Shown here piece by piece: positions 1-64,000 of a stretch of 64,000 nt of DNA. Source of the stretch: Thalassobium sp. R2A62. Lineage in GTDB: Bacteria; Pseudomonadota; Alphaproteobacteria; Rhodobacterales; Rhodobacteraceae. Numbering within the stretch: the first letter of the stretch is position 1; every line of letters begins with the position of its first letter. The stretch spans positions 186,001 to 250,000 of the forward strand of contig NZ_GG697169.2 in the NCBI RefSeq assembly GCF_000161835.1, in the 5' to 3' direction. The position numbers were made by a program, and so were the translations under genes. The notes beneath the pieces are model-generated. The model had not been told where the DNA came from. It ran no database searches and saw only the letters and a list, made by a program, of their open reading frames with translations.

Positions 1-35
1 TGTAGAGACTGGTTCGCATTGGTCTGACACCACCC
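1..35 (+). mobile_element. Right terminal scar of an IS6-family element
   Basis: The first 35 bases match the right end of the intact IS6 element ending at 19277: both carry gagac, a gttcg block and the terminal ggtctgacaccaccc. The transposase itself would lie left of the window, so only the end is visible. Confidence 0.7.
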
Positions 36-427
36 GAGTAGGTCCTGTTCGCGCTAGATTGATGAAAAACGCGGCGACTGCAGAATTGTTAGAGTATCTG
101 TCTGGTTGATCTCGATTGATTGCCTTTGAAATGCCGACCGCTGCGGAGCAGCATTTTTGCAAATGCAAACGTCTTCTTTGGGCCGTCCTTGCCTGTGACT
201 GTACGCCCCTGATGCAAAAATACTGCGACCGATCTAATGGCGGGAAGGAGCCGTTCGCTGCGGATGCGCGGTATCTACGGTGGTCTCGCGAAAGCTGCCG
301 TTCACCGAGTGGCCAAGCCCAAGAATGCTGCTGTCGATCTAATGGCCGCGAAGAGCCCATAGCGGACCCGCTTTGGTATGCCTGCGTTCCCGTTAGATGC
401 TGTAGACTTGATGATATCGATGGTTCC
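36..427. other. Non-coding relic region with two degenerate repeat units
   Basis: No credible gene is seen. Two units starting gatctaatggc (about 232 and 335), each followed by a purine-rich stretch and a gcgg block, resemble decayed intergenic repeats. Similar gcggac/gaatgtcggc pieces occur near 3546-3610, 5350-5395 and 52543-52610. Confidence 0.4.
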
Positions 428-1015
428 TCAATTCGGTGCCAAAAGCGCCGCCTCAGCAAGACGCCCAATCTGGCTCTCGTAATCCCTTTGGGACCAGCCA
501 CAGTCGCGGACCAGCTGTTCCCAATTTTCAACCGATAAGAGCGACCACAGCAGATCGGTTGCAACGTCCTCGTTTAGGTCGGACCTTAGCATCTTGTCCG
601 CGGCTAAAGCCTGAACTGCGGCCGCGCACCCGTGCCTGACGGCTTGCATCCGGTCATCCCACGCCGCAGCGGCCTCAGCATCGTTGGCGCGCATGGCGCG
701 CAGGGCGACGGACATGCCGTAGATCTCAGGAATATAGCCGCTCCAGGCGTTGATGAAAGCTGTCAGTCGCTCATGGCCAGAGATTGCCGCCCTGCTTGCG
801 GCCAATCGCGCATCAACGTTCTTGACGGAATCGATGCGGCGAGTTGTGGCGACGAGAAGCTCTGCCCGCGTTGGAAAATGTAGGTAGAGCGCCTGACGGC
901 TAATGCCGACCGCCTTGGCGATATCAGACATACGAACTTTTTTATCGCCTGATTCCAATAGTTTCCAAGTGAAATCGAGGATGCGGGCGCGGGTATCGGA
1001 TGAATTTCTTGACAT
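428..1015 (-). CDS. TetR/AcrR-family transcriptional regulator
   Basis: A 195-residue protein with an N-terminal TetR helix-turn-helix (about residues 25-47, including AVGISRQALYLHFPTR) and a helical C-terminal ligand domain rich in Ala and Leu. TetR proteins are dimeric repressors released by small ligands. It is divergent from an NAD(P)-binding protein and a DUF1772 protein across a gap of under 90 bp, so it probably represses that pair and itself. The length is normal and no lesion is seen. The ligand cannot be predicted. Confidence 0.88.
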   Translation of the reverse strand: MSRNSSDTRARILDFTWKLLESGDKKVRMSDIAKAVGISRQALYLHFPTRAELLVATTRRIDSVKNVDARLAASRAAISGHERLTAFINAWSGYIPEIYGMSVALRAMRANDAEAAAAWDDRMQAVRHGCAAAVQALAADKMLRSDLNEDVATDLLWSLLSVENWEQLVRDCGWSQRDYESQIGRLAEAALLAPN

Positions 1016-1102
1016 GGTGTCAAGTTAACGATTATCGATGGCAAGTCAACTTTACACTGTGTCAAGCAATTGATCGGTAACAACCTCGAAAGGAAAGCCA
1101 CA
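1016..1102. promoter_or_regulatory. Divergent promoter/operator region of the TetR gene and NAD(P)-binding operon
   Basis: This 87-bp gap holds related half-site-like words: gtgtcaagttaac (about 1018), caagtcaact (about 1042) and gtgtcaagca (about 1059). They could form TetR operators overlapping both promoters. The assignment rests only on position and repeated words. Confidence 0.4.
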
Positions 1103-1732
1103 ATGAAAGTCATCGTATTTGGAGCCACCGGGACCGTTGGGCGTCTCGCTGTTGAAAACCTACTGAAGTCGGGCCACAGAGTTACCGCTTTTGCTCGCTC
1201 GCCCCAAAAACTGAACCTGAATGATCCAAAGCTGCGTCTGATTGCGGGCGATGCGATGAAACGCTCCGACGTGTCAGATGCTGTTGCAGGGCACGACGCT
1301 GTTGTTGTCACCCTTGGTGCAGGCATGTCACGAAAGAGCACGATCCGCTCGCAAGGCACGATGAACGTGATCAAGGCGATGCATGACCACAGTATCCGCC
1401 GGCTGATCGTGCAATCCACATTGGGCGCTCGCGATAGCTGGCCCACATTGAATTTTTGGTGGAAACGCGTCATGTTTGGTGCTCTGCTAGCCCCTGTCTT
1501 CCGCGACCACGAATTGCAGGAACAACTTGTTGAAGCCAGCGGTCTGGATTGGACTACTGTTCGCCCCGGTGCCTTCACCGACAAAGCAACGTCGCGCCCA
1601 GTGATCGAGGATGTGCCCAATACGGCCCGTGGCCTTGATCTGAAAATCGCACGTAGTGAATTGGCCAGGTTCCTGACCCGTCAGCTATCTGACCGCAAAT
1701 ACATCGGTCGCGCTGTCGGCCTATCAAGCTAG
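1103..1732 (+). CDS. NAD(P)-binding (atypical SDR / NmrA-like) protein
   Basis: A 209-residue Rossmann protein with the dinucleotide motif GATGTVG at residues 7-13. It resembles atypical short-chain dehydrogenases of the NAD(P)H-binding family (YwnB/BVR-B-like), often annotated as flavin reductase-like or NmrA-like sensors. The ATG at 1103 was chosen because AGGAAAG lies just upstream; an in-frame ATG at 1070 lacks such a site. It is probably co-transcribed with the DUF1772 gene 10 bp downstream and controlled by the divergent TetR regulator. The substrate is unknown. Confidence 0.8.
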   Translation: MKVIVFGATGTVGRLAVENLLKSGHRVTAFARSPQKLNLNDPKLRLIAGDAMKRSDVSDAVAGHDAVVVTLGAGMSRKSTIRSQGTMNVIKAMHDHSIRRLIVQSTLGARDSWPTLNFWWKRVMFGALLAPVFRDHELQEQLVEASGLDWTTVRPGAFTDKATSRPVIEDVPNTARGLDLKIARSELARFLTRQLSDRKYIGRAVGLSS

Positions 1733-1742
1733 GGGGCAGAAA

Positions 1743-2213
1743 ATGGAATGGGTTTTGATGATTGCAGGAGGCGCGGCTGCATTAGTTGCTGGCGTTTTCT
1801 TCGGGTTTTCCGATTTCATCATGCGAGGACTCATCCGAGCCCCCGCATCTCAAGGAGCAGCAGGCATGATCGCGCTAAACCGCACAGTCTATCGGTCCGT
1901 TTTTATGGTGCTGCTTCTGGGTTTGGTGCCAGTATCGGTTGCACTGGGATTGTGGGCGTTCTGGCAATTTGACGGTGCCGGACGGGCGCTGACCCTTGCA
2001 GGAGGCGTCGCATATTTGGTTGGTGTCCTTGCCGTGACCGGATTGGGCAATATCCCGATGAACGTGCGCCTCGACGCCATGGACGGCCAGCCTGACGAAA
2101 CTGCTAACTGCTGGCCCCGCTATGTGCAGCGATGGACACGGCTGAACCACTCAAGAACCACCGGTTCGGCACTGGCGGCACTTTGCTGGCTGGCCGCGGC
2201 ACACATAGTTTGA
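1743..2213 (+). CDS. DUF1772 (anthrone oxygenase-like) membrane protein
   Basis: A 156-residue integral membrane protein with about four hydrophobic segments (near residues 1-25, 50-75, 83-105 and 137-155). The pattern, including LNRTVYRS after the first helix and GNIPMNVRLD before the last, fits DUF1772, a family that includes fungal anthrone oxygenases but is mostly uncharacterised in bacteria. It follows the NAD(P)-binding gene by 10 bp, so the two form an operon. The reaction is unknown. Confidence 0.72.
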   Translation: MEWVLMIAGGAAALVAGVFFGFSDFIMRGLIRAPASQGAAGMIALNRTVYRSVFMVLLLGLVPVSVALGLWAFWQFDGAGRALTLAGGVAYLVGVLAVTGLGNIPMNVRLDAMDGQPDETANCWPRYVQRWTRLNHSRTTGSALAALCWLAAAHIV

Positions 2214-2264
2214 GGCGGGGCGATAGTGGTCTATGATTCAACTGACGTGTAGATAAGGCATGTG

Positions 2265-2639
2265 TCAGCCCGAGAGCACGACTGCCGCAGCCAAACCAAG
2301 CATGACTGAGTTAATTGGCCCCCAAAGCAGTCTTTCCGGCCGTGATGGGGTGATCCAGTTCACCACCGTGGAAGCAGTTTGCAGAACCAGGGCGACCCAA
2401 CCTGTCCAGTCGGGCCAATTTGGCCGAGCACCTGCCGCCGAACCGATGGCGAGAGCCATCAAGAGCAAGATGATTATCGAGACCAACGCGGCGGCTCGAC
2501 CGGCAATCGGTAGCTTGCCCTGAAATCTGCCGCCCTGCGTCAAGTGCCCCCAAGGCGCGCCAGCCACGATCGCTATCTGGAAGGAGATCGCACCGATACA
2601 TGCTGCAATGAAGAGAACGGCAAGGCTGTCGACTGTCAT
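2265..2639 (-). CDS. Small four-helix membrane protein, function unknown
   Basis: A 124-residue hydrophobic protein with about four predicted membrane segments (residues 5-27, 46-68, 78-95 and 103-123) and a Trp/Pro-rich loop, RPNWPDWTGW. It converges on the DUF1772 gene. The regular hydrophobic periodicity supports coding on this strand. I do not recognise a characterised family. Confidence 0.6.
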   Translation of the reverse strand: MTVDSLAVLFIAACIGAISFQIAIVAGAPWGHLTQGGRFQGKLPIAGRAAALVSIIILLLMALAIGSAAGARPNWPDWTGWVALVLQTASTVVNWITPSRPERLLWGPINSVMLGLAAAVVLSG

Positions 2640-2742
2640 GATTTCTATCCAATCATGTGCCTAGGTTTAGATCAAGTTCAGGACCGCGCAGATTGATGAC
2701 GGTTTTGTGTAACCTGAACGGACCTGCGGGACACTTGTCAGG

Positions 2743-3086
2743 TTACTGTAGCTTGTCTCTGAGAGCTTCGTAACGGGTCTGGCCATTGTGTGCGCCGTGA
2801 GGTCTGGAGAAGTTGTAGAACTGCTCCCATTGTTCCAGCTTGACCTCTAGGTCGACGTCACCTTTGTAACTGAGGAGCTGGTAGAATTCCTGCTGATCGG
2901 AGGGGTGTGATCGCTCGACCTTGCCGTTCAACTGTGGTGTGCCGCGCTTGATGTATGCATACCTGATCCCGAGATCTACGACATGCCAATGGAATTTGGC
3001 CTGAAACTCATGACCATTATCCGTGCGCACCTCGCGAATGCGGAAAGGGAACTTTTCGATGATATGATCAATGAAGTTGATGGCGT
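2743..3086 (-). pseudogene. IS481-family transposase, C-terminal remnant
   Basis: The minus strand encodes the C-terminal part of an rve-fold transposase: the RTDNGHEF block with the second catalytic Asp, then LNGKVERSH with the Glu, and the tail PHGAHNGQTRYEALRDKLQ. The N-terminal half is missing because an IS3 element end (TGAGCCTCCCCC) begins at 3087. A copy of the same tail survives near 27890-27975. Non-functional. Confidence 0.75.
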
Positions 3087-3480
3087 TGAGCCTCCCCCTT
3101 TGAAGTGGTTCGCGCCTATAGCTAGGAAAGCGGAGGACCATAGATGGCAATTAAGAGACCCAAGCCCGAAGAGATTGTCGTGAAGTTACGGCAGGTTGAA
3201 GTTCTGATGGGGCAAGGCATGCCCCGGATTGATGCAATCAGGCAAATCAGCGTGACGGAACAAACTTATTACCGTTGGAAGAAGAAGTATGGCTGAATGG
3301 GCACGGAACAACTCAAGGAACTTAAGCGCCTTCAGAAAGAGAACGAACGTCTTCGGCGTGCAGTTTCCGACCTGACATTGGACAAGTTGATCTTAAGGGA
3401 GGCCGCATCGGGAAACTTCTGAGCCCCTCGCACCGACGTGCCTGCATTGACCAGGTGCGCAGTCGGTTCGAGTTGTCGGC
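3087..3480 (+). pseudogene. IS3-family element remnant (type A): left end and orfA with internal stop
   Basis: It starts with the left inverted repeat TGAGCCTCCCCCTTTGAAGT shared with full copies at 23584 and 51000, then encodes orfA from 3144. orfA is interrupted by TGA at about 3294, just after the YRWKKKYG block. The sequence diverges after the start of orfB, at about 3480. It lacks the 36-bp net insertion found in the two full copies at this point, so it shows the ancestral length. From about 3480 to 3642 I see only degenerate intergenic sequence. Confidence 0.75.
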
Positions 3481-3642
3481 GGAAGAGTACGCGGCTCAGA
3501 AGGCTTCGGGTGGCGAAGTCTAGCTATTAGAGCTGGAACAAACCGAAAGCGGACCTTCAATGCACATCGCAAGAGCGTCTGCCTTGCGGACGAAGAGGGC
3601 TTTCGCTGCGGCTGCACCAAGGGCGGCTTTCTAGCTTCGGTC

Positions 3643-4515
3643 TCAACGCGATGATCGGTCGTTCTTAATAAACTTTAAGACAGCTTGCACCTTTGCGGAA
3701 CGGTGCAAATTGGTGTGCGTCACGAGCCAAAGCGGGACCACCCAATCTGGTTTCGGCGCAAGCACCTCGACCAAATCGGCGCGTTTTTGCGCGAATATCT
3801 CAGGGTGAAATCCGATCCCCATTCCTGCAAATAGCGCTTGATCCGCAACGCCCTGGTTTGAGCTGATCAAGGATTTGCTCGACTGGGGAACGTTGCGTTT
3901 GATCCACGCGGTGAAAGGAAAGTTGGCGTTGGCTGTCTCCCAGCAGACAAACTTGTGTTCTTTGTAGTCGTCCTTCGATTGTGGCACACCGCGACGCGCC
4001 ACATAGCTTTGATGCGCATAGAGGCCCAGTTTTAGATCCATGTAAGGTTGCACAACATTGTCCGGTTGATCTGGTTTCGGACCCGACCGAATGGCCACAT
4101 GGGCTTCGCCATATTCCAGTTTGAGCAGGGCCGCGCTTGCGACGAACTTGATTACCGTGTTCGGGTTTTCCTCCTGAAACCTCTTGATTGCAGGCAACAC
4201 AAGCGGGGCAATGCGCTCAAGCGCTGTTACGATGAGATCGCCGCTAATACGGGCGGAACGGCCCCGTGTTCGCCCGGCCAGTTGATCAAACTGTTCTTCA
4301 GTGGCCTGCGCGACCCGTAAGAGATCCAGACCGACTTCGGTGGGCACATACCCAGTTTTGTGACGCAGAAAAATCTTCGCGCCGAGTTCGGCTTCCAAGT
4401 TGTCAATATGTCGGATCACCGTTGCCCGGTGTACCCCCAGAAGGTCAGCGGCAGCGCTCACTGTCCCAAGGCGGGCGACCTGGTAGGCGGTCTTGATCTC
4501 AGTCCATTTATCCAT
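3643..4515 (-). CDS. LysR-family transcriptional regulator
   Basis: A 290-residue LysR protein with an N-terminal winged helix (GTVSAAADLLGVHRATVIRH, about residues 17-36) followed by a periplasmic-binding-type effector domain. The ATG at 4515 (MDKWTEIK) is preferred over a GTG five codons upstream because LysR proteins usually begin close to the helix-turn-helix. It is divergent from the membrane-protein gene at 4659, a common arrangement for a LysR target. No effector can be named. Confidence 0.87.
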   Translation of the reverse strand: MDKWTEIKTAYQVARLGTVSAAADLLGVHRATVIRHIDNLEAELGAKIFLRHKTGYVPTEVGLDLLRVAQATEEQFDQLAGRTRGRSARISGDLIVTALERIAPLVLPAIKRFQEENPNTVIKFVASAALLKLEYGEAHVAIRSGPKPDQPDNVVQPYMDLKLGLYAHQSYVARRGVPQSKDDYKEHKFVCWETANANFPFTAWIKRNVPQSSKSLISSNQGVADQALFAGMGIGFHPEIFAQKRADLVEVLAPKPDWVVPLWLVTHTNLHRSAKVQAVLKFIKNDRSSR

Positions 4516-4658
4516 TGTGTATGATGTCACTTTTTCGCACGTATAATGAGCATTTTAGCAACTATATCTTCTTTTTGCTGCATGAGACAAGCAGCCGACG
4601 ACAAAAAAGTCTACCGACTGCAAGCTCAACGCCGCGGCTCCAAAGAAAGAACAGTATC

Positions 4659-5090
4659 ATGACGACGCATTTCCCCCGTTACTTCAAATTCATTCTCATT
4701 ATAGCCGCTTGGCAAACCTACCGTGTCGTTGGCGCGGTGGGCTGGGGTGACCTCCATTTGTCCGGCGGGGATGTGTTTCCCAACGCATGGGTTATCCCGT
4801 TATGGCAAGACACCGCCACGGGCCTCCTTGCGCCGTTAATTGTTTTCATGATGGCCAAGCGCCCATCTGTGCTCAGTTATGCACTTGGGGTTTCATTTTT
4901 CATATTCGGAATTGTGGATTTCACCAATGGCTTGGTCGTCGAAGCGCTTTACCCAGCAAATGTTCCGTCAAACGCACCATCTTCAGCTCTCACGGCCTGG
5001 CTCGTTTTCAACATGGTGCTTGAAATTGTAGCGCTTGCCTTCCTGCTGACCCCCAACATTCGCCGCTACTTCACTGAGGCCGACGGCTAA
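4659..5090 (+). CDS. Four-helix membrane protein, probable LysR target
   Basis: A 143-residue hydrophobic protein with about four membrane segments (residues 8-30, 45-65, 70-92 and 112-132). The frame is open further upstream, but the ATG at 4659 (MTTHFPRY) starts the hydrophobic protein; the region before it is AT-rich and promoter-like. It is divergent from the LysR gene. I do not recognise a characterised family. Confidence 0.62.
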   Translation: MTTHFPRYFKFILIIAAWQTYRVVGAVGWGDLHLSGGDVFPNAWVIPLWQDTATGLLAPLIVFMMAKRPSVLSYALGVSFFIFGIVDFTNGLVVEALYPANVPSNAPSSALTAWLVFNMVLEIVALAFLLTPNIRRYFTEADG

Positions 5091-5110
5091 GCGGGGTCGA
5101 GTTCCAAACA

Positions 5111-5153
5111 ATCCCCTAATGCTAGAAAGTGGATTTTGCTAGCATTAGGGGAT
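5111..5153. repeat. Perfect 15-bp inverted repeat (large hairpin)
   Basis: atcccctaatgctag (5111-5125) is perfectly inverted as ctagcattaggggat (5139-5153) around a 13-base loop. It lies 20 bp after the stop of the membrane-protein gene, so it could act as a terminator, but no T-tract follows. It may instead be abutting ends of a lost IS, since decayed sequence follows it. Confidence 0.6.
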
Positions 5154-5603
5154 CTGGAGAATCGTTTTCGGCGCATTGATTTGCATCTTCTTCAAGACAT
5201 AGGCCGCGACCAAGAACGCCATGTTCGGCATGCTCAACTGACCAAGTTGGCAATCCCGTCGGATCCGATCCGGAAGCCGGGAGCGGCTCCGGCTGCCCCC
5301 TCCTTTGACCAATCCGGACATTTGTGGAGCGCGCAGCATCAGTCACTTTGGGCTCTCAACGGCCATTCGCTGCGTCACGTATGAATGTCGGCTCTAGAAT
5401 AACAGTCTCCACACATACTGATCGTCATGCATAAAGCACACCGCAGCGCAGGGGGGCAAGTCCGCTGTAGGGAGGGCCACCGCGGGCAGGTGCAAAAAGC
5501 TTTCGGGTGACGCTGGTGACGCTTTTTCTTACTGCGCTCTCTATTCAAAAAAACATGGTTTCTAATGAATATATTTTTTCACCATAGGCCGTGCAGTAGA
5601 AAT
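5154..5603. other. Non-coding relic region with terminator-like hairpin
   Basis: No credible complete gene. The minus strand near 5145-5240 reads MPNMAFLVAAYVLKKM, which could be the tail of a lost protein. At 5494-5500 and 5521-5527 aaaaagc pairs with gcttttt around two direct GGTGACGCT copies (5506-5523), giving a terminator-like hairpin followed by pyrimidines. Confidence 0.4.
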
Positions 5604-5639
5604 ATGCGTCACATGCGTCACATGCGTCACATGCGTCAC
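5604..5639. repeat. Four perfect tandem ATGCGTCAC repeats (iteron-like)
   Basis: Four head-to-tail copies of the 9-mer ATGCGTCAC lie directly after the stop of the P4-type primase gene, with related inverted words GGTGACGCT twice at 5506-5523. Short direct repeats next to a replication helicase gene are typical of iterons, so this may be a relic phage or plasmid origin. Confidence 0.6.
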
Positions 5640-5644
5640 CAGCG

Positions 5645-6532
5645 TCATAGAAAGACAGACACCCTCGCTGGCACACGCAGGCCAGTCACGTATCGGGCGG
5701 TTTTGTCCCTCCTGTGTCCAAAGCCCAGCCGAGTAAGCCGATCCCTCAGGCCTCTTTGGCTCATCGTTTGTTTGATGCCGTTCCCCTGCGCCCAGTTCAA
5801 ATATGCCTCAAAGACCTTAGAAGCCTTCGAGCAAGCATCGGGATCGCGCTTGCAAACATCATCCACAAACTGCGCAACCTGATCGGCCTCTAAACGCCAC
5901 TCCTGCTTCGCGGTTTCAGTTGAGCCGGGCTGCGTGAAGGCGCTGACAAGCGCGCTGTCGTATGCGTCGAGAGCCAAGTTGAGAATGCCGGGCAGTTCTG
6001 TCAGCAACTTGTCTTTGAGGAGCGGGTCCTGCTCTTCTTTTGTGAAGGTTCGATTGAATTGAAGGATGACTGCACGCCGAAACAATGCGTCCGAGAAGTC
6101 GCGAGTGCGAGGCATGTAGTTCGTCCCGAACCAACAAGTCGAGAAGGGTCGCAGCACAAACGGGTCACGGTGTTTGTGCTCTACTGTGGATGGTTCTCCA
6201 GATGTAATCCCCTTAAGCTCAGCGTCAGCAATCATCTCACCCTGTTTTAGCTCGGTCACGATGTTGGCGAGCTTTTTGTGCAGATGAGCCCGTTGGAATT
6301 TGTCTGAAAAGTTAGCTGGCTGTACGCCCGCAACATTTTTCTCGCCCACCAAGCCCTCTAAAATCGCCAGAAACACACTCTTGCCGTTTGCTCCTGGTCC
6401 GATCAGCATAACGAATAGTTCATGGCGGGCGTGGCTCATCAGAGTGTATCCCATCAGACAGAATAGACAGAATACCCTAAAGGTTATACTTAATCTCAAA
6501 TTGAGATTCTTCAGTTGTGTGCAGATGCGCAA
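5645..6532 (-). pseudogene. P4-type phage/plasmid primase-helicase, C-terminal part
   Basis: The recognisable part starts near GYTLMSHARHELF and continues through Walker A GPGANGKS, the region KLANIVTELKQGEMIADAEL and the conserved FGTNYMPRTRDFSDALFRR, which is the superfamily 3 helicase core of P4 alpha-like proteins. The first about 25 residues of the open frame (MRICTQLKNLN...) are not family-like, and the primase and D5-N domains are missing, so the gene is 5'-truncated. These proteins unwind DNA at the origin of phages or mobile plasmids. The tandem 9-mers immediately downstream support a replication module. Confidence 0.75.
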
Positions 6533-6559
6533 CTGAGGACCGGCTTAAGGGATTGAATC

Positions 6560-6780
6560 ATGTCGACGCCAGCACCCCAAAATGACCTTTATGAATATTT
6601 CCGAGACGGAACTGATCCGAATGGAAACGCAATTCCAGACATTACTGACTGGGATACGTCATCAGTGACGAGAATGTGGGGTATGTTCTCTCGTGCCGAC
6701 GCTTTCAATCAGGACATTGGAAGCTGGGACACGTCCTCTGTTACGAACATGAGGAGCTTGTTCTATAGAGCCGAAGCTTT
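6560..6780 (+). pseudogene. BspA-type DUF285 repeat protein, truncated
   Basis: An ATG-initiated frame encodes DUF285 surface-repeat motifs, [20 protein letters not shown] and a second copy [19 protein letters not shown]. The second repeat is cut at 6781 by the IS-end sequence TGTCTGACGTCAG, which supplies a stop within two codons. Full family members carry many more repeats and occur in secreted or surface proteins. Only about 1.5 repeats survive, so this is a fragment. Confidence 0.7.
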
Positions 6781-6793
6781 TGTCTGACGTCAG
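6781..6793 (+). repeat. Solo IS3-type end TGTCTGACGTCAG
   Basis: The sequence is identical to the left terminus of the complete IS3 element ending at 10683. It truncates the DUF285 gene, and the sequence beyond it is not IS interior, so it is a scar or a recombined end. Confidence 0.6.
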
Positions 6794-6890
6794 GCAGCTG
6801 GACGTCCATGCCGGTCAGTTGACGTATTATGCGGTTGGCAAGGCGTTGGGAATTGATGTTCTGTCCCCACAACTTGCACTGACGGCCTGA
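6789..6890 (+). pseudogene. C-terminal fragment of an unknown protein
   Basis: A 33-codon open stretch begins inside the IS end and reads VRQLDVHAGQLTYYAVGKAL, then ends in LSPQLALTA and TGA. It has coding character but no start and looks like the tail of a gene whose 5' part was removed at the IS end. Family not recognised. Confidence 0.4.
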
Positions 6891-6930
6891 AACGCAAAAG
6901 GCGGCCCTAGGTAGGTGCGGCCTTCGCGTT
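6891..6930. terminator. Bidirectional terminator-like hairpin
   Basis: AACGCAAAAGGCGGC (6891-6905) pairs imperfectly with GCGGCCTTCGCGTT (6917-6930). It sits between the fragment stop at 6890 and the convergent stop of the outer-membrane protein gene at 6947. Confidence 0.45.
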
Positions 6931-6946
6931 TCACATGCGGCGTTGC

Positions 6947-7570
6947 TTAGTTGAATTTCCAACCAATACGCAGAGAGATCACGTTGATGTCGTGTGTCAC
7001 GATGCCAGTTGTCACCGTTTCCTTCAGCTCAAGGTTAGACACCTCAAAACTAGCAAACATGCTGTCGGTGACCATATAATCAACACCCAGTCCATACGTC
7101 CCGCCGGCGACGCCGTATTCACCGGGGGCATTGCCGCCCCACGTGATTTCGGATCTACCATAGCCGAGGAACCCATAAACCAGCGCGTCGCCCAGCGCGT
7201 AACCTACACGAGTACGCAGTTCGATTCTGGTGCCCAGTTCACCCACAACGTTAATGTCGTCATGGCCTAACGAGCCCCCGGTAACGTTCAGCTCTCCACC
7301 ATATACAAGGTTGCTGCGCTGCCAGTTGTTACCACAAAAGCCGCCAATCGCGGTTTCGTCAACGTAGTCATAAGGGCTGCCGAAGGAATAACTTAGTGTT
7401 CCACCAGCGGAAGAATAGGACAAGCCACAATAGCTACCGGACCAGTCGGTCACGTTTGAGGTTGGGGGGATCGCAATGACCGGATCTGCGATTGCCAAAT
7501 CAATGTTGCCAGCGATTGCGCCGCTTGAAAGCATAGCAACAATGGACGCTGAGATGAGTGTCTGTTTCAT
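6947..7570 (-). CDS. Outer-membrane beta-barrel protein (OmpA/Omp25-like porin family)
   Basis: About 207 residues with a Sec signal peptide (MKQTLISASIVAMLSSGAIA) and then amphipathic beta strands rich in Gly, Tyr and Asn, with the alternating pattern and a terminal strand ending WKFN, typical of 8-stranded outer-membrane barrels. The ATG at 7570 is chosen because GGAGAG lies five bases upstream; a TTG four codons earlier is less likely. Two cysteines (YCGL, FCGN) are unusual for a barrel. It probably acts as a structural surface protein in the outer membrane. Confidence 0.78.
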   Translation of the reverse strand: MKQTLISASIVAMLSSGAIAGNIDLAIADPVIAIPPTSNVTDWSGSYCGLSYSSAGGTLSYSFGSPYDYVDETAIGGFCGNNWQRSNLVYGGELNVTGGSLGHDDINVVGELGTRIELRTRVGYALGDALVYGFLGYGRSEITWGGNAPGEYGVAGGTYGLGVDYMVTDSMFASFEVSNLELKETVTTGIVTHDINVISLRIGWKFN

Positions 7571-7886
7571 AGTGCTCTCCAAGCAAAACTTAATTGCGGT
7601 TTATGTATGCTAAGCGACCGGCCCATGACAGGATTAAATAATCCATGCCTTTAAACGCCTACTTATCGTGACAATAGCGTGGCAAGTCATAAGCCATGTC
7701 TGACGTCAACCCGTATGGGGAGGTGGCACCCGCCTTCGCCACAGGCTGAGACCCCTCACGCCAGACGCATGTGCTCAATCCGCTGGCATCGCAACCGAGG
7801 CTGACGCGGGGGAAAACTAGCGGTCTGTTGCAGCTTGTATCTGGGAGGGGCGTAAGGGGGGCTGACCACCAGATGCGCCCTGCTGA

Positions 7887-7947
7887 CCAGCCCTCACTAC
7901 ACCGCGACGTCTTACGGGCCTACACAGCGACGCCTACGCGCGCGGGG
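7887..7947 (+). repeat. 61-bp dispersed repeat, copy 1
   Basis: It includes ccagccctcact, cgcgacgtcttacgggcct and acacagcgacgc, and recurs in inverted orientation at 15372-15434 with only a few mismatches. Neither copy lies in a gene. Origin unknown. Confidence 0.75.
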
Positions 7948-8021
7948 CAACGTGGCCCCGCACAGCCCACCTAGCGGACATGTCCGACCCTTGTCAGCGC
8001 CCGATCCAGACGGACAGACAC

Positions 8022-8053
8022 GGACAACCCCTTATAGGGGTACCTAGTTGTCC
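8022..8053. repeat. Nested inverted repeat downstream of DMT transporter
   Basis: Outer arms ggacaac/gttgtcc and inner arms acccc/ggggt form a compact hairpin about 100 bp beyond the transporter stop (minus strand). It could terminate that transcript or be an element end. Confidence 0.4.
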
Positions 8054-8156
8054 GGTGGGGGAGATTAGGCGTTGGGGTGGCTGCTTGCGGCGTGGTGTCC
8101 TTGCTGTGTATTCCTAAAGTTACGCGATAACGTCTGTTTTGGGTCGCTCACGTCGG

Positions 8157-9074
8157 TTAGGCCGGTTTGTTCCGCCGGCGTTCTCGCCAAACGACCAACA
8201 CCCCACCGAAGACGATTAGGATGGAGCCGGGGAACAGGTCCCGTATTGGCGCTTCGCCAAAGAACACCCAGCCGAAAAAGAACGCCATCGGAATACCGAA
8301 ATAGCTGAATGGGGCAAGGTTGCTTTGTTCAGTCATCCTGAAGGAGACAATCAGAAGCAATACAGCGGCACCCCCAAAGCCTCCCATCGCCATAATCCAC
8401 GCGAGATCGGACGCAGATTGGACAGGGGAAAAACCATCAAGGAAAAGCGCGAGTACCACCGATCCGACAACGGCAAAGCCCGTGGAGTACAAGTTGATCA
8501 GTGCGCTTGGCACTTCTTCGTCGATCAGTCGTGCCGTTACTCCAGTCAGCGCGTAGAGCGCAGCGGCGCCCAGTGGTAAGAGGGACGCCAAAGTAAATGT
8601 CTCACGCCCCGGCCCCATCACCATCACAACGCCGACAAAGCCGATCAACACTGCGACCCAACGGATTAAACCTACTCTCTCACCCAGCAGCAGCACCGCA
8701 AAGGCCGTCATGAAAAGTCCGCTGGAATAGGAAATTGTCGTTGCAATGGCGAAGGGGATCAGACCGAGCGATAGATAAAACATCAACTGTGCGAAAGTAA
8801 CGATCAGACCTCGCGCGCAGATCAAGCCCCATTGGCGGACATGCAAGCGGCGGCCGCTTCGGTGCCAGGCTGGCGATGACCAAAGAGCGATAAAGCTGGG
8901 TACCAGCCCAAAGATATTGCGGTATACGGACAATTCCGCGGCACCGTAATCCGCAGATAGACTTTTGATGACCAGTCCCATCAGATCAAAAAATAAAAGA
9001 GAAACAAGACTGAGAACCACCGCTAGGGTGACAGAGCCCATCGGGATCGGCGATTTTTTCCTGATATCGGCCAT
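8157..9074 (-). CDS. EamA/DMT-superfamily transporter
   Basis: A 305-residue inner-membrane protein with ten hydrophobic segments in two homologous EamA halves. The GERVGLIRWVAVLIGFVGVV block ends the first half and GEAPIRDLFPGSILIVFGGV the second, both hallmark positions of drug/metabolite transporters (RhaT/YdcZ-like). These proteins export or import metabolites; the substrate cannot be read from sequence. Its upstream region is cut by IS ends at 9102 and 9168, so its promoter may be altered. Confidence 0.85.
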   Translation of the reverse strand: MADIRKKSPIPMGSVTLAVVLSLVSLLFFDLMGLVIKSLSADYGAAELSVYRNIFGLVPSFIALWSSPAWHRSGRRLHVRQWGLICARGLIVTFAQLMFYLSLGLIPFAIATTISYSSGLFMTAFAVLLLGERVGLIRWVAVLIGFVGVVMVMGPGRETFTLASLLPLGAAALYALTGVTARLIDEEVPSALINLYSTGFAVVGSVVLALFLDGFSPVQSASDLAWIMAMGGFGGAAVLLLIVSFRMTEQSNLAPFSYFGIPMAFFFGWVFFGEAPIRDLFPGSILIVFGGVLVVWRERRRNKPA

Positions 9075-9101
9075 TCAACAACCCTGTGCGCGGTATCTTT
9101 G

Positions 9102-9167
9102 TCCGTCGTCATATAAAGTTGGATATCAGAGCGGCTTAAGTATTGGAGGCTCTGGTTCGTTTGTGTG
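9102..9167 (+). repeat. Extra copy of the IS3 right end
   Basis: This 66-bp segment begins tttgtccgtcgtcatataaa and continues like the true right end at 9168 (both share gagcgg, a ttgagca/ttaagta block and tggaggctctgg). It is a second, diverged right end in direct orientation, left by an earlier insertion or one-ended event. Confidence 0.65.
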
Positions 9168-9240
9168 TGTCCGTCGTCATATAAAATGGGACATGAGAGC
9201 GGTTTGAGCAATGGAGGCTCTGGCTCTTATGTGTGATTGA

Positions 9241-10227
9241 TTATGCGGCTTGTTTTTGATGTTGCAAGCGGCGGTGTTTGATTGTCGTCCTACGGACCTT
9301 GATCTTTTCCCTTTCTCTGAGAATGGCTTTGCCGCGCCCGAAGTAGACGTCGGCAGGTGTCACGTTGCTCAGGCTCTCGTGGTAACGCTGGTTGTTGTAA
9401 TAATCGACGAATGCCCCGATCTGGCGTTCGAGATCGCCAGGAAGATAGTAGTTTTCCAGCAGCACGCGGTTTTTCATCGTCTGATGCCAGCGTTCGATTT
9501 TACCTTGGGTCTGTGGATGGAACGGAGCACCACGCACATGTGCCATATTTTGCCCTTCCAGCCATTCAGCTAAATCCGCCGAGATGTAGCAGGAGCCGTT
9601 ATCGCTCAGAAGACGCGGCTTGTGGCGCACGACGGCTTGGTCGCAACCCGATGCCGCCAGCGCCAGTTCGATCGTGTCTGTCACATCCTCAGCCCGCATG
9701 TTCGTGCAAAGCTTCCAAGCGATGATGTAGCGGCTGTAGTCATCCAAGATCGTGCTGAGATAATACCATCCCCAGCCGATGATCTTGAAGTAGGTGAAGT
9801 CGGTCTGCCACATCTCGTTGATTGCCGTGGTTTTGTTTTTGAACTCATCGGCCGCTTTGATCACTACGTACTCCGGCGCAGTGATCAGGTCAGCTGCTTT
9901 GAGAATGCGATAAGCTGATGATTCAGAGATAAAATACCGTTTCTCATCAGTGTATTTGACGGCCAGTTCCCGCGTGGTCAGCGCTTCATGCTCCAGAGCA
10001 AACTCAATGAGTTCATCGCGGCGGGCATCCGGAATGCGGTTCCAGACTGACCCAGGGCGTGGCGAATGATCCGCCAATGCGTCCAGGCCACCGTCGACAT
10101 AAAGATCGTACCACCGGTAAAACGTGCTACGCGGAATGCATAGCATATCGAGGGTTTGTTTGACTGGCTGGTGCGAGCTCTCAACTGTGCGGATGATCTC
10201 AAGCTTTTCAGACGCGGGATACCTCAT
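9241..10227 (-). CDS. IS3-family transposase OrfB (DDE integrase)
   Basis: A 328-residue protein with an N-terminal helix-turn-helix, then an rve catalytic core: MWQTDFTYFKI (first Asp), LLSDNGSCY (second Asp) and HPQTQGKIERWHQ (Glu). The C-terminus, VTPADVYFGRG and the basic tail, is typical for the group. It overlaps orfA by 4 bp (ATGA). Length is full. Confidence 0.9.
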   Translation of the reverse strand: MRYPASEKLEIIRTVESSHQPVKQTLDMLCIPRSTFYRWYDLYVDGGLDALADHSPRPGSVWNRIPDARRDELIEFALEHEALTTRELAVKYTDEKRYFISESSAYRILKAADLITAPEYVVIKAADEFKNKTTAINEMWQTDFTYFKIIGWGWYYLSTILDDYSRYIIAWKLCTNMRAEDVTDTIELALAASGCDQAVVRHKPRLLSDNGSCYISADLAEWLEGQNMAHVRGAPFHPQTQGKIERWHQTMKNRVLLENYYLPGDLERQIGAFVDYYNNQRYHESLSNVTPADVYFGRGKAILREREKIKVRRTTIKHRRLQHQKQAA

Positions 10228-10598
10228 TCCCCGTACTCCCCATTTCCTGTCATGCTTTTTTTGAGCAAACGATTTTCAAGGGTCAGATCAGCCACGCATT
10301 CTTTCAGGGCCAAGGAATCAGAACGCAAATCCTTTACCTCAGGCGAGGTGGCCTGGCGGGCTGTATCTCCAGATAACCGCCGCTTACCTGCTTCAAGGAA
10401 TTCCTTCGACCAGCTGTAATACAGGCTCTCTGCAATGCCTTCACGACGGCAAAGAACCGAGATGCTTTCCTCGCCACGCAGACCAGCCAAAACAATGCGG
10501 ATCTTCTCTTCAGCTGAATAGGTTTGGCGCGTCTTGCGGCGGATGTTCTTGACCACCTTGTCGGCGGCGTCTTTCGATGTCTGTGGCTTCTTCGTCAT
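10224..10598 (-). CDS. IS3-family OrfA DNA-binding protein
   Basis: A 124-residue protein with a helix-turn-helix of the transposase_8 type (RRKTRQTYSAEEKIRIVLAG, then ISVLCRREGIAESLYYSWSK) and a C-terminal leucine zipper ending ENRLLKKSM. It binds the inverted repeats and lies upstream of orfB in the same element. Confidence 0.88.
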   Translation of the reverse strand: MTKKPQTSKDAADKVVKNIRRKTRQTYSAEEKIRIVLAGLRGEESISVLCRREGIAESLYYSWSKEFLEAGKRRLSGDTARQATSPEVKDLRSDSLALKECVADLTLENRLLKKSMTGNGEYGE

Positions 10599-10747
10599 CT
10601 CGATCTCCTAATCGATAAGATGAACCAGAAATCCTCCCTTATTCAAATCCTCAAATCTGTCCCAATGGTGCTGACGTCAGACATTTTGCATCATCGCAAT
10701 CTACGGCTTGACATGATTGTATTTTGGATGGCATCCGTTTAGTCGGA

Positions 10748-11872
10748 ATGAAGGTTATCTTGCACATTGGTCCAGCGAAAACAGGGACGACAGCACTTCA
10801 AAAAGCACTCTATTCTGCGAGAGAGAAACTTGTTGATTTCTCTGTTTTGTATCCCGATACTCTGGATAAAAACGACTATAACCACGGCAAATTATGTGCA
10901 CTTTTCGTTCCTTATGGCGACGCGCCACGCGGCTTAAAGAAGTTAAGCGAGGCAGAATACTATGATGCCGGAAAATCGTTGCAAGAAAGGATCAAGCTAG
11001 ACGTTCAAACGATCTGCCCTGATATACTGATATTGTCATCCGAGTGGCTTGCCAGCGCCTATGATCATCAGGATGCGCATAAATTCTCGGATTTCATAGA
11101 CAGCTTAATGCCCGATAGCATTGAAGTTCTATTATACGCACGAAGACCATCAAATTTTTTCCTTTCGGCCTCGCAACAACGACTGCGTGCTTCGCATCAA
11201 TTCAAACCCATCTTCCATTGGCGGCTGAATGAAATCATTGCCGGTTTCCAGAAGCTGTTTGCAAGCCATACGATAAGTGTGCGTCTGTTCGAGCGCCCGG
11301 CACTTGTCGGCTTAAACATCGTTTCTGACTTTGCAGAAACGTATATTCCTGAATGTCGGACTATTCTTGAGAATGTCCAGGAAAGTACTGAGGTAAATGA
11401 GAGCTTTTCTGCAGAGGCTATGGCCGTTTTGCAAAATTTTCGACGCGTTCATTTTGCCGACCAGGAAGATGTTTTCAACGGAAAGACAAGAAAGCTTATG
11501 CGTGTTCTCAAACGCATGGACGCAAAAGATGATAGAAAAAAGCCTACTTTGACGGCCGAATGGCGCGACTTTTTTGACTACGGCAATGATCAAGCTTTAC
11601 GCTTGCACCATCTTCATCACATTACTTTTTCTGATTTTGACTATCCTCGCTTGGCGAGCGGCCAATTTGCTCCGAAGCCCGAAAAATGTCGCGATGTTGC
11701 CGACTTTGTAGATATCGACCAAGATAGGCTTGCTACTATGATCACGCGCCTGGCGAATTCTCCATGGTCACCCAATCGTTCGGGATCAAAATGGTTGCTA
11801 TCTTTACCAAATAATTTACTGGGTGGGCAGCTTTGCCAATTCCCGCTTTGGCGACGTCTGATAGCCTGTTAG
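10748..11872 (+). CDS. P-loop sulfotransferase-like protein
   Basis: A 374-residue protein starting MKVILHIGPAKTGTTALQKA, which is the 5'-phosphosulfate (PAPS) loop of sulfotransferases. ARRPSNFFLSASQQRLR (about residue 135) could be the 3'-phosphate-binding Arg/Ser region. Similar proteins occur in roseobacter polysaccharide loci. The ATG at 10748 sits at the P-loop; a start eight codons upstream lies close to the IS end. It begins 64 bp after the IS3 element, so upstream context was replaced. It is AT-richer than the surrounding backbone. The substrate is probably a surface glycan (inference). Confidence 0.7.
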   Translation: MKVILHIGPAKTGTTALQKALYSAREKLVDFSVLYPDTLDKNDYNHGKLCALFVPYGDAPRGLKKLSEAEYYDAGKSLQERIKLDVQTICPDILILSSEWLASAYDHQDAHKFSDFIDSLMPDSIEVLLYARRPSNFFLSASQQRLRASHQFKPIFHWRLNEIIAGFQKLFASHTISVRLFERPALVGLNIVSDFAETYIPECRTILENVQESTEVNESFSAEAMAVLQNFRRVHFADQEDVFNGKTRKLMRVLKRMDAKDDRKKPTLTAEWRDFFDYGNDQALRLHHLHHITFSDFDYPRLASGQFAPKPEKCRDVADFVDIDQDRLATMITRLANSPWSPNRSGSKWLLSLPNNLLGGQLCQFPLWRRLIAC

Positions 11873-11915
11873 CGTAGTTAGTTGATCCTTTTTTTGTAAA
11901 AGTTAGGAGTTTTCC

Positions 11916-12803
11916 ATGCCTAAGATCGTTTGGATATTTTGGCTGCAGGGCTTTGAATCTGCTTCGCCTCTTGTGCATGTGTGTGTAAGGTCATGGGAGC
12001 AAAGAAACCCGGAATGGAAAATAATACTGCTATGCGCCGATAACATAAGTGACTATCTTGATGATGAATTCTGCAATGAAGTTCTCGCGCTTAAACTGCC
12101 TCACAAGAAAAAAGCGAATATTCTCCGGCTTGCTTTGATCGCGCATCATGGCGGCGTTTGGGTGGATGCTGATTGCTTTTGCGCCAAACCACTTGATCAT
12201 TGGGTTTACGAGGCGGCGCAATCTGGGTTCTTCGCTTTCCGCTTCGTTGATAGCGATGCTTGGTATTCAGATACACAGCAAGACTTAAGAAGTCGAATTT
12301 TCTCTAAAACAACGGATCGCATAATGGCAAACTGGTTTCTTGCCGGAAAGCCTTATAACTATATTTGCACTGAGCTTTGCAGAGAACACTTCAATCTGCT
12401 TAAAGAAGCGGCAAATGGGCGGAAAAGGTTTTTTGGATTTGTACGGAGACGCCTTATGAAGACCTTTTGTCGAAATGCATATCTGAGCTCTCTCATGGGA
12501 AGCGAAACGTTTATTCGCAGGCTTGGCGGATACCCAACTTTCATATTCCACTATCATTTTGCACGCCTGCTGAGAACAAGCCCCAAGTTTAAAGAATGTT
12601 GGGAGCAGGTCCCTGCTATCTCTGCCACAGAAGCTTTAATGTTTAGCAAGACACTTGGGCAACCGATTGATGAAAAATTTCGGTCTGCCGTCAGCGGGAA
12701 TGATGCGCCAGTCTATAAATTTCATGCGCGTCGCACGACACCAGAGCAGTCACATGCGACCACACGCTATGCCTGGCTGCGCGCTAATTTTCGTGGAGAA
12801 TAG
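11916..12803 (+). CDS. DXD glycosyltransferase (capsular polysaccharide synthesis / GT32-like)
   Basis: A 295-residue protein with the N-terminal PKIVWIFWLQG strand and HKKKANILRLALIAHHGGVW leading to DAD at about residues 84-86. This is the sugar-nucleotide/metal motif of the Gly_transf_sug / capsular polysaccharide synthesis family. A clear TAGGAG ribosome-binding site precedes ATG 11916. With sulfotransferase genes on both sides it likely helps build a sulfated surface polysaccharide. Acceptor and donor are unknown. No signal peptide is seen, so it should be cytosolic. Confidence 0.75.
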   Translation: MPKIVWIFWLQGFESASPLVHVCVRSWEQRNPEWKIILLCADNISDYLDDEFCNEVLALKLPHKKKANILRLALIAHHGGVWVDADCFCAKPLDHWVYEAAQSGFFAFRFVDSDAWYSDTQQDLRSRIFSKTTDRIMANWFLAGKPYNYICTELCREHFNLLKEAANGRKRFFGFVRRRLMKTFCRNAYLSSLMGSETFIRRLGGYPTFIFHYHFARLLRTSPKFKECWEQVPAISATEALMFSKTLGQPIDEKFRSAVSGNDAPVYKFHARRTTPEQSHATTRYAWLRANFRGE

Positions 12804-12892
12804 AATCTTTAGTTGTAAGTGTCTGAAAATACTCTAAGCGAGAACTAATCCGATGTTACTCGCTGTATTGAAATCACAGGGAGCAGTATCAA

Positions 12893-13573
12893 TTGATCGT
12901 TTGCCACGAAAAAAAGCTGATCTTTTTAAAGACCAAAAAGACGGCCGGGACATCGCTTGAGATCGCGCTTGCCGGTCACTGCGGCCCAAGATGCATCATA
13001 ACCAAAATCTCTGAGACTGACGAGAGTTTGCGACAAGCTCTCGGATATCCTGGTCCGCAGAATTATTCGTTCAAGCAAAGACGAAAGATCATTTGGCGGG
13101 AAAGAGTAGAGTTTCGGAAGCATATGTCAGTAAACGACGCCAGAGCGCTGTTGCCAAAGAAAGTCTGGGACAACTATTGCAAGTTTACGATTGTACGTGA
13201 CCCGTTTGATCGAGCAATTTCCAGATATTACTGGGACTTAAGTCGCGGTAAAGTAGAAGACATTGCGTTTGATGAGTTTTATGAAAAGTTCCCTGAACGC
13301 CTTCATGAAAATATAAAAATAGCTCCACTGAACGACACAACCCAACTGAATTTTCACCTGCGCTATGAGTATCTTGAAGACGACATGCACAAAAATAACC
13401 TGGGATTTCTTTGGAAGACCTTTCAAGGCGTGCGTGCAAAGACTGGCCATCGGCCTAGAAGCGGTTCTGGAACGGTTGAGATGTATAAAAAATATCCGAC
13501 CGTTGCGAAACTGATAGAAGAAAGTTGTCAGGAAGAGATCAAGCGTTTTGGCTACCAAGCCCCACTTGTCTGA
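12893..13573 (+). CDS. Sulfotransferase family 2-like protein, C-terminus set by an IS end
   Basis: A 226-residue protein with the 5'-PAPS loop KTKKTAGTS (residues 13-21) and 3'-phosphate site TIVRDPFDRAISRYYWD (about residues 99-115), typical of the Sulfotransfer_2 family. The start is TTG at 12893 with AGGGAG about nine bases upstream. The last codons and the TGA stop lie inside the IS-end sequence TGTCTGACG, so the natural C-terminus may be missing. It is probably in one transcript with the upstream glycosyltransferase. Confidence 0.72.
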   Translation: MIVCHEKKLIFLKTKKTAGTSLEIALAGHCGPRCIITKISETDESLRQALGYPGPQNYSFKQRRKIIWRERVEFRKHMSVNDARALLPKKVWDNYCKFTIVRDPFDRAISRYYWDLSRGKVEDIAFDEFYEKFPERLHENIKIAPLNDTTQLNFHLRYEYLEDDMHKNNLGFLWKTFQGVRAKTGHRPRSGSGTVEMYKKYPTVAKLIEESCQEEIKRFGYQAPLV

Positions 13574-13640
13574 CGTCAGCACCCAGCCAATGCACACAAG
13601 CAGTGATGCCCTAGATGTGTCCGTCGTCATATAAAGTCTT
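13567..13640 (+). repeat. Two directly repeated IS3-type ends
   Basis: TGTCTGACGTCAGCACC at 13567 matches the type B IS left end, and TGTCCGTCGTCATATAAAG at 13618 matches its right end, both reading in the same direction. The 33 bp between (cacccagccaatgcacacaa and on) recur near 33909-33946. Confidence 0.6.
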
Positions 13641-13768
13641 GGGATCTCTGGGCTGTTGATGACTGCCTGCATCACCTTCTTGATCCCAGGACGGCACTCC
13701 GTTGGAATGCCATACTCGGAAAGATCGTAAAGGTCACCTACGGGTACGGTTGGAAGCCACCTCGTCAT
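13641..13768 (-). pseudogene. 5' fragment of an unknown gene cut by IS ends
   Basis: The minus strand from ATG 13768 reads MTRWLPTVPVGDLYDLSEYG and continues for about 44 residues until IS-end sequence. It has coding-like composition, but only the N-terminus remains. Family not recognised. Confidence 0.35.
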
Positions 13769-14164
13769 TTTTTGACAGCAACGTCACAAACAGACCAAAA
13801 TTCGTCAGAAATAGATATACAGTTCGTCGCAAAAAAACTCTAGCTTCAAGGCCAAGAGGCTGTTCATCCGCTTCGTGCGGAGAAACCGCTGAGTGTTCAA
13901 GTTTTGAGTGCTTATTTGAATGTGTTCGTCCTCCAGGGTTGCGAGTTCGACAGCGCAAAGGTGATGCAGGGTTGTCATTGGCGGTCATTCCTTTTTTGTG
14001 TAAAAATCGGGATAAATGTAGCCAGCCGAGAACTCTGAATTAGCAGCAATTGTTTTATTTTGTGACGAGGGATAGCTGGGGAGATGGCCCCACGGACAGT
14101 AGCTGAGGCTGTACGAATTGTAAGTCCGCCAAATATCTTTAAAATCTACATCAAACAGGGAGAG
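13769..14164. other. Intergenic region without a clear gene
   Basis: About 400 bp in which I find no frame with convincing coding character. The last 70 bp hold the upstream region of the SH3-domain gene. Confidence 0.45.
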
Positions 14165-14779
14165 ATGAAAATGATTAAGACTTTTGTTGCTGCGATTGGA
14201 TTGCTGATGGCTGTTGGGGTTCCTGGGGTTGCTGAACCCATCCAGCCCATGAAGGAAGTATTTTATCGAGTAGTCGACGTAGCCTCAAATGACGTTTTAA
14301 ATATCCGCGCTCAGCCCACATCACGGTCTGAAATCATCGGAGCTTTTCACCATAACCATCCTTTGTTTGAGGTGAACGGTCGAGATGGGAGATGGGTCAG
14401 GGTCAACTTAGGAGAATATTCGGGCTGGGTTCATTCGGGCTATATCGAGGCTGTAAATGTGCCAACTTTTTTGCATACAAATCTACCGAACGGTTTAAAA
14501 TGCTATGGTGAAGAGCCGTTTTGGACAGTGACTTTGAACAGTGGTCAAATCCAGATAAAAAGTATGGCCAATCAAGACCGAACCTACATAACATCAAAAG
14601 TCGAAAGCTTCGGGAACGACCACCTAATTAGTGGCGTCAGCAATTCAGGAAATGAAATTGTAATTTTTGTCGAAGATAAAATGACGTCCAGTTCGATGGT
14701 AGACCGTTTTTTCAACTGGTCTGTTTCATTATACTTGGACGGTCTTCCGGTCTCTGGCGGAGCTGGTTGTTCCCTTTAA
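14165..14779 (+). CDS. Secreted SH3-domain protein
   Basis: A 204-residue protein with a signal peptide (MIKTFVAAIGLLMAVGVPGV) followed by a bacterial SH3 domain (VLNIRAQPTSRSEIIG ... GRWVRVNLGEYSGWVHSGYI, about residues 42-95). The remainder, with CYGEEPFWTVTLNSG, resembles a DUF-type C-terminal beta domain seen in roseobacter SH3 proteins. Such proteins usually sit in the periplasm and bind peptidoglycan or ligands. ATG 14165 is preceded by AGGGAGAG; a second ATG two codons later is possible. Confidence 0.75.
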   Translation: MKMIKTFVAAIGLLMAVGVPGVAEPIQPMKEVFYRVVDVASNDVLNIRAQPTSRSEIIGAFHHNHPLFEVNGRDGRWVRVNLGEYSGWVHSGYIEAVNVPTFLHTNLPNGLKCYGEEPFWTVTLNSGQIQIKSMANQDRTYITSKVESFGNDHLISGVSNSGNEIVIFVEDKMTSSSMVDRFFNWSVSLYLDGLPVSGGAGCSL

Positions 14780-14995
14780 TTTAGGTAGGTTGATGTCATA
14801 TTTGGCACCGCGGCACACCATAAGCATTGACAGAACAGTATTCGCAGTTGGATCGTGGCGGAAATCGATCAAGTCGACTGGTACACCAACCTTGACCTGT
14901 TCAACATCAGCTTGGATGACTGTTCCTCGGAACGGTCCAACACCGTGGAGCTCTGCGATCACAACACGGTCTTCTTCTCTGAAAGTATGGTCCAA
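14729..14995 (-). CDS. Small hypothetical protein overlapping the SH3 gene 3' end
   Basis: An 88-residue frame with TTG start at 14995 and an AAGGAG site six bases before it. It contains the compact segment RVVIAELHGVGPFRGTVIQA, a KOW- or SH3-like beta pattern. It overlaps the last 51 bp of the SH3-domain gene on the other strand. Coding is plausible from the ribosome-binding site and composition but not certain. Confidence 0.4.
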   Translation of the reverse strand: MDHTFREEDRVVIAELHGVGPFRGTVIQADVEQVKVGVPVDLIDFRHDPTANTVLSMLMVCRGAKYDINLPKLKGTTSSARDRKTVQV

Positions 14996-15371
14996 AACTG
15001 TCTCCTTGGCTGTTGCGAAAACAATGCCCAGAGTGACTGTTCAGGGTTCGTCCGTTTCTGACTTTTCGAGGTCAGTTTTTGACGCTTGGTCAGTTCTTTT
15101 CAGTGGTGTTACGGGGTTCCTTACGAGGTTGTTTTTGAATTTCGCGTCCTAGATTTTCGTTTAAAAATAAATACTTACAGATTAGTGTGGTTCCGTGTGG
15201 TTCCGTGTGGGGGCGCCATTAAAATCAATAACTTAGCTCGAAATTGCAATTCCCTGAAATGTGTTCAGCGAGACGCTCAGCGAGACAAATGAGCGTTGAA
15301 CAGCGGTTTAATTCCGTAAAAACGCACTCTTTCCTCACGCCTGCAATTAGCAACCCATCCGCGCCACACCG
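14996..15371. other. Intergenic, low-complexity region with repeated gtggttccgtgtg words
   Basis: No convincing gene. It contains gtggttccgtgtggttccgt, a short tandem duplication at 15187-15206, running into the 18-bp word described separately at 15202-15219. Confidence 0.45.
15202..15219 (+). repeat. att-like 18-bp word, copy 1
   Basis: tccgtgtgggggcgccat matches tccgtgtgggggcaccat at 22030-22047 with one mismatch. The second copy lies 41 bp upstream of a tyrosine integrase start. Its end, gggggcacca, looks like a tRNA acceptor 3' strand with CCA, a common phage attachment core. Confidence 0.4.
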
Positions 15372-15434
15372 CCCCCCGCGCGCGTGCGCGTCGCTGTGTA
15401 GGCCCGTAAGACGTCGCGGTGCAGTGAGGGCTGG
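15372..15434 (-). repeat. 61-bp dispersed repeat, copy 2 (inverted)
   Basis: The reverse complement of 7887-7947 with a few substitutions; it ends next to an IS3 remnant. The two copies are about 7.5 kb apart in opposite orientation and could recombine to invert the segment between them. Confidence 0.75.
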
Positions 15435-15444
15435 CCTGCTGGCC

Positions 15445-15699
15445 GGTGAGGGAGGAAGCCTTCGTCGACCATTACAACCATCAGCGCTTCCACGAGAGCC
15501 TGAACAACGTCACACCATCAGACGTCTACTTCGGACGCGACAAAGCCCTTCTACAGCAAAGGGAAAGGATCAAACGAAAGACGCTCGAAACGCGGCGCTT
15601 GCATCAAAGACAGCGCGCCGCATAATCAAACCAACCAGATGAGGCGAACTCTATCTAAGGTTAGACCGCCTTTGGAACCAAAAACTCTGGCGACGGACA
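15445..15699 (+). pseudogene. IS3-family OrfB C-terminal remnant and right end
   Basis: The plus strand reads EAFVDHYNHQRFHESLNNVT, then PSDVYFGRDKALLQQRERIK and a basic tail ending RQRAA and TAA. This is the C-terminus of an OrfB closely related to that at 9241-10227. It is followed by gcgacggaca at 15690-15699, matching the complement of that IS right end. The rest of the element is gone. Confidence 0.78.
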
Positions 15700-15715
15700 G
15701 TGGAAAGTAACATAC

Positions 15716-17332
15716 GTGAGCGAATTTGATTATGTGATCGTTGGCGCGGGATCTGCGGGTTGCGTGTTGGCAAATCGGTTGACCGAAAGTGGCAAAAACA
15801 GTGTCTTGCTGCTAGAGGCAGGTGGTACTGACCGCAGCCCTTGGGTCCAAGTTCCCATAGGCTATGGCAAAGTTTTTCACGATGCGCGCGTCAACTGGAA
15901 CTACATCACAGAACGCAGCCCAAACCATGCTAATCAACGTACGTATTGGCCTCGTGGCAAAGTTCTTGGTGGGTCTTCGTCTATTAACGCGATGGTTTAT
16001 GTGCGCGGTCACGCTGAGGACTACAACGCATGGAATGCGGTTGCGCCGGGTTGGGGATGGGATGAAGTCGCGCCGGTATTTCACCGGATGGAAGACTGGG
16101 ATGGGCCTGTGTCAGCCGTACGCGGAACAGAAGGTCCCCTCCGCGTGCACGACGTTTCTGCTGAAGTCCACCCCATTACGCGTACCTATTTACAAGCTGC
16201 ACAGCAGGCTGGTTTCAAGATCAACTCCGACTATAACGGTGCGGATATGGAAGGCGCTGCCCTTTACCAAATCACCACCAAAAATGGCCTGCGCGCCTCG
16301 ACGTCTCGAGCCTATTTGCGCCCTGCAAAAAAACGGCAAAACCTAAGCATCCAAACCAAGGCCCACGTCACCCGCATTTTGTTTGATGCAAAACGCGCGA
16401 CAGGCGTTGATTACGTCCAGAATGGTAAAAGCAAAACTGCAAAAGCACGCGCTGAGATTATCCTTTGCGGCGGCGCCATCAACTCCCCACAACTCCTGCA
16501 ACTCTCGGGTGTCGGACCCAGCGAAGTTCTGCAAAATCACGGCATCCCAGTCGTACAGAAATCCTCGCAAGTTGGTCGCAATTTGCAAGATCATCTTGGC
16601 AGTGACAACTATTACCGTGCAACTGTGCCAACGCTGAACCAGCAACTGCGCCCCTTTCTGGGTAAGGTAAAAGTTGCGCTTCAATACGCGCTCTCACGCA
16701 CTGGCCCTCTGTCGCTTAGCCTTAACCAAGGCGGTGGCTTCATCCGCCTCAATGAAACCGCAAATACCCCTGATTTGCAGCTATATTTCTCTCCTGTCAG
16801 CTATACCCGCGCGCCGGTTGGCGTCCGCCCGCTGCTAAACCCTGACCCATTCCCCGGCTTTCTGATGGGCTTTAACCCGTGCAAACCAACCAGCGTCGGG
16901 CACTTGCAAATTTGCTCGCCTGATCCGCTGGCAAAGCCGGAAATGCATCCAAATTATCTCGACACTGAATACGATTTGCGGATGATGGTTGCGGGAACTA
17001 AACTGATGCGCCGTATTGCACAAACCCCGGCCATGCAGTCGATAATCGCCAACGAATTATTTCCGGGCGCAGATGTGACGACTGATGACCAAATTGCGGA
17101 CTACGTCCGTCAGAAATCATGGACAGTGTTCCATCAATGCTCAACTTGCAGAATGGGCAGTGATCCCACAACATCGGTTGTAGACGAACGTTTACGCGTC
17201 CATGGTGTCCAAAATTTGCGCGTGGCGGACGCCTCCATCTTCCCGACTATTCCAACGGGAAACACCAACGCTCCTACCATTATGGTGGGCGAGAAAGCCT
17301 CTGACCTTATCCTTGCGGATGCCTCGGGCTAA
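15716..17332 (+). CDS. GMC-family oxidoreductase (choline/alcohol dehydrogenase-like)
   Basis: A 538-residue flavoprotein. The FAD-binding GAGSAGC lies at residues 10-16 and the first GMC signature GKVLGGSSSINAMVYVRGH near residue 80. The second signature GAINSPQLLQLSGVGP lies near 252, the catalytic-His region HQCSTCRMG near 473, and NTNAPT with the conserved Asn/His position near 516. The usual HPxGTCRMG reads HQCSTCRMG here. The start is GTG at 15716, only 16 bp after an IS3 scar, so transcription must come from within or before the scar. It lies 12 bp upstream of an enolase-superfamily gene, suggesting a shared pathway for an alcohol or sugar acid. Confidence 0.87.
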   Translation: MSEFDYVIVGAGSAGCVLANRLTESGKNSVLLLEAGGTDRSPWVQVPIGYGKVFHDARVNWNYITERSPNHANQRTYWPRGKVLGGSSSINAMVYVRGHAEDYNAWNAVAPGWGWDEVAPVFHRMEDWDGPVSAVRGTEGPLRVHDVSAEVHPITRTYLQAAQQAGFKINSDYNGADMEGAALYQITTKNGLRASTSRAYLRPAKKRQNLSIQTKAHVTRILFDAKRATGVDYVQNGKSKTAKARAEIILCGGAINSPQLLQLSGVGPSEVLQNHGIPVVQKSSQVGRNLQDHLGSDNYYRATVPTLNQQLRPFLGKVKVALQYALSRTGPLSLSLNQGGGFIRLNETANTPDLQLYFSPVSYTRAPVGVRPLLNPDPFPGFLMGFNPCKPTSVGHLQICSPDPLAKPEMHPNYLDTEYDLRMMVAGTKLMRRIAQTPAMQSIIANELFPGADVTTDDQIADYVRQKSWTVFHQCSTCRMGSDPTTSVVDERLRVHGVQNLRVADASIFPTIPTGNTNAPTIMVGEKASDLILADASG

Positions 17333-17344
17333 AAAGGATACGCC

Positions 17345-18448
17345 ATGAAACTGAAATCCATCGAAACCTTCACCAATGAGGCCGTTGGCTTTGTACGCGT
17401 CACGATGGAGGACGGCGCACAAGGCTGGGGTCAAGTCTCCACTTATAATTCTGACATCACTTGCCAAGTATTGCATCGCCAAGTTGCACCATGGACCTTA
17501 GGCCAGGACACAACCGACCTAGACGACTTGCTGGATATTGTCGCTGAGCGGGAACACAAATTTCCGGGGTCTTACTTGCGGCGCGCAATGGCCGGCCTCG
17601 ACACGGCGATCTGGGATATGCGCGGCAAACAACAGGGCAAATCCGTCGCTGAATTGCTTGGTGGGTCAGCGGGACCGATCCGCGCTTATGCGTCCTCGAT
17701 GAAACGCGACATCACCCCAGCAGAGGAGGCTAACCGCTTCAAACATCTGCGCGACACCCAAGGGTTCGACGCCTTTAAAATGCGCGCAGGTGCCGAAGTT
17801 GGCCGCAACCAAGACGAATGGGCTGGCCGCACAGAAGAGATCATCCCAACCATGCGGCGCGAATTGGGCGACGACGTAGATCTACTCATCGACGCCAACA
17901 GTTGCTTCACGCCCGAACGCGCTATCGAAGTCGGCCACATCCTGCAAGACAATGGCTTTTGCCATTACGAAGAACCCTGCCCATACTGGGAATTGGAGCA
18001 AACCAAACAAGTAACCGACAGGCTCGACATCGACGTGACAGGTGGCGAACAGGACTGCGATCTGCCCACATGGAAACGTATGATCGACATGCGCGCTGTG
18101 GACATCGTCCAACCTGACATTCTTTACATCGGTGGCATTTCCCGCACTTTGCGTGTTGTCGAAATGGCAATGAAAGCAAACTTACCAGTCACCCCCCATT
18201 GCGCCAACTGGTCCTTGGTGACCCTGTTCACCATGCACCTGCTGAGGGCCATTCCAAACGCAGGAAAGTACCTCGAATTTTCGATAGAGGGCGCAGATTA
18301 CTACCCTTGGCAACAAGACCTTTATGTCAACTTTCCATACGATATCGAAAACGGTCAAGCGCGCGTGACTGAAGCCCCTGGCTGGGGTGTCGAAATCAAT
18401 CCCGAATGGTTGGCTAAATCGATATATCAGATAAGTGAAATTCACTAG
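17345..18448 (+). CDS. Mandelate racemase / muconate lactonizing enzyme family protein
   Basis: A 367-residue enolase-superfamily enzyme. Metal ligands are visible as D183 (LIDAN), E209 or E210 (YEEP) and E235 (GGEQD). Acid/base residues could be K145 in FKMRAG and H285 in TPHCANW. These enzymes abstract the proton alpha to a carboxylate, as in sugar-acid dehydratases or racemases. It is coupled to the GMC oxidoreductase upstream, which suggests successive oxidation and dehydration of a polyol or sugar acid (inference). It ends 9 bp before the IS6 left end, so the last few residues may be altered. Confidence 0.87.
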   Translation: MKLKSIETFTNEAVGFVRVTMEDGAQGWGQVSTYNSDITCQVLHRQVAPWTLGQDTTDLDDLLDIVAEREHKFPGSYLRRAMAGLDTAIWDMRGKQQGKSVAELLGGSAGPIRAYASSMKRDITPAEEANRFKHLRDTQGFDAFKMRAGAEVGRNQDEWAGRTEEIIPTMRRELGDDVDLLIDANSCFTPERAIEVGHILQDNGFCHYEEPCPYWELEQTKQVTDRLDIDVTGGEQDCDLPTWKRMIDMRAVDIVQPDILYIGGISRTLRVVEMAMKANLPVTPHCANWSLVTLFTMHLLRAIPNAGKYLEFSIEGADYYPWQQDLYVNFPYDIENGQARVTEAPGWGVEINPEWLAKSIYQISEIH

Positions 18449-18457
18449 TATAGACGT

Positions 18458-19277
18458 GGGTCTTGTCAGAAGGATTTGAGTTGAGGCGGGCAGGGTGGTT
18501 GCGTAGCCTGTCCACATGATTAAAACAGACCCATTCAAGGGCTTTCATAGCAGCCCTGAGATTATCCGCCTCGCCGTCATGTTGTATGTTCGTTTTCCTT
18601 TGTCGCTGAGAAACGTCAAAGATCTTTTGCACGAGCGCGGCGTCGACATCAGCCACGAAACCGTTCGATATTGGTGGAATAGATTTGGCCCAATGTTCGC
18701 CGCTGAAATCCGCCGCAAGCGAGTTCAGCAGATGCGCGCATACTCGAACTGGCAGTGGCATTTGGATGAGGTATTTGTGAAGACTAATGGCGAGACGCAT
18801 TATCTTTGGCGTGCCGTGGATCAAGAGGGCGAGGTGCTGGAAAGCTATGTCACAAAGCGCCGGAATCGCAAAGTAGCGTTGAAATTCCTCAGGAAAACTA
18901 TGAAGCGTCACGGTCACCCTCATATCCTGGTGACCGACAAACTCCGGTCTTACGGTGCTGCAATGAAGGAAATCGGCAACGAGCAGAGGCAGGAAACCGG
19001 TCGCTGGCTCAACAATCGCGCGGAGAATTCACACCTTCCGTTTCGACGACGAGAACGGGCCATGCAACGTTTCCGCAGCATGCGAAGTTTACAGAAATTC
19101 GCCTCCGTTCATGCCTCTGTCTGCAACCATTTCAATAAGGAACGCGCCCTGTACAGCAGAGACAATTTCAAGCTCAACCGCGCCGCCGCTCTTGCCGAGT
19201 GGCGCGATCTCGGTGCGGCATAAGGGACAGCCTCACTGTCCTTGCAGAGACGAGTTCGAATTGGTCTGACACCACCC
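18458..19277 (+). mobile_element. Intact IS6-family insertion sequence
   Basis: An 820-bp element with ends GGGTCTTGTCAGA (left) and, inverted, GGGTGGTGTCAGA (right). It carries one intact transposase. No exact 8-bp target duplication is seen (atagacgt versus atcaacgt), so the flanks were probably joined by recombination or co-integrate resolution. IS6 relics occur at 1, 32077, 34137, 39215 and 45639. Confidence 0.85.
18516..19223 (+). CDS. IS6-family transposase
   Basis: A 235-residue DDE transposase with an N-terminal helix-turn-helix and the catalytic triad in HLDEVFVK, LVTDKLRSYGAAMKEIG and NNRAENSHLPFRRRERAM, all in the normal order and spacing. Full length and uninterrupted, it is the only intact IS6 transposase in the window and could act on the relic ends in trans. 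Confidence 0.93.
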   Translation: MIKTDPFKGFHSSPEIIRLAVMLYVRFPLSLRNVKDLLHERGVDISHETVRYWWNRFGPMFAAEIRRKRVQQMRAYSNWQWHLDEVFVKTNGETHYLWRAVDQEGEVLESYVTKRRNRKVALKFLRKTMKRHGHPHILVTDKLRSYGAAMKEIGNEQRQETGRWLNNRAENSHLPFRRRERAMQRFRSMRSLQKFASVHASVCNHFNKERALYSRDNFKLNRAAALAEWRDLGAA

Positions 19278-19364
19278 ATCAACGTTGTAACTGAACTTAT
19301 GGCCACAGGCACAGCAAGTGAGGTCCATACGTTTGCTAGATATAGCAGATAGCTTTGTGTTCAT
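19278..19364 (-). pseudogene. 5' fragment of zinc-ribbon gene, cut by IS6
   Basis: The minus strand from ATG 19364 encodes MNTKLSAISSKRMDLTCCAC and continues GHKFSYNVD before meeting the IS6 end at 19277. It is a diverged copy of the intact 64-residue zinc-ribbon gene at 25087-25281, including the upstream aagacgtcaggttaacgta. Confidence 0.75.
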
Positions 19365-19415
19365 GGGGTGCGCCTAAGACGTCAGGTTAACGTAGCCCCT
19401 TCACCAGTAAGGCTA

Positions 19416-19622
19416 TCACTTAGTTGGACGATTTGGGCCATTTTGTGGCTCTCTCCATCCGAGTGCCAATATAACAAACACTAGCGCAAACACACCACTG
19501 CCAGCCAATGCTAGACTACCCTGTTCAAGCTCAAATATTACAGAGGATACACCTACTGAAAGTAAGCCAAACATTGCAGCGACGACTATCATTCCAGTAA
19601 GTTTTGGGGCCGTATCTTTCAT
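19416..19622 (-). CDS. Small two-helix membrane protein
   Basis: About 68 residues with two hydrophobic helices (residues 8-28 and 35-53) and a polar tail ending NGPNRPTK. ATG 19622 is preceded by GGAAGG with eight-base spacing, which favours it over an upstream in-frame start. Unknown function. Confidence 0.5.
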   Translation of the reverse strand: MKDTAPKLTGMIVVAAMFGLLSVGVSSVIFELEQGSLALAGSGVFALVFVILALGWREPQNGPNRPTK

Positions 19623-19699
19623 AACGAATACCTTCCATATTTTATAATCAGGATCGTATTGTGGCATAAAATACGCTGGAAATATATATCAACCTACGA

Positions 19700-19912
19700 A
19701 GTTAATTTCTTATCGTGGTCGCCCCCATTCCCTGACATACTTTCTTTGAGAAGACGCAATTCCAACGTTTTCTCGGCTCAAACTTCATTCGGATCGCGGG
19801 CTTCACGGCGCAGGTCTTTGACCTCGTCTTGGTTGTCTTTCTCATCGCCCAATCTTTGGTGCTCACGACGAGCCAGAAACACTCTCTTATCAAATTGCCC
19901 CATTTGGATCCA
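19700..19912 (-). pseudogene. IS3-family OrfA remnant with frameshift/stop
   Basis: The minus strand contains DEVKDLRREARDPNEV, then a stop and EKTLELRLLKKSMSGNGGD, the zipper and tail of an IS3 OrfA. The helix-turn-helix is missing or decayed, so it is a scar. Confidence 0.55.
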
Positions 19913-20050
19913 TAAGCCCTGAAATCACACACTTTGCCGTTGGATCAAATTGTGACTTCAGAGCCAAATCTTTCTCTTGGATTGCGAGGTGGAAACCCGA
20001 TCTAGTCTGATCCTACGCTCAGAATCGTCAGGGACCCTATCGAACCGAGA

Positions 20051-20317
20051 TCACAACCCCAGCTCTGCTTTGATGCGGTGGACACTCTGCCTAGAAATGC
20101 CCAGAGACTTGGCGATCGATGTAAGAGATGATCCAGCCTTAATCATTTTGCTGATGACATCACGGTCGATAGAAGCCTTACGGCCAGCATACTTCTCTTT
20201 GGCATCAGGTCCTGCTTTAGCTGCTGCAATACCCTCTGCCTGTCTCTTGAGGATCATCGACCTCTCGAACTGAGCAAAACTTCCCATCATCTGTAGCATC
20301 AGCGTGTACATGTTCAT
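20051..20317 (-). pseudogene. Serine recombinase (resolvase) C-terminal part
   Basis: An 88-residue frame with the E-helix block LMLQMMGSFAQFERSMILKR followed by a resolvase helix-turn-helix, SLTSIAKSLGISRQSVHRI. The catalytic N-terminal domain with the active Ser is absent; upstream sequence is the 3' end of the MORN gene, so the two were joined by rearrangement. A second, shorter copy of the same 3' end lies at 26995-27126. Confidence 0.78.
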
Positions 20318-20335
20318 AAGTGTTGAGGGGTCTGG

Positions 20336-21685
20336 TTAGTCGGCTATTTGGCCATCCTTAAATTCACCAACGTATTGGCGGCCATCGGGCCAAGTGTAGG
20401 TACCCTGTCCGTTCGGTACGTCATTCCTCCATTCACCAACGTATTGGGAGCCATCGGCCATAGTGGCGGTACCTTGTCCGTTCCGGTCCCCATCCGCCCA
20501 TTCACCAACGTACCGGCCGCCAGATGCATAAGTGTAGGTGCCTTGACCGTGGGATGCGCCATTCTTGAATTCACCAACGTACTGTTCGCCATCGGCATAA
20601 GTGAAGGCGCCCTGTCCGTGTGTTACGCCATCCTTGAATTCACCAACGTATTGGCGGCCATCGGGCCAAGTGTAGGTGCCCTGTCCGTGGGATGCGCCAT
20701 CCTTGAATTCACCAACGTACTGTTCGCCATCGGCATAAGTGAAGGTGCCCTGTCCGTGGTTTACGCCATCCTTGAATTCACCAACATATTGGTCGCCATC
20801 GGTAGAAGTGAAGGTACCCTGTCCGTTCCGGTCCCCATCCGCCCATTCACCAACGTATTGGGAGCCATCAGGATAAGTGTAGGTACCCTGTCCGTGGGAT
20901 GCGCCATCCTTGAATTCACCAACGTACTGTTCGCCATCGGCATAACTGAAGGTGCCCTGTCCGTGTTTTAAGCCATCCTTGTATTCACCAACGTATTGGC
21001 GGCCATCGGGCCAAGTGTAGGTGCCCTGTCCGTAGAATACGCCATCCTTGAATTCACCAACGTACCGGCTGCCAGATGCATAAGTGTAGGTGCCTTGGCC
21101 GTGGGGTGCGCCATCCTTGATTTCACCAACGTATTGGTCGCCATCGGCATAAGTGAGGGTGCCCTGTCCGTTCGGTAGGTCATCCTTGAATTCACCAACA
21201 TATTGGTCGCCATCAGCAAAAGTGAAGGTACCCTGTCCGTTCCGGTCTCCATCCGCCCATTCACCAACGTATTGGGAGTCATCAGGATAAGTGTAGGTAC
21301 CCTGTCCGTTTTTTAGGCCATCCTTGTATTCACCAACGTATTGGCGGCCATCGGCATAAGTGTAGGTGCCCTGTCCGTTGTATGTGTCGTCTTTGAACTC
21401 ACCAACGTATTGGTCACCGTCCGCAAGGATTTCCTCGCCCTCGCCGTTGGGCTGCCCGTCCACTACGTCTCCGGTATAGCTGCTTCCGTCTGTGCGCTGC
21501 AGCGTTCCTTCTCCAGTCGCGACATTCCACTCCCATGTACTGGTGTAGGTAGTCCCTTCATCAAGTGTCACAGCCCCAACGCATGAGTGCCACATTGGTA
21601 AAAACGTATAGCAAATGTTCGACACAGATTGGCCAATGAAGGCGGCTGCGATTGCGGCAACAGGAACGAGCAGTAGTAGTTTCAT
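20336..21685 (-). CDS. MORN-repeat protein with N-terminal signal/anchor
   Basis: A 449-residue protein with an N-terminal hydrophobic segment (MKLLLLVPVAAIAAAFIG). It has two degenerate and about 15 regular MORN repeats of 23 residues, each like YVGEFKDGASHGQGTYTY. At DNA level this is a 69-bp tandem array from about 20345 to 21440. MORN repeats form elongated beta-hairpin stacks for lipid or protein binding. The hydrophobic start predicts export or periplasmic anchoring. The nearly identical repeats should make copy number unstable. The gene ends with a short incomplete repeat (FKDGQIAD) next to the truncated resolvase. Confidence 0.85.
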   Translation of the reverse strand: MKLLLLVPVAAIAAAFIGQSVSNICYTFLPMWHSCVGAVTLDEGTTYTSTWEWNVATGEGTLQRTDGSSYTGDVVDGQPNGEGEEILADGDQYVGEFKDDTYNGQGTYTYADGRQYVGEYKDGLKNGQGTYTYPDDSQYVGEWADGDRNGQGTFTFADGDQYVGEFKDDLPNGQGTLTYADGDQYVGEIKDGAPHGQGTYTYASGSRYVGEFKDGVFYGQGTYTWPDGRQYVGEYKDGLKHGQGTFSYADGEQYVGEFKDGASHGQGTYTYPDGSQYVGEWADGDRNGQGTFTSTDGDQYVGEFKDGVNHGQGTFTYADGEQYVGEFKDGASHGQGTYTWPDGRQYVGEFKDGVTHGQGAFTYADGEQYVGEFKNGASHGQGTYTYASGGRYVGEWADGDRNGQGTATMADGSQYVGEWRNDVPNGQGTYTWPDGRQYVGEFKDGQIAD

Positions 21686-22029
21686 TGGGTTCTCTCAAAA
21701 GCGGCAGGGCAGACAAGTTATCATAGCATCATGATGCTATATAACGTCAGTATTGCCATTCTTGAAACAAAGTATACTGAGCTCACGCTGAAAATGCCTC
21801 CAGCTCCCCCAAGGAAGGGCACTATGCCGCAAGCACGCACCCCAATACCAATCTTCCCCACCGGACAACTGAACATCCCTATAGGGGGTGTCAATGTCGG
21901 TCCGTCTGCAGGAGGAGCGACCAATTTTGGTACTAAATATTTTGCGATTATGGTACTAATCTATTTTGGCCGTGTTAAATCTTTTGTTTATAATCAAGTA
22001 CTTTGATAGTATCTATCGTGGCGAGTGAG
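21686..22029. other. Intergenic region, uncertain small frames
   Basis: Contains the MORN promoter region. A 91-codon frame at 21731-22003 on the plus strand (Pro-rich, LNIPIGGVNVGPSAGGATNF) is possible, but no ribosome-binding site or homology is evident, so I leave it unassigned. Confidence 0.4.
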
Positions 22030-22047
22030 TCCGTGTGGGGGCACCAT
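22030..22047 (+). repeat. att-like 18-bp word, copy 2 beside integrase
   Basis: tccgtgtgggggcaccat lies 41 bp upstream of the integrase ATG, a common position for an attachment site. It resembles a tRNA 3' end with CCA; no complete tRNA is visible around it. See the copy at 15202. Confidence 0.4.
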
Positions 22048-22088
22048 ACTTATGTCGATTCCTCTTAGGAAAACATAAGGATAACAAA

Positions 22089-22970
22089 ATGACTAATTTA
22101 GTCGAAATCACACAAGAATACGTTGAACTGAAGGGCATAAACCCTGAGCCTGTTTTTATTGCTGTAAATAGGTTGGCTGCGGTCTGTGGTTCTAAGACTG
22201 TAGAAGAATACACCCGTCAGGATGCCAGAGTTTTTGTTGATAGCTACAAGGACGTGAGCAGATTCGGTAAAGTAACCACCACAACAGTTCGTAGAAGGCT
22301 CAATAGTCTGAACGCAGTGTTTAACTACGCGATATAAGAGTTGGATTTACCGCACAGGAACCCTTTCGCTAGGATCATTATCAAGGGTGAAGTCAAGGAT
22401 GCGACCTCAAGGGAACCGTTCTCTGTGGCTGAACTCAAGAAGCTGTACAGCGCCTCTCTAGCCTATGGTCAGCTACGCTTGATACTACCTATTCTTGGTG
22501 AAACTGGTTGTCGCTTGTCTGAGGTTCTTGGCCTCATGAAACAGGATGTAATCCACACTGAGGACTTACTGGTTATTAATATCAGAGAGAATGATTGCAG
22601 GGGTCTCAAGACTGAGAATAGCAAGAGGTCGCTACATGTCGTGTCTGATAGTGCCACAAAAGCCCTACAGAAGTTACTAGAGGCTCAGAGCGACAGTCCT
22701 TACCTGTTCCGGCGTTATGCTTCTTGTGGCTACCTGAACAGTGCAACGGCCTCAGCAACGTTCTTTAAACACCTCAAGCAGTCCTTTGACGGTAAGACCA
22801 CCCACAGCCTAAGACATGGCTTCAGGGACCGCCTGAGAGACTGTGACGTGCCTTTAGAAGCCATAGATCAGGCTGGTGGATGGTCTAGTGTAGGGGGCGT
22901 AGGAACCAACTATGGTAAAGGCTATAGTCTGCCTAAACTCGCTGAGTACCTACGCCGGATAGCTATTTAA
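22089..22970 (+). pseudogene. Tyrosine recombinase/integrase with in-frame stop
   Basis: The N-terminal SAM-like core-binding domain (MTNLVEITQEYVELKG ... LNAVFNYAI) is followed by TAA at 22335. The same frame continues without shift from ELDLPHRNPFARIIIKGEV to the end. The catalytic residues are present downstream: Arg in GETGCRLSEVLGL, the HxxR box HSLRHGFRDRL, and Tyr in VGTNYGKGYS. The domain order matches phage integrases. One nonsense codon splits core-binding and catalytic domains. It is probably inactive unless read through. Confidence 0.8.
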
Positions 22971-23059
22971 CTAAAGGCGTTCTTCATAGAACCACCACGT
23001 CTACGAGCATCCATAACACCTTGCTTAGAGGCATTAACGATAGCTGGCATAGCTCCCCC
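22967..23059 (-). pseudogene. C-terminal fragment, possibly a phage protein
   Basis: The minus strand reads GGAMPAIVNASKQGVMDARR, then RGGSMKNAFS and TAA, with its stop overlapping the integrase stop. It has coding character and lies against a phage integrase, so a structural phage protein is possible. The 5' part is missing. Confidence 0.4.
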
Positions 23060-23146
23060 AAAAAAAGATCCCAGCTGAGCTTTGCGCCCTTAGTAGCTGG
23101 TGATCTTTTGGCTCAGGAATTGATCCTGATCAGGGCTACAAATTCG

Positions 23147-23482
23147 TTACATTACCAAATTAACCGTCATATTAACGAAGTTTTCACAGGCCGTTTTCTT
23201 TCCGGCTAGGACTTCCATCGCGCTAAATGTTGACTGTGCGTCTTGGGCACCTTTTGCTATCAAAGCATCATCTGCACCCAAACTGCGAGCTAACGCTTCT
23301 TTATCACTAGCAGCGCTCGCAACCTCTCTCATTTCAGAAATACCCCCCATATAGATGACACACTGAGAGTTGGTTAGTCGCAAGGCGGCAGCATCTCGTG
23401 ACGCCCGCTCCGCAGGAGACGCTACAGGCTGAACACATGCAGAAAGACCGAGAATCGCGCTCATTAGTAGAATGTTTTTCAT
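23147..23482 (-). CDS. Small lipoprotein, function unknown
   Basis: A 111-residue protein with a lipoprotein signal (MKNILLMSAILGLSAC; lipobox LSAC with Cys16). The mature part contains two further cysteines (SQCVIY and KTACENF). It should be anchored in the outer or inner membrane. No known family is recognised. Confidence 0.65.
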   Translation of the reverse strand: MKNILLMSAILGLSACVQPVASPAERASRDAAALRLTNSQCVIYMGGISEMREVASAASDKEALARSLGADDALIAKGAQDAQSTFSAMEVLAGKKTACENFVNMTVNLVM

Positions 23483-23640
23483 TGTTAGACCCTATAATTT
23501 CATATCATTCTGATAAATCTCTAAATGAGACTAAGTTTGTTGCAGAATCTCGGCTAACACAGGAGGTCTCATAATGATACCCTTGAGCCTCCCCCTTTGA
23601 AGTGGTCCGCCCCTATAGTTAGGAAAGCGGAGGACCAACG

Positions 23641-23955
23641 ATGGCCATTAAGAGACCAAAGCCCGAAGAGATAGTCGTGAAGTTACGGCAGGTTGAAGTT
23701 CTGATGGGACAAGGCATGCCCCGGATTGATGCAATCAGACAGATCGGTGTGACTGAACAAACCTATTATCGCTGGAAGAAGAAACGAGACCTTTTCGCCA
23801 TTGGTTCGAGAATAACGGTCGAGTGCGGAATGGGCACAGAACAACTGAAGGAACTGAAGCGGCTACAAAAAGAGAATGATCGTCTTCGGCGTGCAGTATC
23901 CGACCTGACATTGGACAAGCTGATTTTGAGGGAGGCCGCATCGGGAAACTTCTGA
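23641..23955 (+). CDS. IS3-family OrfA (with 12-codon insertion)
   Basis: A 104-residue transposase_8-type protein: MAIKRPKPEEIVVKLRQVEV, then helix-turn-helix RIDAIRQIGVTEQTYYRWKK and leucine zipper LKRLQKENDRLRRAVSDL. Compared with the ancestral remnant at 3144, the junction YRWKKK to GMGTEQ carries an in-frame insertion (RDLFAIGSRITVEC region). Such IS usually produce OrfAB by -1 frameshifting; here orfB starts in the -1 frame at 23955. Confidence 0.82.
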   Translation: MAIKRPKPEEIVVKLRQVEVLMGQGMPRIDAIRQIGVTEQTYYRWKKKRDLFAIGSRITVECGMGTEQLKELKRLQKENDRLRRAVSDLTLDKLILREAASGNF

Positions 23956-24844
23956 GCCCCTCGCGTCGGCGGGCCTGCATCGACCATGTTCGCAGTCAGT
24001 TCAAAGTTTCAGAGCGACGGGTTTGTCGCGTTCTGGGCCAGCACCGATCCACACAACGTCGATTGCCACATGGGCGTGCTGACGAAGAACGCTTGGTCGC
24101 GGATATGATTGAGCTGACACGCCAATACGGTCGATATGGCTATCGTCGGGTTGCAGCCCTGCTGAGAGACGCAGGCTGGCAAGTGAATGACAAACGTGTG
24201 GAACGTCTGTGGCGGCGTGAGGGGCTTAAAGTGCCCATGAAACAACCGAAGAAAGGGCGGCTCTGGCTCAATGATGGGTCGTGCGTCCGGCTGCGCCCCG
24301 AGTATCGCAATCATGTCTGGTCTTATGCACTGTCTGACAGGCGATTGCGTAGCAATCTGCTGAGAAGGACTTCGTTCATCACCGAACTGACGATGGCAGG
24401 GCGTTCCGGACATTGAACATCTTGGACGAACACAGCCGGGAATGTCTGGCGATCCGGGTCAAACGGAAGTTGAACTCGACGGAGGTCATCGACGCTCTTA
24501 CAGACCTGTTCATCCTGCGAGGGGTTCCTGCCCACATCCGTTCAGATAACGGTCCCGAGTTCATCGCTGAGGCTGTCAGGGACTGGATCAACGCTGTTGG
24601 AGCCAAGACCGCATATATCAAACCCGGATCGCCCTGGGAGAACGGATACTGCGAGAGTTTCAACGGATGAATGAGGGATGAATTGCTGAACGGCGAAATC
24701 TTCTACTCGCTGCGTGAGGCCAAAATCATTATCGAAAGATGGAGGAACCATTACAACACCAAGCGACCACACAGTGCATTGGGCTACCGCCCACCAGCGC
24801 CAGAAGCCATCGTACCGATGGACCAAAGGCCAATCATGCACTAA
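23955..24844 (+). pseudogene. IS3-family OrfB, disrupted by 41-bp insertion and nonsense codon
   Basis: The frame begins SPSRRRACIDHVRSQFKVSE and runs to HVWSY. Sequence gcactgtctgacaggcgatt and following bases (about 24330-24370) then interrupt the expected DFVHHRTDDGR block and shift the frame. The catalytic core resumes at LNILDEHSRECL, with RSDNGPEF and NGYCESFNG, and a TGA replaces the Arg codon before MRDELLNGEIFYS at about 24668. Two independent lesions make it inactive. Confidence 0.85.
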
Positions 24845-24922
24845 CTTTCAACATGGACCACTCAAGTGCGGCTGCTCAGCTGCACTGGCGTGTAAAGACT
24901 GGGGTGATTTCCGTACCTAACA

Positions 24923-25045
24923 AATGTTGTTGATCGCCTCATGGGCTACACCCAAGACATGCCGACGTTTGGGAACTACTCAGAGGGCCTTGCGCCAAAG
25001 GGGCTACGCGAAGCAATCAACCATGTCGACTGGTCATTACGTTAG
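24923..25045 (+). pseudogene. Integrase C-terminal fragment
   Basis: A 40-codon stretch reading NVVDRLMGYTQDMPTFGNYS, then EGLAPKGLREAINHVDWSLR and TAG. The YS/G and LREAI..VDW pattern resembles tyrosine-integrase C-termini. The 5' part was removed by the IS3 insertion ending at 24878. Confidence 0.4.
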
Positions 25046-25086
25046 CGATAGCCCTTATGCTCACACAGAGGCCCGCACAGGCTCAT

Positions 25087-25281
25087 CTAAGTGATGACAT
25101 AGATGTTATTACCCCTAACTCCACAACCCCTGCACACGGCCCTCTGACGCACCTCATGGGTGGTGGTGTCGTCACTGGTTGCGAGGACTAAATCATCAAC
25201 CTTGTAACTGAACTTATGGCCACAGGCACTGCACGTGATGTCCATCCGTTTGTCAGATACCGCAGATAGCTCTGTGTTCAT
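25087..25281 (-). CDS. Small zinc-ribbon protein
   Basis: A 64-residue protein with two Cys pairs, ITCSACGHKF and AVCRGCGVRG, spaced as in a zinc ribbon. The ATG at 25281 is conserved with the truncated copy at 19364, as is the upstream region. A nucleic-acid-binding or phage accessory role is possible but unproven. Confidence 0.6.
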   Translation of the reverse strand: MNTELSAVSDKRMDITCSACGHKFSYKVDDLVLATSDDTTTHEVRQRAVCRGCGVRGNNIYVIT

Positions 25282-25488
25282 GGGTTGCGCCTTAAGACGT
25301 CAGGTTAACGTAAGTCTCGACCAGTAGTGCCAATGGTATGACTGCGAGATGCACTTGGCTGGGACGGTTGTCATCTTGGTATGGGCCAACAGCTACTCGA
25401 ACCAACCAGATGACCTAAGCCACACTCTTGGCTTACGCGGTCCTCGGGCCAAAACTCTGACAAGCCGTGACTTGACTTAGATCAAGCG

Positions 25489-26514
25489 CTAAACGCTCCC
25501 AGCCATATAGGACCCAAGGAGCTTGCCCTCTTTGTGCTTGAGGCTCATGCGGGCGGCGGGGCCGTAGTCGTTGAAGTTGCCGTCAGCAAGCTGTGGGAAG
25601 AGCGTGAGGATCTCATCCCGTGTGGCTTGATCCAAGGCTGTCCAGCCCTGTTTGCCCGGGTGGAAGCTCTCAGAAGGGCAGCCTTCAGCGTAGATAATCT
25701 CGTGGGTATCAAACAGCATGTGGAAATACTCCACCTCACCCCCTTCGTCACGCAGGATTGTCTGGTCATTCAGCAGAGACTTGGCTGTTGCCAGCACTTC
25801 AAGTTCGCCAAAGAGCATCTCTGCCTGCCAGCCTTGCAGGAGCATACGGTGCTGTGGGCTGACGCGTAGATCACGGTCATTCCCGAGAGCACCCTTGCGG
25901 ATCAAAATGGGGGCAAGATCGCCTGTGGCCGCTCGTTTGGACGACCCGATCCAGCGTGTAGGCTGATAGCCGTGGTCCATTGTCAGCACCATGTCGCCAG
26001 CAGCAAGCTCTTCAATCGGACGCTCGCCTTGATCGGTCTTGATCAGGGTGCCACGGGTGAAGCAGACGACAGGTTCGAGTTCAGTCCACTCATAGTCGTT
26101 GACACTAAAAGCCACCGAACTGACTGTGTAGGACTGGCCAGGGATCATTGTAATTGTGCTAGCCACGCCAAAGATGGTGGTAGTATTAAAGGACGTCCCA
26201 ATCATCAAAAGTTTGCCAGTTTCGCCAGTGGTCGTATTGGTGATCGTCGCTTCGCCAAGGTTCCAAAGATTGGTCCCCGCATTATAGGTCACACCACCGA
26301 CAGTGATTGGTGCTTCTAGTGGCTGCGCCCCGTCTGGATCGTTCGGACCACTACCGCCAGGTTCGTCTTGCATAGCATCGTCGGCATCTAAGATACTGGC
26401 GTTAATTGTTTGGGCGCTATTTGATAAGGTTATGGTTTTATTCTGAACTTGCTCGTAACCGCTAGCTCCAAAATCTGCCAAACTGATTATGGGGAGGTCT
26501 CTGGGAGTGGTCAT
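25489..26514 (-). CDS. Hint-domain protein of the roseobacter type
   Basis: A 341-residue protein. Residues 1-145 are a Ser/Thr/Asp-rich beta region; the Hint domain begins at VCFTRGTLIKTDQGERPIEE (about residue 150) with the nucleophilic-position Cys, followed by QPTRWIGSSKRA, the HRMLLQG block and EVEYFHMLFDTHEIIYAEGC. Hint domains of this type are common in Rhodobacterales secreted or RTX-like proteins and may self-process. No signal peptide is visible, so type I export would be expected. GAGG precedes ATG 26514. A C-terminal fragment of a relative lies at 30955-31260. Confidence 0.82.
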   Translation of the reverse strand: MTTPRDLPIISLADFGASGYEQVQNKTITLSNSAQTINASILDADDAMQDEPGGSGPNDPDGAQPLEAPITVGGVTYNAGTNLWNLGEATITNTTTGETGKLLMIGTSFNTTTIFGVASTITMIPGQSYTVSSVAFSVNDYEWTELEPVVCFTRGTLIKTDQGERPIEELAAGDMVLTMDHGYQPTRWIGSSKRAATGDLAPILIRKGALGNDRDLRVSPQHRMLLQGWQAEMLFGELEVLATAKSLLNDQTILRDEGGEVEYFHMLFDTHEIIYAEGCPSESFHPGKQGWTALDQATRDEILTLFPQLADGNFNDYGPAARMSLKHKEGKLLGSYMAGSV

Positions 26515-26994
26515 TTCGTTGCCTCATGCTTTAGCTTGTGCTTTTTGCTCTTGGTCAGAGAATAAAACAGCACTCCCGCCCTAAGCCACGACTCCTTCGA
26601 ATAGGTTAAGTATCCAATTGGATGTATTTGGGCCTGTTACGCGCCCTAAACTATCACCTTCCAAGCGACTGTTTTCATTGAATAAAAAATGCGTGAGATG
26701 ACGGCGTGGAAATCACTAATGAGGTGACCAACACGCGAATGGTTGCTTTGTGTTCATCGTCCAGCCAACACGATTTGCGGACACGTCCAAAAGAAAAAGG
26801 CCAGACCCGAAGGCCCAGCCACAAAGTTTAGATGTCCAACAGGGAATTAAAAAACATCGTATGAAGTACGGCGTTACTTTACCGTTAGATCAAATTGAGA
26901 CTTTAGAGTTAAATCTTCCTCTTGGATTGCGAGGGGCAAACCCGATCAGGCCAAAATCTTTGGTGATAATCTGGGGGGACCCTAATCGCCTAGA
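26515..26994. other. Upstream region of the Hint gene and degenerate sequence
   Basis: 480 bp without a convincing gene. It contains the promoter region of the Hint gene near 26520-26660. From about 26880 it contains sequence homologous to 19938-20050, downstream of the other resolvase fragment. Confidence 0.45.
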
Positions 26995-27126
26995 TCACAA
27001 CCCTAGCTCTGCTTTGATACGGTGGACACTCTGCCGAGAGATGCCCAGAGACTTAGCTATCGATGTAAGAGATGATCCAGCGGTGATCATGTTGCTGATG
27101 ACATCACGATCGATAGAATCCTTAGC
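26995..27126 (-). pseudogene. Resolvase C-terminal helix-turn-helix fragment
   Basis: The minus strand encodes SIDRDVISNMITAGSSLTSI and the same ISRQSV/AELGL end as the resolvase at 20051. It is cut at 27127 by an IS end, so only the DNA-binding tail remains. Confidence 0.75.
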
Positions 27127-27164
27127 TGTCTGACGTCAGCGCCTTTGGGACAGATTTGAGGAAT
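27127..27164 (+). repeat. Solo IS3 type B left end
   Basis: TGTCTGACGTCAGCGCCTTT and the following gggacagatttgaggaattg match the left end of the complete element at 10683 over about 37 bp. Interior sequence then stops. Confidence 0.75.
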
Positions 27165-27363
27165 TGAACAACGCGAGTATTTTATCTTGCTCCGCAAGAC
27201 GGGCCTCGGCAGACAGGAGGGCGGCCCGTGTTTCAAAGAGAGCCTTCTGCGTGTCTGCCAGTGCTGTTTCGGCGATCTCTTCGGAGGGTTGTGTCGAGTT
27301 GTCGATAGACTTCTCCACAGGTGGTAGCCACACAGGCGAAGTTGGGCTATGATTTAAAATCAA
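27136..27363 (-). pseudogene. Coiled-coil protein N-terminal part, truncated by IS end
   Basis: A 75-codon frame with a long helical segment, EEIAETALADTQKALFETRA and LLSAEARLAEQDKILALF, whose last about 10 residues come from the IS end. The helix resembles N-termini of IS66-type transposases, but this is not certain. Probably non-functional. Confidence 0.4.
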
Positions 27364-27393
27364 AGGTACAATTTGCTCTGGAAGCGGAATATT

Positions 27394-27660
27394 ATGAGAA
27401 AAATTTTTAAAAAAATATTCTCTCCCAAAAGCTATCTTGGAGATTTATGCCTTTGTCTCTTTTTAGCTTTGCTTGTTTACATTACTGGTTTTTTACTAAT
27501 TTTTCTTAGCGAAATTAATTCTGGTGTAGCTGGGGCAGGCATATTTACAGTTTACTACGTGGTATTGCTCCCAATATTTCTAATACCATCAGCGCTTCTG
27601 CTTTTCGTTATTTTAGTTATTCATCGCTACCTAAAGAATAAAAAAAATGATTTCAGTTAA
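27394..27660 (+). CDS. Small AT-rich membrane protein
   Basis: An 88-residue protein starting MRKIFKKIFSPKSYLGD with three hydrophobic segments (about residues 18-38, 45-60 and 62-80) and a Lys-rich tail. The sequence is much richer in A+T than its surroundings, which suggests recent transfer. Function unknown. Confidence 0.5.
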   Translation: MRKIFKKIFSPKSYLGDLCLCLFLALLVYITGFLLIFLSEINSGVAGAGIFTVYYVVLLPIFLIPSALLLFVILVIHRYLKNKKNDFS

Positions 27661-27719
27661 TCTTGGAGCGTTTTAATCGTAAGCGCTCAATCCCTGGTAG
27701 TAACTAACCCAACAAAAAG

Positions 27720-27742
27720 AAGTCGGCGCATGCTCCCGGCTT
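27720..27742 (+). terminator. Possible terminator hairpin
   Basis: aagtcgg and ccggctt pair (one G-U) around nine bases, followed by ttcacgttttat, 60 bp after the small membrane protein. Weak evidence. Confidence 0.3.
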
Positions 27743-27889
27743 TCACGTTTTATCGAAAGAAGAATCAAAGCGAGTAATGCGGAAAGTGTGGAAATCACGC
27801 GAAAAGTCGGAAGCTACAGCTCGCAAAAAAAAAGGCTGACGAAACAGCTGTATCCCGTCACTGACCTGCTCATCTGTCAGCACCCCAAA

Positions 27890-27975
27890 CCCCTTACGAA
27901 GCGCTCAGAGACAAGCTACAGTAACAACGGAACTGTCCCACAGCTTCGTCTAGGCTACACCGTGCGGGTCTGCAT
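27890..27975 (+). pseudogene. IS481-family 3' end remnant
   Basis: tacgaagc..tcagagacaa and the following gctacagtaa match the end of the IS481 transposase at 2743 (YEALRDKLQ stop), and the following bases resemble its right end. From 27743 to 27889 and from 27976 to 28167 I see no gene. Confidence 0.6.
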
Positions 27976-28167
27976 GAATGGGAGGGACCGGTTCCGACCC
28001 ATGTTATGTATTATGATGAGGTGCGTATTGGGAATTCGTGCGAAGAGCTGGATGTGACCAGACAGCCTGCCGTTGATTGATGACAGACACGTGAACAGTT
28101 CCTTTGTTTTAACGTAATTTTGAAGGCGCCCGCCTTATCGCTGGGCGCGCATTAACTGGAAGACACC

Positions 28168-30279
28168 ATGCGTGCTATTTTTTTCGCCGTTATAATGAGT
28201 TCGATGGCGCTGCCGGGTCAGGCCTATGACGCGCGCAACCATGCCAAGCTCGCACAGTTTTATCTCAATGAGCTGGGGTACAATGCAGGTACGGTTGATG
28301 GGCAGGCCGGCAAGAAAACGCGGGCTGCTTTTGATGTTTTTTATAAAGACCAGGGCGGGCGTTTCGATGGCACGATTGAGAATGCCGATATTGCTGAGTT
28401 GCTTGCCGCGGTGTCCACACGGCGCGGCGTGCCGGCATCCTATGGAACCTGTCTAGACGCTCAGGACTATGGCGCGCCTTTGCATGAGCTGTATTCTGAG
28501 AGCCTCGATCTAAGCCAGCATCGCGTTATACGTACCGATATTCCGAACTATGGCTCATTTACCTTTGGAGAAATTGGGCTGGGGATAGGTGGACCTCCCT
28601 CGCCCGAGATCAAAGGGGTCGCGGATTTTAATCAAGACGGGATCGATGATCTCATTTTGGATTACTTTGAAACTGCTGTGCAGCCTTTGGTTTTGATGGG
28701 CGATCCGTCGGGAATATTTCAAACGCTGAACTATGATGGATCTGATGCCAAGCGCCGTCATATTCGCAATGCTGAAGTGGTCGATGTAAACAATGACGGT
28801 TGGCTTGATTTTGTGGGTTTTACGACTGGCGATCCAGGCAATCGCTGGGTTGAGAATGGTCACAGCACGAATGGACGAAAGATTCCGCGTGGCGAGGCAG
28901 ATGTTTTGCTGATCAATGAAGCGGGTCAGTCCTTTCGCACGGTCGCCCTGCCTGAGGTGCGGCGCAATGATTGGAACCATGGTGGAACAGCGGCGGACCT
29001 TGATAATGATGGTTTGATAGATATTTTGCCGCTCAGCGAAGGAGAGCGCGAACGCACGGTGCCGCTACAAAACCGTGGTGAAGGGCGCTTTACGCTCGGG
29101 CCGCACGAATACTCACGCGAAATCAGCTATTATCTGAGTTCAGACATGGATGCGGGAGATCTGAACGGTGATGGCTTTGCCGATTTTGTTGTTGTGGTGA
29201 CCAATAACAACAAACGCACGCCGTCGGAGAACAACGAGATTGGTACGCTCCGCATCGTCTATGGCGATGGTGATTTCGATTTTCGGGATAATCTGGAGCT
29301 GAAGCTGGGAACGATCTGGTTGAGTGATGAGGCCGGTCGCGAGATCGTTGCACGCGCCCCAACGCGGCGCACTGCTGGTGCCAGTCACGATCCTAAGAAA
29401 ATCCTGACGGGTAATTCAAATATCGAGCTTTTGGATATCAACGGGGACGGACGTTTGGATATCTTGGAGGGGCAATATTTCTCGACCTCCGGTCTATGGC
29501 TGAGCTCTGGTTTTAAGGCCTATATCAATCGCGGCGATTGTTTTGAGGATCAAACCGCGAAATTGTTTCCCAATCAGACCAGCAACAGGCGGTATCAGGT
29601 CGATGGGACGAGCCCTTATATTCACAACTTTCATCTGGGCGATGTGAATGGCGACGGGCGAGACGATTTGGTGTTGCAGACCGATGGTGCTCATGCCGAT
29701 TGGACGCAAAATCGCAAGAACCGGGCATTTCCATTTGTCTTTATCAACGAGGGAGACGCCGGGTATTTGCCGATTGATCATACTGTGCGCGATATGTCGG
29801 CCTTGATCGGTCTGGATGATCTGGTGGTTGGGGACTTCAATGGCGACGGCCTGACAGATATCGTGGGAATCGACCAAAGCAATGGCAATGTTGAAATCCG
29901 CTTGATTGCACCGGTGGCACCAGTGGATTGGTCGTTGGTGGAGGACAGGTTTGCTGGAAACTATCGCGCGACATGGTCCATTGGGAATGTCAATCAGGGC
30001 AATATGCTGGAGCAGCAAGGCATTGAGTTCATTACATTAGAGAAAGGCATTGGACGCTTTGAAGGACGAGCGGGCTTTCAGCCTTCACCCGCGTTGCGGC
30101 AGGGGCTTTCATTGAGATATCGTCCGTCTGGTGAGGTGATCATCTCCGGTGATCTTGATTTGTTTGACCCGGGACGCGCTTATCCAACCCGCTTTGAAGG
30201 TGATCTGAACGCTCCTGCGATCCGCACAACTTGGGAAGAAGGAGATTTGATGCAGGTGACCCTTGAGCGGTTAGACTAG
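28168..30279 (+). CDS. Exported FG-GAP/VCBS repeat protein with peptidoglycan-binding domain
   Basis: A 703-residue protein with signal peptide MRAIFFAVIMSSMALPGQA, then a PG_binding_1 domain (LAQFYLNELGYNAGTVDGQA ... TRAAFDVF, about residues 28-60). At least seven FG-GAP/VCBS calcium-binding loops follow: DFNQDGIDD, DVNNDGWLD, DLDNDGLID, DLNGDGFAD, DINGDGRLD, DVNGDGRDD and DFNGDGLTD. These form a beta-propeller. The last about 120 residues form a separate beta domain. It is probably a periplasmic or surface binding protein. No partner gene is adjacent. Confidence 0.8.
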   Translation: MRAIFFAVIMSSMALPGQAYDARNHAKLAQFYLNELGYNAGTVDGQAGKKTRAAFDVFYKDQGGRFDGTIENADIAELLAAVSTRRGVPASYGTCLDAQDYGAPLHELYSESLDLSQHRVIRTDIPNYGSFTFGEIGLGIGGPPSPEIKGVADFNQDGIDDLILDYFETAVQPLVLMGDPSGIFQTLNYDGSDAKRRHIRNAEVVDVNNDGWLDFVGFTTGDPGNRWVENGHSTNGRKIPRGEADVLLINEAGQSFRTVALPEVRRNDWNHGGTAADLDNDGLIDILPLSEGERERTVPLQNRGEGRFTLGPHEYSREISYYLSSDMDAGDLNGDGFADFVVVVTNNNKRTPSENNEIGTLRIVYGDGDFDFRDNLELKLGTIWLSDEAGREIVARAPTRRTAGASHDPKKILTGNSNIELLDINGDGRLDILEGQYFSTSGLWLSSGFKAYINRGDCFEDQTAKLFPNQTSNRRYQVDGTSPYIHNFHLGDVNGDGRDDLVLQTDGAHADWTQNRKNRAFPFVFINEGDAGYLPIDHTVRDMSALIGLDDLVVGDFNGDGLTDIVGIDQSNGNVEIRLIAPVAPVDWSLVEDRFAGNYRATWSIGNVNQGNMLEQQGIEFITLEKGIGRFEGRAGFQPSPALRQGLSLRYRPSGEVIISGDLDLFDPGRAYPTRFEGDLNAPAIRTTWEEGDLMQVTLERLD

Positions 30280-30357
30280 GCCTTCAGTAGTATGTGGTAC
30301 GGATTGCTTTTATGGCCTCAGGGCTGCGAACTCAAAAGGCGGCATGACACCAGCATG

Positions 30358-30372
30358 CGCTGACGTCAGACA
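30358..30372 (-). repeat. Solo IS3 type B end (reverse orientation)
   Basis: gctgacgtcagaca is the complement of TGTCTGACGTCAGC. It lies 79 bp after the FG-GAP gene; no IS interior is attached. Confidence 0.55.
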
Positions 30373-30519
30373 TGCTCTGTTGTTGTTAGAGCAGTGATAA
30401 CTTGGCATTGATAAACTTCCAGCCCCAGTCATTAGCAAAGTCAGAATTAAAATTCCTTTAAATCACTATAGAAATTCGTTACATACTCCTTCTACCATTC
30501 ATAACATAACGGTATTGCT

Positions 30520-30900
30520 ATGAACAAACTGACCGTATCTGGCCTTGCTGCAGTCATAATGCTGTCAGGTTGCCTATCGCCAAGAGAGCAGTGCGTTTTA
30601 GACGCCAAAGCACCACAACGGTTGGCTATGAGCGAAAGAGAGCACATAGCAGAAAACCTTGAAAGAGGCTATGCCGTCCATACGCAACAGGTTCCTTACT
30701 CGTATCAAGGGCAATGTCAGGACGAATTTTTAAATTACTATACATGCACAATTAATGCATCCCGCACTCAGGAAACTCCAGTTGCGATAGATATGGAGCG
30801 AGAAGAAGCTAAGCTAAGGCAGCTCGACGCTAGAATTAGTCTTCTTATAGAGAATGAGCGTCGCCAACTAGCGCAATGCGCTCTTCTCCCCGATGAGTAA
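30520..30900 (+). CDS. Small lipoprotein, function unknown
   Basis: A 126-residue protein with a lipoprotein signal (MNKLTVSGLAAVIMLSGC; lipobox LSGC) and four further cysteines (QCVL, GQCQ, YTCTI, AQCAL). The C-terminal third is helical (MEREEAKLRQLDARISLLIE). It should be membrane-anchored. Family not recognised. Confidence 0.62.
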   Translation: MNKLTVSGLAAVIMLSGCLSPREQCVLDAKAPQRLAMSEREHIAENLERGYAVHTQQVPYSYQGQCQDEFLNYYTCTINASRTQETPVAIDMEREEAKLRQLDARISLLIENERRQLAQCALLPDE

Positions 30901-30939
30901 TATTGATAAATTTGCAAGAGATTTCGTCACTGATTTAAG

Positions 30940-30955
30940 TGTCTGACGTCAGACA
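30940..30955. repeat. Perfect 16-bp palindrome of fused IS ends
   Basis: TGTCTGACGTCAGACA reads identically on both strands, as if two IS3 type B left ends were joined head to head. It cuts the Hint fragment that follows. Confidence 0.65.
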
Positions 30956-31260
30956 TTGAGACAATAGACCGTAACCCTGATGCTGTAGAGTATTGGCAAA
31001 TATTGTTTGCTGAGCACGAGATAGTCTGGTCAAACGGGATGCCATCCGAAAGTTTATTGGCTGGGCCAGAGGCAATGAAAGTGCTGTCTGCCGAAGCATA
31101 TTTCGAAATCCAAACGTTGTTCTCAAAAATAGCTAAAAAAGGGTTTTTACCTGCTGCTGCTCGCGATATACCAAAGAGGGGCAAGTTGATAAGAAAAATG
31201 GTTCGGCGCAATCAAAAGAATGACAAGATTCTGTATGGTCAGCGTCTCAAGGGCGTCTGA
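30955..31260 (+). pseudogene. Hint-domain protein C-terminal fragment
   Basis: From the IS end the frame reads VEYWQILFAEHEIVWSNGMP, SESLLAG and a Lys/Arg-rich tail ending RLKGV. This matches the C-terminal part of the Hint protein at 25489 (EYFHMLFDTHEIIYAEGCPS). The catalytic Cys half is absent. Confidence 0.72.
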
Positions 31261-31302
31261 AAACAACAAGTTTTCTGATCATATCTCAAGCTGGGCTTGC
31301 AG

Positions 31303-32076
31303 ATGAAGGCATTCGGTTCAATACTCCTCTTCATGAGGGCACTGATCGAAACCGCTCGCGGCATATTGGCCTGCGCAAACTGGATCTTCGGTCTTCCTTT
31401 AGTCAATGCCCGTATCGCCTATTTTGCCAGATCTAAAAGTGATGGGCGTGAGATGCTGGTTCGCCACTGCCAGCGGTTTCTAGATACCTGCAGCATTGCG
31501 GTGGAAATAGAAGGCCCGCAGCCAATGCGAGGGAGGGGATGTGTATTATGCTACAACGAATCGTCTTTTCCCGACGTGATGGCTTACGTCGTAGCGGTGC
31601 TCGACCACGTGGACCGCGCAGCTGCAGCTAATCTGTACGGGTTTTTCCCATTCACTCACGCTGCGCTCCCGCGTGTAGGTTTTGAACTGGTTCAGCGAGG
31701 AAACCGGGCCAATACGAACGCCTTGATCGCCAAGATGATCGAAAGGATCGACGATGGTGAACGCGTATCCTGGGGTGGTGAAGGCCGCCTTTCAGGTATC
31801 AACGGCGTCCATCGTTTCAAAATAGGGGCGGGTCTGATCGCCATACGCGCGGGTGTGCCCGTTATTCCAATTGCCATTCACGGGGGCCACCAAACCATGC
31901 CGCTAGGATCAATACGCGCCCGTCCCGGTACTATCCGTATCAAATTCGGTGAACCAATCTCAACATCAGGCATGACCGAGGACGACGCCCGGGCCTTTGC
32001 CGACGAGTTACAGAGATGTATTGCAGATATGTATTCCGACTTGGACCATTGCGAAGCCGCTTCTCAGGATGATTGA
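31303..32076 (+). CDS. PlsC-like lysophospholipid acyltransferase with altered HX4D motif
   Basis: A 257-residue protein with an N-terminal membrane segment and a PlsC-type acyltransferase domain. At motif I, where NHxSxxD is expected, it reads YNESSFPD (about residues 83-90), so the catalytic His appears to be Glu. Motif II region LPRVGFELVQRG, motif III GGEGRLSG and motif IV GVPVIPIAIHGG are recognisable. PlsC enzymes acylate lysophosphatidic acid or related lipids at the inner membrane. The start is ATG 31303; TTG 31297 is an alternative. The His change raises doubt about classic activity. Confidence 0.72.
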   Translation: MKAFGSILLFMRALIETARGILACANWIFGLPLVNARIAYFARSKSDGREMLVRHCQRFLDTCSIAVEIEGPQPMRGRGCVLCYNESSFPDVMAYVVAVLDHVDRAAAANLYGFFPFTHAALPRVGFELVQRGNRANTNALIAKMIERIDDGERVSWGGEGRLSGINGVHRFKIGAGLIAIRAGVPVIPIAIHGGHQTMPLGSIRARPGTIRIKFGEPISTSGMTEDDARAFADELQRCIADMYSDLDHCEAASQDD

Positions 32077-32240
32077 AACCGGTCAATGCTATCTTGCGAT
32101 CTCTTATCTTCGTGATGAAACTTTCCAGGATCTCCCGTTCATGATCAACGGCACGCCAGAGAAAACGCTGCTCGCCGTTGATCTTCATAAAAGCCTCGTC
32201 CCAATGCCATCGCTAGGTTGAATACGACCACATCTGCTGG
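32077..32240 (-). pseudogene. IS6-family transposase fragment
   Basis: The minus strand contains MKINGEQRFLWRAVDHEREI and LESFITKIRDRKIAL, the segment after the first catalytic Asp of IS6 transposases, interrupted soon after. Truncated at both sides. Confidence 0.7.
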
Positions 32241-32646
32241 AGACGATTTCGGCGGCACACGCAAATGTCACGATGCGATTGCTGCACGAGATGTCCATGC
32301 AGTCATACTGCCGCGCGAGAATGCCAAATTGTGGAAGCACGACACCCGAGGGGGCCTGAGCACGCAACGAAGCGGTGAGAGCCTCAAAGTATCTAGGCCG
32401 CGAACTCTGGCGACAGGTGGGCGGATACCACTGCAGAAGCCACGTCGAGACCAAGATGCATTGTGTGAAATTACTCGGTCAGCGCCTCTCGGCGCGCGAC
32501 TTTGATCGCCTGGTTGCGGAGATCTAAATCCGCGCTGCGATCCTAAACCCCTTCACAGAGCTTGGCCTATCAAGTACCGTCGCGGAAGGCTAAATCCGTC
32601 TGGGGTAAGGGGAGATCGACCTCAGGCAGATTTGTGCAACAAAGGC
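32241..32646 (+). pseudogene. IS5-family transposase remnant with right end
   Basis: Frameshifted plus-strand pieces resemble IS5/IS903-type transposase C-termini (ARNEAVRASKYLGR, CVKLLGQRLSARDFDR and AAILNPFTELG). The segment ends in atttgtgcaacaaaggcc, the typical inverted repeat of that group. No intact frame remains. Confidence 0.65.
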
Positions 32647-32709
32647 CCTCGCAGGGCAACGTCGACGTCCGCCTGCATCTCAACCATTCATCTTGAAAAA
32701 GAGACTTCA

Positions 32710-33747
32710 ATGACACAAACCGCTGGCACAAACCGTCGGATCGTCCTTGCCCAGCGCCCTGTTGGCGCCCCGGATGCAGATACTCTGCGTCTTGAGACGT
32801 CAGACGTGCCCGTTGTAGGCGCAGGCGAAATGCTACTGCGGACCGAATATCTGTCGCTGGATCCCTACATGCGTGGCCGGATGAATGATGCGAAGTCCTA
32901 TGCCGAGCCCGTGAAAATCGGTGAAGAAATGACCGGTCAAGTCGTCGCGGAGGTCGTCACTTGCAATATCGAAGAGTATCAGCCGGGTGATTACGTCCTG
33001 GCAGGTAGCGGCTGGCAGGATTATGCGATCTCGGACGGGTCAATGGTTATAAACCTGGGCAAGAACCCGCAAAACCCTTCCTGGTCTTTGGGCATATTGG
33101 GAATGCCGGGATACACGGCCTATGCGGGTCTACTGAAAATAGGCGAGCCGAAACCCGGGGAGACCGTCGTGGTCGCTGCGGCTTCTGGCCCGGTTGGCGC
33201 CACTGTTGGCCAGATTGCTAAGATCAAAGGTTGCCGTGTAGTGGGCATTGCAGGCGGTGCGGAAAAATGCGACCACGTCGTTGATAACCTCGGCTTTGAT
33301 GCGTGCATTGATCACAAAGCCGACGACTATGCCCGGCAACTGGCGACAGCATGTCCCGATGGCATTGATGTCTATTTTGAAAATGTCGGCGGCAAGGTTC
33401 TATATGGTGTTCTGCCTCTGCTTAATCCGTTTGCCCGCATGCCGGTCTGCGGCGTCGTCGCCTGGTACAATCTTACCGGCCTGCCGGATGGGCCCGATAT
33501 GGCCCCGGCTATCATGGGGACAATCCTGCGCATGAAAGTGAAGGTACAGGGCTTTATCATTTTCGATAGTTTCGGTCCCGAGACCTACAAGGAATTTGTT
33601 GAGGACATGACGGGTTGGCTGAAAGAGGGCAAAGTTCAATACAAGGAGCAGGTTGTGGAAGGGCTTGAAAATGCGCCATCTGCGTTCAGCGACCTCCTTG
33701 TTGGCAAGAGCTTTGGAAAGATGGTCGTCAAGGTTGGCAACACCTGA
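32710..33747 (+). CDS. MDR-superfamily NADP-dependent oxidoreductase (PTGR/CurA-like)
   Basis: A 345-residue medium-chain reductase without zinc ligands. It shows the family's LSLDPYMRGRM motif near residue 52 and ILGMPGYTAYAGL near 130. The nucleotide-binding AASGPVGATVGQIAK lies near 156, followed by the FENVGG block. These proteins reduce the C=C bond of enones and related compounds with NADPH (leukotriene B4 dehydrogenase/curcumin reductase group). ATG 32710 starts 64 bp after the IS5 scar, so its original promoter may be lost. Neighbours give no substrate clue. Confidence 0.85.
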   Translation: MTQTAGTNRRIVLAQRPVGAPDADTLRLETSDVPVVGAGEMLLRTEYLSLDPYMRGRMNDAKSYAEPVKIGEEMTGQVVAEVVTCNIEEYQPGDYVLAGSGWQDYAISDGSMVINLGKNPQNPSWSLGILGMPGYTAYAGLLKIGEPKPGETVVVAAASGPVGATVGQIAKIKGCRVVGIAGGAEKCDHVVDNLGFDACIDHKADDYARQLATACPDGIDVYFENVGGKVLYGVLPLLNPFARMPVCGVVAWYNLTGLPDGPDMAPAIMGTILRMKVKVQGFIIFDSFGPETYKEFVEDMTGWLKEGKVQYKEQVVEGLENAPSAFSDLLVGKSFGKMVVKVGNT

Positions 33748-34136
33748 TCATTGGGTCGGGTTCAGCGCCGAGCTACCAGTCGGCCTGGCAACACATTTGA
33801 AATTCATACCTGGATAGGGGCCTGTATATGGCTGTTTTGAAGGCAGCGACACTTTGGACAATGATGTTATCCCTTTTTAAGTTATCGCACCCGTGGACAA
33901 TCCCCTTCACCCAGCCAACGCACACAAGCAACGATGCCCCAGATGCCAGTCGCCCTTGAGTAGTAGTCTTCTATAGGCATGAGAAGTGTGCTGTTTGTAA
34001 GTCGAACATCTTCGAGTGCTGTTCAGGTGATGCCTGTGACACGGACCATAACTTCAGTGTTGGGTATAAGCGTGGGTAGATAACCGAGAGAAGAACTTAC
34101 ACCTGCTATTTCGATGATGAACGCTAACCTTGCAAA
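33748..34136. other. Intergenic region with repeat shared with 13577
   Basis: No convincing gene. cacccagccaacgcacacaa and following bases (about 33909-33946) match 13577-13615 with a few changes, suggesting the same lost mobile or gene fragment in both places. Confidence 0.45.
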
Positions 34137-34298
34137 GTTTTTGTCGAGGCCTCGATCCTTAAACATTTCAAGGAGGAACGCCACCTTTACTCACGAGACA
34201 ATTTCAAACTTAACAGAAGCGCCGCTCTCACCGATTGGGACAATCTCTGCGCGGAATAATTCGCAGCGTCCCTGTCCTGGTAGAGACGAGTTCGCATT
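34137..34298 (+). pseudogene. IS6-family transposase 3' remnant and right end
   Basis: The plus strand encodes HFKEERHLYSRDNFKLNRSA and ALTDWDNLCAE stop, the C-terminus of an IS6 transposase (compare HFNKERALYSRDNFKLNRAA at 18516). It is followed by tagagacgagttcgcatt from the right end. It lies about 100 bp from the end of the catabolic operon. Confidence 0.78.
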
Positions 34299-34401
34299 CG
34301 CCCTTCAGTACCCCCTAGCTGGTAATTTCATGGCCCCGTTTTTAGACGTTAACTCAGGCATGATTTTTCCGTGTTATCGTTGCACATATGCGTTGGTGGG
34401 C

Positions 34402-35064
34402 TTAGCGAGATAAGAATTGCTCAAACGCTGCCAAAGTTGCCGCCGCACTATCAATGATTGGACAGCCCACCTCGTTAGACATGCTCTGCGCCAAAGCTGC
34501 TCCGGCAACGTTGGTACACATGATGATGATTGCATCGGGACCCGCAGCGGCTGCGGTTCGGATCATCCGTGCGATGGTGTCTTGGGGGATGCCGGCAAAA
34601 TCATTGCTTAGATCGCCGCCATCATTGACTGATGTAGCTATCTGGAACCCCATGGCTTCGTAGTTGCGATTGATTTGCGCGGCCACGTCCAAGGTATAGG
34701 GCGTGACAATTCCCAATCGTTTTGCGCCTAGCGCGCGAAGTTGTCGGTTAATCTCCAACACGCAGCTGCCCGTCGGCACGCCCGTTTTCTGCTGCATCAA
34801 ATCAACAAAATGGATGTCATGGTCTAGCCCAAGCCAACTCGCTGATGTCCCGCCCCAAACAACAGCTTCGACTTTTGCGTCGCACAGAAGTTTGGCGGCA
34901 GTGAGCTGCGTTTCTTGTTCAAATTGCGCGCGCGATGCCGCGTTAAGCTTTACATCCAGAACGCCAAGCCGAGAAACATGGATTGTTGAACCAACCCAAG
35001 CCTGTTTGATCAGAGGTTCAAGCACCACGTTTGAGGACGGAATAAGCAGCCCAAACCGCCTCAT
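34402..35064 (-). CDS. Asp/Glu racemase-fold enzyme (maleate isomerase / arylmalonate decarboxylase-like)
   Basis: A 220-residue protein starting RRFGLLIPSSNVVLEPL, as in maleate isomerases. The first catalytic position lies in VVWGGTSASWLG (no Cys) and the second Cys in IIIMCTNVAGAA. Having only the second Cys is like arylmalonate decarboxylase rather than a two-Cys racemase. The ATG at 35064 overlaps the SDR stop as ATGA, so translation is coupled. It is the last gene of a minus-strand operon with SDR and zinc ADH. Substrate unknown; a dicarboxylate or arylmalonate is plausible. Confidence 0.78.
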   Translation of the reverse strand: MRRFGLLIPSSNVVLEPLIKQAWVGSTIHVSRLGVLDVKLNAASRAQFEQETQLTAAKLLCDAKVEAVVWGGTSASWLGLDHDIHFVDLMQQKTGVPTGSCVLEINRQLRALGAKRLGIVTPYTLDVAAQINRNYEAMGFQIATSVNDGGDLSNDFAGIPQDTIARMIRTAAAAGPDAIIIMCTNVAGAALAQSMSNEVGCPIIDSAAATLAAFEQFLSR

Positions 35065-35843
35065 ATAATTGACGTGCGCGCAGAGATGCCACCATCTACC
35101 GTAAAAATGGTTCCAGTTGTATAGCCCGCGCGGTAAGAAGCCAAAAACGCCACAAGGTCCGAGATTTCGTGGCAATGTGCGGGGCGGCCCAGCGGATAAC
35201 CGTCAGCGAGTTCTTGATACCTGTCTGCGTCGCCCAAATCCTTTTCGGCCCATTTCTTCAACATATTAAAGATGCGGTCTGTATTCACGGGCCCCGGATT
35301 TATCCCAACAACACGCATATTGTCATCCAAAGCATAGCCACCAAGCGCGCGCGTGAACCCCATCAGGCTAATATTGCCAGACGCGCCCGCAATATAATCC
35401 CGATCCAGAACTTCACCGCCATTGCCAATGATGTTGATAATGACGCCGCCGCCTGCCTTCTTCATCTTCTTATAAAACAGCCGACACATATTGATGTAAC
35501 CAAACACCTTGAGGTCAAACCCTTTGCGCCAAGCGGCTTCGTCAACATCCCACAAATCCCCACTGGGAATTGCGCCTGCGTTGTTGACCAGAATGTCGAT
35601 CCCCTTAGTCGCATTGGCAAGCTGATCAGCGGCCCCGTCTGTAGTTAAATCCAATGGGTGAAGCGTGACCGACACATCAGATATCTCAGCGATGCGCGCC
35701 TTCAAAGCCTTAAGCTTATCCGCGCTGCGCGCTGTGAGATGCAAGTGCACCCCCTCAGCCGCAAGGGTTTCGGCAATATGTTCGCCAATACCCATGGATG
35801 CCCCGGTGATCAACGCCGTTTTGCCGTCTAGTTTCAGGTCCAT
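35061..35843 (-). CDS. Short-chain dehydrogenase/reductase
   Basis: A 260-residue SDR with TGASMGIG (residues 14-21), NNAG near residue 88 and C-terminal TIFTVDGGISARTS. The active-site Tyr is followed by DYIAGASGNISLMGF, so the usual YxxxK lysine position is not Lys; a subgroup of SDRs shares this YxxG pattern. NAD(P)-dependent oxidation or reduction of a hydroxy/keto compound is expected. It overlaps the upstream ADH gene by 10 bp and the downstream racemase-fold gene by 4 bp. Confidence 0.85.
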   Translation of the reverse strand: MDLKLDGKTALITGASMGIGEHIAETLAAEGVHLHLTARSADKLKALKARIAEISDVSVTLHPLDLTTDGAADQLANATKGIDILVNNAGAIPSGDLWDVDEAAWRKGFDLKVFGYINMCRLFYKKMKKAGGGVIINIIGNGGEVLDRDYIAGASGNISLMGFTRALGGYALDDNMRVVGINPGPVNTDRIFNMLKKWAEKDLGDADRYQELADGYPLGRPAHCHEISDLVAFLASYRAGYTTGTIFTVDGGISARTSII

Positions 35844-36877
35844 AAGCTGTCTCTTGCAGTCATGGCCAGAACGGTACGCCCCTCTACGCGCCCTTCAATT
35901 AATGACGTGAGCGCGTCGTTGATATCATCAAACGGAACCGCATTGATGACGCCCTTGACGTTGCCGCTGGCCGCCAACGCTAAAAGCTCGTTCATCTCCT
36001 GCCGGTTAGAGGCAGAGCTGCCAACCACGCTGAGGCCGCGTTCAACCACCTGATAGGTGTAAAACGACATCTCTTTGGCGGGCACCCCTGTCAAAACGAT
36101 CCGCGCGCGTGGGTTGCAGGCGTCAAGCATGATGGGCCATGTTGCGATGACGGGTGCAAAATTTACGCACCCGTGCGCGCCGCCCAACGCGATGATGTTT
36201 TCTGCGGCCTTTTCATCAGCCACAACTGCTTTATCTGCGCCCAATTGTTTGGCTGTGGCCAGCTTGTCGGCAGAGATATCAACAGCAATCACGCGCAGCC
36301 CCATCAGCTTGGCGATCTGCACAGCGTATTGGCCAAGCCCACCCATGCCAAAAATTGCAACCGTGTCCCCTGCCTGCAATTCGGTTTTCTTGATCGACGC
36401 AAAGGCCGCGGCTCCCGCGCACATCAAGGGGGCGGCCTCAACAGGGTCAATTCCATCGGGGATAATGTTGGCCCATTGATCTCGTAGGCAGACATATTCG
36501 GCAAAACACCCTTGAGTCGAAAACCCTGTTGCATCAAAATCGGGGCAATAATTTTCGCCCCCTGTTAAACAATCGCGACAGTGCCCACACGCGCTATACA
36601 AATAACCGATGCCAACGCGGTCCCCGATCTTTAGCCGTTTGGCATTTGGCCCTAGTGCAACAACGCGGCCCACGCCCTCATGCCCCATGATCAATGGCAA
36701 TATGGGCGGGGCATGTTCCCCTTTCCAGATGTGGACATCGGTAAAACATAAGCCGCTGGCTTCGATGCGCACGAGTGCCTCGTCATCTTTTGGCTGTGGT
36801 GTGGATACTTCAGCCAACGCGAGAGGTTGATGGTATTCTCGCAAGACAGCGGCTTTCATCGTTGATGGGATAGGCAT
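35834..36877 (-). CDS. Zinc-dependent alcohol dehydrogenase (MDR)
   Basis: A 347-residue MDR protein. The catalytic zinc region has Cys in SGLCFTDVH and GHEGVG; the structural zinc has four Cys in CGHCRDCLTGGENYC (about residues 95-110); the NAD(P) motif is GMGGLG near 173. The ATG at 36877 is preceded by AAGGA. A GntR-type palindrome (36897-36910) lies 20 bp upstream, inside the promoter. With the ALDH on the divergent strand it probably oxidises an alcohol to an acid. Confidence 0.88.
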   Translation of the reverse strand: MPIPSTMKAAVLREYHQPLALAEVSTPQPKDDEALVRIEASGLCFTDVHIWKGEHAPPILPLIMGHEGVGRVVALGPNAKRLKIGDRVGIGYLYSACGHCRDCLTGGENYCPDFDATGFSTQGCFAEYVCLRDQWANIIPDGIDPVEAAPLMCAGAAAFASIKKTELQAGDTVAIFGMGGLGQYAVQIAKLMGLRVIAVDISADKLATAKQLGADKAVVADEKAAENIIALGGAHGCVNFAPVIATWPIMLDACNPRARIVLTGVPAKEMSFYTYQVVERGLSVVGSSASNRQEMNELLALAASGNVKGVINAVPFDDINDALTSLIEGRVEGRTVLAMTARDSLWT

Positions 36878-36896
36878 AGTTGCATCCTTCAATTTG

Positions 36897-36910
36897 TTTG
36901 GTATACCAAA
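36897..36910. promoter_or_regulatory. GntR-type operator, site 1
   Basis: A perfect palindrome TTTGGTATACCAAA, 20 bp before the ADH ATG. An identical site lies exactly 110 bp away at 37007. FadR/GntR proteins commonly bind TGGTnnACCA palindromes, and such a regulator is encoded at 38553. Confidence 0.82.
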
Positions 36911-37006
36911 ATGTGGGGGATGAAATTTGTCAAGTGCACATATAACATGTACTTATCTGTTAATATTCGAGAAATTTGTTGATGTTTAAGCTGCTGATCG
37001 TCATAT

Positions 37007-37020
37007 TTTGGTATACCAAA
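37007..37020. promoter_or_regulatory. GntR-type operator, site 2
   Basis: A second perfect TTTGGTATACCAAA, 15 bp before the aldehyde dehydrogenase ATG. Together with site 1 it flanks the divergent promoters and could allow looping repression. Confidence 0.82.
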
Positions 37021-37034
37021 GAATAGGGGCGAAG

Positions 37035-38549
37035 ATGACGAACATCGTTGATGAATACCTGAAGCCCGGTGTGAACAAGGGCCTGTTCTATGGCGGCACC
37101 TTTCGGTCTCCAGCCAGTGACGACATTATAGAAGTTTACAATCCGGCCACGGCAGAGGTCTTTACAACTGTCCCGTGCGCCAATGTAAGCGACGTTGCGC
37201 GGGGGGTAAGTGCTGCGCGGGCCGGATTTGACGAATGGTCTCAGTTGGACCCGATTGATCGCGCCCGTCACTTGCGCAGATTTGCTGTTATTATTGAGCA
37301 AAACATCCCGAAACTGGCGTTGCTGGAAACGACCGTGACAGGGCGCTCCATCAGGGAGATGCGTGCGCAAATGGCCCGTATCCCTGAGTGGATTGAATAC
37401 TTCGCAGGTATCGCCATGGGGCTGGAAGGCGAAAGTAACTTGGTCAAAGGTGGCTACGTCACGATGACCCACTACGAACCCCTTGGTCCGGTGGCATTGC
37501 TGACCCCCTGGAACCATCCGATCCTGATTTTGGTCAAGAAAATGGCTGCAGCCTTGGCTGCGGGGAATACCTGTGTGATCAAACCGTCCGAGCTTGCGCC
37601 GTGCTCTCCCATAGTGCTTGCAGCTCTCGCTACGGAGGCTGGTTTGCCTGATGGTGCAGTGAACGTAGTCACGGGCGGTCCACAGACGGGGGCCGCGCTG
37701 TGCGGCGCAGAGGACATTCATTATATCGACTTGACCGGCGGCACGGCCACAGGGCGCAAAGTGGCGGCGCAGGCCGGCCAACGCCTGATCCGCACCACGA
37801 TGGAGCTTGGAGGGAAAACCCCAATTGTCGTTTGTGAAGATGCAGATCTTGAGGCCGCAATTGCGGGGACTTTGTTTGCAGCTTTCGTCGCCTCCGGGCA
37901 GACCTGCGTTTCTGGCGCGCGTTTTATTGTTCATGATTCCATTTACGATCGTTTCACAAAAGGTCTTGCCGCGCGCGCCGACGCTATCACAATAGGCGAT
38001 CCAATGGCGGACGAGACCCAAATGGGACCAGTGATTTCAAAAACCAGTCAAGACCGCTGTGCAAGTATGATCGCCCGGGCCAAGGCAGATGGCGCGGTTC
38101 AGATCGCGGGTCACTCCGATCCAGATCTAAAAGCACCCTTTGACAAAGGGTTTTACGTGCGCCCAACCGTTTTCAAAGACGTGTCGCCAGATCAGGAATT
38201 GTTCCTTGAAGAGGTCTTTGGCCCGGTGATTTCGATAACCCCGTATAAAGACGAGGAAGAGGCGTTGGCGCTGGCCAATACTGGCACATTTGGGCTTGGC
38301 GTTTCGATCTGGTCACGTGACATTGCGCGTGCGCATCGCCTGTCACTTGGCGTGAGGGGCGGTGTTGTCTGGCTTAACGATCATCACCGCAACGACCCGC
38401 GCTCGGTTTGGGGTGGCCTGCGCGATAGCGGCTTTGGCAAAGAAAACGGATGGGACGCATTGAAGGCCTATATGACCAAGAAATCCGTTGTTGTGCGGAC
38501 CGCCCCGGGCCACGATGACTGGTTCGCTGGTTCAACACGGTACGGGTGA
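37035..38549 (+). CDS. NAD(P)-dependent aldehyde dehydrogenase
   Basis: A 504-residue ALDH. LTPWNHPILILVKKMAAALA lies near residue 156, the catalytic Glu in TMELGGKTPIVV near 259, the catalytic Cys in ASGQTCVSGARF near 292 and EEVFGPV near 396. The start at 37035 has AGGGGCGAAG upstream and follows operator site 2. It is followed after 3 bp by the GntR gene, so enzyme and regulator form one operon. It likely oxidises the aldehyde made by the divergent ADH. Confidence 0.9.
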   Translation: MTNIVDEYLKPGVNKGLFYGGTFRSPASDDIIEVYNPATAEVFTTVPCANVSDVARGVSAARAGFDEWSQLDPIDRARHLRRFAVIIEQNIPKLALLETTVTGRSIREMRAQMARIPEWIEYFAGIAMGLEGESNLVKGGYVTMTHYEPLGPVALLTPWNHPILILVKKMAAALAAGNTCVIKPSELAPCSPIVLAALATEAGLPDGAVNVVTGGPQTGAALCGAEDIHYIDLTGGTATGRKVAAQAGQRLIRTTMELGGKTPIVVCEDADLEAAIAGTLFAAFVASGQTCVSGARFIVHDSIYDRFTKGLAARADAITIGDPMADETQMGPVISKTSQDRCASMIARAKADGAVQIAGHSDPDLKAPFDKGFYVRPTVFKDVSPDQELFLEEVFGPVISITPYKDEEEALALANTGTFGLGVSIWSRDIARAHRLSLGVRGGVVWLNDHHRNDPRSVWGGLRDSGFGKENGWDALKAYMTKKSVVVRTAPGHDDWFAGSTRYG

Positions 38550-38552
38550 TTC

Positions 38553-39197
38553 ATGGCTGCATCTCGCAAGGCTGACATCATTGTCGAAAAGCTCAAGTTT
38601 GAGATCATCGAGGGTATTCGCCCACCGGGCGCCCGCCTGGACGAACGTGGTCTGGCTGAGGAGTTCAATGTCTCCCGCACACCCGTCCGCGAGGCCATCC
38701 GCCAACTCGCCTCTATTGGGCTGTTAAACGATTATGGGCGCAGTGGAATTGAGGTCGCAAAACCAGACGTTTCGGCAATCCTTGACGCGTTTCTTGTTGT
38801 GTCAGAACTTGAAGGCATCGCCGCCCGTTTGGCTGCGAGACGCATGACGCCAGACCAGTTATGTATTGCTAAGCAGTCGAATAAAGAGTGCCGTGTGGCC
38901 AGCACACCAGAGGCATTCAACGCAGCAAATATGGCGTTTCATAATGCAGTGATTGAAGGCTCACACAACCAGCTGCTTCAAGAACAACTAAGCACTGCCC
39001 GCCCCATTACATTTCCGTACCGGCATCACCTGACGCGCGTGCCCGGCTATATGAAAAAATCGGTGGTAGAACACGCAGAGGTTATTTCTCTTATCGAAAA
39101 AGGCGACGCAAGAGCCGCTCGAATCGTAATGTGCCATCACGTCAACCTGCAAGGTGAAGAGATTATCGGCCTCTTGGAGGAGCTCGAAGACCCTTAG
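38553..39197 (+). CDS. GntR/FadR-family regulator (FCD domain)
   Basis: A 214-residue regulator with a winged helix (LDERGLAEEFNVSRTPVREA, about residues 30-49) and an FCD ligand domain with metal-ligand-type His residues (NMAFHNAVI, EHAEVISLI, MCHHVNL). It is the likely ligand of the two TTTGGTATACCAAA sites and controls the ADH/SDR/racemase-fold and ALDH operons. FCD effectors are often small carboxylates. Confidence 0.9.
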   Translation: MAASRKADIIVEKLKFEIIEGIRPPGARLDERGLAEEFNVSRTPVREAIRQLASIGLLNDYGRSGIEVAKPDVSAILDAFLVVSELEGIAARLAARRMTPDQLCIAKQSNKECRVASTPEAFNAANMAFHNAVIEGSHNQLLQEQLSTARPITFPYRHHLTRVPGYMKKSVVEHAEVISLIEKGDARAARIVMCHHVNLQGEEIIGLLEELEDP

Positions 39198-39214
39198 TTA
39201 GCACCTGTCGCGCT

Positions 39215-40027
39215 GGTCTTGTCAGAGCAAAATTGGTTGCGTCGGGCAGGGTGGTTTCGTAGCGTCTCCGGATGACAAAACGCTCCCCATTTCGCTACAT
39301 CAACACCAGCCCTGAGATTGTCCGCTAGGCAGTAATGATGTATGTTCGATTTCCTTGTCTCTGTGCAACGTTGAAGACCTGCTGCATGAGCGTGGCATTG
39401 AGATTAGTCATGGAACGGTTCGGTTCTGGTGGGACAGATTTGGCCCATTTTTCGCATCTGAGATCTGCAAAAACATTGTCAGCCGGATGCGACCCTCATC
39501 GAACTGTCCGTGTCACTTCGATGAGGTTGTTGTTAAGATCAGCGGTGAAACGCATTACTTGTGGCGCGCCGTTGATCATGAGGGCGAGGTGCTTGAAAGC
39601 TACGTGACCAACTGCCGGGATCGCAAAGCGGCATTGAAATCCCTTTGAAAATCAATGAAACGCTACGGCCAACCAGAGATCAGCGTGATCGACACACTGA
39701 GATCATACGGTGCTGCTATGAAAGTCATTGGCAACGCGGAAAGGCAGGGAATTGGCCAATGGTCGAACAATCGTGTTGAAAATGCCCATCTGCCGTTTCG
39801 ACGACGTGTAAGGGCCATGCTTCACTTTAGACAAATGTGATGTCTGCAGAAATTCGCATCCGTCCATTCTCCGCTTCATAATCACTTCAACTACGCGCAG
39901 CCTCTACAGCAGACATCACTTTAAGCTCAACCGCACTGTTGCTTTTGCCGAGTGGCGCGATCCCTCCGCCCCAATCGTAGCGTCACTGTTCTGGCCAAGA
40001 CGAGTTCGAATTAGTTTGGCAGCTCCC
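39215..40027 (+). pseudogene. IS6-family element, degenerate
   Basis: From ggtcttgtcagagc the frame can be followed through VEDLLHERGIEISHGTVRFW, ISGETHYLWRAVDHEGEVLE, DTLRSYGAAMKVIGNAERQ and NNRVENAHLPFRRRVRAM. It is broken by stops near 39329, 39646 and 39838. The right end aagacgagttcgaattag is visible but altered. This relic bounds the catabolic block on its right. Confidence 0.85.
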
Positions 40028-40182
40028 GGGCAGCCCCATTTTCTAGCGGACGCCTCTGCGCGTTGCCGTGAAGCTACACCGCAAAAACTTCCGACGTTGC
40101 CAACAAATAATTTACGTAGCGTCATCTACTGGCAGTGGTATCGGGTGTATAGCCCGCCGCTTATTGAGAAAGTGTAAAGATT

Positions 40183-41070
40183 ATGAATCGCAGTCTAATC
40201 ATCATTCCGTCGACCGCCGCACTGGGTGCGTTGGGCGCAGGTGTTTCGCCGGCAACGGCTCAGGACGTTGGCGAACTCACGTTCAGCGTAGATTTCGGCG
40301 CTGGAAGCGGTGATTTCAGCAATGAGCTTTATTCCGAAAAGTTTGGCGCTGATGGCTTTGACGAATTCGATTCAGACAGGGCGTTCGCAGGGTCTGTCGG
40401 CCTCAGTGGTTCGTTCGATACCACATGGGACTGGGCGCTGTCGGTGTCGCAAACCGATTTTGAAGCTAACGTTTTTCTCGTAGAAGACGGTGGTGATAGC
40501 TTCTCGCTAAATAACGATGGCGGAAATCGTACGCAGGCTGGATTTACCGTCGGTCAGACGTTCAGGCTGGGCTCTTCAGAGGCGCGCTTCGGTCTTGGTC
40601 TGGCGTATGCGAACGCAAACTCAAGCAGCTCCTTAAGCTTTAGCGAGACGACTAACAAGGGTCTGAACTCTATTGACGCCGAAACCGAATCCGAGTTTCA
40701 GGGTATCGGTCCACGCATGACGTTAGACGCGGAATCTGCGCCCATATCGTCTGATGGGCGTTTTACGATTGTCGGCGGTGCTGACGTAAATTATCTCGCG
40801 GGGCAGTATACCCATAGCAAAGGCCTGAACGCCTTCGAAGACGATGAATTCTCTTCCATGCGGTCATCGGTCAGTCAGGACGGCGAGCTTCTGACAGCTG
40901 GCGCATATGTCGGTATCAAATATGCGGTAAGTGATGCGACCGCTGTCCGGTTCGGTGTCCGACGCGATATGACTTCGATGGAGCATGTGACATACGAGGG
41001 CGATGATGCTATCTCTACCGTGCGGTCCGGCCTGACATCAGCATATATCGGGATGGATGTTAACTTCTGA
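40183..41070 (+). CDS. Exported outer-membrane beta-barrel protein
   Basis: A 295-residue protein with a signal peptide ending PATAQ and a mature part of alternating strands with Asp/Ser/Gly loops, closing with SGLTSAYIGMDVNF (terminal Phe), a beta-barrel assembly signal. It is the first gene of an operon; its 3' end overlaps the hydrolase start by 14 bp. In this position it could serve as an outer-membrane conduit for a hydrophobic substrate or product (inference). The family is not recognised. Confidence 0.72.
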   Translation: MNRSLIIIPSTAALGALGAGVSPATAQDVGELTFSVDFGAGSGDFSNELYSEKFGADGFDEFDSDRAFAGSVGLSGSFDTTWDWALSVSQTDFEANVFLVEDGGDSFSLNNDGGNRTQAGFTVGQTFRLGSSEARFGLGLAYANANSSSSLSFSETTNKGLNSIDAETESEFQGIGPRMTLDAESAPISSDGRFTIVGGADVNYLAGQYTHSKGLNAFEDDEFSSMRSSVSQDGELLTAGAYVGIKYAVSDATAVRFGVRRDMTSMEHVTYEGDDAISTVRSGLTSAYIGMDVNF

Positions 41071-41833
41071 AGAAGGCGTTAGGTTGGGCGATCCCGTCGA
41101 TAAAAAGGCTCGGGTCATCTGTTTGCACGGTTTCCCGGGCCATCCAACTGACTGGGATTTTCTCGCACACGATACGGACCGCGATTTCCTGTCGGTTCCG
41201 ATGCCGTGGCTTGCGCATATCCCCGAATGGACTTTGAATTTTCACAACGTCGTCGCGTACTGTCGCACCATTCTTGATGAACATATGGCGAAACCGACCC
41301 ACGTTGTTGGCCACGATATCGGCGCTCTCGTCCTTTGGAAGTTGTCGCAAGGTGAAACCAACCGCAATTTGGCGAGCATGAGCATCCTGTCGTGCCCGCA
41401 TCCACAGGCCTACCTAGAATTTACCGGGTCACCCGACTACAAAACACGCACGGGCTATATCGACAATTTGTTGCGTGATCCCACGTCCTATGTTTCGCCG
41501 TTCGTTCAAAGTGGCGAGAGAGGAAGCGATCAAATCGCCGCACATCTGAAAGACACTGATTTCACCCGGATTTCGACACTCTACTCCGACATAGTTTCAG
41601 GTGGCCAAAGATCGATTTCGACTGATCCCGTCGGTATAGATGTGCCTATTGCGCTAATTGCTGGCCGTGACGATTTTGTTTTGGGGCCGCACACGATGGA
41701 ACGATCTGCGGAGCTGGTCGCAGGGCCGGTGAAAACCATGTTTCTGGATAGTGATAGCCATTTTCCGCATCTAACGAACCCAGAAACCGTAAACACCTTT
41801 CTCGAAGAGTTCTGGAATGCCACAGGTCACTGA
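41057..41833 (+). CDS. Alpha/beta hydrolase (epoxide hydrolase / dehalogenase-like)
   Basis: A 258-residue alpha/beta hydrolase with the oxyanion loop HGFPGHPTDW near residue 24, nucleophile elbow GHDIGAL (Asp instead of Ser, about residue 87), acid in AGRDDFVL and His in DSDSHFPHL. An Asp nucleophile is characteristic of epoxide hydrolases and haloalkane dehalogenases, so it could open an epoxide made by the neighbouring P450 (inference). It overlaps both adjacent genes, showing tight coupling. Confidence 0.8.
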   Translation: MLTSEEGVRLGDPVDKKARVICLHGFPGHPTDWDFLAHDTDRDFLSVPMPWLAHIPEWTLNFHNVVAYCRTILDEHMAKPTHVVGHDIGALVLWKLSQGETNRNLASMSILSCPHPQAYLEFTGSPDYKTRTGYIDNLLRDPTSYVSPFVQSGERGSDQIAAHLKDTDFTRISTLYSDIVSGGQRSISTDPVGIDVPIALIAGRDDFVLGPHTMERSAELVAGPVKTMFLDSDSHFPHLTNPETVNTFLEEFWNATGH

Positions 41834-43061
41834 ATGTCACGATGGACTGCAACCGTTCTCCGATCCTTCGGTCGAGGTTCAAGCACAGTGGACCCTGAAC
41901 AATCTCGTTTTGAAACTGATGGCACGGACGACGCAACCGTTCGATCAGCGACCAAAAGATCTTGGAACCTTGGCCGTCGTCGAGGATCCCCACCTTGCTG
42001 AATACATGATGCGTAATCCGGCCATTTTCCAAAAGAATTTTGCTCTGGTGGCGGCGTTGGGCAAAAGTCGCTTCAATCTCAACGGCGAACAATGGGAATT
42101 ATTCAGGAACCGAACCCAACCTTCCTACAACAAGGCAAGTAGGAAGACCGAAAGAGCCAATATTGCCGCCCATTATGATCGCGCTGTAGAGGCTTTCGAT
42201 CCCGGGGATATGGACTCTGTCGAACCATTACTTTCGAACGCTGCGATGTCGGTGTTTGTCGACGCATTGGGTATCTCGCCGGATATCAACCAAATCGTGG
42301 ACTTGTTTCCACAGGTCAGGATACACGCCAAAATGCTGCAATATTTCTCGTGGAGTGGGGTCAGAGAACCGGAGGTTCTGGCGAAACGCGCAAATTGGCT
42401 GGATCAACGCTTCAACGCGATCTTCATGGACGATCCGCTCAGTCGTGATTTCGTGCGGGAGGCCATCGGCGGCACCCACCCCGAAGAATGGCATCCAGCT
42501 ATTACGGATTTGATGCAGAACGCATTCGCGGGGACCGAAACGACCGTCGCGACCTTATGCTGGGCCGTCCGACTGATGGGGCAGAACCGAACTTTGCAGA
42601 ATCAACTGCGGACCGAGGCTCGCTTAGGTGAAGCGGATACGCCGCTGTTAAGGAGCTTCATGTTCGAGGTCATGCGCTGCATACCACCCATTCCGTTTGT
42701 CGTGCGGGAAACGAAGCAGGCCTACGACGGAAACGGCGTGTCCTATCCGGCCGGCCAGCAAATCATCCTGTCGATCATTGGCCTTCACAAAAATCCCAAC
42801 GCATGGTCGAATCCGAACCAGTTTCACGCCGCGCGGCCCGAATTTGCGCCATCGGCCTCCACCCCGAAAGCCTATCGCCCGTTTCTGTCCGGTCCTCGGG
42901 TATGCGGTGGCAAACGTCTTGCCGAACTGGAAATGATGTCGGCCATGACGGCGATCCTTCGCAAATGGCGCTTTTCGACTAAAGTGCCAGATGTCGACTT
43001 TGAATATGCGCTTGCAATGCGTCCCGCATCTTTCGCTGGCGTAAGCATCGAGGCCGTATAG
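41817..43061 (+). CDS. Cytochrome P450
   Basis: A 414-residue soluble bacterial P450. The I-helix is AFAGTETTVATL near residue 238; the K-helix ExxR lies in FEVMRCIPP near 284; the heme loop is FLSGPRVCGGKR with the Cys ligand near 362. All invariant residues are present. It needs a redox partner, but none is encoded in this operon. It overlaps the hydrolase by 17 bp and is followed by a sulfotransferase 2 bp after its stop. It probably hydroxylates or epoxidises a lipid-like or aromatic substrate. Confidence 0.92.
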   Translation: MPQVTECHDGLQPFSDPSVEVQAQWTLNNLVLKLMARTTQPFDQRPKDLGTLAVVEDPHLAEYMMRNPAIFQKNFALVAALGKSRFNLNGEQWELFRNRTQPSYNKASRKTERANIAAHYDRAVEAFDPGDMDSVEPLLSNAAMSVFVDALGISPDINQIVDLFPQVRIHAKMLQYFSWSGVREPEVLAKRANWLDQRFNAIFMDDPLSRDFVREAIGGTHPEEWHPAITDLMQNAFAGTETTVATLCWAVRLMGQNRTLQNQLRTEARLGEADTPLLRSFMFEVMRCIPPIPFVVRETKQAYDGNGVSYPAGQQIILSIIGLHKNPNAWSNPNQFHAARPEFAPSASTPKAYRPFLSGPRVCGGKRLAELEMMSAMTAILRKWRFSTKVPDVDFEYALAMRPASFAGVSIEAV

Positions 43062-43063
43062 CG

Positions 43064-44113
43064 ATGGAGAACCCGTCACAGCTGCCCCCTGTCCATGTCA
43101 TATTCAGCGCGGGGCGATCCGGCTCTACTCTGATCAGCGACATGCTGGATGAACACCCCGATGTCGTGAGCGTTTCGGAATTTTTTCTGGGCCTCTGGAC
43201 CAGCGGGATACATCACCGCGACCAACCGATCGACGCACCTGATTTTTGCCATATCCTGAGATCGGGGCTGCCCACCCAAAATCTGCTGGCGCACCTTGGT
43301 ATAAGCATTGACGAAAACCGCTACCCGTTTGCCAAGCAGGGTGTGCGTTACGGGCCAACGGACGCCTTGCCGTTTCCGCTATTATCTGCTTTGCCACGAC
43401 TTTCAGACGATCCTGACGCACTGTTCGATACCATAATTGCCGCCGTTCAGAAGCGTGAGGGAGAGGTGGCGGGGCAACATATCGAGGCTGTGTTGAAGGT
43501 AATGTCCAGCACCCGTTCGGGTAAGATCATCGTAGAGCGTTCCGGCGGTTCCCTCGCAAACGTCAGTCGTGTGTTCAACTTGATGCCAAATCTGAAGCCC
43601 GTCGTTCTTCTGCGTGACGGTTTGGCGACCGCTCTGTCGATGAGCAAGCACCCTGCCTTTCGCCACTATATTATTCGGATTATTTTGCGGAACAAGCTGG
43701 GCCACGACCCATATCTGAGCGGCCATCTCGAAGGCGCTCAGACTTTGCCGCCCGCCCTGCGCGGTATGCTGCCGGAAATGGTCACACCCGCGCGGTTCCA
43801 CGGTATCAAAATCCCCATTCGCGCATTTGGCCTGTCGTGGTCCAGTGCCATTCGCAATGGTCAGAAGCTCTTGCACGGCTCTGTTGCAAGGATTGACTAC
43901 GAAGAGCTGTGCGAGGATCCGGACCGGGTCCTGCGCGCCCTTACCGGCGTTCTGGGCGTAGACGCGCCGACAGATTGGTTGGCGCGGGCCACGGCAATGG
44001 TACAGCCCCAGAATACCACAATTCAAGATTTGACAGCGGATGACCTCGCCGAATTGACCGCCTCTTGCAGATCGGGCAACGAAATCCTGCTCCAGACAAG
44101 GCAAACCGTATGA
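43064..44113 (+). CDS. Sulfotransferase family protein
   Basis: A 349-residue protein with the PAPS-binding loop FSAGRSGSTLISDML at residues 14-28, and the LLRDGLATALSMSKHPAF region near 182 with an Arg/Ser 3'-phosphate-type site. The family transfers sulfate from PAPS to hydroxyl or amino groups of small molecules or glycans. In the P450 operon it may sulfate the oxidised product. It ends ATGA-coupled to the next hydrolase gene. Confidence 0.8.
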   Translation: MENPSQLPPVHVIFSAGRSGSTLISDMLDEHPDVVSVSEFFLGLWTSGIHHRDQPIDAPDFCHILRSGLPTQNLLAHLGISIDENRYPFAKQGVRYGPTDALPFPLLSALPRLSDDPDALFDTIIAAVQKREGEVAGQHIEAVLKVMSSTRSGKIIVERSGGSLANVSRVFNLMPNLKPVVLLRDGLATALSMSKHPAFRHYIIRIILRNKLGHDPYLSGHLEGAQTLPPALRGMLPEMVTPARFHGIKIPIRAFGLSWSSAIRNGQKLLHGSVARIDYEELCEDPDRVLRALTGVLGVDAPTDWLARATAMVQPQNTTIQDLTADDLAELTASCRSGNEILLQTRQTV

Positions 44114-44991
44114 CTTCCTCCATCCGACCCGACACGACGCATCACCTGAGGGTCGTCAGCGGTCAGCTGGTCGTAAAGGTTGCAATCCATGAATGGCGGG
44201 TAGAGCGACCGGTCGCCACCGCGTTCTGCCTGCACGGATTTGCTGGAAACGCTATGGATTTTGCGGTACTCGCAAAAGCACTGGCGGAGCGCGGGGTCGC
44301 AACTATGGCGATCGACATGCCCGGCCGTGGCGCGTCGGATTTCCTAGGAGATGCGTCGCTGTATACGATGCGATTGCAGCAGTTAGTCTTGTTCGAAGCT
44401 CTTGCCCTGGTGAAGGGGCCGTTCATTATGGTCGGGACGTCGTGGGGTGGCGTGGTGACAGGGCTGATGGCACCGTACTTTAAAAAGCATCCCGTTGGAC
44501 TGGTCCTTAACGATACCCCCATACGCTCGTTGCTGGATTTGTCCTATCCACATGAGGACTTTCTGAAAGACGAAGCGGTCTTGATTTTTCGTACTTTGTC
44601 GAGTGCGCAAATCTATCTGACGTCTACGCGAATGCTTTACCATTTACCGGTCGACCAATTGAACGATCTGACGTCCGCGTCCATAATGCGCGTCGGCGAT
44701 GTTTTTCGAATGCGGTATGATCCGGCTCTCGCAGATAAGATTGGCAGGACGTCCCATTTCGACATGACCGACGCGCTGGCGGCGTCGAAAATTCCGACTT
44801 TGGCCTTGCTTGGCGAATATAGCCATCTGGCATCGAACGAAGACCAAAAAAATGCCCGTGCGCAGTTAATCGAACTTGCCGAACATATCTGTGCCGGAGA
44901 GGCACATCCCCCATCCTTGTCGCGACCTGCTGATGTAGATCGCATCACAGATTTTACGATCCGCTGTCTTGCGTCTGATATGCCCGATTGA
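44110..44991 (+). CDS. Alpha/beta hydrolase (Ser nucleophile)
   Basis: A 293-residue alpha/beta hydrolase with HGFAGNAMDF (about residue 42), nucleophile elbow VGTSWGGVVTG (Ser about residue 116) and a lid-like middle region. The C-terminal part lacks an obvious HxxP-type motif; the catalytic His may be in the EHICAGEAH segment. Esterase, thioesterase or lactonase activity are all possible. It starts by ATGA overlap, and its last 38 bp overlap a convergent gene. Confidence 0.75.
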   Translation: MTSSIRPDTTHHLRVVSGQLVVKVAIHEWRVERPVATAFCLHGFAGNAMDFAVLAKALAERGVATMAIDMPGRGASDFLGDASLYTMRLQQLVLFEALALVKGPFIMVGTSWGGVVTGLMAPYFKKHPVGLVLNDTPIRSLLDLSYPHEDFLKDEAVLIFRTLSSAQIYLTSTRMLYHLPVDQLNDLTSASIMRVGDVFRMRYDPALADKIGRTSHFDMTDALAASKIPTLALLGEYSHLASNEDQKNARAQLIELAEHICAGEAHPPSLSRPADVDRITDFTIRCLASDMPD

Positions 44992-45439
44992 GTTTGACTG
45001 CACGTGGCGCGGGCGGGCGATCGTCCGAATAGAATCGCTTCCAATAGACGGGCGTATCTGGTTCCACCTGCTTAGCGGCCCGGATCATTCGTATTATATA
45101 CGCCGGGTTTTCGGCATGAAAGATCGTCACGACGATCGCATCGCCGTTGTGAACCTTGAGCAAGCGCGCTCCTTTGTTGCTCCAGGCCTCGGCAAGCTCC
45201 ACGGACGTCCGTAACCATCCTAGATAGCCGACGATGAGATCGTTCTGCTCGAGTATAAGATGCGTGCCGTCGTTTATCTGATGCATGATGGACGACACGG
45301 TTCCGCCAAACTCGAATTGGGTGAACGGATCGATCCCCGCCAGATAGCGCACGGCCAAGCCCAGTGAATATGGATTGCGCGAAAGCCGCGTGATGTTTGG
45401 CTTGGATTTGGTGTCTACCTGCGGGCCTTTTCCGGTCAT
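44954..45439 (-). CDS. HlyC-like acyltransferase (toxin-activating lysine-acyltransferase type)
   Basis: A 161-residue protein in which the region LILEQNDLIVGYLGWLRTSV (residues 62-81) matches the core of RTX toxin-activating acyltransferases (tandem D.PVGY..W pattern). The GDAIVVTIFHAENPAYIIRM segment corresponds to their second conserved block. The catalytic His near the N-terminus of HlyC is not obvious here (IDPFTQFEFGG). It converges on the P450 operon. It could acylate a protein or small molecule. The assignment is from motif pattern and is moderate. Confidence 0.5.
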   Translation of the reverse strand: MTGKGPQVDTKSKPNITRLSRNPYSLGLAVRYLAGIDPFTQFEFGGTVSSIMHQINDGTHLILEQNDLIVGYLGWLRTSVELAEAWSNKGARLLKVHNGDAIVVTIFHAENPAYIIRMIRAAKQVEPDTPVYWKRFYSDDRPPAPRAVKLNRAYQTQDSGS

Positions 45440-45638
45440 TGAAGTGATCCTAATATATTGAGTGTGACGTGTGGCCGGGTCATCTGAATCGGTCGTGGTT
45501 TATTTAGTCGCTTCCTTTTCGAGGATTAGACAATCGTTACGACACGCACGGTTCCGGTCCTCTACTTCGCTATCTTTATCTATTTGAAACGGTACACCGC
45601 ATATAGACAGCTGTGAAGCCGATCAAGTTTAGCCGCTA

Positions 45639-45826
45639 GGGGGGTCGGTCGGCACTGTCAGAAGAAATCAGCTTGAGGTTGGCGGGGTGGTTCCGTAGCC
45701 CCAGTGGATGACAAAACGTTGCCCATTCCGCTACTTTTAAACCAGTCCGGAGATCATCCACTTGGCGGTGATGATATATGTTCGATTTTCGTTGTCTCTC
45801 CGCAATGTCGAAGATCTGCTGCATTC
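45639..45826 (+). pseudogene. IS6-family 5' remnant
   Basis: It starts gggggtcggtcggcactgtc and continues like the IS6 left end with a degenerate start, then decays after the LLH block at about 45826, where unrelated sequence begins. The transposase is truncated early. Confidence 0.65.
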
Positions 45827-45931
45827 CTGATACCCATCGACATACCCTTGATCGCGTCCCTGTTGCTCACCTAGACGGAACCCTGCTTCGAAAGCTTGTT
45901 CGACTGTCTGGAGTTCTCCAGTCTCTTCGTG
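45827..45931 (-). pseudogene. Internal fragment of an unknown gene between IS elements
   Basis: The minus strand reads HEETGELQTVEQAFEAGFRL and GEQQGRDQGYVDGYQE without a stop, with strong helical coding character. Both ends are cut by IS sequence. Family not recognised. Confidence 0.4.
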
Positions 45932-45979
45932 TGAACCGCCCCTTGTTTGCCGGAGACCCAGAAGTAAGGATACTGGGTT

Positions 45980-46312
45980 ATGGAAAAGAACAAATGTGGA
46001 AACAGATGTTCGCCAGAGGTACGCGAACGTGCTGTACGGATGGTGTTTGAGCATCAGGGCGAATTTGACAGTCAGTCTGCAGTGATCAAATCGATCGCGC
46101 CTAAGATTGGTTGTGGGCCTGATACGCTTCGGGCGTGGGTTCGACGAGCTGAGGCGGACAGCGGTCGACGTGATGGTGTGACGACGGCTGAACGTGACCG
46201 GATCAAAGCCCTGGAGCGCGAGAACCGCCAGCTTCGGCAAGCCAATGAGATACTGAAGAAAGCATCAGCGTATTTCGCTCAGGCGGAGCTCGACCGCCCG
46301 TTTCGGAAGTGA
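45980..46312 (+). CDS. IS3-family OrfA (type C element)
   Basis: A 110-residue protein with helix-turn-helix [20 protein letters not shown] ... [15 protein letters not shown] and zipper [20 protein letters not shown]. It is typical of the IS51/IS3-subgroup elements. It overlaps orfB by 4 bp, consistent with programmed frameshifting to OrfAB. Confidence 0.88.
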
Positions 46313-47208
46313 TCAGCTTTATCAAAGAACATCGTGATGTCTGCGGGGTCGAGCCGATTTGTCGCGTTTTGCAGATTGCCCCTTCGACGTTCTACGCGCA
46401 TCTGGCCGTCGAGGATGATCCAGACAAAGCGTCGGATCGCGCCAAACGTGATGCTGAATTGCGCGCTGAGATGAAGCGGATTTGGGACGATAACCAGTCT
46501 GTCTATGGTGCCCGTAAACTGTGGCATGCCATGCGCCGCGAAGGCTATGATTTGGCGCGCTGTACGGTTGAGCGGCTCATGCGTGACATCGGTATCGAAG
46601 GTGTCCGTCGCGGCAAGAAGGTCAAAACGACTTGGGCAGACAAGGCTTTGCCGTGCCCGATGGACCGAGTGAACAGGCAGTTCCGCGCAATAATGCCCAA
46701 CCAACTCTGGGTGTCAGATTTTACCTACGTCTCGACCTGGCAAGGGTTTGTCTATGTGGCATTCGTCATCGATACCTTCGCCAACAAGATCGTCGGTTGG
46801 AAGGCCTCCAGATCGCAGCAGACACAGTTTGTCTTGGACGCGCTTGAACAGGCCCTTTACGAAAGACGGCCTTCAGAGAGCCTGATCCATCACAGCGATC
46901 GGGGCAGCCAGTATCTGTCGATCAAATATACCGAACGCCTCGCTGATGCGGGCTTGGAGCCGTCTGTTGGAACAGTCGGTGACAGCTATGATAACGCGCT
47001 GGCCGAGACGATGTTTGGCCTGTTCAAAGCCGAAGTCATCCACAGATTGGGGCCATGGAAATCCGCTGACGCGGTCGAGTGGGAAACGCTCAATTGGGTC
47101 GACTGGTTCAACAATCGCCGACTGCTCGAACCCATCGGATACATCACACCAACTGAGGCAGAGGAGGCCTTCTATGCAAACATGAACACACTCGATAAAG
47201 TCGCTTGA
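46309..47208 (+). CDS. IS3-family transposase OrfB (type C element)
   Basis: A 299-residue DDE transposase with HTH_21-type N-terminus ([20 protein letters not shown]) and rve core: [11 protein letters not shown] (Asp), HHSDRGSQY (Asp) and [16 protein letters not shown] (Glu). Start GTG at 46309 in the -1 frame relative to orfA. No lesion is visible. Confidence 0.92.
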
Positions 47209-47250
47209 GAAGAACTAAACAGTCTCCGGTAAAACCGGGGCGGTTCAACC

Positions 47251-47304
47251 AACGGCCAATCATGCACTAACTTTCAACATGGACCACTCAAGTGGGGCTG
47301 CTCA
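47251..47304 (+). repeat. Right-end scar of IS3 type A
   Basis: aacggccaatcatgcactaa and the following bases to gctgctca match the right end of the type A elements (24826-24878). No transposase is attached. Confidence 0.72.
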
Positions 47305-47544
47305 CTGCGGCGTGTCCTAGATCAAGCCACCCATCAGGTCACCAATTACACTGTCAATCACGAAATTAAGAATGAGAGAAATACCCATACAGGTAAGGTG
47401 ACTGGGAATATTAAAGGATATGAAGAACCTGTAGTTGTTGCATACCACACGCCTATCCGTATTGATCCAACCAGTCAGTATCTTGATCGACAGGCTAAGT
47501 TCGCTAAGTGGCTAGGCCTGACAGAGTATAAGCTGAGTGAGTAG
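47305..47544 (+). pseudogene. C-terminal fragment, possibly phage-derived
   Basis: About 79 open codons from the IS end: NYTVNHEIKNERNTHTGKVT, then NIKGYEEPVVVAYHTPIRID and AKWLGLTEYKLSE stop. The composition is AT-rich and unlike the backbone. The start is lost. Family not recognised. Confidence 0.45.
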
Positions 47545-47645
47545 GCTAGTAAATGTGAGAACTTAGGGCTGTCTCCTATGCCTCTCCCATTACTAGAGGA
47601 AATAGAAAGATTAAGCAGATTTCAGATCAAACACGCAAAACGACA

Positions 47646-48512
47646 TTGGGGGTTACCCTAGCGATAATTGGTGCGTTGCTGTTAACGCCCGATACGTTGC
47701 TGATGCGTCTTTCTCAGTTGGATGGTTGGAATATGCTTATCTGGCGTGGAAGCCTAAGTGGCGTAGCTTACTTGATCATTTGGGCGATGCTTGACGGCTG
47801 GAAGAGTTTGTCAAAAATTACAACGCTTAGTTTTAGCATTCTTCTGTGCTGCCAGCTACTCAACGTCTTATTTTTTAGCTTAGCGATTGCACTGGCTCCA
47901 GTTGTGATAGTTCTATTGGGCGTGGCTACAGTCCCAGTTTTTGCAGCACTTTTATCAAGGTTCATCCTAAACGAGCCGCTGTCTAAATTAACGCTCGTAA
48001 CTGCTTTTGTGGTGCTTGCTGGATTGTCGATTTCCCTTCTAGGACATGACGTCGATGGGGCCACCATAAATGAAACGAGCGTCATTGGCTTGCTGCTGGG
48101 CTTAGGGGTAGCTTTTGCGCTAGCCATGAATTTCACCATGATACGAAAAGATCAGGACGCACCATTCGTATTAGCAATGGCTTTGGGGGCTATGTGCGCA
48201 GCCTGTGTGGGTTACGTGTGCGCCAACAATTTACAGTGGCTTCCTCCCATAAATATGCTGTCCATTGGATTGACTGGCATTTGCATTTTACCGCTGTCAT
48301 TCATTGCGCTGTCGTATGCTGCACGAAATGTAAAATCTTCAACGGTTAGTCTGATCATGCTGTCAGAGACTGTATTAGGTCCGCTTTGGGTTTGGTGGGG
48401 AGTAGGTGAAAGCCCAAATAGGATGATGGTGATTGGTGGTACAGTAGTGCTTGCCGCCATAGCAACTTATATTGTGCTTGAACGCAGGAATGGCGCTCTT
48501 GAGTCTGCTTAA
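47646..48512 (+). CDS. EamA/DMT-superfamily transporter, start codon unclear
   Basis: A 288-residue membrane protein with about ten helices and EamA features (LLTPDTLLMRLSQLDGWNML at the start, LNEPLSKLTLVTAFVVLAGL ending half 1, SETVLGPLWVWWGVGESPNR in half 2). Family-like sequence (ISDQTRKTTLGV) extends upstream in frame to an ATT at 47619, so the original ATG may be lost; a TTG at 47646 is the first usual start. It may be translated poorly. The neighbouring HIT fragment begins at its stop. Confidence 0.78.
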   Translation: MGVTLAIIGALLLTPDTLLMRLSQLDGWNMLIWRGSLSGVAYLIIWAMLDGWKSLSKITTLSFSILLCCQLLNVLFFSLAIALAPVVIVLLGVATVPVFAALLSRFILNEPLSKLTLVTAFVVLAGLSISLLGHDVDGATINETSVIGLLLGLGVAFALAMNFTMIRKDQDAPFVLAMALGAMCAACVGYVCANNLQWLPPINMLSIGLTGICILPLSFIALSYAARNVKSSTVSLIMLSETVLGPLWVWWGVGESPNRMMVIGGTVVLAAIATYIVLERRNGALESA

Positions 48513-48760
48513 CTGACTACTCCGACCTGCATCAGCCTGAACGTAATGCTATTGAGGCAATGCTACATGAGCAGCGACATTCGATCCTTGAACAAGATGA
48601 CACCATCACAGGCTTCAATGTCGGTATCAATGCAGGAGCCTCAGCAGGTCAAACTGTGTTTCATATACACGTACACTTGATCCCAAGACGTGTTGGTGAG
48701 GTCGTTGATCCCAGAGGCGGGGTGCGTGGGGTTATCCCAAATGAGCAAAGTTATCAGTAA
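48512..48760 (+). pseudogene. HIT-family (histidine triad) protein, C-terminal fragment
   Basis: The frame from 48512 reads TDYSDLHQPERNAIEAMLHE and then GFNVGINAGASAGQTVFHIH with VHLIPRR, which contains the histidine triad HIHVH of nucleotide hydrolases/transferases. The first about 35 residues of a normal HIT protein are absent. It lies directly against the DMT transporter stop, so the join is a deletion scar. Confidence 0.75.
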
Positions 48761-48812
48761 CTTTTTGTCGGAGCTGCGAGTGAGTATACATTCTATACAC
48801 TCACCCAATAGC

Positions 48813-50648
48813 TTAAATTGCTTCACCCATTGCAATAAGGTCCTTAGAAAATTGCTGTGGATCCGATGGCATTTCACCATCCAAGACCCTTGCTTGCTCG
48901 AAAAGAACCCTGCTTAAAGATTTTTGCAAATTAGCTGTTAGGCTTGGCAGCTTTTGAATTAATGCGTGGTCACAATTGACCTCCAATAATTTTTTACTTC
49001 CCTCAAAATCTGAATTTTGTGCCTTGAGAATGCGTTCAAGGTTGTAGTCTAGGCCGCCTTCACCAGCAACTAGTCGTACTGGGCTCTCCACCAGCGAAGA
49101 CGTTGATATGACGTCCTCAACAAGTTCGCCAAGGCAATCTTTAATTAGTGCCAATACAACATTGGTTTCTTCACTATCTGCTTTTGGCTCAATTGTGTCA
49201 TCAGACAATTCTGCAAGATCATATTTATCACGTGAAATGGAGAGGAAGGATTTCTCTTTGTAAGAACCCATTTGTGACATCCAAAAAGCGTCAATATGAT
49301 CGGTCATCAGTAAGACATCCAAATTCTTTGCCTTGAAACCTTCTAGGTGGGGACTGGATTTGGCTTGCTTCAAGCTATCGGCAGTCAAATAAAAGAGCCT
49401 ATCTTGTCTCTCAGACATCTCTTCGACGTAGGTATCTAGGCTAATCAATTTATCATGCTTGAAGGAGTACACTCGAGTAATCTCAGCAATCTTTTCTCTA
49501 TACTCAAAATCTTCATATAGGCCTTCCTTAAGGACCTTACCAAATTGATCCCAAAAGGCATCATATTCTAAGTCATCTTTTTTGAGCTTTTTCTTTAACT
49601 GAGATAGAATCCTTTTAGTCACAGACCTCGAGATTTTTTTGATCACAGGACTATCTTGAACCATCTCTCTACTGACGTTCAAATCTAGACTTGTTGTATC
49701 AAGAATACCCTTAACAAATCGGAGCCATGTAGGAACAACGCCTGCTACGTCACTGCTTATAAATACACGATTGATATACAAGCTTACCTTCGTCTTTCGT
49801 TCAGGCTCAAATAAGTCAAAAGGAGCCGTTTTGGGTACAAAAAGGAGATTTGTGAAGTCAATCGAACCTTCTGTTTTATTGTGTAACGTAATGTAGGGGT
49901 CATCGAAGAACCCAAGACTGCTCTTATAGAAATCAGTATATTCCTCAGTCGTAATTTCAGATGGCAATTTGCTCCATAAAGCCTGTGCGCTGTTAGCTTG
50001 CTCTCTTTCCACATCCTTGGATTGGACAAAAATTGGAACCGAAATGTGATCCGAATACTTTCTAATAAGACTTTTAATCTTGCTTAAATCAGCATACTTC
50101 TTCGCATCCTTGCGAAGAAACAGTTTGATCGATGTTCCTACTTCATGCTCTTCCTCAACCTTAGAAAGCGTGTAGCCTGATTGCCCATCACTTTCCCAAC
50201 TGCTTGTGTCCGCTTCACCTGCTTTTCTAGTTGTTACAGATACTTTTTCTGCGACAATGAAGGCAGAATAGAAACCAACGCCAAACTTACCAATTAGAGT
50301 TTTGGCGGCATCCTTGTTGTCAGATGCTTCCTCTATACTGTTTAAAAAAGATGAGGTGCCTGAACGAGCAATAGTACCCAGCGTTTCAGTCAGATCATCT
50401 GCGCTCAACCCGATACCAGTGTCAGTAATCTTGATCGTCTTAGCCTTCTCATCGACCTCGACGAAAATCTCGTCATCGGAGGAGTTTAGCAACTTTGGCT
50501 GTGACAGCCCCATAAACTTACGTTTGTGTATAGCATCAGACGCATTAGAAAGAAGTTCCCGAAGGAAAATATCACTATCCGAATACAAAGAATTGATTAC
50601 AATGTTGAGAATCTTGCCTGTATCGGCTTCGAACTTATGAGTTTGCAC
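48813..50648 (-). CDS. htpG: Hsp90-family chaperone HtpG
   Basis: A 611-residue full-length bacterial Hsp90. The ATP site is visible as NASDAIHKRKF (Asn/Asp near residue 35), DTGIGLSADDLTETLGTIAR near 76 and GKFGVGFYSAFIVAEKV near 119. The middle-domain catalytic Arg lies in LNVSREMVQDSPVIKKI. It is a cytosolic dimeric ATP-driven chaperone. The gene is clearly AT-richer than the RND or DmdA loci and is flanked by IS scars, so it may be horizontally acquired or displaced. No co-chaperone lies beside it. Confidence 0.95.
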   Translation of the reverse strand: MQTHKFEADTGKILNIVINSLYSDSDIFLRELLSNASDAIHKRKFMGLSQPKLLNSSDDEIFVEVDEKAKTIKITDTGIGLSADDLTETLGTIARSGTSSFLNSIEEASDNKDAAKTLIGKFGVGFYSAFIVAEKVSVTTRKAGEADTSSWESDGQSGYTLSKVEEEHEVGTSIKLFLRKDAKKYADLSKIKSLIRKYSDHISVPIFVQSKDVEREQANSAQALWSKLPSEITTEEYTDFYKSSLGFFDDPYITLHNKTEGSIDFTNLLFVPKTAPFDLFEPERKTKVSLYINRVFISSDVAGVVPTWLRFVKGILDTTSLDLNVSREMVQDSPVIKKISRSVTKRILSQLKKKLKKDDLEYDAFWDQFGKVLKEGLYEDFEYREKIAEITRVYSFKHDKLISLDTYVEEMSERQDRLFYLTADSLKQAKSSPHLEGFKAKNLDVLLMTDHIDAFWMSQMGSYKEKSFLSISRDKYDLAELSDDTIEPKADSEETNVVLALIKDCLGELVEDVISTSSLVESPVRLVAGEGGLDYNLERILKAQNSDFEGSKKLLEVNCDHALIQKLPSLTANLQKSLSRVLFEQARVLDGEMPSDPQQFSKDLIAMGEAI

Positions 50649-50714
50649 AGTTTTACCTATCTTTGTTGGTTCGTGCGGTAGTTAATACGTCTAACAAGTA
50701 AATCAACAACCGAT

Positions 50715-50838
50715 TGAGCCTCCCCCTTTGAAGTGGTCCGCCCCTATAGTTAGGAAAGCGGAGGACCAACGATGGCCATTAAGAGACCCAAGCCCGAAGA
50801 GATAGTCGTGAAGTTACGGCAGGTTGAAGTCCTGTTGG
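50715..50838 (+). pseudogene. IS3 type A left-end remnant
   Basis: TGAGCCTCCCCCTTTGAAGT at 50715, followed by the start of orfA (MAIKRPKPEEIVVKLRQVEV), cut at ctgttgggg. It lies in the upstream region of htpG. Confidence 0.78.
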
Positions 50839-50999
50839 GGCGGTAATCCCCCCTAAAATTAGTGGTGTTCACGAGTAGGATTTTTTCGGCAAGATATCTG
50901 AGGAGATTTACGATGAAGAACGGACGATATAGCGACGCGCAGATCATGGGCATTTTGAAACAGGCGGAGGACGGTGTGCCGGTTTCCGAACTGTGCCGC
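50839..50999 (+). pseudogene. IS3-family (fourth type) orfA 5' remnant
   Basis: From about 50839 the sequence gcggtaatcccccctaaaat looks like another IS left end. ATG 50913 then encodes MKNGRYSDAQIMGILKQAED and GVPVSELCR, the start of an IS407-type OrfA. It is cut at 51000 by the type A IS. Confidence 0.65.
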
Positions 51000-51056
51000 T
51001 GAGCCTCCCCCTTTGAAGTGGTCCGCCCCTATCGTTAGGAAAGCGGAGGACCAACG

Positions 51057-51371
51057 ATGGCCATTAAGAGACCAAAGCCCGAAGAGATAGTCGTGAAGTT
51101 ACGGCAGGTTGAAGTTCTGATGGGACAAGGCATGCCCCGGATTGATGCAATCAGACAGATCGGTGTGACTGAACAAACCTATTATCGCTGGAAGAAGAAA
51201 CGAGACCTTTTCGCCATTGGTTCGAGAATAACGGTCGAGTGCGGAATGGGCACAGAACAACTGAAGGAACTGAAGCGGCTACAAAAAGAGAATGATCGTC
51301 TTCGGCGTGCAGTATCCGACCTGACATTGGACAAGCTGATTTTGAGGGAGGCCGCATCGGGAAACTTCTGA
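51057..51371 (+). CDS. IS3-family OrfA, second copy
   Basis: Protein identical to that at 23641-23955, including the RDLFAIGSRITVEC insertion. It could still bind IS ends but lacks a functional OrfB in this element. Confidence 0.82.
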   Translation: MAIKRPKPEEIVVKLRQVEVLMGQGMPRIDAIRQIGVTEQTYYRWKKKRDLFAIGSRITVECGMGTEQLKELKRLQKENDRLRRAVSDLTLDKLILREAASGNF

Positions 51372-52260
51372 GCCCCTCGCGTCGGCGGGCCTGCATCGAC
51401 CATGTTCGCAGTCAGTTCAAAGTTTCAGAGCGACGGGTTTGTCGCGTTCTGGGCCAGCACCGATCCACACAACGTCGATTGCCACATGGGCGTGCTGACG
51501 AAGAACGCTTGGTCGCGGATATGATTGAGCTGACACGCCAATACGGTCGATATGGCTATCGTCGGGTTGCAGCCCTGCTGAGAGACGCAGGCTGGCAAGT
51601 GAATGACAAACGTGTGGAACGTCTGTGGCGGCGTGAGGGGCTTAAAGTGCCCATGAAACAACCGAAGAAAGGGCGGCTCTGGCTCAATGATGGGTCGTGC
51701 GTCCGGCTGCGCCCCGAGTATCGCAATCATGTCTGGTCTTATGCACTGTCTGACAGGCGATTGCGTAGCAATCTGCTGAGAAGGACTTCGTTCATCACCG
51801 AACTGACGATGGCAGGGCGTTCCGGACATTGAACATCTTGGACGAACACAGCCGGGAATGTCTGGCGATCCGGGTCAAACGGAAGTTGAACTCGACGGAG
51901 GTCATCGACGCTCTTACAGACCTGTTCATCCTGCGAGGGGTTCCTGCCCACATCCGTTCAGATAACGGTCCCGAGTTCATCGCTGAGGCTGTCAGGGACT
52001 GGATCAACGCTGTTGGAGCCAAGACCGCATATATCAAACCCGGATCGCCCTGGGAGAACGGATACTGCGAGAGTTTCAACGGATGAATGAGGGATGAATT
52101 GCTGAACGGCGAAATCTTCTACTCGCTGCGTGAGGCCAAAATCATTATCGAAAGATGGAGGAACCATTACAACACCAAGCGACCACACAGTGCATTGGGC
52201 TACCGCCCACCAGCGCCAGAAGCCATCGTACCGATGGACCAAAGGCCAATCATGCACTAA
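51371..52260 (+). pseudogene. IS3-family OrfB, second copy, same lesions
   Basis: The same reading-frame interruption after HVWSY and the same TGA before MRDELLNGEIFYS as at 23955-24844. The identical lesions show that the two copies share a recently inactive ancestor. Confidence 0.85.
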
Positions 52261-52312
52261 CTTTCAACATGGACCACTCAAGTGCGGCTGCTCAAGAAGA
52301 GGGAGCCAAAAG

Positions 52313-52492
52313 ATGTCCAAGACTGCCTTTGGCGTGTTTCGTTTCATGCGCCATCAACTTATCTGCTTTCAAACACAAGAACGGGTTAAATGCGCGGGCT
52401 TTGTTCATTCAAAAGATATCCAGCAGAATATCAATCACGCCACCCGCTGCATATGCTGCAACATGACCTACAAGGCATATCCTGAACCATAG
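52313..52492 (+). CDS. Small Cys-rich protein, 59 residues
   Basis: ATG 52313 follows GAGGGAG with good spacing. The product begins MSKTAFGVFRFMRHQLICFQ and contains four Cys (LICFQ, KCAGF, RCICCNMTY). The IS end at 52294 supplies its upstream sequence. Coding is supported by the ribosome-binding site only; function unknown. Confidence 0.4.
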   Translation: MSKTAFGVFRFMRHQLICFQTQERVKCAGFVHSKDIQQNINHATRCICCNMTYKAYPEP

Positions 52493-52573
52493 CTGGCTGC
52501 CACTCTGCCCGAGGTGGAAACGGTAGGAAGCAGCCCTTTGCTACATTCTGCCCCGATGTCTGCTTTGCGGACG

Positions 52574-52610
52574 AAGCCGACACTCGGTCTCTTAAATTGA
52601 ATGTCGGCTT
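52574..52610. terminator. Hairpin between small ORF and RND operon
   Basis: aagccgaca (52574-52582) pairs perfectly with tgtcggctt (52602-52610) around 19 bases, seven bases after the stop of the RND gene (minus strand). Probable terminator; a related gaatgtcggct word occurs at 5385. Confidence 0.5.
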
Positions 52611-52616
52611 GAAAGC

Positions 52617-55600
52617 TTATTTGGCAGGTACAGCTGAGGTGGGAACACGTCGACTTGCCCGTTTCTCACCCAGCATCAACATCGCAGGTGTCACGACCAA
52701 CGTCAGGATCGTCGCAATCACCAAACCGCCTGCAATCGCTGATGACAGTTCTGTCCACCACTGCGTTGACGGTGCGCCATAGACAACTTCGCGTGTGAAG
52801 AAGTTCAGGTTCACCCCGATCACCATCGGCATCAGGCCAAGAGCTGTTGTGACCGATGTCAGGATCACGGGCCGCAGACGCTGTGCGCCTGTCCGAAGCG
52901 CCGCTTCTAGTGGCGATTGCCCCGCCCTCTTGAGATCGTTGTATGTATCAATCAGCACGATGTTATTGTTCACCACGATCCCTGCCAAGGCTATGACGCC
53001 AATCCCGCCCATGACAATGCCGAATGGGCGTCCTGTAACAATGAGGCCCAACAGCACACCTGCGATAGAGAATATGATGGCCGACATCACAACGAAGGCT
53101 TGGTAGAAGTTGTTGAACTGCAAAACCAAAATCACGAACATCAGGAAGATGGCCGTTGCAAATGCCCCGATGAGGAAGATCATGCTTTCGGCTTGATCCT
53201 CTGCCTCACCAGCAAAGCTGAACTCCACACCATCGGGTAGATCGGTGGCGTTCAACGCAGCATTAAGTGCAATGACCTGATCATTTACCAAGATACCTGG
53301 TGCGACGTTTGCCTCAATTGTAGCCACACGTTTTTCATCTATACGGCGGATTACGCCTGTACGGTCTGACGGTGTGAAGGTCACAAAGTTCGCGATCGGG
53401 ACTAGACCCGCCGATGTTGGCACACGCAGACTGCCAAGCTCTGCCAATGTGCGTTCTTCACGAGGGAACCGCACACGGATATCCAAACTGCCATCTACGT
53501 CATCAGGTCGATAGTCGGCCACGGTGATGCCTTGAGTCAGCAATTGCACGGCTTGTCCCAGAAGGCTCACGTCTGCGCCGAAACGTGCTGCTTCCGCACG
53601 GTTCACAAGGATCGAAACCTCGACACCTGGCACTGGGCGGGTATCAGTTACATCGCTGAACCCACCAAGACCGTCCATGATGTCGCGCACTTGCTGCACC
53701 GCTTCGTTCTGCACATCAGGATTGCGGGCTGTGATTTGCAGGTTCACTGGTTTTCCAGCCGTCGGGCCGCCACTTTCCGTTTGCACCTGCACGTCGATAC
53801 CTGCGATGTCGGACACACTTTCACGGATATCAACACCAATCTCTGCGGCAGTGCGACGGGTGTCCCATGGCATGAGTTCCAATTGCAACGTGCCTATCGT
53901 TTCTTCGTCCCCTTGGCCTGCGGACATCAGGGATCGTGCATAGACACTTGCGATTTCTTTATAGGGTAGGATGCGATCCTCGACAGCCCGCACCAGTGCG
54001 TCCCTTTCGAAGATCGAGAAGTTGTCACGGGCACGAACTTGCACCTGCATGAAGTCAGGCTCAATAGATGGGAAGAAACTGACGCCTTTGCCTAACTGCC
54101 CGTAGGCACCGAACCCGCCCAGCAAAAGAGCTATCGCTAAAAGTAGCGTAGCAGCAGGACGTGTGATCGCCCATTCCAGCAGCCTTACATAGCCGCCAGT
54201 GAATCCACCCATTTCGCGTGGATCACCAAGTTCAGCAGCATACAGGGCTGCCTTGGCATTGGCCGATTGCGGTGGGCGTTTGCCGATTAAACCGCCCATG
54301 ACTGGGATGAAGATCAGCGCCATAAACAAAGATGCTGAGAGAGTCAGGATCACTGTGATGGGCAGGGATTTCATGAACTCACCCACCATGCCTGTCCAGA
54401 ATAGGAGTGGGAAAAACACGGACAGCGTGGTCGCCGTTGATGCAATGATTGGCCACGCCATGCGTTTGGCTGCCTCCGAGTATGCCTGCTTTGCGGGCAA
54501 GCCCTCTTGTAGCTTTCGGTCGGCCAGTTCGGTGGTCACAATGGCTCCATCGACCAGCATTCCCACAACCAAGATCAATGCAAACAGAACGATGATGTTC
54601 ATGGAAAAACTCATCGCCCAAAGCGCGACAACACCCGCCAAGAACGCACCAGGGATGGATAGACCGACCAGCAAGGCAGACCGTGTGCCAAGCGCAAAAA
54701 CGACCACGATCATTACAAGAATAACGGCGGCGATCACATTCGCCTCAAGGTCAGACAACCAGTCCTTAACCTGCACAGATTGGTCTTGCAGGTAGGTGAC
54801 TTCAACATTATCCGGCCAATCGACGCTGAGCGCATCAACCAGTGCTTTTACTTCATTTACTGTGTCGATGATGTTGGCACCAGAACGTTTGGTTACCTCC
54901 AACGCCAAAGCGGGCTGGCCGTTGATGCGCGCAAAGGATGTAGGGTCCTCGAATGTGCGGCGGATCGTGGCCACATCGCCAAAGGTCACCACGGCATCAC
55001 CGCGCACCTTTACGGGCATGGACATCACGTCCTCTAGGTCTTCAATCAGGCCAGGGACTTTCAGGACAATACGCCCGACGCCTGTCTCAATCGCACCAGC
55101 AGCAATCAGACGGTTATTGCGTTGAAGCTGGCCGATCAGTTCATCGAACGACAGGTTGTAGGTTTCAAACACTGTGGGGTCGATCAGCACCTCAAGGAAT
55201 TCGAAACGTTGGCCACCAATATCGACCTCAAGAACACCGCTCAGGCCTTCGATTTCTTCTTGCATTTCGTTGGCAAGATCGTTCAAAGTCCGCTCTGGCA
55301 TGGGTCCAGACAGGATTGCGGTGATGATCGGGAAAAGAGCTGTGTTGATCTCGGTAATCGTAATGTCACGGGCATCTTCGGGCAGGTCACCCTGCGCACG
55401 GTTCGCCGCTTCGCGCACCTTATCAAGTGCCTCTTGATTATCGCCGCCTGGCGCAAACTCAAGCTGGATAGATGCGAACCCTTCGGTCGCATCAGAGTTC
55501 ATCGAAATCAGGCCAGCAATAGACCCGAACTCCGACTCCATTGGTTCCAACAATAGACGTTCGGCATCGGACGGGCTGATCCCGTCCAATCCTGACGAGA

Positions 55601-55742
55601 CGTAAAATAAAGGTAACGGGATCTCTGGGTTAGCTTCTTTAGAAATAGCAGAATACGCATAGGCCCCCACCGACAGGATCAACAGCAGCGCCATGACCAC
55701 AACGCGAGACCGCGAAAAGGCGAAATCAATGATAGCGTTCAT
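52617..55742 (-). CDS. RND-family efflux transporter permease
   Basis: A 1041-residue AcrB/CzcA-type permease with the expected 12 helices: one at the N-terminus, a first cluster of five near residues 340-490, and a second half from SESMIFLIGAF to LTLVVTPAML. Periplasmic pore loops lie between. The Asp in VGMLVDGAIVTTELADRK and related motif blocks are typical. It works as an inner-membrane proton-driven trimer with the adaptor encoded upstream (4-bp overlap) and an outer-membrane channel encoded elsewhere. Substrate unknown (drugs, bile or metals). Confidence 0.93.
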   Translation of the reverse strand: MNAIIDFAFSRSRVVVMALLLILSVGAYAYSAISKEANPEIPLPLFYVSSGLDGISPSDAERLLLEPMESEFGSIAGLISMNSDATEGFASIQLEFAPGGDNQEALDKVREAANRAQGDLPEDARDITITEINTALFPIITAILSGPMPERTLNDLANEMQEEIEGLSGVLEVDIGGQRFEFLEVLIDPTVFETYNLSFDELIGQLQRNNRLIAAGAIETGVGRIVLKVPGLIEDLEDVMSMPVKVRGDAVVTFGDVATIRRTFEDPTSFARINGQPALALEVTKRSGANIIDTVNEVKALVDALSVDWPDNVEVTYLQDQSVQVKDWLSDLEANVIAAVILVMIVVVFALGTRSALLVGLSIPGAFLAGVVALWAMSFSMNIIVLFALILVVGMLVDGAIVTTELADRKLQEGLPAKQAYSEAAKRMAWPIIASTATTLSVFFPLLFWTGMVGEFMKSLPITVILTLSASLFMALIFIPVMGGLIGKRPPQSANAKAALYAAELGDPREMGGFTGGYVRLLEWAITRPAATLLLAIALLLGGFGAYGQLGKGVSFFPSIEPDFMQVQVRARDNFSIFERDALVRAVEDRILPYKEIASVYARSLMSAGQGDEETIGTLQLELMPWDTRRTAAEIGVDIRESVSDIAGIDVQVQTESGGPTAGKPVNLQITARNPDVQNEAVQQVRDIMDGLGGFSDVTDTRPVPGVEVSILVNRAEAARFGADVSLLGQAVQLLTQGITVADYRPDDVDGSLDIRVRFPREERTLAELGSLRVPTSAGLVPIANFVTFTPSDRTGVIRRIDEKRVATIEANVAPGILVNDQVIALNAALNATDLPDGVEFSFAGEAEDQAESMIFLIGAFATAIFLMFVILVLQFNNFYQAFVVMSAIIFSIAGVLLGLIVTGRPFGIVMGGIGVIALAGIVVNNNIVLIDTYNDLKRAGQSPLEAALRTGAQRLRPVILTSVTTALGLMPMVIGVNLNFFTREVVYGAPSTQWWTELSSAIAGGLVIATILTLVVTPAMLMLGEKRASRRVPTSAVPAK

Positions 55743-56986
55743 TCGCTTTGCTCCCCTGCCATGGGCGCCACAGTTTCAGTCTCATTCACAAAACCTTGGC
55801 CAACAGTGATGACATTCACGCTTTTGGGCAGGCCCGTGACCCAGATACCATCGATCTGTGCTTTGACGACTTGGACCAGAAAGAACTCGACCACGTTGTC
55901 GGCGTTGACGGTTTTGATGCCCAACGCACCCACTGAGTTCAACGACACGATAGAGGGGGACAGGAAGTGCGCCGTGACTTCGCCTGTGGGGATAATCACC
56001 TCAGCAGAGATACCTGCGGGGATTGCGCTATCTTCGTTCTCAACCTCGATCTCAGCAAGGAACGTGCGGGTTTCTGACGCAGCAGAAGTGCCAACAAACG
56101 TCACAACCCCATCACGCTCTTCACCTGTGATGAAACGAACCGTTGCAGGCTGACCAACAGAAAGTTGGGTAAGCGATTGCTGTGGCACCTGAATGGCAAC
56201 CGTCAATGGTGTGATGTCAACCAGGCGACCGACCTCGGTTCCAGCTGACACAAACTCGCCCTCATCGACGTTCAACGTTTCAATACGACCGTCAAAAGCC
56301 GCTGTGATCGTAAGTGACTTTGCGGCTTGCTCCACCGCAGTCACTTGGCTTTGCACTGCCACCAGTGCAGCCCGTGCATCCGCAACGCGGTCCGCGGTCG
56401 CTACACCACGTTGCAACAGGCTCTCGGCATTTTCCAACTCTCGCTGCGCTAATGCCAATTCCTGCGCCACACGGTTCGCGTCGGCTTCATTGTTGGTCGG
56501 ATCAAAACGGGCAATGACATCTCCCGCTGATACATCTTGTCCCTTACTCACCAGAACCTCTGCAATGTCGCCAGAAGTTTCGGCCCGCATCAGGGTGTCT
56601 CGATCAGGCAAGGCTTGACCCTCGGCCTGATAAAACTGCGTGACCGTTTCAGCGAGTGATGTTGTGACAGCAACCGCTACGGGCTTCGGGTCTTCGCGGC
56701 CGATGACAGTATCAGTGTCTTCGGACGGAATGATAAATCCACTTCCCATCCAGCCAACGATGGCCAATACCAACACCGCCGCGAACCAGCTAGAACGTGA
56801 CGCACCTTTGTCCGACGAGAATGTCAGGCGCTGTGGTGCTTCGTCAGCCTCAGAAAGGTTATCTTTCTGAGGCGTCTTGTCCTGCGACGCTGGTGATGTC
56901 TCTGCGGACTTAACCTCTGGCGAATCGTTAGATGCAATATCTTTCGCTGCATCCTTGGGGGGCGTCGTGTCGCTCTTATTGGTCAT
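55739..56986 (-). CDS. RND efflux periplasmic adaptor (membrane fusion protein)
   Basis: A 415-residue adaptor with a long charged N-terminus (Asp/Lys/Ser-rich, about 65 residues), a membrane anchor (SSWFAAVLVLAIVGWMGSGF), then lipoyl halves (GDIAEVLVSKGQDVSAGDVI and FDGRIETLNVDEGEFVSAGT) around a coiled-coil hairpin (ALAQRELENAESLLQRGVAT). The unusual cytoplasmic tail is common in some roseobacter adaptors. Its stop overlaps the permease start. Confidence 0.9.
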   Translation of the reverse strand: MTNKSDTTPPKDAAKDIASNDSPEVKSAETSPASQDKTPQKDNLSEADEAPQRLTFSSDKGASRSSWFAAVLVLAIVGWMGSGFIIPSEDTDTVIGREDPKPVAVAVTTSLAETVTQFYQAEGQALPDRDTLMRAETSGDIAEVLVSKGQDVSAGDVIARFDPTNNEADANRVAQELALAQRELENAESLLQRGVATADRVADARAALVAVQSQVTAVEQAAKSLTITAAFDGRIETLNVDEGEFVSAGTEVGRLVDITPLTVAIQVPQQSLTQLSVGQPATVRFITGEERDGVVTFVGTSAASETRTFLAEIEVENEDSAIPAGISAEVIIPTGEVTAHFLSPSIVSLNSVGALGIKTVNADNVVEFFLVQVVKAQIDGIWVTGLPKSVNVITVGQGFVNETETVAPMAGEQSE

Positions 56987-56990
56987 TTTA

Positions 56991-57494
56991 TTAATCCTTC
57001 AGGGCTGTGGGCTGCTGCCCCGTTGTTGGGTCGTCGAAAGAATTGAGTTCGCTGAGGGCGACTGCAACCGCCGCATCCAATGATGCGTAGAAGTTTGCGT
57101 AGGCCGTAAGCCTGCCTACGGTATCAGCGTCGGCTGGGAGGCTTTGAATAGTCTGTGCAATGTCATCTTGGATGGAACGGTTCCGCTTCTGGATACCTTT
57201 CAACATCGTGCCGTAGGGATTCGCGGCAAGCTGGAAAAAATCCTGACGCTCACTGGGCTTTGTGACCCGCTTCACCAATCCGCGTTCTTCAAGAATACGA
57301 ATACTAGTGCTGATGCTGGCACGGCTGACCTGAAGCTTGGTTGCCAAATCACCGAAGGAAACAACGTCACCGTCATAGATCAACAAGCCGAACACCCGCC
57401 CTGCAATGCGTGGTAACCCTTCGGCCTGCGTGATTAGACCCGTTTTCTCGATGAAATCGGTCCTAACTGGATCGTCTGATGCGTCTTTGGCCAT
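56991..57494 (-). CDS. GbsR/MarR-family regulator of the RND operon
   Basis: A 167-residue winged-helix protein. The DNA-binding core is SFGDLATKLQVSRASISTSI and RILEERGLVKRVTKPSERQD (residues 47-87), and the preceding RIAGRVFGLLIYDG is typical of GbsR-type MarR relatives. It lies 4 bp upstream of the adaptor gene, so it is co-transcribed and probably represses the operon. Confidence 0.85.
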   Translation of the reverse strand: MAKDASDDPVRTDFIEKTGLITQAEGLPRIAGRVFGLLIYDGDVVSFGDLATKLQVSRASISTSIRILEERGLVKRVTKPSERQDFFQLAANPYGTMLKGIQKRNRSIQDDIAQTIQSLPADADTVGRLTAYANFYASLDAAVAVALSELNSFDDPTTGQQPTALKD

Positions 57495-57549
57495 GCAAAG
57501 CTCCTCGTCTGTGAGGAGCGTTTAGTTCATGAGTTATGAGGCTGTAAAG

Positions 57550-57573
57550 TTTGTTCGGTTAAGACCAAACAAA
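57550..57573. promoter_or_regulatory. Candidate GbsR/MarR operator
   Basis: TTTGTTCGGT and ACCAAACAAA form a 10-bp inverted repeat with one mismatch and a 4-bp spacer, about 55 bp upstream of the regulator ATG (57494). This is the right position and size for an autorepression site. Confidence 0.55.
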
Positions 57574-57885
57574 ACGCCACGTCACTAATTCAACTAATAG
57601 AGGAGATAGATGTATCATACGACTTGATCGGCCATTGAGCGAAAAAGCAGACGGAAAACGTAGTCCACAATTCTGCTAAGCTATTGATATGTTCGAGGCC
57701 GTTCGAGCCAAAAGAGTGGTCCATATCGTCAATACTTTTGAGGGAAATGTGGTGTTATTTGTGGGCCGTGTGGGGGACTACGTCACCACCCAGATTTATC
57801 CAAAATTCTGCTGCGGCTTGAACTGCAGTCTACATTGTGCACGGTTCCATTTAGGGACGTGAATGCAAGAGTGTAAGGATTGGCA
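57574..57885. other. Intergenic region between RND operon and next gene
   Basis: 312 bp without a convincing gene; it should contain the promoters of both flanking units. The stretch atgttcgaggccgttcgagc near 57690 is a possible short coding start, but no frame is long. Confidence 0.4.
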
Positions 57886-58224
57886 ATGGGCGATGACACA
57901 CAGGCGCCGATTAAACCGCTTGAACCGGATCAATGGGCGCAAGACCTGCGAAACGTCTATGCAGATATGAACGGCGCGCCCATCAACGTTCACAAGTTGA
58001 TGGCTCATAGTCCTGATCTTTTGGGTGCGTGGTGGGGATTTCGGAACTACGCGGTTGATGGTGGGGCGCTGGGTCAGCCGCTCGGAGAGCTTGTCATCCT
58101 GCGTGTCGGCGCTCATTCGGCGTCATGGTACGAATGGGGGTCACATGTGGACCGTGCGACGCGCAATGGAATGGGAGCGTTGAAAAGGGCTCGCCGCTTG
58201 GGGCGATTGGCTGGCCTTGATTAG
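57886..58224 (+). pseudogene. Carboxymuconolactone decarboxylase-family protein, C-terminally broken
   Basis: From ATG 57886 (with AAGGA upstream) it reads like the AhpD/CMD family: HKLMAHSPDLLGAWWGFRNY and GELVILRVGAHSASWYEWGS HV. After this point the expected Leu/Glu-rich helices are replaced by NGMGALKRARRLGRL and a stop. A possible continuation (ILHEESLNLVSEGDF) appears in another frame near 58228. The usual CxxC of AhpD is absent. From 58225 to 58541 the sequence looks decayed. Likely a pseudogene. Confidence 0.6.
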
Positions 58225-58541
58225 AGATTTTGCACGAGGAAAGCCTAAACCTAGTTTCTGAGGGTGACTTTCTGAAGTCGCAGCTGATCGGTTGCGCTTG
58301 CAACGAACGGTCAGTGGATGACTTTGTGAGATTGCCGGGCGTGCCGACGCTCAGTGCGACACGTGCTTCTATCAAATTCATTTCCAACTCTGAAACGCGT
58401 CAGCTATTCGTGCTGCGGCGCTTGGTGGGGCAGGTGAATAGGTGTGGGCATCAACGGGTCGTGAACGCCTGCAGAACTAACCTTTGCGAATGCTGCCCAA
58501 CCGTATATGCATCTACCGATCAACAACAAGAAAACAGGCAC

Positions 58542-59570
58542 ATGTTCGATATATCAGAGACGCCCCTGCAAAAGGCCGAGACCCAGTCTGGGCGGGATTG
58601 GGTCAAAGTACTGTCTAAGTACCGTGATCCCAGCTTGTCGCGTAGTTCGTTTGAGCTCGCGATTACATTGGGCCCCTTCATACTATTGTGGGCGCTTGCA
58701 TGGTGGTCGATGTCGGTCAGCTACTGGCTGACTTTCACGATTTCTCTGTTCAACGCGGGGTTCTTGTTGCGCCTTTTTGCCATTCAGCATGATTGCGGCC
58801 ACGGGGCGTTCTTTCAGAATCGTACGGTTAGTGACTGGATCGGACGTGTGATTGGTGTTCTGACTTTGACACCCTATGACGTATGGCGCCGGTCGCATTC
58901 TATTCACCACAGTTCGTCTGGAAATCTTGGACGGCGTGGAATCGGCGATATCATGACTTTGACGGTGACCGAGTACCGCGATCTGGCTCCGATCAATCGC
59001 CTGGTTTACCGGCTTTACCGCAACCCGATCGTCTTGTTCTGCCTTGGTCCGGGGTATCTGTTCCTCGCTCAAAACCGGTTGCCTTTGGGTCTGATGGGTA
59101 TTGGGAAATACTGGGTCAGTGCAATGTGTACGAACGCTGCAATCTTTGTTTGGGTTGCATTGGTTCTGTACTTTGGTGGTTTGGCACCGATCTTGCTGAT
59201 CTTCTTGCCATCGACCCTTCTTGCCGCGACGGCAGGGGTCTGGTTGTTCTACGTTCAGCATCAGTTTGAAACGACGCATTGGGAACCTGAGAGCGATTGG
59301 CAGCTGCACGAGGCTGCGCTCGAAGGAAGCTCGCATTATGTCCTGCCGCCCATGTTGCAATGGGTCAGTGCGAACATTGGAATTCATCACGTTCACCACC
59401 TCTATAGCCGCATTCCGTTCTATCGACTGCCAGAGGTGTTGCGTGATCATGCGGAGCTTGCAGAGAGCAATCGCATGACGATCCGGCAAAGCTTTCACAG
59501 TGTTCGGCTGCGGTTGTGGGACGCAGATGCCAGACGTTTGGTTTCTTTCGCTCAAGCACGGGTTCGCTAG
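58542..59570 (+). CDS. Membrane fatty-acid desaturase
   Basis: A 342-residue protein with the three His boxes of acyl-lipid/acyl-CoA desaturases: HDCGH (near residue 84), HSIHH (near 120) and HHVHH (near 284). About four to five membrane segments lie between. These di-iron enzymes insert a double bond into fatty acids, often for cold adaptation. The upstream open frame to 58230 is decayed CMD sequence, so ATG 58542 is chosen despite a weak ribosome-binding site. It faces the DmdA-like operon end. Confidence 0.83.
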   Translation: MFDISETPLQKAETQSGRDWVKVLSKYRDPSLSRSSFELAITLGPFILLWALAWWSMSVSYWLTFTISLFNAGFLLRLFAIQHDCGHGAFFQNRTVSDWIGRVIGVLTLTPYDVWRRSHSIHHSSSGNLGRRGIGDIMTLTVTEYRDLAPINRLVYRLYRNPIVLFCLGPGYLFLAQNRLPLGLMGIGKYWVSAMCTNAAIFVWVALVLYFGGLAPILLIFLPSTLLAATAGVWLFYVQHQFETTHWEPESDWQLHEAALEGSSHYVLPPMLQWVSANIGIHHVHHLYSRIPFYRLPEVLRDHAELAESNRMTIRQSFHSVRLRLWDADARRLVSFAQARVR

Positions 59571-59683
59571 GTTTAGCCAGCACTGCTATGACAGGGCTGG
59601 GCGCATATTGTTTGGTGTCGTTTGAAATTCACAACCGGCGCAGTGCGTCCGTTGTGTTCCGGATGTTGATTCAGCCAAGCATA

Positions 59684-60838
59684 CTAGCTCGTTGAGGCGA
59701 GTGATTTTTTGGGATCGTAAAATGGAATAGGCACAACCGTGCACATCCGCTGATCGTCCAAGATGTCAACGCAAGCGACCCCGCCAACTGATGCATGTTC
59801 GGATTGAACCATAGCCAAGGCAATGTTCTTGCCTAATCTTGGAGAGTGGATTGCCGAGGTTACCTGACCGACTTGCGCGCCCTCTACCAAAACAGGCCAG
59901 CAAAAATCATTCGAGCCAACAAGCGGTTCACCGTCAATTTCGAGACCGATGAGCCGCTGTGCGACACCTTCTGCCTTGATGTCTTTCAGAGCGGCCTTGC
60001 TGACAAAATCAGCGTCAATACCCAAATCGACTAAGCGGCCAAGGTTTAGCTCGTAGGGGTTATTCGCAAGCGTCATGTCTGCATGATAGGACATCATCCC
60101 AGCTTCGATGCGGCGAATGCTGGATGTGTGACCTGGCTTTAGCCCAAGCGGCGTTCCCACCTGCATGATGTGTTCCCATAGCTCGTCGCCGGCAGAACCG
60201 TCCCTCAGGAAAATCTCATATCCAAGTTCGCTTGACCAACCGGTGCGAGAGATGATGAGAGGAACCCCGTCCCAGTTATATTCCATGAACCGGTAGTATT
60301 TGAGTTCGGTCGGAGCATCTCCAAAGGCCGCGCGCAGGACATCACGCGATTTCGGGCCCTGCAGCTGCAACGGAGACACGTCAGGCTCGGAGATCTCAAC
60401 ATCCATTCCTGCATTCACGGCCACACCGCGCACCCATAGCAAAACATCGCTGTCTGCAATTGAGAGCCAAAAATGGTCATCTGCCAATTTCAACAAGATT
60501 GGGTCGTTGATAATACCGCCTGCTTGGTCTGTGATCAGAACATATTTGCATTGGCCGACTTCGCATTTGGAAAGATCACGACAGCTGAGGAATTGCGTGA
60601 ATTTGGCGGCATCGGGACCTTTGATCTCGACCTGACGTTCGACCGCGACATCACACAAAATCGCCTCGTTCACGAGGTTCCAAAAGTTCTGGACCGGATC
60701 ACCAAAATCGCGCGGGATATACATGTGGTTGTAGACGGAAAATCCCTTTGCCCCCCAGCGCAGCGCCGCGTCTGAAAAGGGTGACTTGCGCACCTGAGTA
60801 CCAAAGCTGAATTGAGAGAAGTCGAGGTCGTTGGTCAT
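59684..60838 (-). CDS. DmdA/GcvT-type aminomethyltransferase-family demethylase
   Basis: A 384-residue protein of the tetrahydrofolate-dependent aminomethyltransferase fold. Characteristic DmdA-like features are the early YNHMYIPRDFGD, CDVAVERQVEIKGPDA, LSCRDLSKCEVGQCKYVLIT, LSIADSDVLLWVRGVA and PLQLQGPKSRDVL. True GcvT proteins differ in these blocks, and DMSP demethylase DmdA shares them. It would transfer a methyl group from a sulfonium or methylthio compound to tetrahydrofolate in the cytosol. The start is ATG 60838. It is the last gene of the mtoX operon, which strongly suggests methyl-sulfur metabolism; whether DMSP is the substrate is not shown. Confidence 0.78.
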   Translation of the reverse strand: MTNDLDFSQFSFGTQVRKSPFSDAALRWGAKGFSVYNHMYIPRDFGDPVQNFWNLVNEAILCDVAVERQVEIKGPDAAKFTQFLSCRDLSKCEVGQCKYVLITDQAGGIINDPILLKLADDHFWLSIADSDVLLWVRGVAVNAGMDVEISEPDVSPLQLQGPKSRDVLRAAFGDAPTELKYYRFMEYNWDGVPLIISRTGWSSELGYEIFLRDGSAGDELWEHIMQVGTPLGLKPGHTSSIRRIEAGMMSYHADMTLANNPYELNLGRLVDLGIDADFVSKAALKDIKAEGVAQRLIGLEIDGEPLVGSNDFCWPVLVEGAQVGQVTSAIHSPRLGKNIALAMVQSEHASVGGVACVDILDDQRMCTVVPIPFYDPKKSLASTS

Positions 60839-60872
60839 TGTATGTTCCAGACAGGATTTATTGGAGAAAGTG

Positions 60873-61394
60873 CTATTCTTGAACGAGGTCGCCGCCGGCT
60901 TTTTTCCATGCGCCAACGCCACCCGTTAGGTTGACCAATGGGGACAATCCCATTTCCATCGCGACTGTCGCGGCCAAGGCCGAGCGTCCGCCAGATGCGC
61001 AATAAAACACATAGGTCTTGTCTTGATTGAACTCTGGCTTGTGTGCAGGGCTATCTGGGTCGATGTGAAATTCGAGCATTCCACGCGAAGAGGCGACGGC
61101 CCCAGCGATGATGCCCGTTTTCGCCTGTTCTATCCCATCGCGAAGATCGACAAAGACGTGGTCAGGTGAGCCGACCAGCGACATCGCTTCTTCTGCGCTG
61201 ATTGCGGTGACTTGGGACAATGCATCTTTGACGATGTCCTTTGCGCTCTTTGTGATGTTTTGCGGCATTTCCGAATTCCTTGTTCGTTTCGAGCGATACC
61301 ATTTCAGCATCGCCCCGATTGGCCAATCAACGGCCTCACCGCATCCGCAGCCACAGGCCGCAGGTACGCGCATGGTCGTCGATTTTTGCTTCAT
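60873..61394 (-). CDS. Rhodanese-like sulfurtransferase with Cys-rich N-terminal extension
   Basis: A 173-residue protein whose rhodanese domain starts at PQNITKSAKDIV (about residue 43) and has the active loop FYCASGGRSALAA (Cys near 141). The start at 61394 overlaps the previous stop as ATGA, supporting it, although an ATG at 61268 would give the usual 131-residue protein. The extension contains ACGCGCGE and may bind a metal or zinc (inference). Rhodaneses move sulfane sulfur; here it could handle persulfide or sulfide released by methanethiol oxidation. Confidence 0.78.
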   Translation of the reverse strand: MKQKSTTMRVPAACGCGCGEAVDWPIGAMLKWYRSKRTRNSEMPQNITKSAKDIVKDALSQVTAISAEEAMSLVGSPDHVFVDLRDGIEQAKTGIIAGAVASSRGMLEFHIDPDSPAHKPEFNQDKTYVFYCASGGRSALAATVAMEMGLSPLVNLTGGVGAWKKAGGDLVQE

Positions 61395-61855
61395 ATCGCC
61401 AGATCAAGCCGTGGCTTCCAAAACGGACGGAAGAGCTCGATCTTGGGGCATCTGTTCATCACGACTTGCAATCCGGCATCCTCGGCTAGCTTTGCTGCCG
61501 CATCGTCGTAGACGCCGATCTGGCCCCACAAAACCTTGGCGCCAATCGCGATCGCTTGTTCCGTTATCCCGTACAGCTCTTCTTTGGGGCGGAAGACCTC
61601 GACCATGTCCACAGGTCGATCAATTTCTTCGAGCGAATGAAAGACCTTGATGCCTCTGATCTCAGAGAGGTTCGGGTTGGGGTTAACCGGCATCATATCG
61701 TAGCCGGTTTCATGCAGCACCCGCAGTACGCCATAGCTGAATTTTGTCTTGTCCGCGCTGGCCCCGATCATTGCGATGGTTTTGACCGATTTAAGGATAT
61801 CAGCGAGGTATTTGGCGTCGTAGTCGTACAGTTCGTCCAATGCATTGGCTGGCAT
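61391..61855 (-). CDS. CoA-binding (YccU-like) protein
   Basis: A 154-residue Rossmann protein of the CoA_binding_2 family: TIAMIGASADKTKFSYGVLR, MMPVNPNPNLSEIRGIKVFH, VFRPKEELYGITEQAIAIGA and a Cys in VVMNRCPKIE. It binds CoA, and the conserved Cys may carry a thiol or persulfide. A GGAGG site precedes ATG 61855. It is 3 bp after the ferredoxin stop and 4 bp overlapping the rhodanese, so translation is coupled. Confidence 0.78.
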   Translation of the reverse strand: MPANALDELYDYDAKYLADILKSVKTIAMIGASADKTKFSYGVLRVLHETGYDMMPVNPNPNLSEIRGIKVFHSLEEIDRPVDMVEVFRPKEELYGITEQAIAIGAKVLWGQIGVYDDAAAKLAEDAGLQVVMNRCPKIELFRPFWKPRLDLAI

Positions 61856-61858
61856 GGA

Positions 61859-62227
61859 TCAGACCTCCTTTGGTGTCGCGATGTCCGCTTTCAACTCGTG
61901 TGGTTCGAGCGGATCAAGAAAGGGATTGCGATAGAGTTTGTCGTGGCTTTCGATACCGATCTCGAGGGTACAGTCCGACGTGGCGCGTGCAACGCACAGC
62001 AAGACATACCCGTTGTCGAGTTGCCGATTGTTAAGGGCAACTTGGCGACGTTGATCGACCTCTCCAGACGTTAGCTTGGCTGCGCAGGTGATGCAGCCGC
62101 CGTATTTGCAGCCATAGGGCAGGTCGACGCCGTGGTCGCGCAAGCTGTCCAATAGGGGGCGGCGTGCATCAATCTCGTATGTGGCAGCATCGCGATTGGC
62201 GATTGTGATTGTATGTGTCTCGCTCAC
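61859..62227 (-). CDS. 2Fe-2S ferredoxin (plant type)
   Basis: A 122-residue protein with the cluster motif CKYGGCITC followed by a fourth Cys in YVLLCVARA, in a domain with TITIANRDAATYEIDARRPL at the start. The start is GTG 62227, overlapping the mtoX stop as GTGA; an ATG 7 codons upstream lies inside mtoX. It is an electron carrier, here probably serving an enzyme of the same operon. A ferredoxin is not required by the known MtoX reaction, which makes its place notable. Confidence 0.85.
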   Translation of the reverse strand: MSETHTITIANRDAATYEIDARRPLLDSLRDHGVDLPYGCKYGGCITCAAKLTSGEVDQRRQVALNNRQLDNGYVLLCVARATSDCTLEIGIESHDKLYRNPFLDPLEPHELKADIATPKEV

Positions 62228-63582
62228 AGCCAAATGTCGCTTGTACAATCACCGCCCGGATACCGGGTTTCGTGGCAACGGCTGGGACCATTAGGTTCCT
62301 GTCCAAAATCAACGATAAAGTCTTTGTTGACCTTCATGCCGCCATTTTCGACGTCGCAGTCAATCATCAACATGACACCACCTTGGGTGCGGATCTCGGG
62401 GTAGAACTGATTGTCCCAAGTCGAAAAGAGGGATGTCGTTACATAGAGCCGTTTTCCATCAAGCGAGAGCTGGTACATCTGTGGGCCACCTGCAACTTTT
62501 ACGCCGTTCACTTCGGGCGCTTTGCCCAGCAATCCGCCCATCCAGACTTGACCCGTCAGTGCCGGCTTGTGGGGATCTGAAATATCATACTGGCGCATAT
62601 CGCCGTGCAGCCAGTTGTTCAAATAGAGGTACTTGTCGTCCATCGAAACGAGGATTGCCGACATCACGCCCGGGACAGGAATGGGCCATTCAGGATGCGG
62701 CTCGTTCTCAACATCGATGATCTTTTCCCATTCCCATTTGCCTTCGTCAGTCTTCCAGAAGTGGATGACGTTTGCACTTAGGGCCGCGCCGCAAAATCCA
62801 TGACTGCTGTCAGGGTCGTGTAAGAATTTTACCTCTAGTGGGATCAAGCCATCTTCGCCGAGATACATCGTCTCGATCGGTTTCTTCTTCTCAAAATCCC
62901 AAATGTGGAGACGCCGCCCGTACTTGAGATGTCCAACCTCTTCGAGGTCAAAGCCCGGCATAAACGTATTGGGTGCGGCCCACTCGGATGAGATCATCAC
63001 GTTGTGGCGCGGCTGGTACCAGAAATCGTAGCTGAAGGGGATGTCCCCCATCGTCTCTTCCCAGCGGCCTACAATTTCAAAATCTTTGTTCAGGTGCAGA
63101 TACCCACCTGGGGCTTCACCCTTTGCGTTGCCCAGAAAGGAGATTATGATTTCTGAACCTAGGCAGTGGACAGTATGGGGCCCGCTTAGATCGGTCTTTG
63201 ATTTGATTTCGGCACCATCAATCACTTTGTGCAAACGCGGCGCATAGGGGTCAGTTGCGGTATCAACGACGTGAATGTTGTTGGAACGCACGCCGGGGAC
63301 CAGCAAGTACTTGCGGCTCATTCCTGCGTCATCGTGGCATGACGAACAGGCATTCCATCCCATGTGGTGTAGCTCGTCCCCAATGCCCGGCATCTCGAGC
63401 CGGTGAATGACTTGGCTGTACGTGGGGCTATCGGGATCCGCATCTACAGTTGCGAGGTAGTCGGGTTTTTGAATGCCCGTACCTGTGTAGATCGCAATGG
63501 TGTAAAGCAGTTTTTCACGAGGCGCTTTGATCGCTGCCGCAGGGCTAGAGTAGCCGGGGCCACAACATTCTAGGTCCATCAT
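62224..63582 (-). CDS. mtoX: Methanethiol oxidase (selenium-binding protein 56 family)
   Basis: A 452-residue SBP56 homologue with ECCGPGYSSPAAAIKAPREK, IGDELHHMGWNACSSCHDDA, GYLHLNKDFEIVGRWEETMG, PFSYDFWYQPRHNVMISSEW, GLIPLEVKFLHDPDSSHGFC, LNNWLHGDMRQYDISDPHKP, GGPQMYQLSLDGKRLYVTTS and RYPGGDCTSDIWL, all matching the family. Bacterial MtoX oxidises methanethiol to formaldehyde, hydrogen sulfide and H2O2 with copper. No signal peptide is present, so it is probably cytosolic, unlike some exported MtoX proteins. It is the first gene of the operon; the divergent IclR gene lies 66 bp away. Confidence 0.9.
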   Translation of the reverse strand: MMDLECCGPGYSSPAAAIKAPREKLLYTIAIYTGTGIQKPDYLATVDADPDSPTYSQVIHRLEMPGIGDELHHMGWNACSSCHDDAGMSRKYLLVPGVRSNNIHVVDTATDPYAPRLHKVIDGAEIKSKTDLSGPHTVHCLGSEIIISFLGNAKGEAPGGYLHLNKDFEIVGRWEETMGDIPFSYDFWYQPRHNVMISSEWAAPNTFMPGFDLEEVGHLKYGRRLHIWDFEKKKPIETMYLGEDGLIPLEVKFLHDPDSSHGFCGAALSANVIHFWKTDEGKWEWEKIIDVENEPHPEWPIPVPGVMSAILVSMDDKYLYLNNWLHGDMRQYDISDPHKPALTGQVWMGGLLGKAPEVNGVKVAGGPQMYQLSLDGKRLYVTTSLFSTWDNQFYPEIRTQGGVMLMIDCDVENGGMKVNKDFIVDFGQEPNGPSRCHETRYPGGDCTSDIWL

Positions 63583-63650
63583 CACATTCCTCTCTTGCGA
63601 TCAAGTCGCAATTCTCGTAAATCGATAATTAGATTCTTACAAGGTAAAAA
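63583..63650. promoter_or_regulatory. Divergent mtoX / iclR control region
   Basis: In this 68-bp gap, gtaaatc (63617-63623) and gattcttac (63632-63640) form an imperfect inverted repeat (GTAA..ATC / GATTcTTAC), the usual shape of an IclR operator. The mtoX promoter should lie here too. AGAGGA precedes the mtoX start. Confidence 0.5.
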
Positions 63651-64000
63651 ATGCACTTAGAGCGCCTCACCAGTATTCTCGAAATTGTCGGACAGAAAAA
63701 TGTGGCGACAGTGGCTGAAGTTTGTAGCCACACAGAGCTTCCTAAGCCGACGGTATATCGGTTGGTGCAGGATCTCGTTTCCGTGGGGTTGTTGAGCTCG
63801 GTTGAGCGGGGGCATTTCGCCCTTGGTAGCCGACTGAACCGCATAACTCGAAACGAAGATTCCGATCCAGCCTTGTTAGAGATCATTTCACCCACGCTTG
63901 CGCGTGCGGCTCAGGCACATGGTGCGGCCTTTTTCGTTTCAAGACTTCGGGGGAGATCGGTTGAAATCATCCACGTCGAGACACCTGACAACGGCGTGTC
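63651..64000 (+). CDS. IclR-family regulator (runs off the window)
   Basis: The first 116 residues of an IclR protein: helix-turn-helix NVATVAEVCSHTELPKPTVY with RLVQDLVSVGLL (residues 17-48), wing GHFALGSRLNRI and the start of the effector domain. ATG 63651 is preceded by AAGG at a distance. It is divergent from mtoX and so probably its regulator. IclR effectors are often small acids or aromatic compounds. Confidence 0.87.
   Translation, partial: MHLERLTSILEIVGQKNVATVAEVCSHTELPKPTVYRLVQDLVSVGLLSSVERGHFALGSRLNRITRNEDSDPALLEIISPTLARAAQAHGAAFFVSRLRGRSVEIIHVETPDNGV

Follow-up and report, generated by a model that had tools for sequence, protein, structure and literature searches.

An SBP56 lineage of Rhodobacteraceae paired with a plant-type [2Fe-2S] ferredoxin: a candidate two-component system for methanethiol oxidation

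Methanethiol is the sulfur product of marine DMSP demethylation. Its oxidation is disputed: H2S and H2O2 are the products in some reports, sulfane sulfur and water in another. The window (the whole stretch of DNA that was analysed, 64,000 nucleotides from Thalassobium sp. R2A62) ends with a gene of the SBP56 family directly followed by a ferredoxin gene. The question raised by this locus is whether the ferredoxin serves the SBP56 protein or another neighbour. The minus strand at the window end is a compact operon, in the order SBP56, ferredoxin, CoA_binding_2, rhodanese, DmdA-like. The SBP56/SELENBP1-type gene (type A, see below) lies at 62224..63582, with an ATG start and an in-frame GTG at 63585. 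The ferredoxin gene (61859..62227; Fer2, 58 bits) likely starts with the GTG at 62227-62225; read by eye, the nucleotides GTGA (62227-62224) are common to this start and to the SBP56 stop (TGA, 62226-62224). The earlier note placed the pair at 62224-63582, a range that corresponds to the SBP56 gene alone. A CoA_binding_2 protein (61391..61855; 123.6 bits), a rhodanese-like protein with a Cys-rich N-terminal extension (60873..61394; 51.8 bits), whose ATG overlaps the stop of the preceding CoA_binding_2 gene, and a DmdA-like paralogue of the GcvT family (59684..60838) follow on the same strand. The starts of the ferredoxin and DmdA-like genes are by-eye readings. A divergent IclR-family regulator (63651..64000, plus strand; 253 aa in total) continues beyond the window end. 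Elsewhere in the window, a protein consisting mostly of MORN repeats (14 stretches) is encoded at 20336-21685. A short ORF at 51829-52086 has an integrase core domain (rve) and is probably left over from an insertion sequence.

The window protein matches Pfam SBP56 (PF05694) over its whole length (682.3 bits, 4e-205; cut-off 34). Its score for the NCBIfam MtoX model NF052453 is 157.5 bits, far from the cut-off of 650 (156.3 bits when 14 chosen genomes were searched, nine of which have a gene above the cut-off). The name MtoX given in the earlier note does not hold in its strict sense. The GWNACS, HTV/IHC and GGDC motifs with the cysteines of cluster 1 MTOs are all present. H73, H74, C80, H137, H140 and C141 are counted from the in-frame GTG (minus one from the ATG); so counted, the four copper-related histidines (73, 74, 137, 140) stand at the numbers of human SELENBP1. 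One Asp and one Glu are invariant across 24 aligned proteins and probably are the counterparts of human D189 and E252. The copper ligands of human SELENBP1 are described as essential (PMC10362175), and the motifs with them are conserved in type A. This human protein is described as a mainly cytosolic copper-dependent thiol oxidase; it has N-terminal cysteines, as has the window protein, and the two share His/Cys at 73/74/80 and 137/140/141. SELENBP1 is reported to make H2S and H2O2, and the part of that source used here mentions no ferredoxin partner (PMC10362175). The predicted structure of the window protein has the fold of Sulfolobus tokodaii SBP56 (PDB 2ece) over its full length (fold search; TM 0.90, 44% identity). 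The GGDC cysteine, called catalytic and, by Cao et al. 2024 (PMC10936201), substrate-binding, is missing in 3/53 type A proteins; these are divergent (L044, L046, L082; GGDV in L082) and their loci retain the ferredoxin.

SBP56 is present in 136/394 genomes of the window's family, and the window's genome has one such gene. Type A: Pfam SBP56 scores of about 670-710 bits; 54 full-length genes, window's included. Type B: about 555-596 bits, one at 653.5. A low-scoring group includes periplasmic MtoX. Compared with the window protein, 26 type B genes score 324-361 bits and type A 729-1096 bits; types A and B are about 43% identical. Partial SBP56 matches (in G193, G156, G115 and G008, the second match of G325, G056:C65 and others) were left out of typing and counts. 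A quick tree was made from 100 of 167 rows; on it, type A makes up one side of a branch whose support is 73, or 92 without L173, the most distant row, and the tool warned that long branches meet there. The window protein is a member of a separate SBP56 lineage, type A; by its NCBIfam score it is distinct from the periplasmic MtoX of Hyphomicrobium. The window protein is 94% identical to the product of G604:C1:317620-318972, from another family of the same class, and a SAR116 row lies near it on the quick tree; operon transfer between families is therefore probable. SELENBP1/mtoX has been assigned to SAR116 (PMC12262181). In type B loci, a similar protein of ~220 aa, membrane-like by eye, is encoded directly downstream in 25/26 cases (L094:10591-11259 and equivalents). 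Three of these proteins were scanned and none has a Pfam match over cut-off. It is a possible third strict partner of SBP56.

By eye, no signal peptide is seen in the window protein (N-terminus MMDLECCGPGYSSP...), and there is no RR motif. All nine periplasmic MtoX have, by eye, an RR motif and a hydrophobic leader. Within residues 1-45, the highest mean hydropathy of any 11-residue stretch is 1.2 in the window protein and 1.2-1.7 in 53 type A proteins, and it is 1.5-2.3 in the nine MtoX leaders; the separation is weak and the ranges overlap somewhat, so that the lack of an RR leader is the main ground for calling the signal peptide absent. Type A proteins are accordingly predicted to be cytosolic. 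That an SBP56 protein without visible signal peptide adjoins a 2Fe-2S ferredoxin, as the earlier note had read from the sequence, is borne out.

A ferredoxin gene lies downstream on the same strand in 53/54 full-length type A genes of the 394 family genomes (53 loci were fetched; G079:C60 was judged from coordinates). The exception, G090:C2 (L083), has no adjacent ferredoxin, and the same genome carries a second type A gene with one. The check suggested in the earlier note, whether the two genes co-occur in other genomes, is thus answered positively, and the absence from otherwise similar operons that would have spoken against the pairing amounts to this one case in 54. In the reverse direction, a profile of 27 ferredoxins gave 57 matches (E up to 1e-20, the weakest 5e-48) in 55/394 genomes, scoring being limited to 11 candidates per genome at most. 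Each of the 57 adjoins an SBP56 gene, which in four cases is broken or fragmentary; these four came via the ferredoxin and are outside the 53/54 count. At G014:C51:27533-28865 the SBP56 gene apparently consists of two pieces with stops, the ferredoxin still being adjacent (decaying copy or assembly error). The gaps between matched stretches are -6 to 14 nt in 47 pairs, 42-124 nt in nine and 477 nt in one (G280, L041), where a CoA-binding gene lies in between. No such ferredoxin was found next to type B SBP56 (0/26 fetched loci, a sample of many type B genes), next to ten other SBP56 loci (0/10; L178-L187, 43-47% identical to the window protein, a chosen subset of lower-identity matches) or next to periplasmic MtoX (0/9, 1.5 kb flanks). 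Beyond the family (385 genomes of the class and 398 of the phylum were searched), all seven complete type A loci fetched have the ferredoxin (63-94% identical). L111 was dropped, as it repeats the gene of L067. In L174-L176, SBP56 is cut to a fragment by the end of the contig; these loci stand outside the counts, and the ferredoxin is seen in L176. Among named genomes, SBP56 is upstream of the ferredoxin in 80/80 loci (best 80 of 529; 16 repeat ferredoxins of the first set); chosen by ferredoxin, they measure the reverse direction only. Their titles include Roseovarius, Ruegeria, SAR116, Stappia, Hyphomicrobiales and gammaproteobacterial MAGs. The pairing is confirmed as real and far from chance; it is exclusive in both directions and the gene spacing is close. 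Three long ORFs that contain the ferredoxin (L039, L064, L078; 374, 435 and 377 aa) were rejected as fusions, because they run upstream over SBP56 in another frame. In a marine Rhodobacteraceae species, a ferredoxin gene (2517702559) and a selenium-binding protein gene (2517702560) are both described as more highly expressed (PMC10203303); their consecutive numbers suggest that they adjoin each other. A literature search on methanethiol oxidase or SBP56 with ferredoxin covered titles and the beginnings of abstracts and found none that describes the pairing. The word ferredoxin has no occurrence in the texts of PMC10936201 (main text), PMC5739008, PMC12262181 and PMC7157515.

The ferredoxin is of the plant type. 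It has the fold and the C-x4-C-x2-C...C ligands: the cluster motif CKYGGCITC is encoded at 62084..62110 and the fourth cluster Cys at 61994..61996 (both minus strand), and all 27 ferredoxins that were aligned have the four cysteines. The best Foldseek match is 1rfk_B (E 4.6e-11), and the nearest solved relatives are cyanobacterial and plant ferredoxins. Fold and cluster cysteines are shared with PDB 1rfk and 3p63; unlike these plant/cyanobacterial-type proteins, the window ferredoxin has a conserved C-terminal tail, GVESHDxLYxNPF, and it scores just under the TIGR02008 cut-off (79.8 bits against 81.15). The tail (GIESHDKLYRNPF, 61919..61957, minus strand) extends past the domain typical of plant-type ferredoxins. 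In the 27 aligned ferredoxins, its G, L, Y, N and P show no variation, and its V, S, H and F are almost invariant. The mean pLDDT of the model is 79; in the tail the confidence is middling, and the last part is disordered. The tail may be a docking element.

Type A SBP56 and the ferredoxin are proposed to form a two-component redox system, in which the ferredoxin is the dedicated electron-transfer partner; this reading is given slightly more credence than doubt. In this system the SBP56 protein, a copper-propeller protein, would attack methanethiol or a close thiol in the cytosol. The two proteins would interact physically, and the ferredoxin would most likely donate electrons to the copper/cysteine site. 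These electrons could serve to reduce O2 to water instead of H2O2, or to release an enzyme-bound persulfide by reduction. The products would be formaldehyde and sulfane sulfur or sulfide, and the sulfur would pass to the rhodanese and, where present, to the persulfide-dioxygenase-like protein.

The flow of electrons could also be the reverse. The copper site of SBP56 would then act as a dehydrogenase, oxidising methanethiol with the ferredoxin as acceptor, without direct use of O2 and without H2O2. The exclusive pairing fits this alternative as well. Thiocyanate dehydrogenase, a copper propeller enzyme that oxidises sulfur and passes electrons to cytochrome c, is matched weakly by the SBP56 model (TM about 0.5), which may lend the alternative some support, but such a match may be generic to propellers. 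The many propellers matched weakly also include nitrous oxide reductase, like the former a copper propeller enzyme with an external electron carrier. The potentials of plant-type ferredoxins usually lie near -0.4 V, at which methanethiol would not readily reduce them. This direction is considered unlikely.

The proposed partnership in turnover is also to be set against a role of the ferredoxin in maturation, in which it would reduce copper or help build the SBP56 cofactor, as proposed for SCO1/MauG with MtoX, and have no part in catalysis. Periplasmic MtoX (Hyphomicrobium sp. VS; Ruegeria pomeroyi SPOA0269; PMC5739008) belongs to the same SBP56 family as the window protein and has the same proposed substrate, methanethiol. 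It differs from the window protein, which has no visible signal peptide, scores below the MtoX cut-off and adjoins a ferredoxin instead of SCO1/MauG. SCO1/SenC is encoded downstream of MtoX in 3/3 scanned proteins (from 3/9 loci) and MauG beside it in 1/1; the ferredoxin holds the same place beside type A. SCO1 and MauG are absent beside the window SBP56, whose neighbours are Fer2, CoA_binding_2, Rhodanese, GcvT and IclR. However, no SCO1- or MauG-like family was found among ten scanned representatives of neighbourhood ORF clusters, and no lone ferredoxin is known to build such cofactors. A pure maturation role is held to be quite unlikely. IclR-type genes lie near relatives of both proteins: in the periplasmic MtoX loci L268-L275, an IclR like that of type A is found in 8/9 (seven at 108-129 bits, L275 at only 22 bits), which hints at a shared inducer.

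The earlier note suggested that electrons may be needed by the DmdA-like or the CoA-binding protein, or by a different reaction; the last may be so. The 53 family type A loci contain ferredoxin (52), CoA-binding (48), IclR (29), rhodanese (19), enoyl-CoA hydratase (17), acyl-CoA ligase (12), DmdA-like (11) and dioxygenase-like (5) genes; these counts depend on the chosen score thresholds, and contig ends lower some of them. Among the 60 fetched type A loci, six have the ferredoxin without a CoA-binding gene, one has a CoA-binding gene without the ferredoxin, and 47 have the ferredoxin but no DmdA-like gene within reach; some genes may be hidden beyond the ends of contigs. The ferredoxin thus persists where these genes are missing; the reading that it serves their products was rejected, and SBP56 is the best candidate for its client. 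That the ferredoxin works for one of its other neighbours (CoA-binding, rhodanese or DmdA-like) or for a general pool, and stands beside SBP56 by operon inheritance, is improbable: the arrangement may have arisen once, type A being one side of a branch on the quick tree, and the CoA-binding gene is also common, but the ferredoxin is kept in the loci without CoA-binding or DmdA-like genes and after the change of gene order in L041, and none of these three families is known to be ferredoxin-dependent. Beside type A, the CoA_binding_2 gene is found almost as regularly as the ferredoxin (48/53 family loci; 79/80 named loci, the best 80 of 529), and its product may be part of the system.

Published enzymes bear on the two-component reading. 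The statement that known MtoX makes H2O2 was imprecise: for three Rhodobacteraceae MTOs, Cao et al. 2024 (PMC10936201) report sulfane sulfur as the product, without H2O2. In the assays described there, purified cluster 1 enzymes were used alone, and methanethiol loss was measured for RdMTO made alone in E. coli (PMC10936201). The cluster 1 enzymes RdMTO and RlMTO have the GWNACS, HTVHC and GGDC motifs of the window protein. The cysteines of RdMTO (82/143/448) are spaced 61/305, as in 2/53 type A proteins (61/306 in 45/53); type B spacings are 64-65/314-316, and that of RlMTO (76/140/456; 64/316) is the commonest in type B (19/26). RdMTO is most likely of type A and RlMTO fits type B, cysteine spacing being the sole basis for the assignment of RdMTO. 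Since RdMTO, so assigned, is slowly active alone, the ferredoxin would not be strictly required for some activity. The rate of RdMTO, computed from 44 uM in 30 min at 0.3 mg/mL, is about 5 nmol/min/mg; native Hyphomicrobium MTO is reported to reach 16 umol/min/mg (PMC5739008). The low rate of RdMTO was rejected as proof of a missing partner and is no evidence for one, because RpMTO, of another lineage, is equally slow in the same assay (about 9 nmol/min/mg, computed; PMC10936201). In R. pomeroyi, deletion of mtoX is reported to have removed over 90% of the activity despite two further SBP-family members, either of which might be of type A (PMC7157515). Counted for the two-component system are the pairing in both directions, the spacing, the conserved tail, the copper-ligand motifs, the operon content, the raised expression of the two genes in PMC10203303 and the retention without the CoA-binding gene. 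Counted against it are the activity of RdMTO alone, the R. pomeroyi deletion, the L083 exception and the GGDC losses.

The DmdA-like protein of the window scores 373.5 bits for DmdA (NF009133; cut-off 410), and those of three scanned fuller operons 366-379 bits. It was rejected as the DmdA of this genome; a DmdA over the cut-off (699.4 bits) is encoded elsewhere, at G000:C1:805721. The genome has two DmdA-like paralogues just under the cut-off (59684-60838 of the window and G000:C1:1424870-1425946). In fuller operons, the acyl-CoA synthetase (two scanned) is over the PRK08162 cut-off and far below that of 3-(methylthio)propionyl-CoA ligase, and the enoyl-CoA hydratase (one scanned) is over PRK08139. 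The metallo-beta-lactamase-fold protein of L075 matches the dioxygenase part of Blh (371 bits; the cut-off of 625 is for the two-domain protein), and the PDB matches of the persulfide-dioxygenase-like protein include ETHE1 among others. None of the NCBIfam names for DMSP steps was reached at cut-off among the operon-neighbour matches. By their gene content, the fuller operons appear to combine a set for the demethylation of DMSP with later steps that cleave methanethiol and oxidise sulfane sulfur. The presence of dioxygenase-like, enoyl-CoA hydratase and ligase genes fits methanethiol derived from DMSP. From RdMTO and this operon content, the window gene is a putative methanethiol-oxidising enzyme gene. 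DmdA over cut-off is found in 44/55 genomes with the ferredoxin pair, 57/81 with other SBP56 and 68/258 without SBP56; a genome-level link special to type A was therefore rejected, the link being common to SBP56 in general and confounded by kinship.

The full proposal is put forward tentatively, its parts taken jointly attracting rather more doubt than belief. Type A would be a cytosolic, ferredoxin-coupled copper enzyme, a two-component methanethiol monooxygenase-like or dehydrogenase-like system and not a stand-alone O2-to-H2O2 oxidase; it would be distinct from the SCO1/MauG-linked MtoX, type B would be tied to the putative membrane protein, and each lineage would have its own redox partner. 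The published assays described in the sources cited used SBP56 protein without partner. Because type A almost never occurs without the ferredoxin, the reaction as now accepted, with no partner, may be an incomplete description of this type. An SBP56 gene adjoining a ferredoxin with the GVESHDxLYxNPF tail is a simple genome marker that separates type A from periplasmic MtoX and is useful in surveys naming SBP56 genes mtoX. If the ferredoxin is as obligate as it looks in this widespread lineage, adding it back would be a direct test of the product question. On the same condition, the rates and products assigned to type A may need revision.
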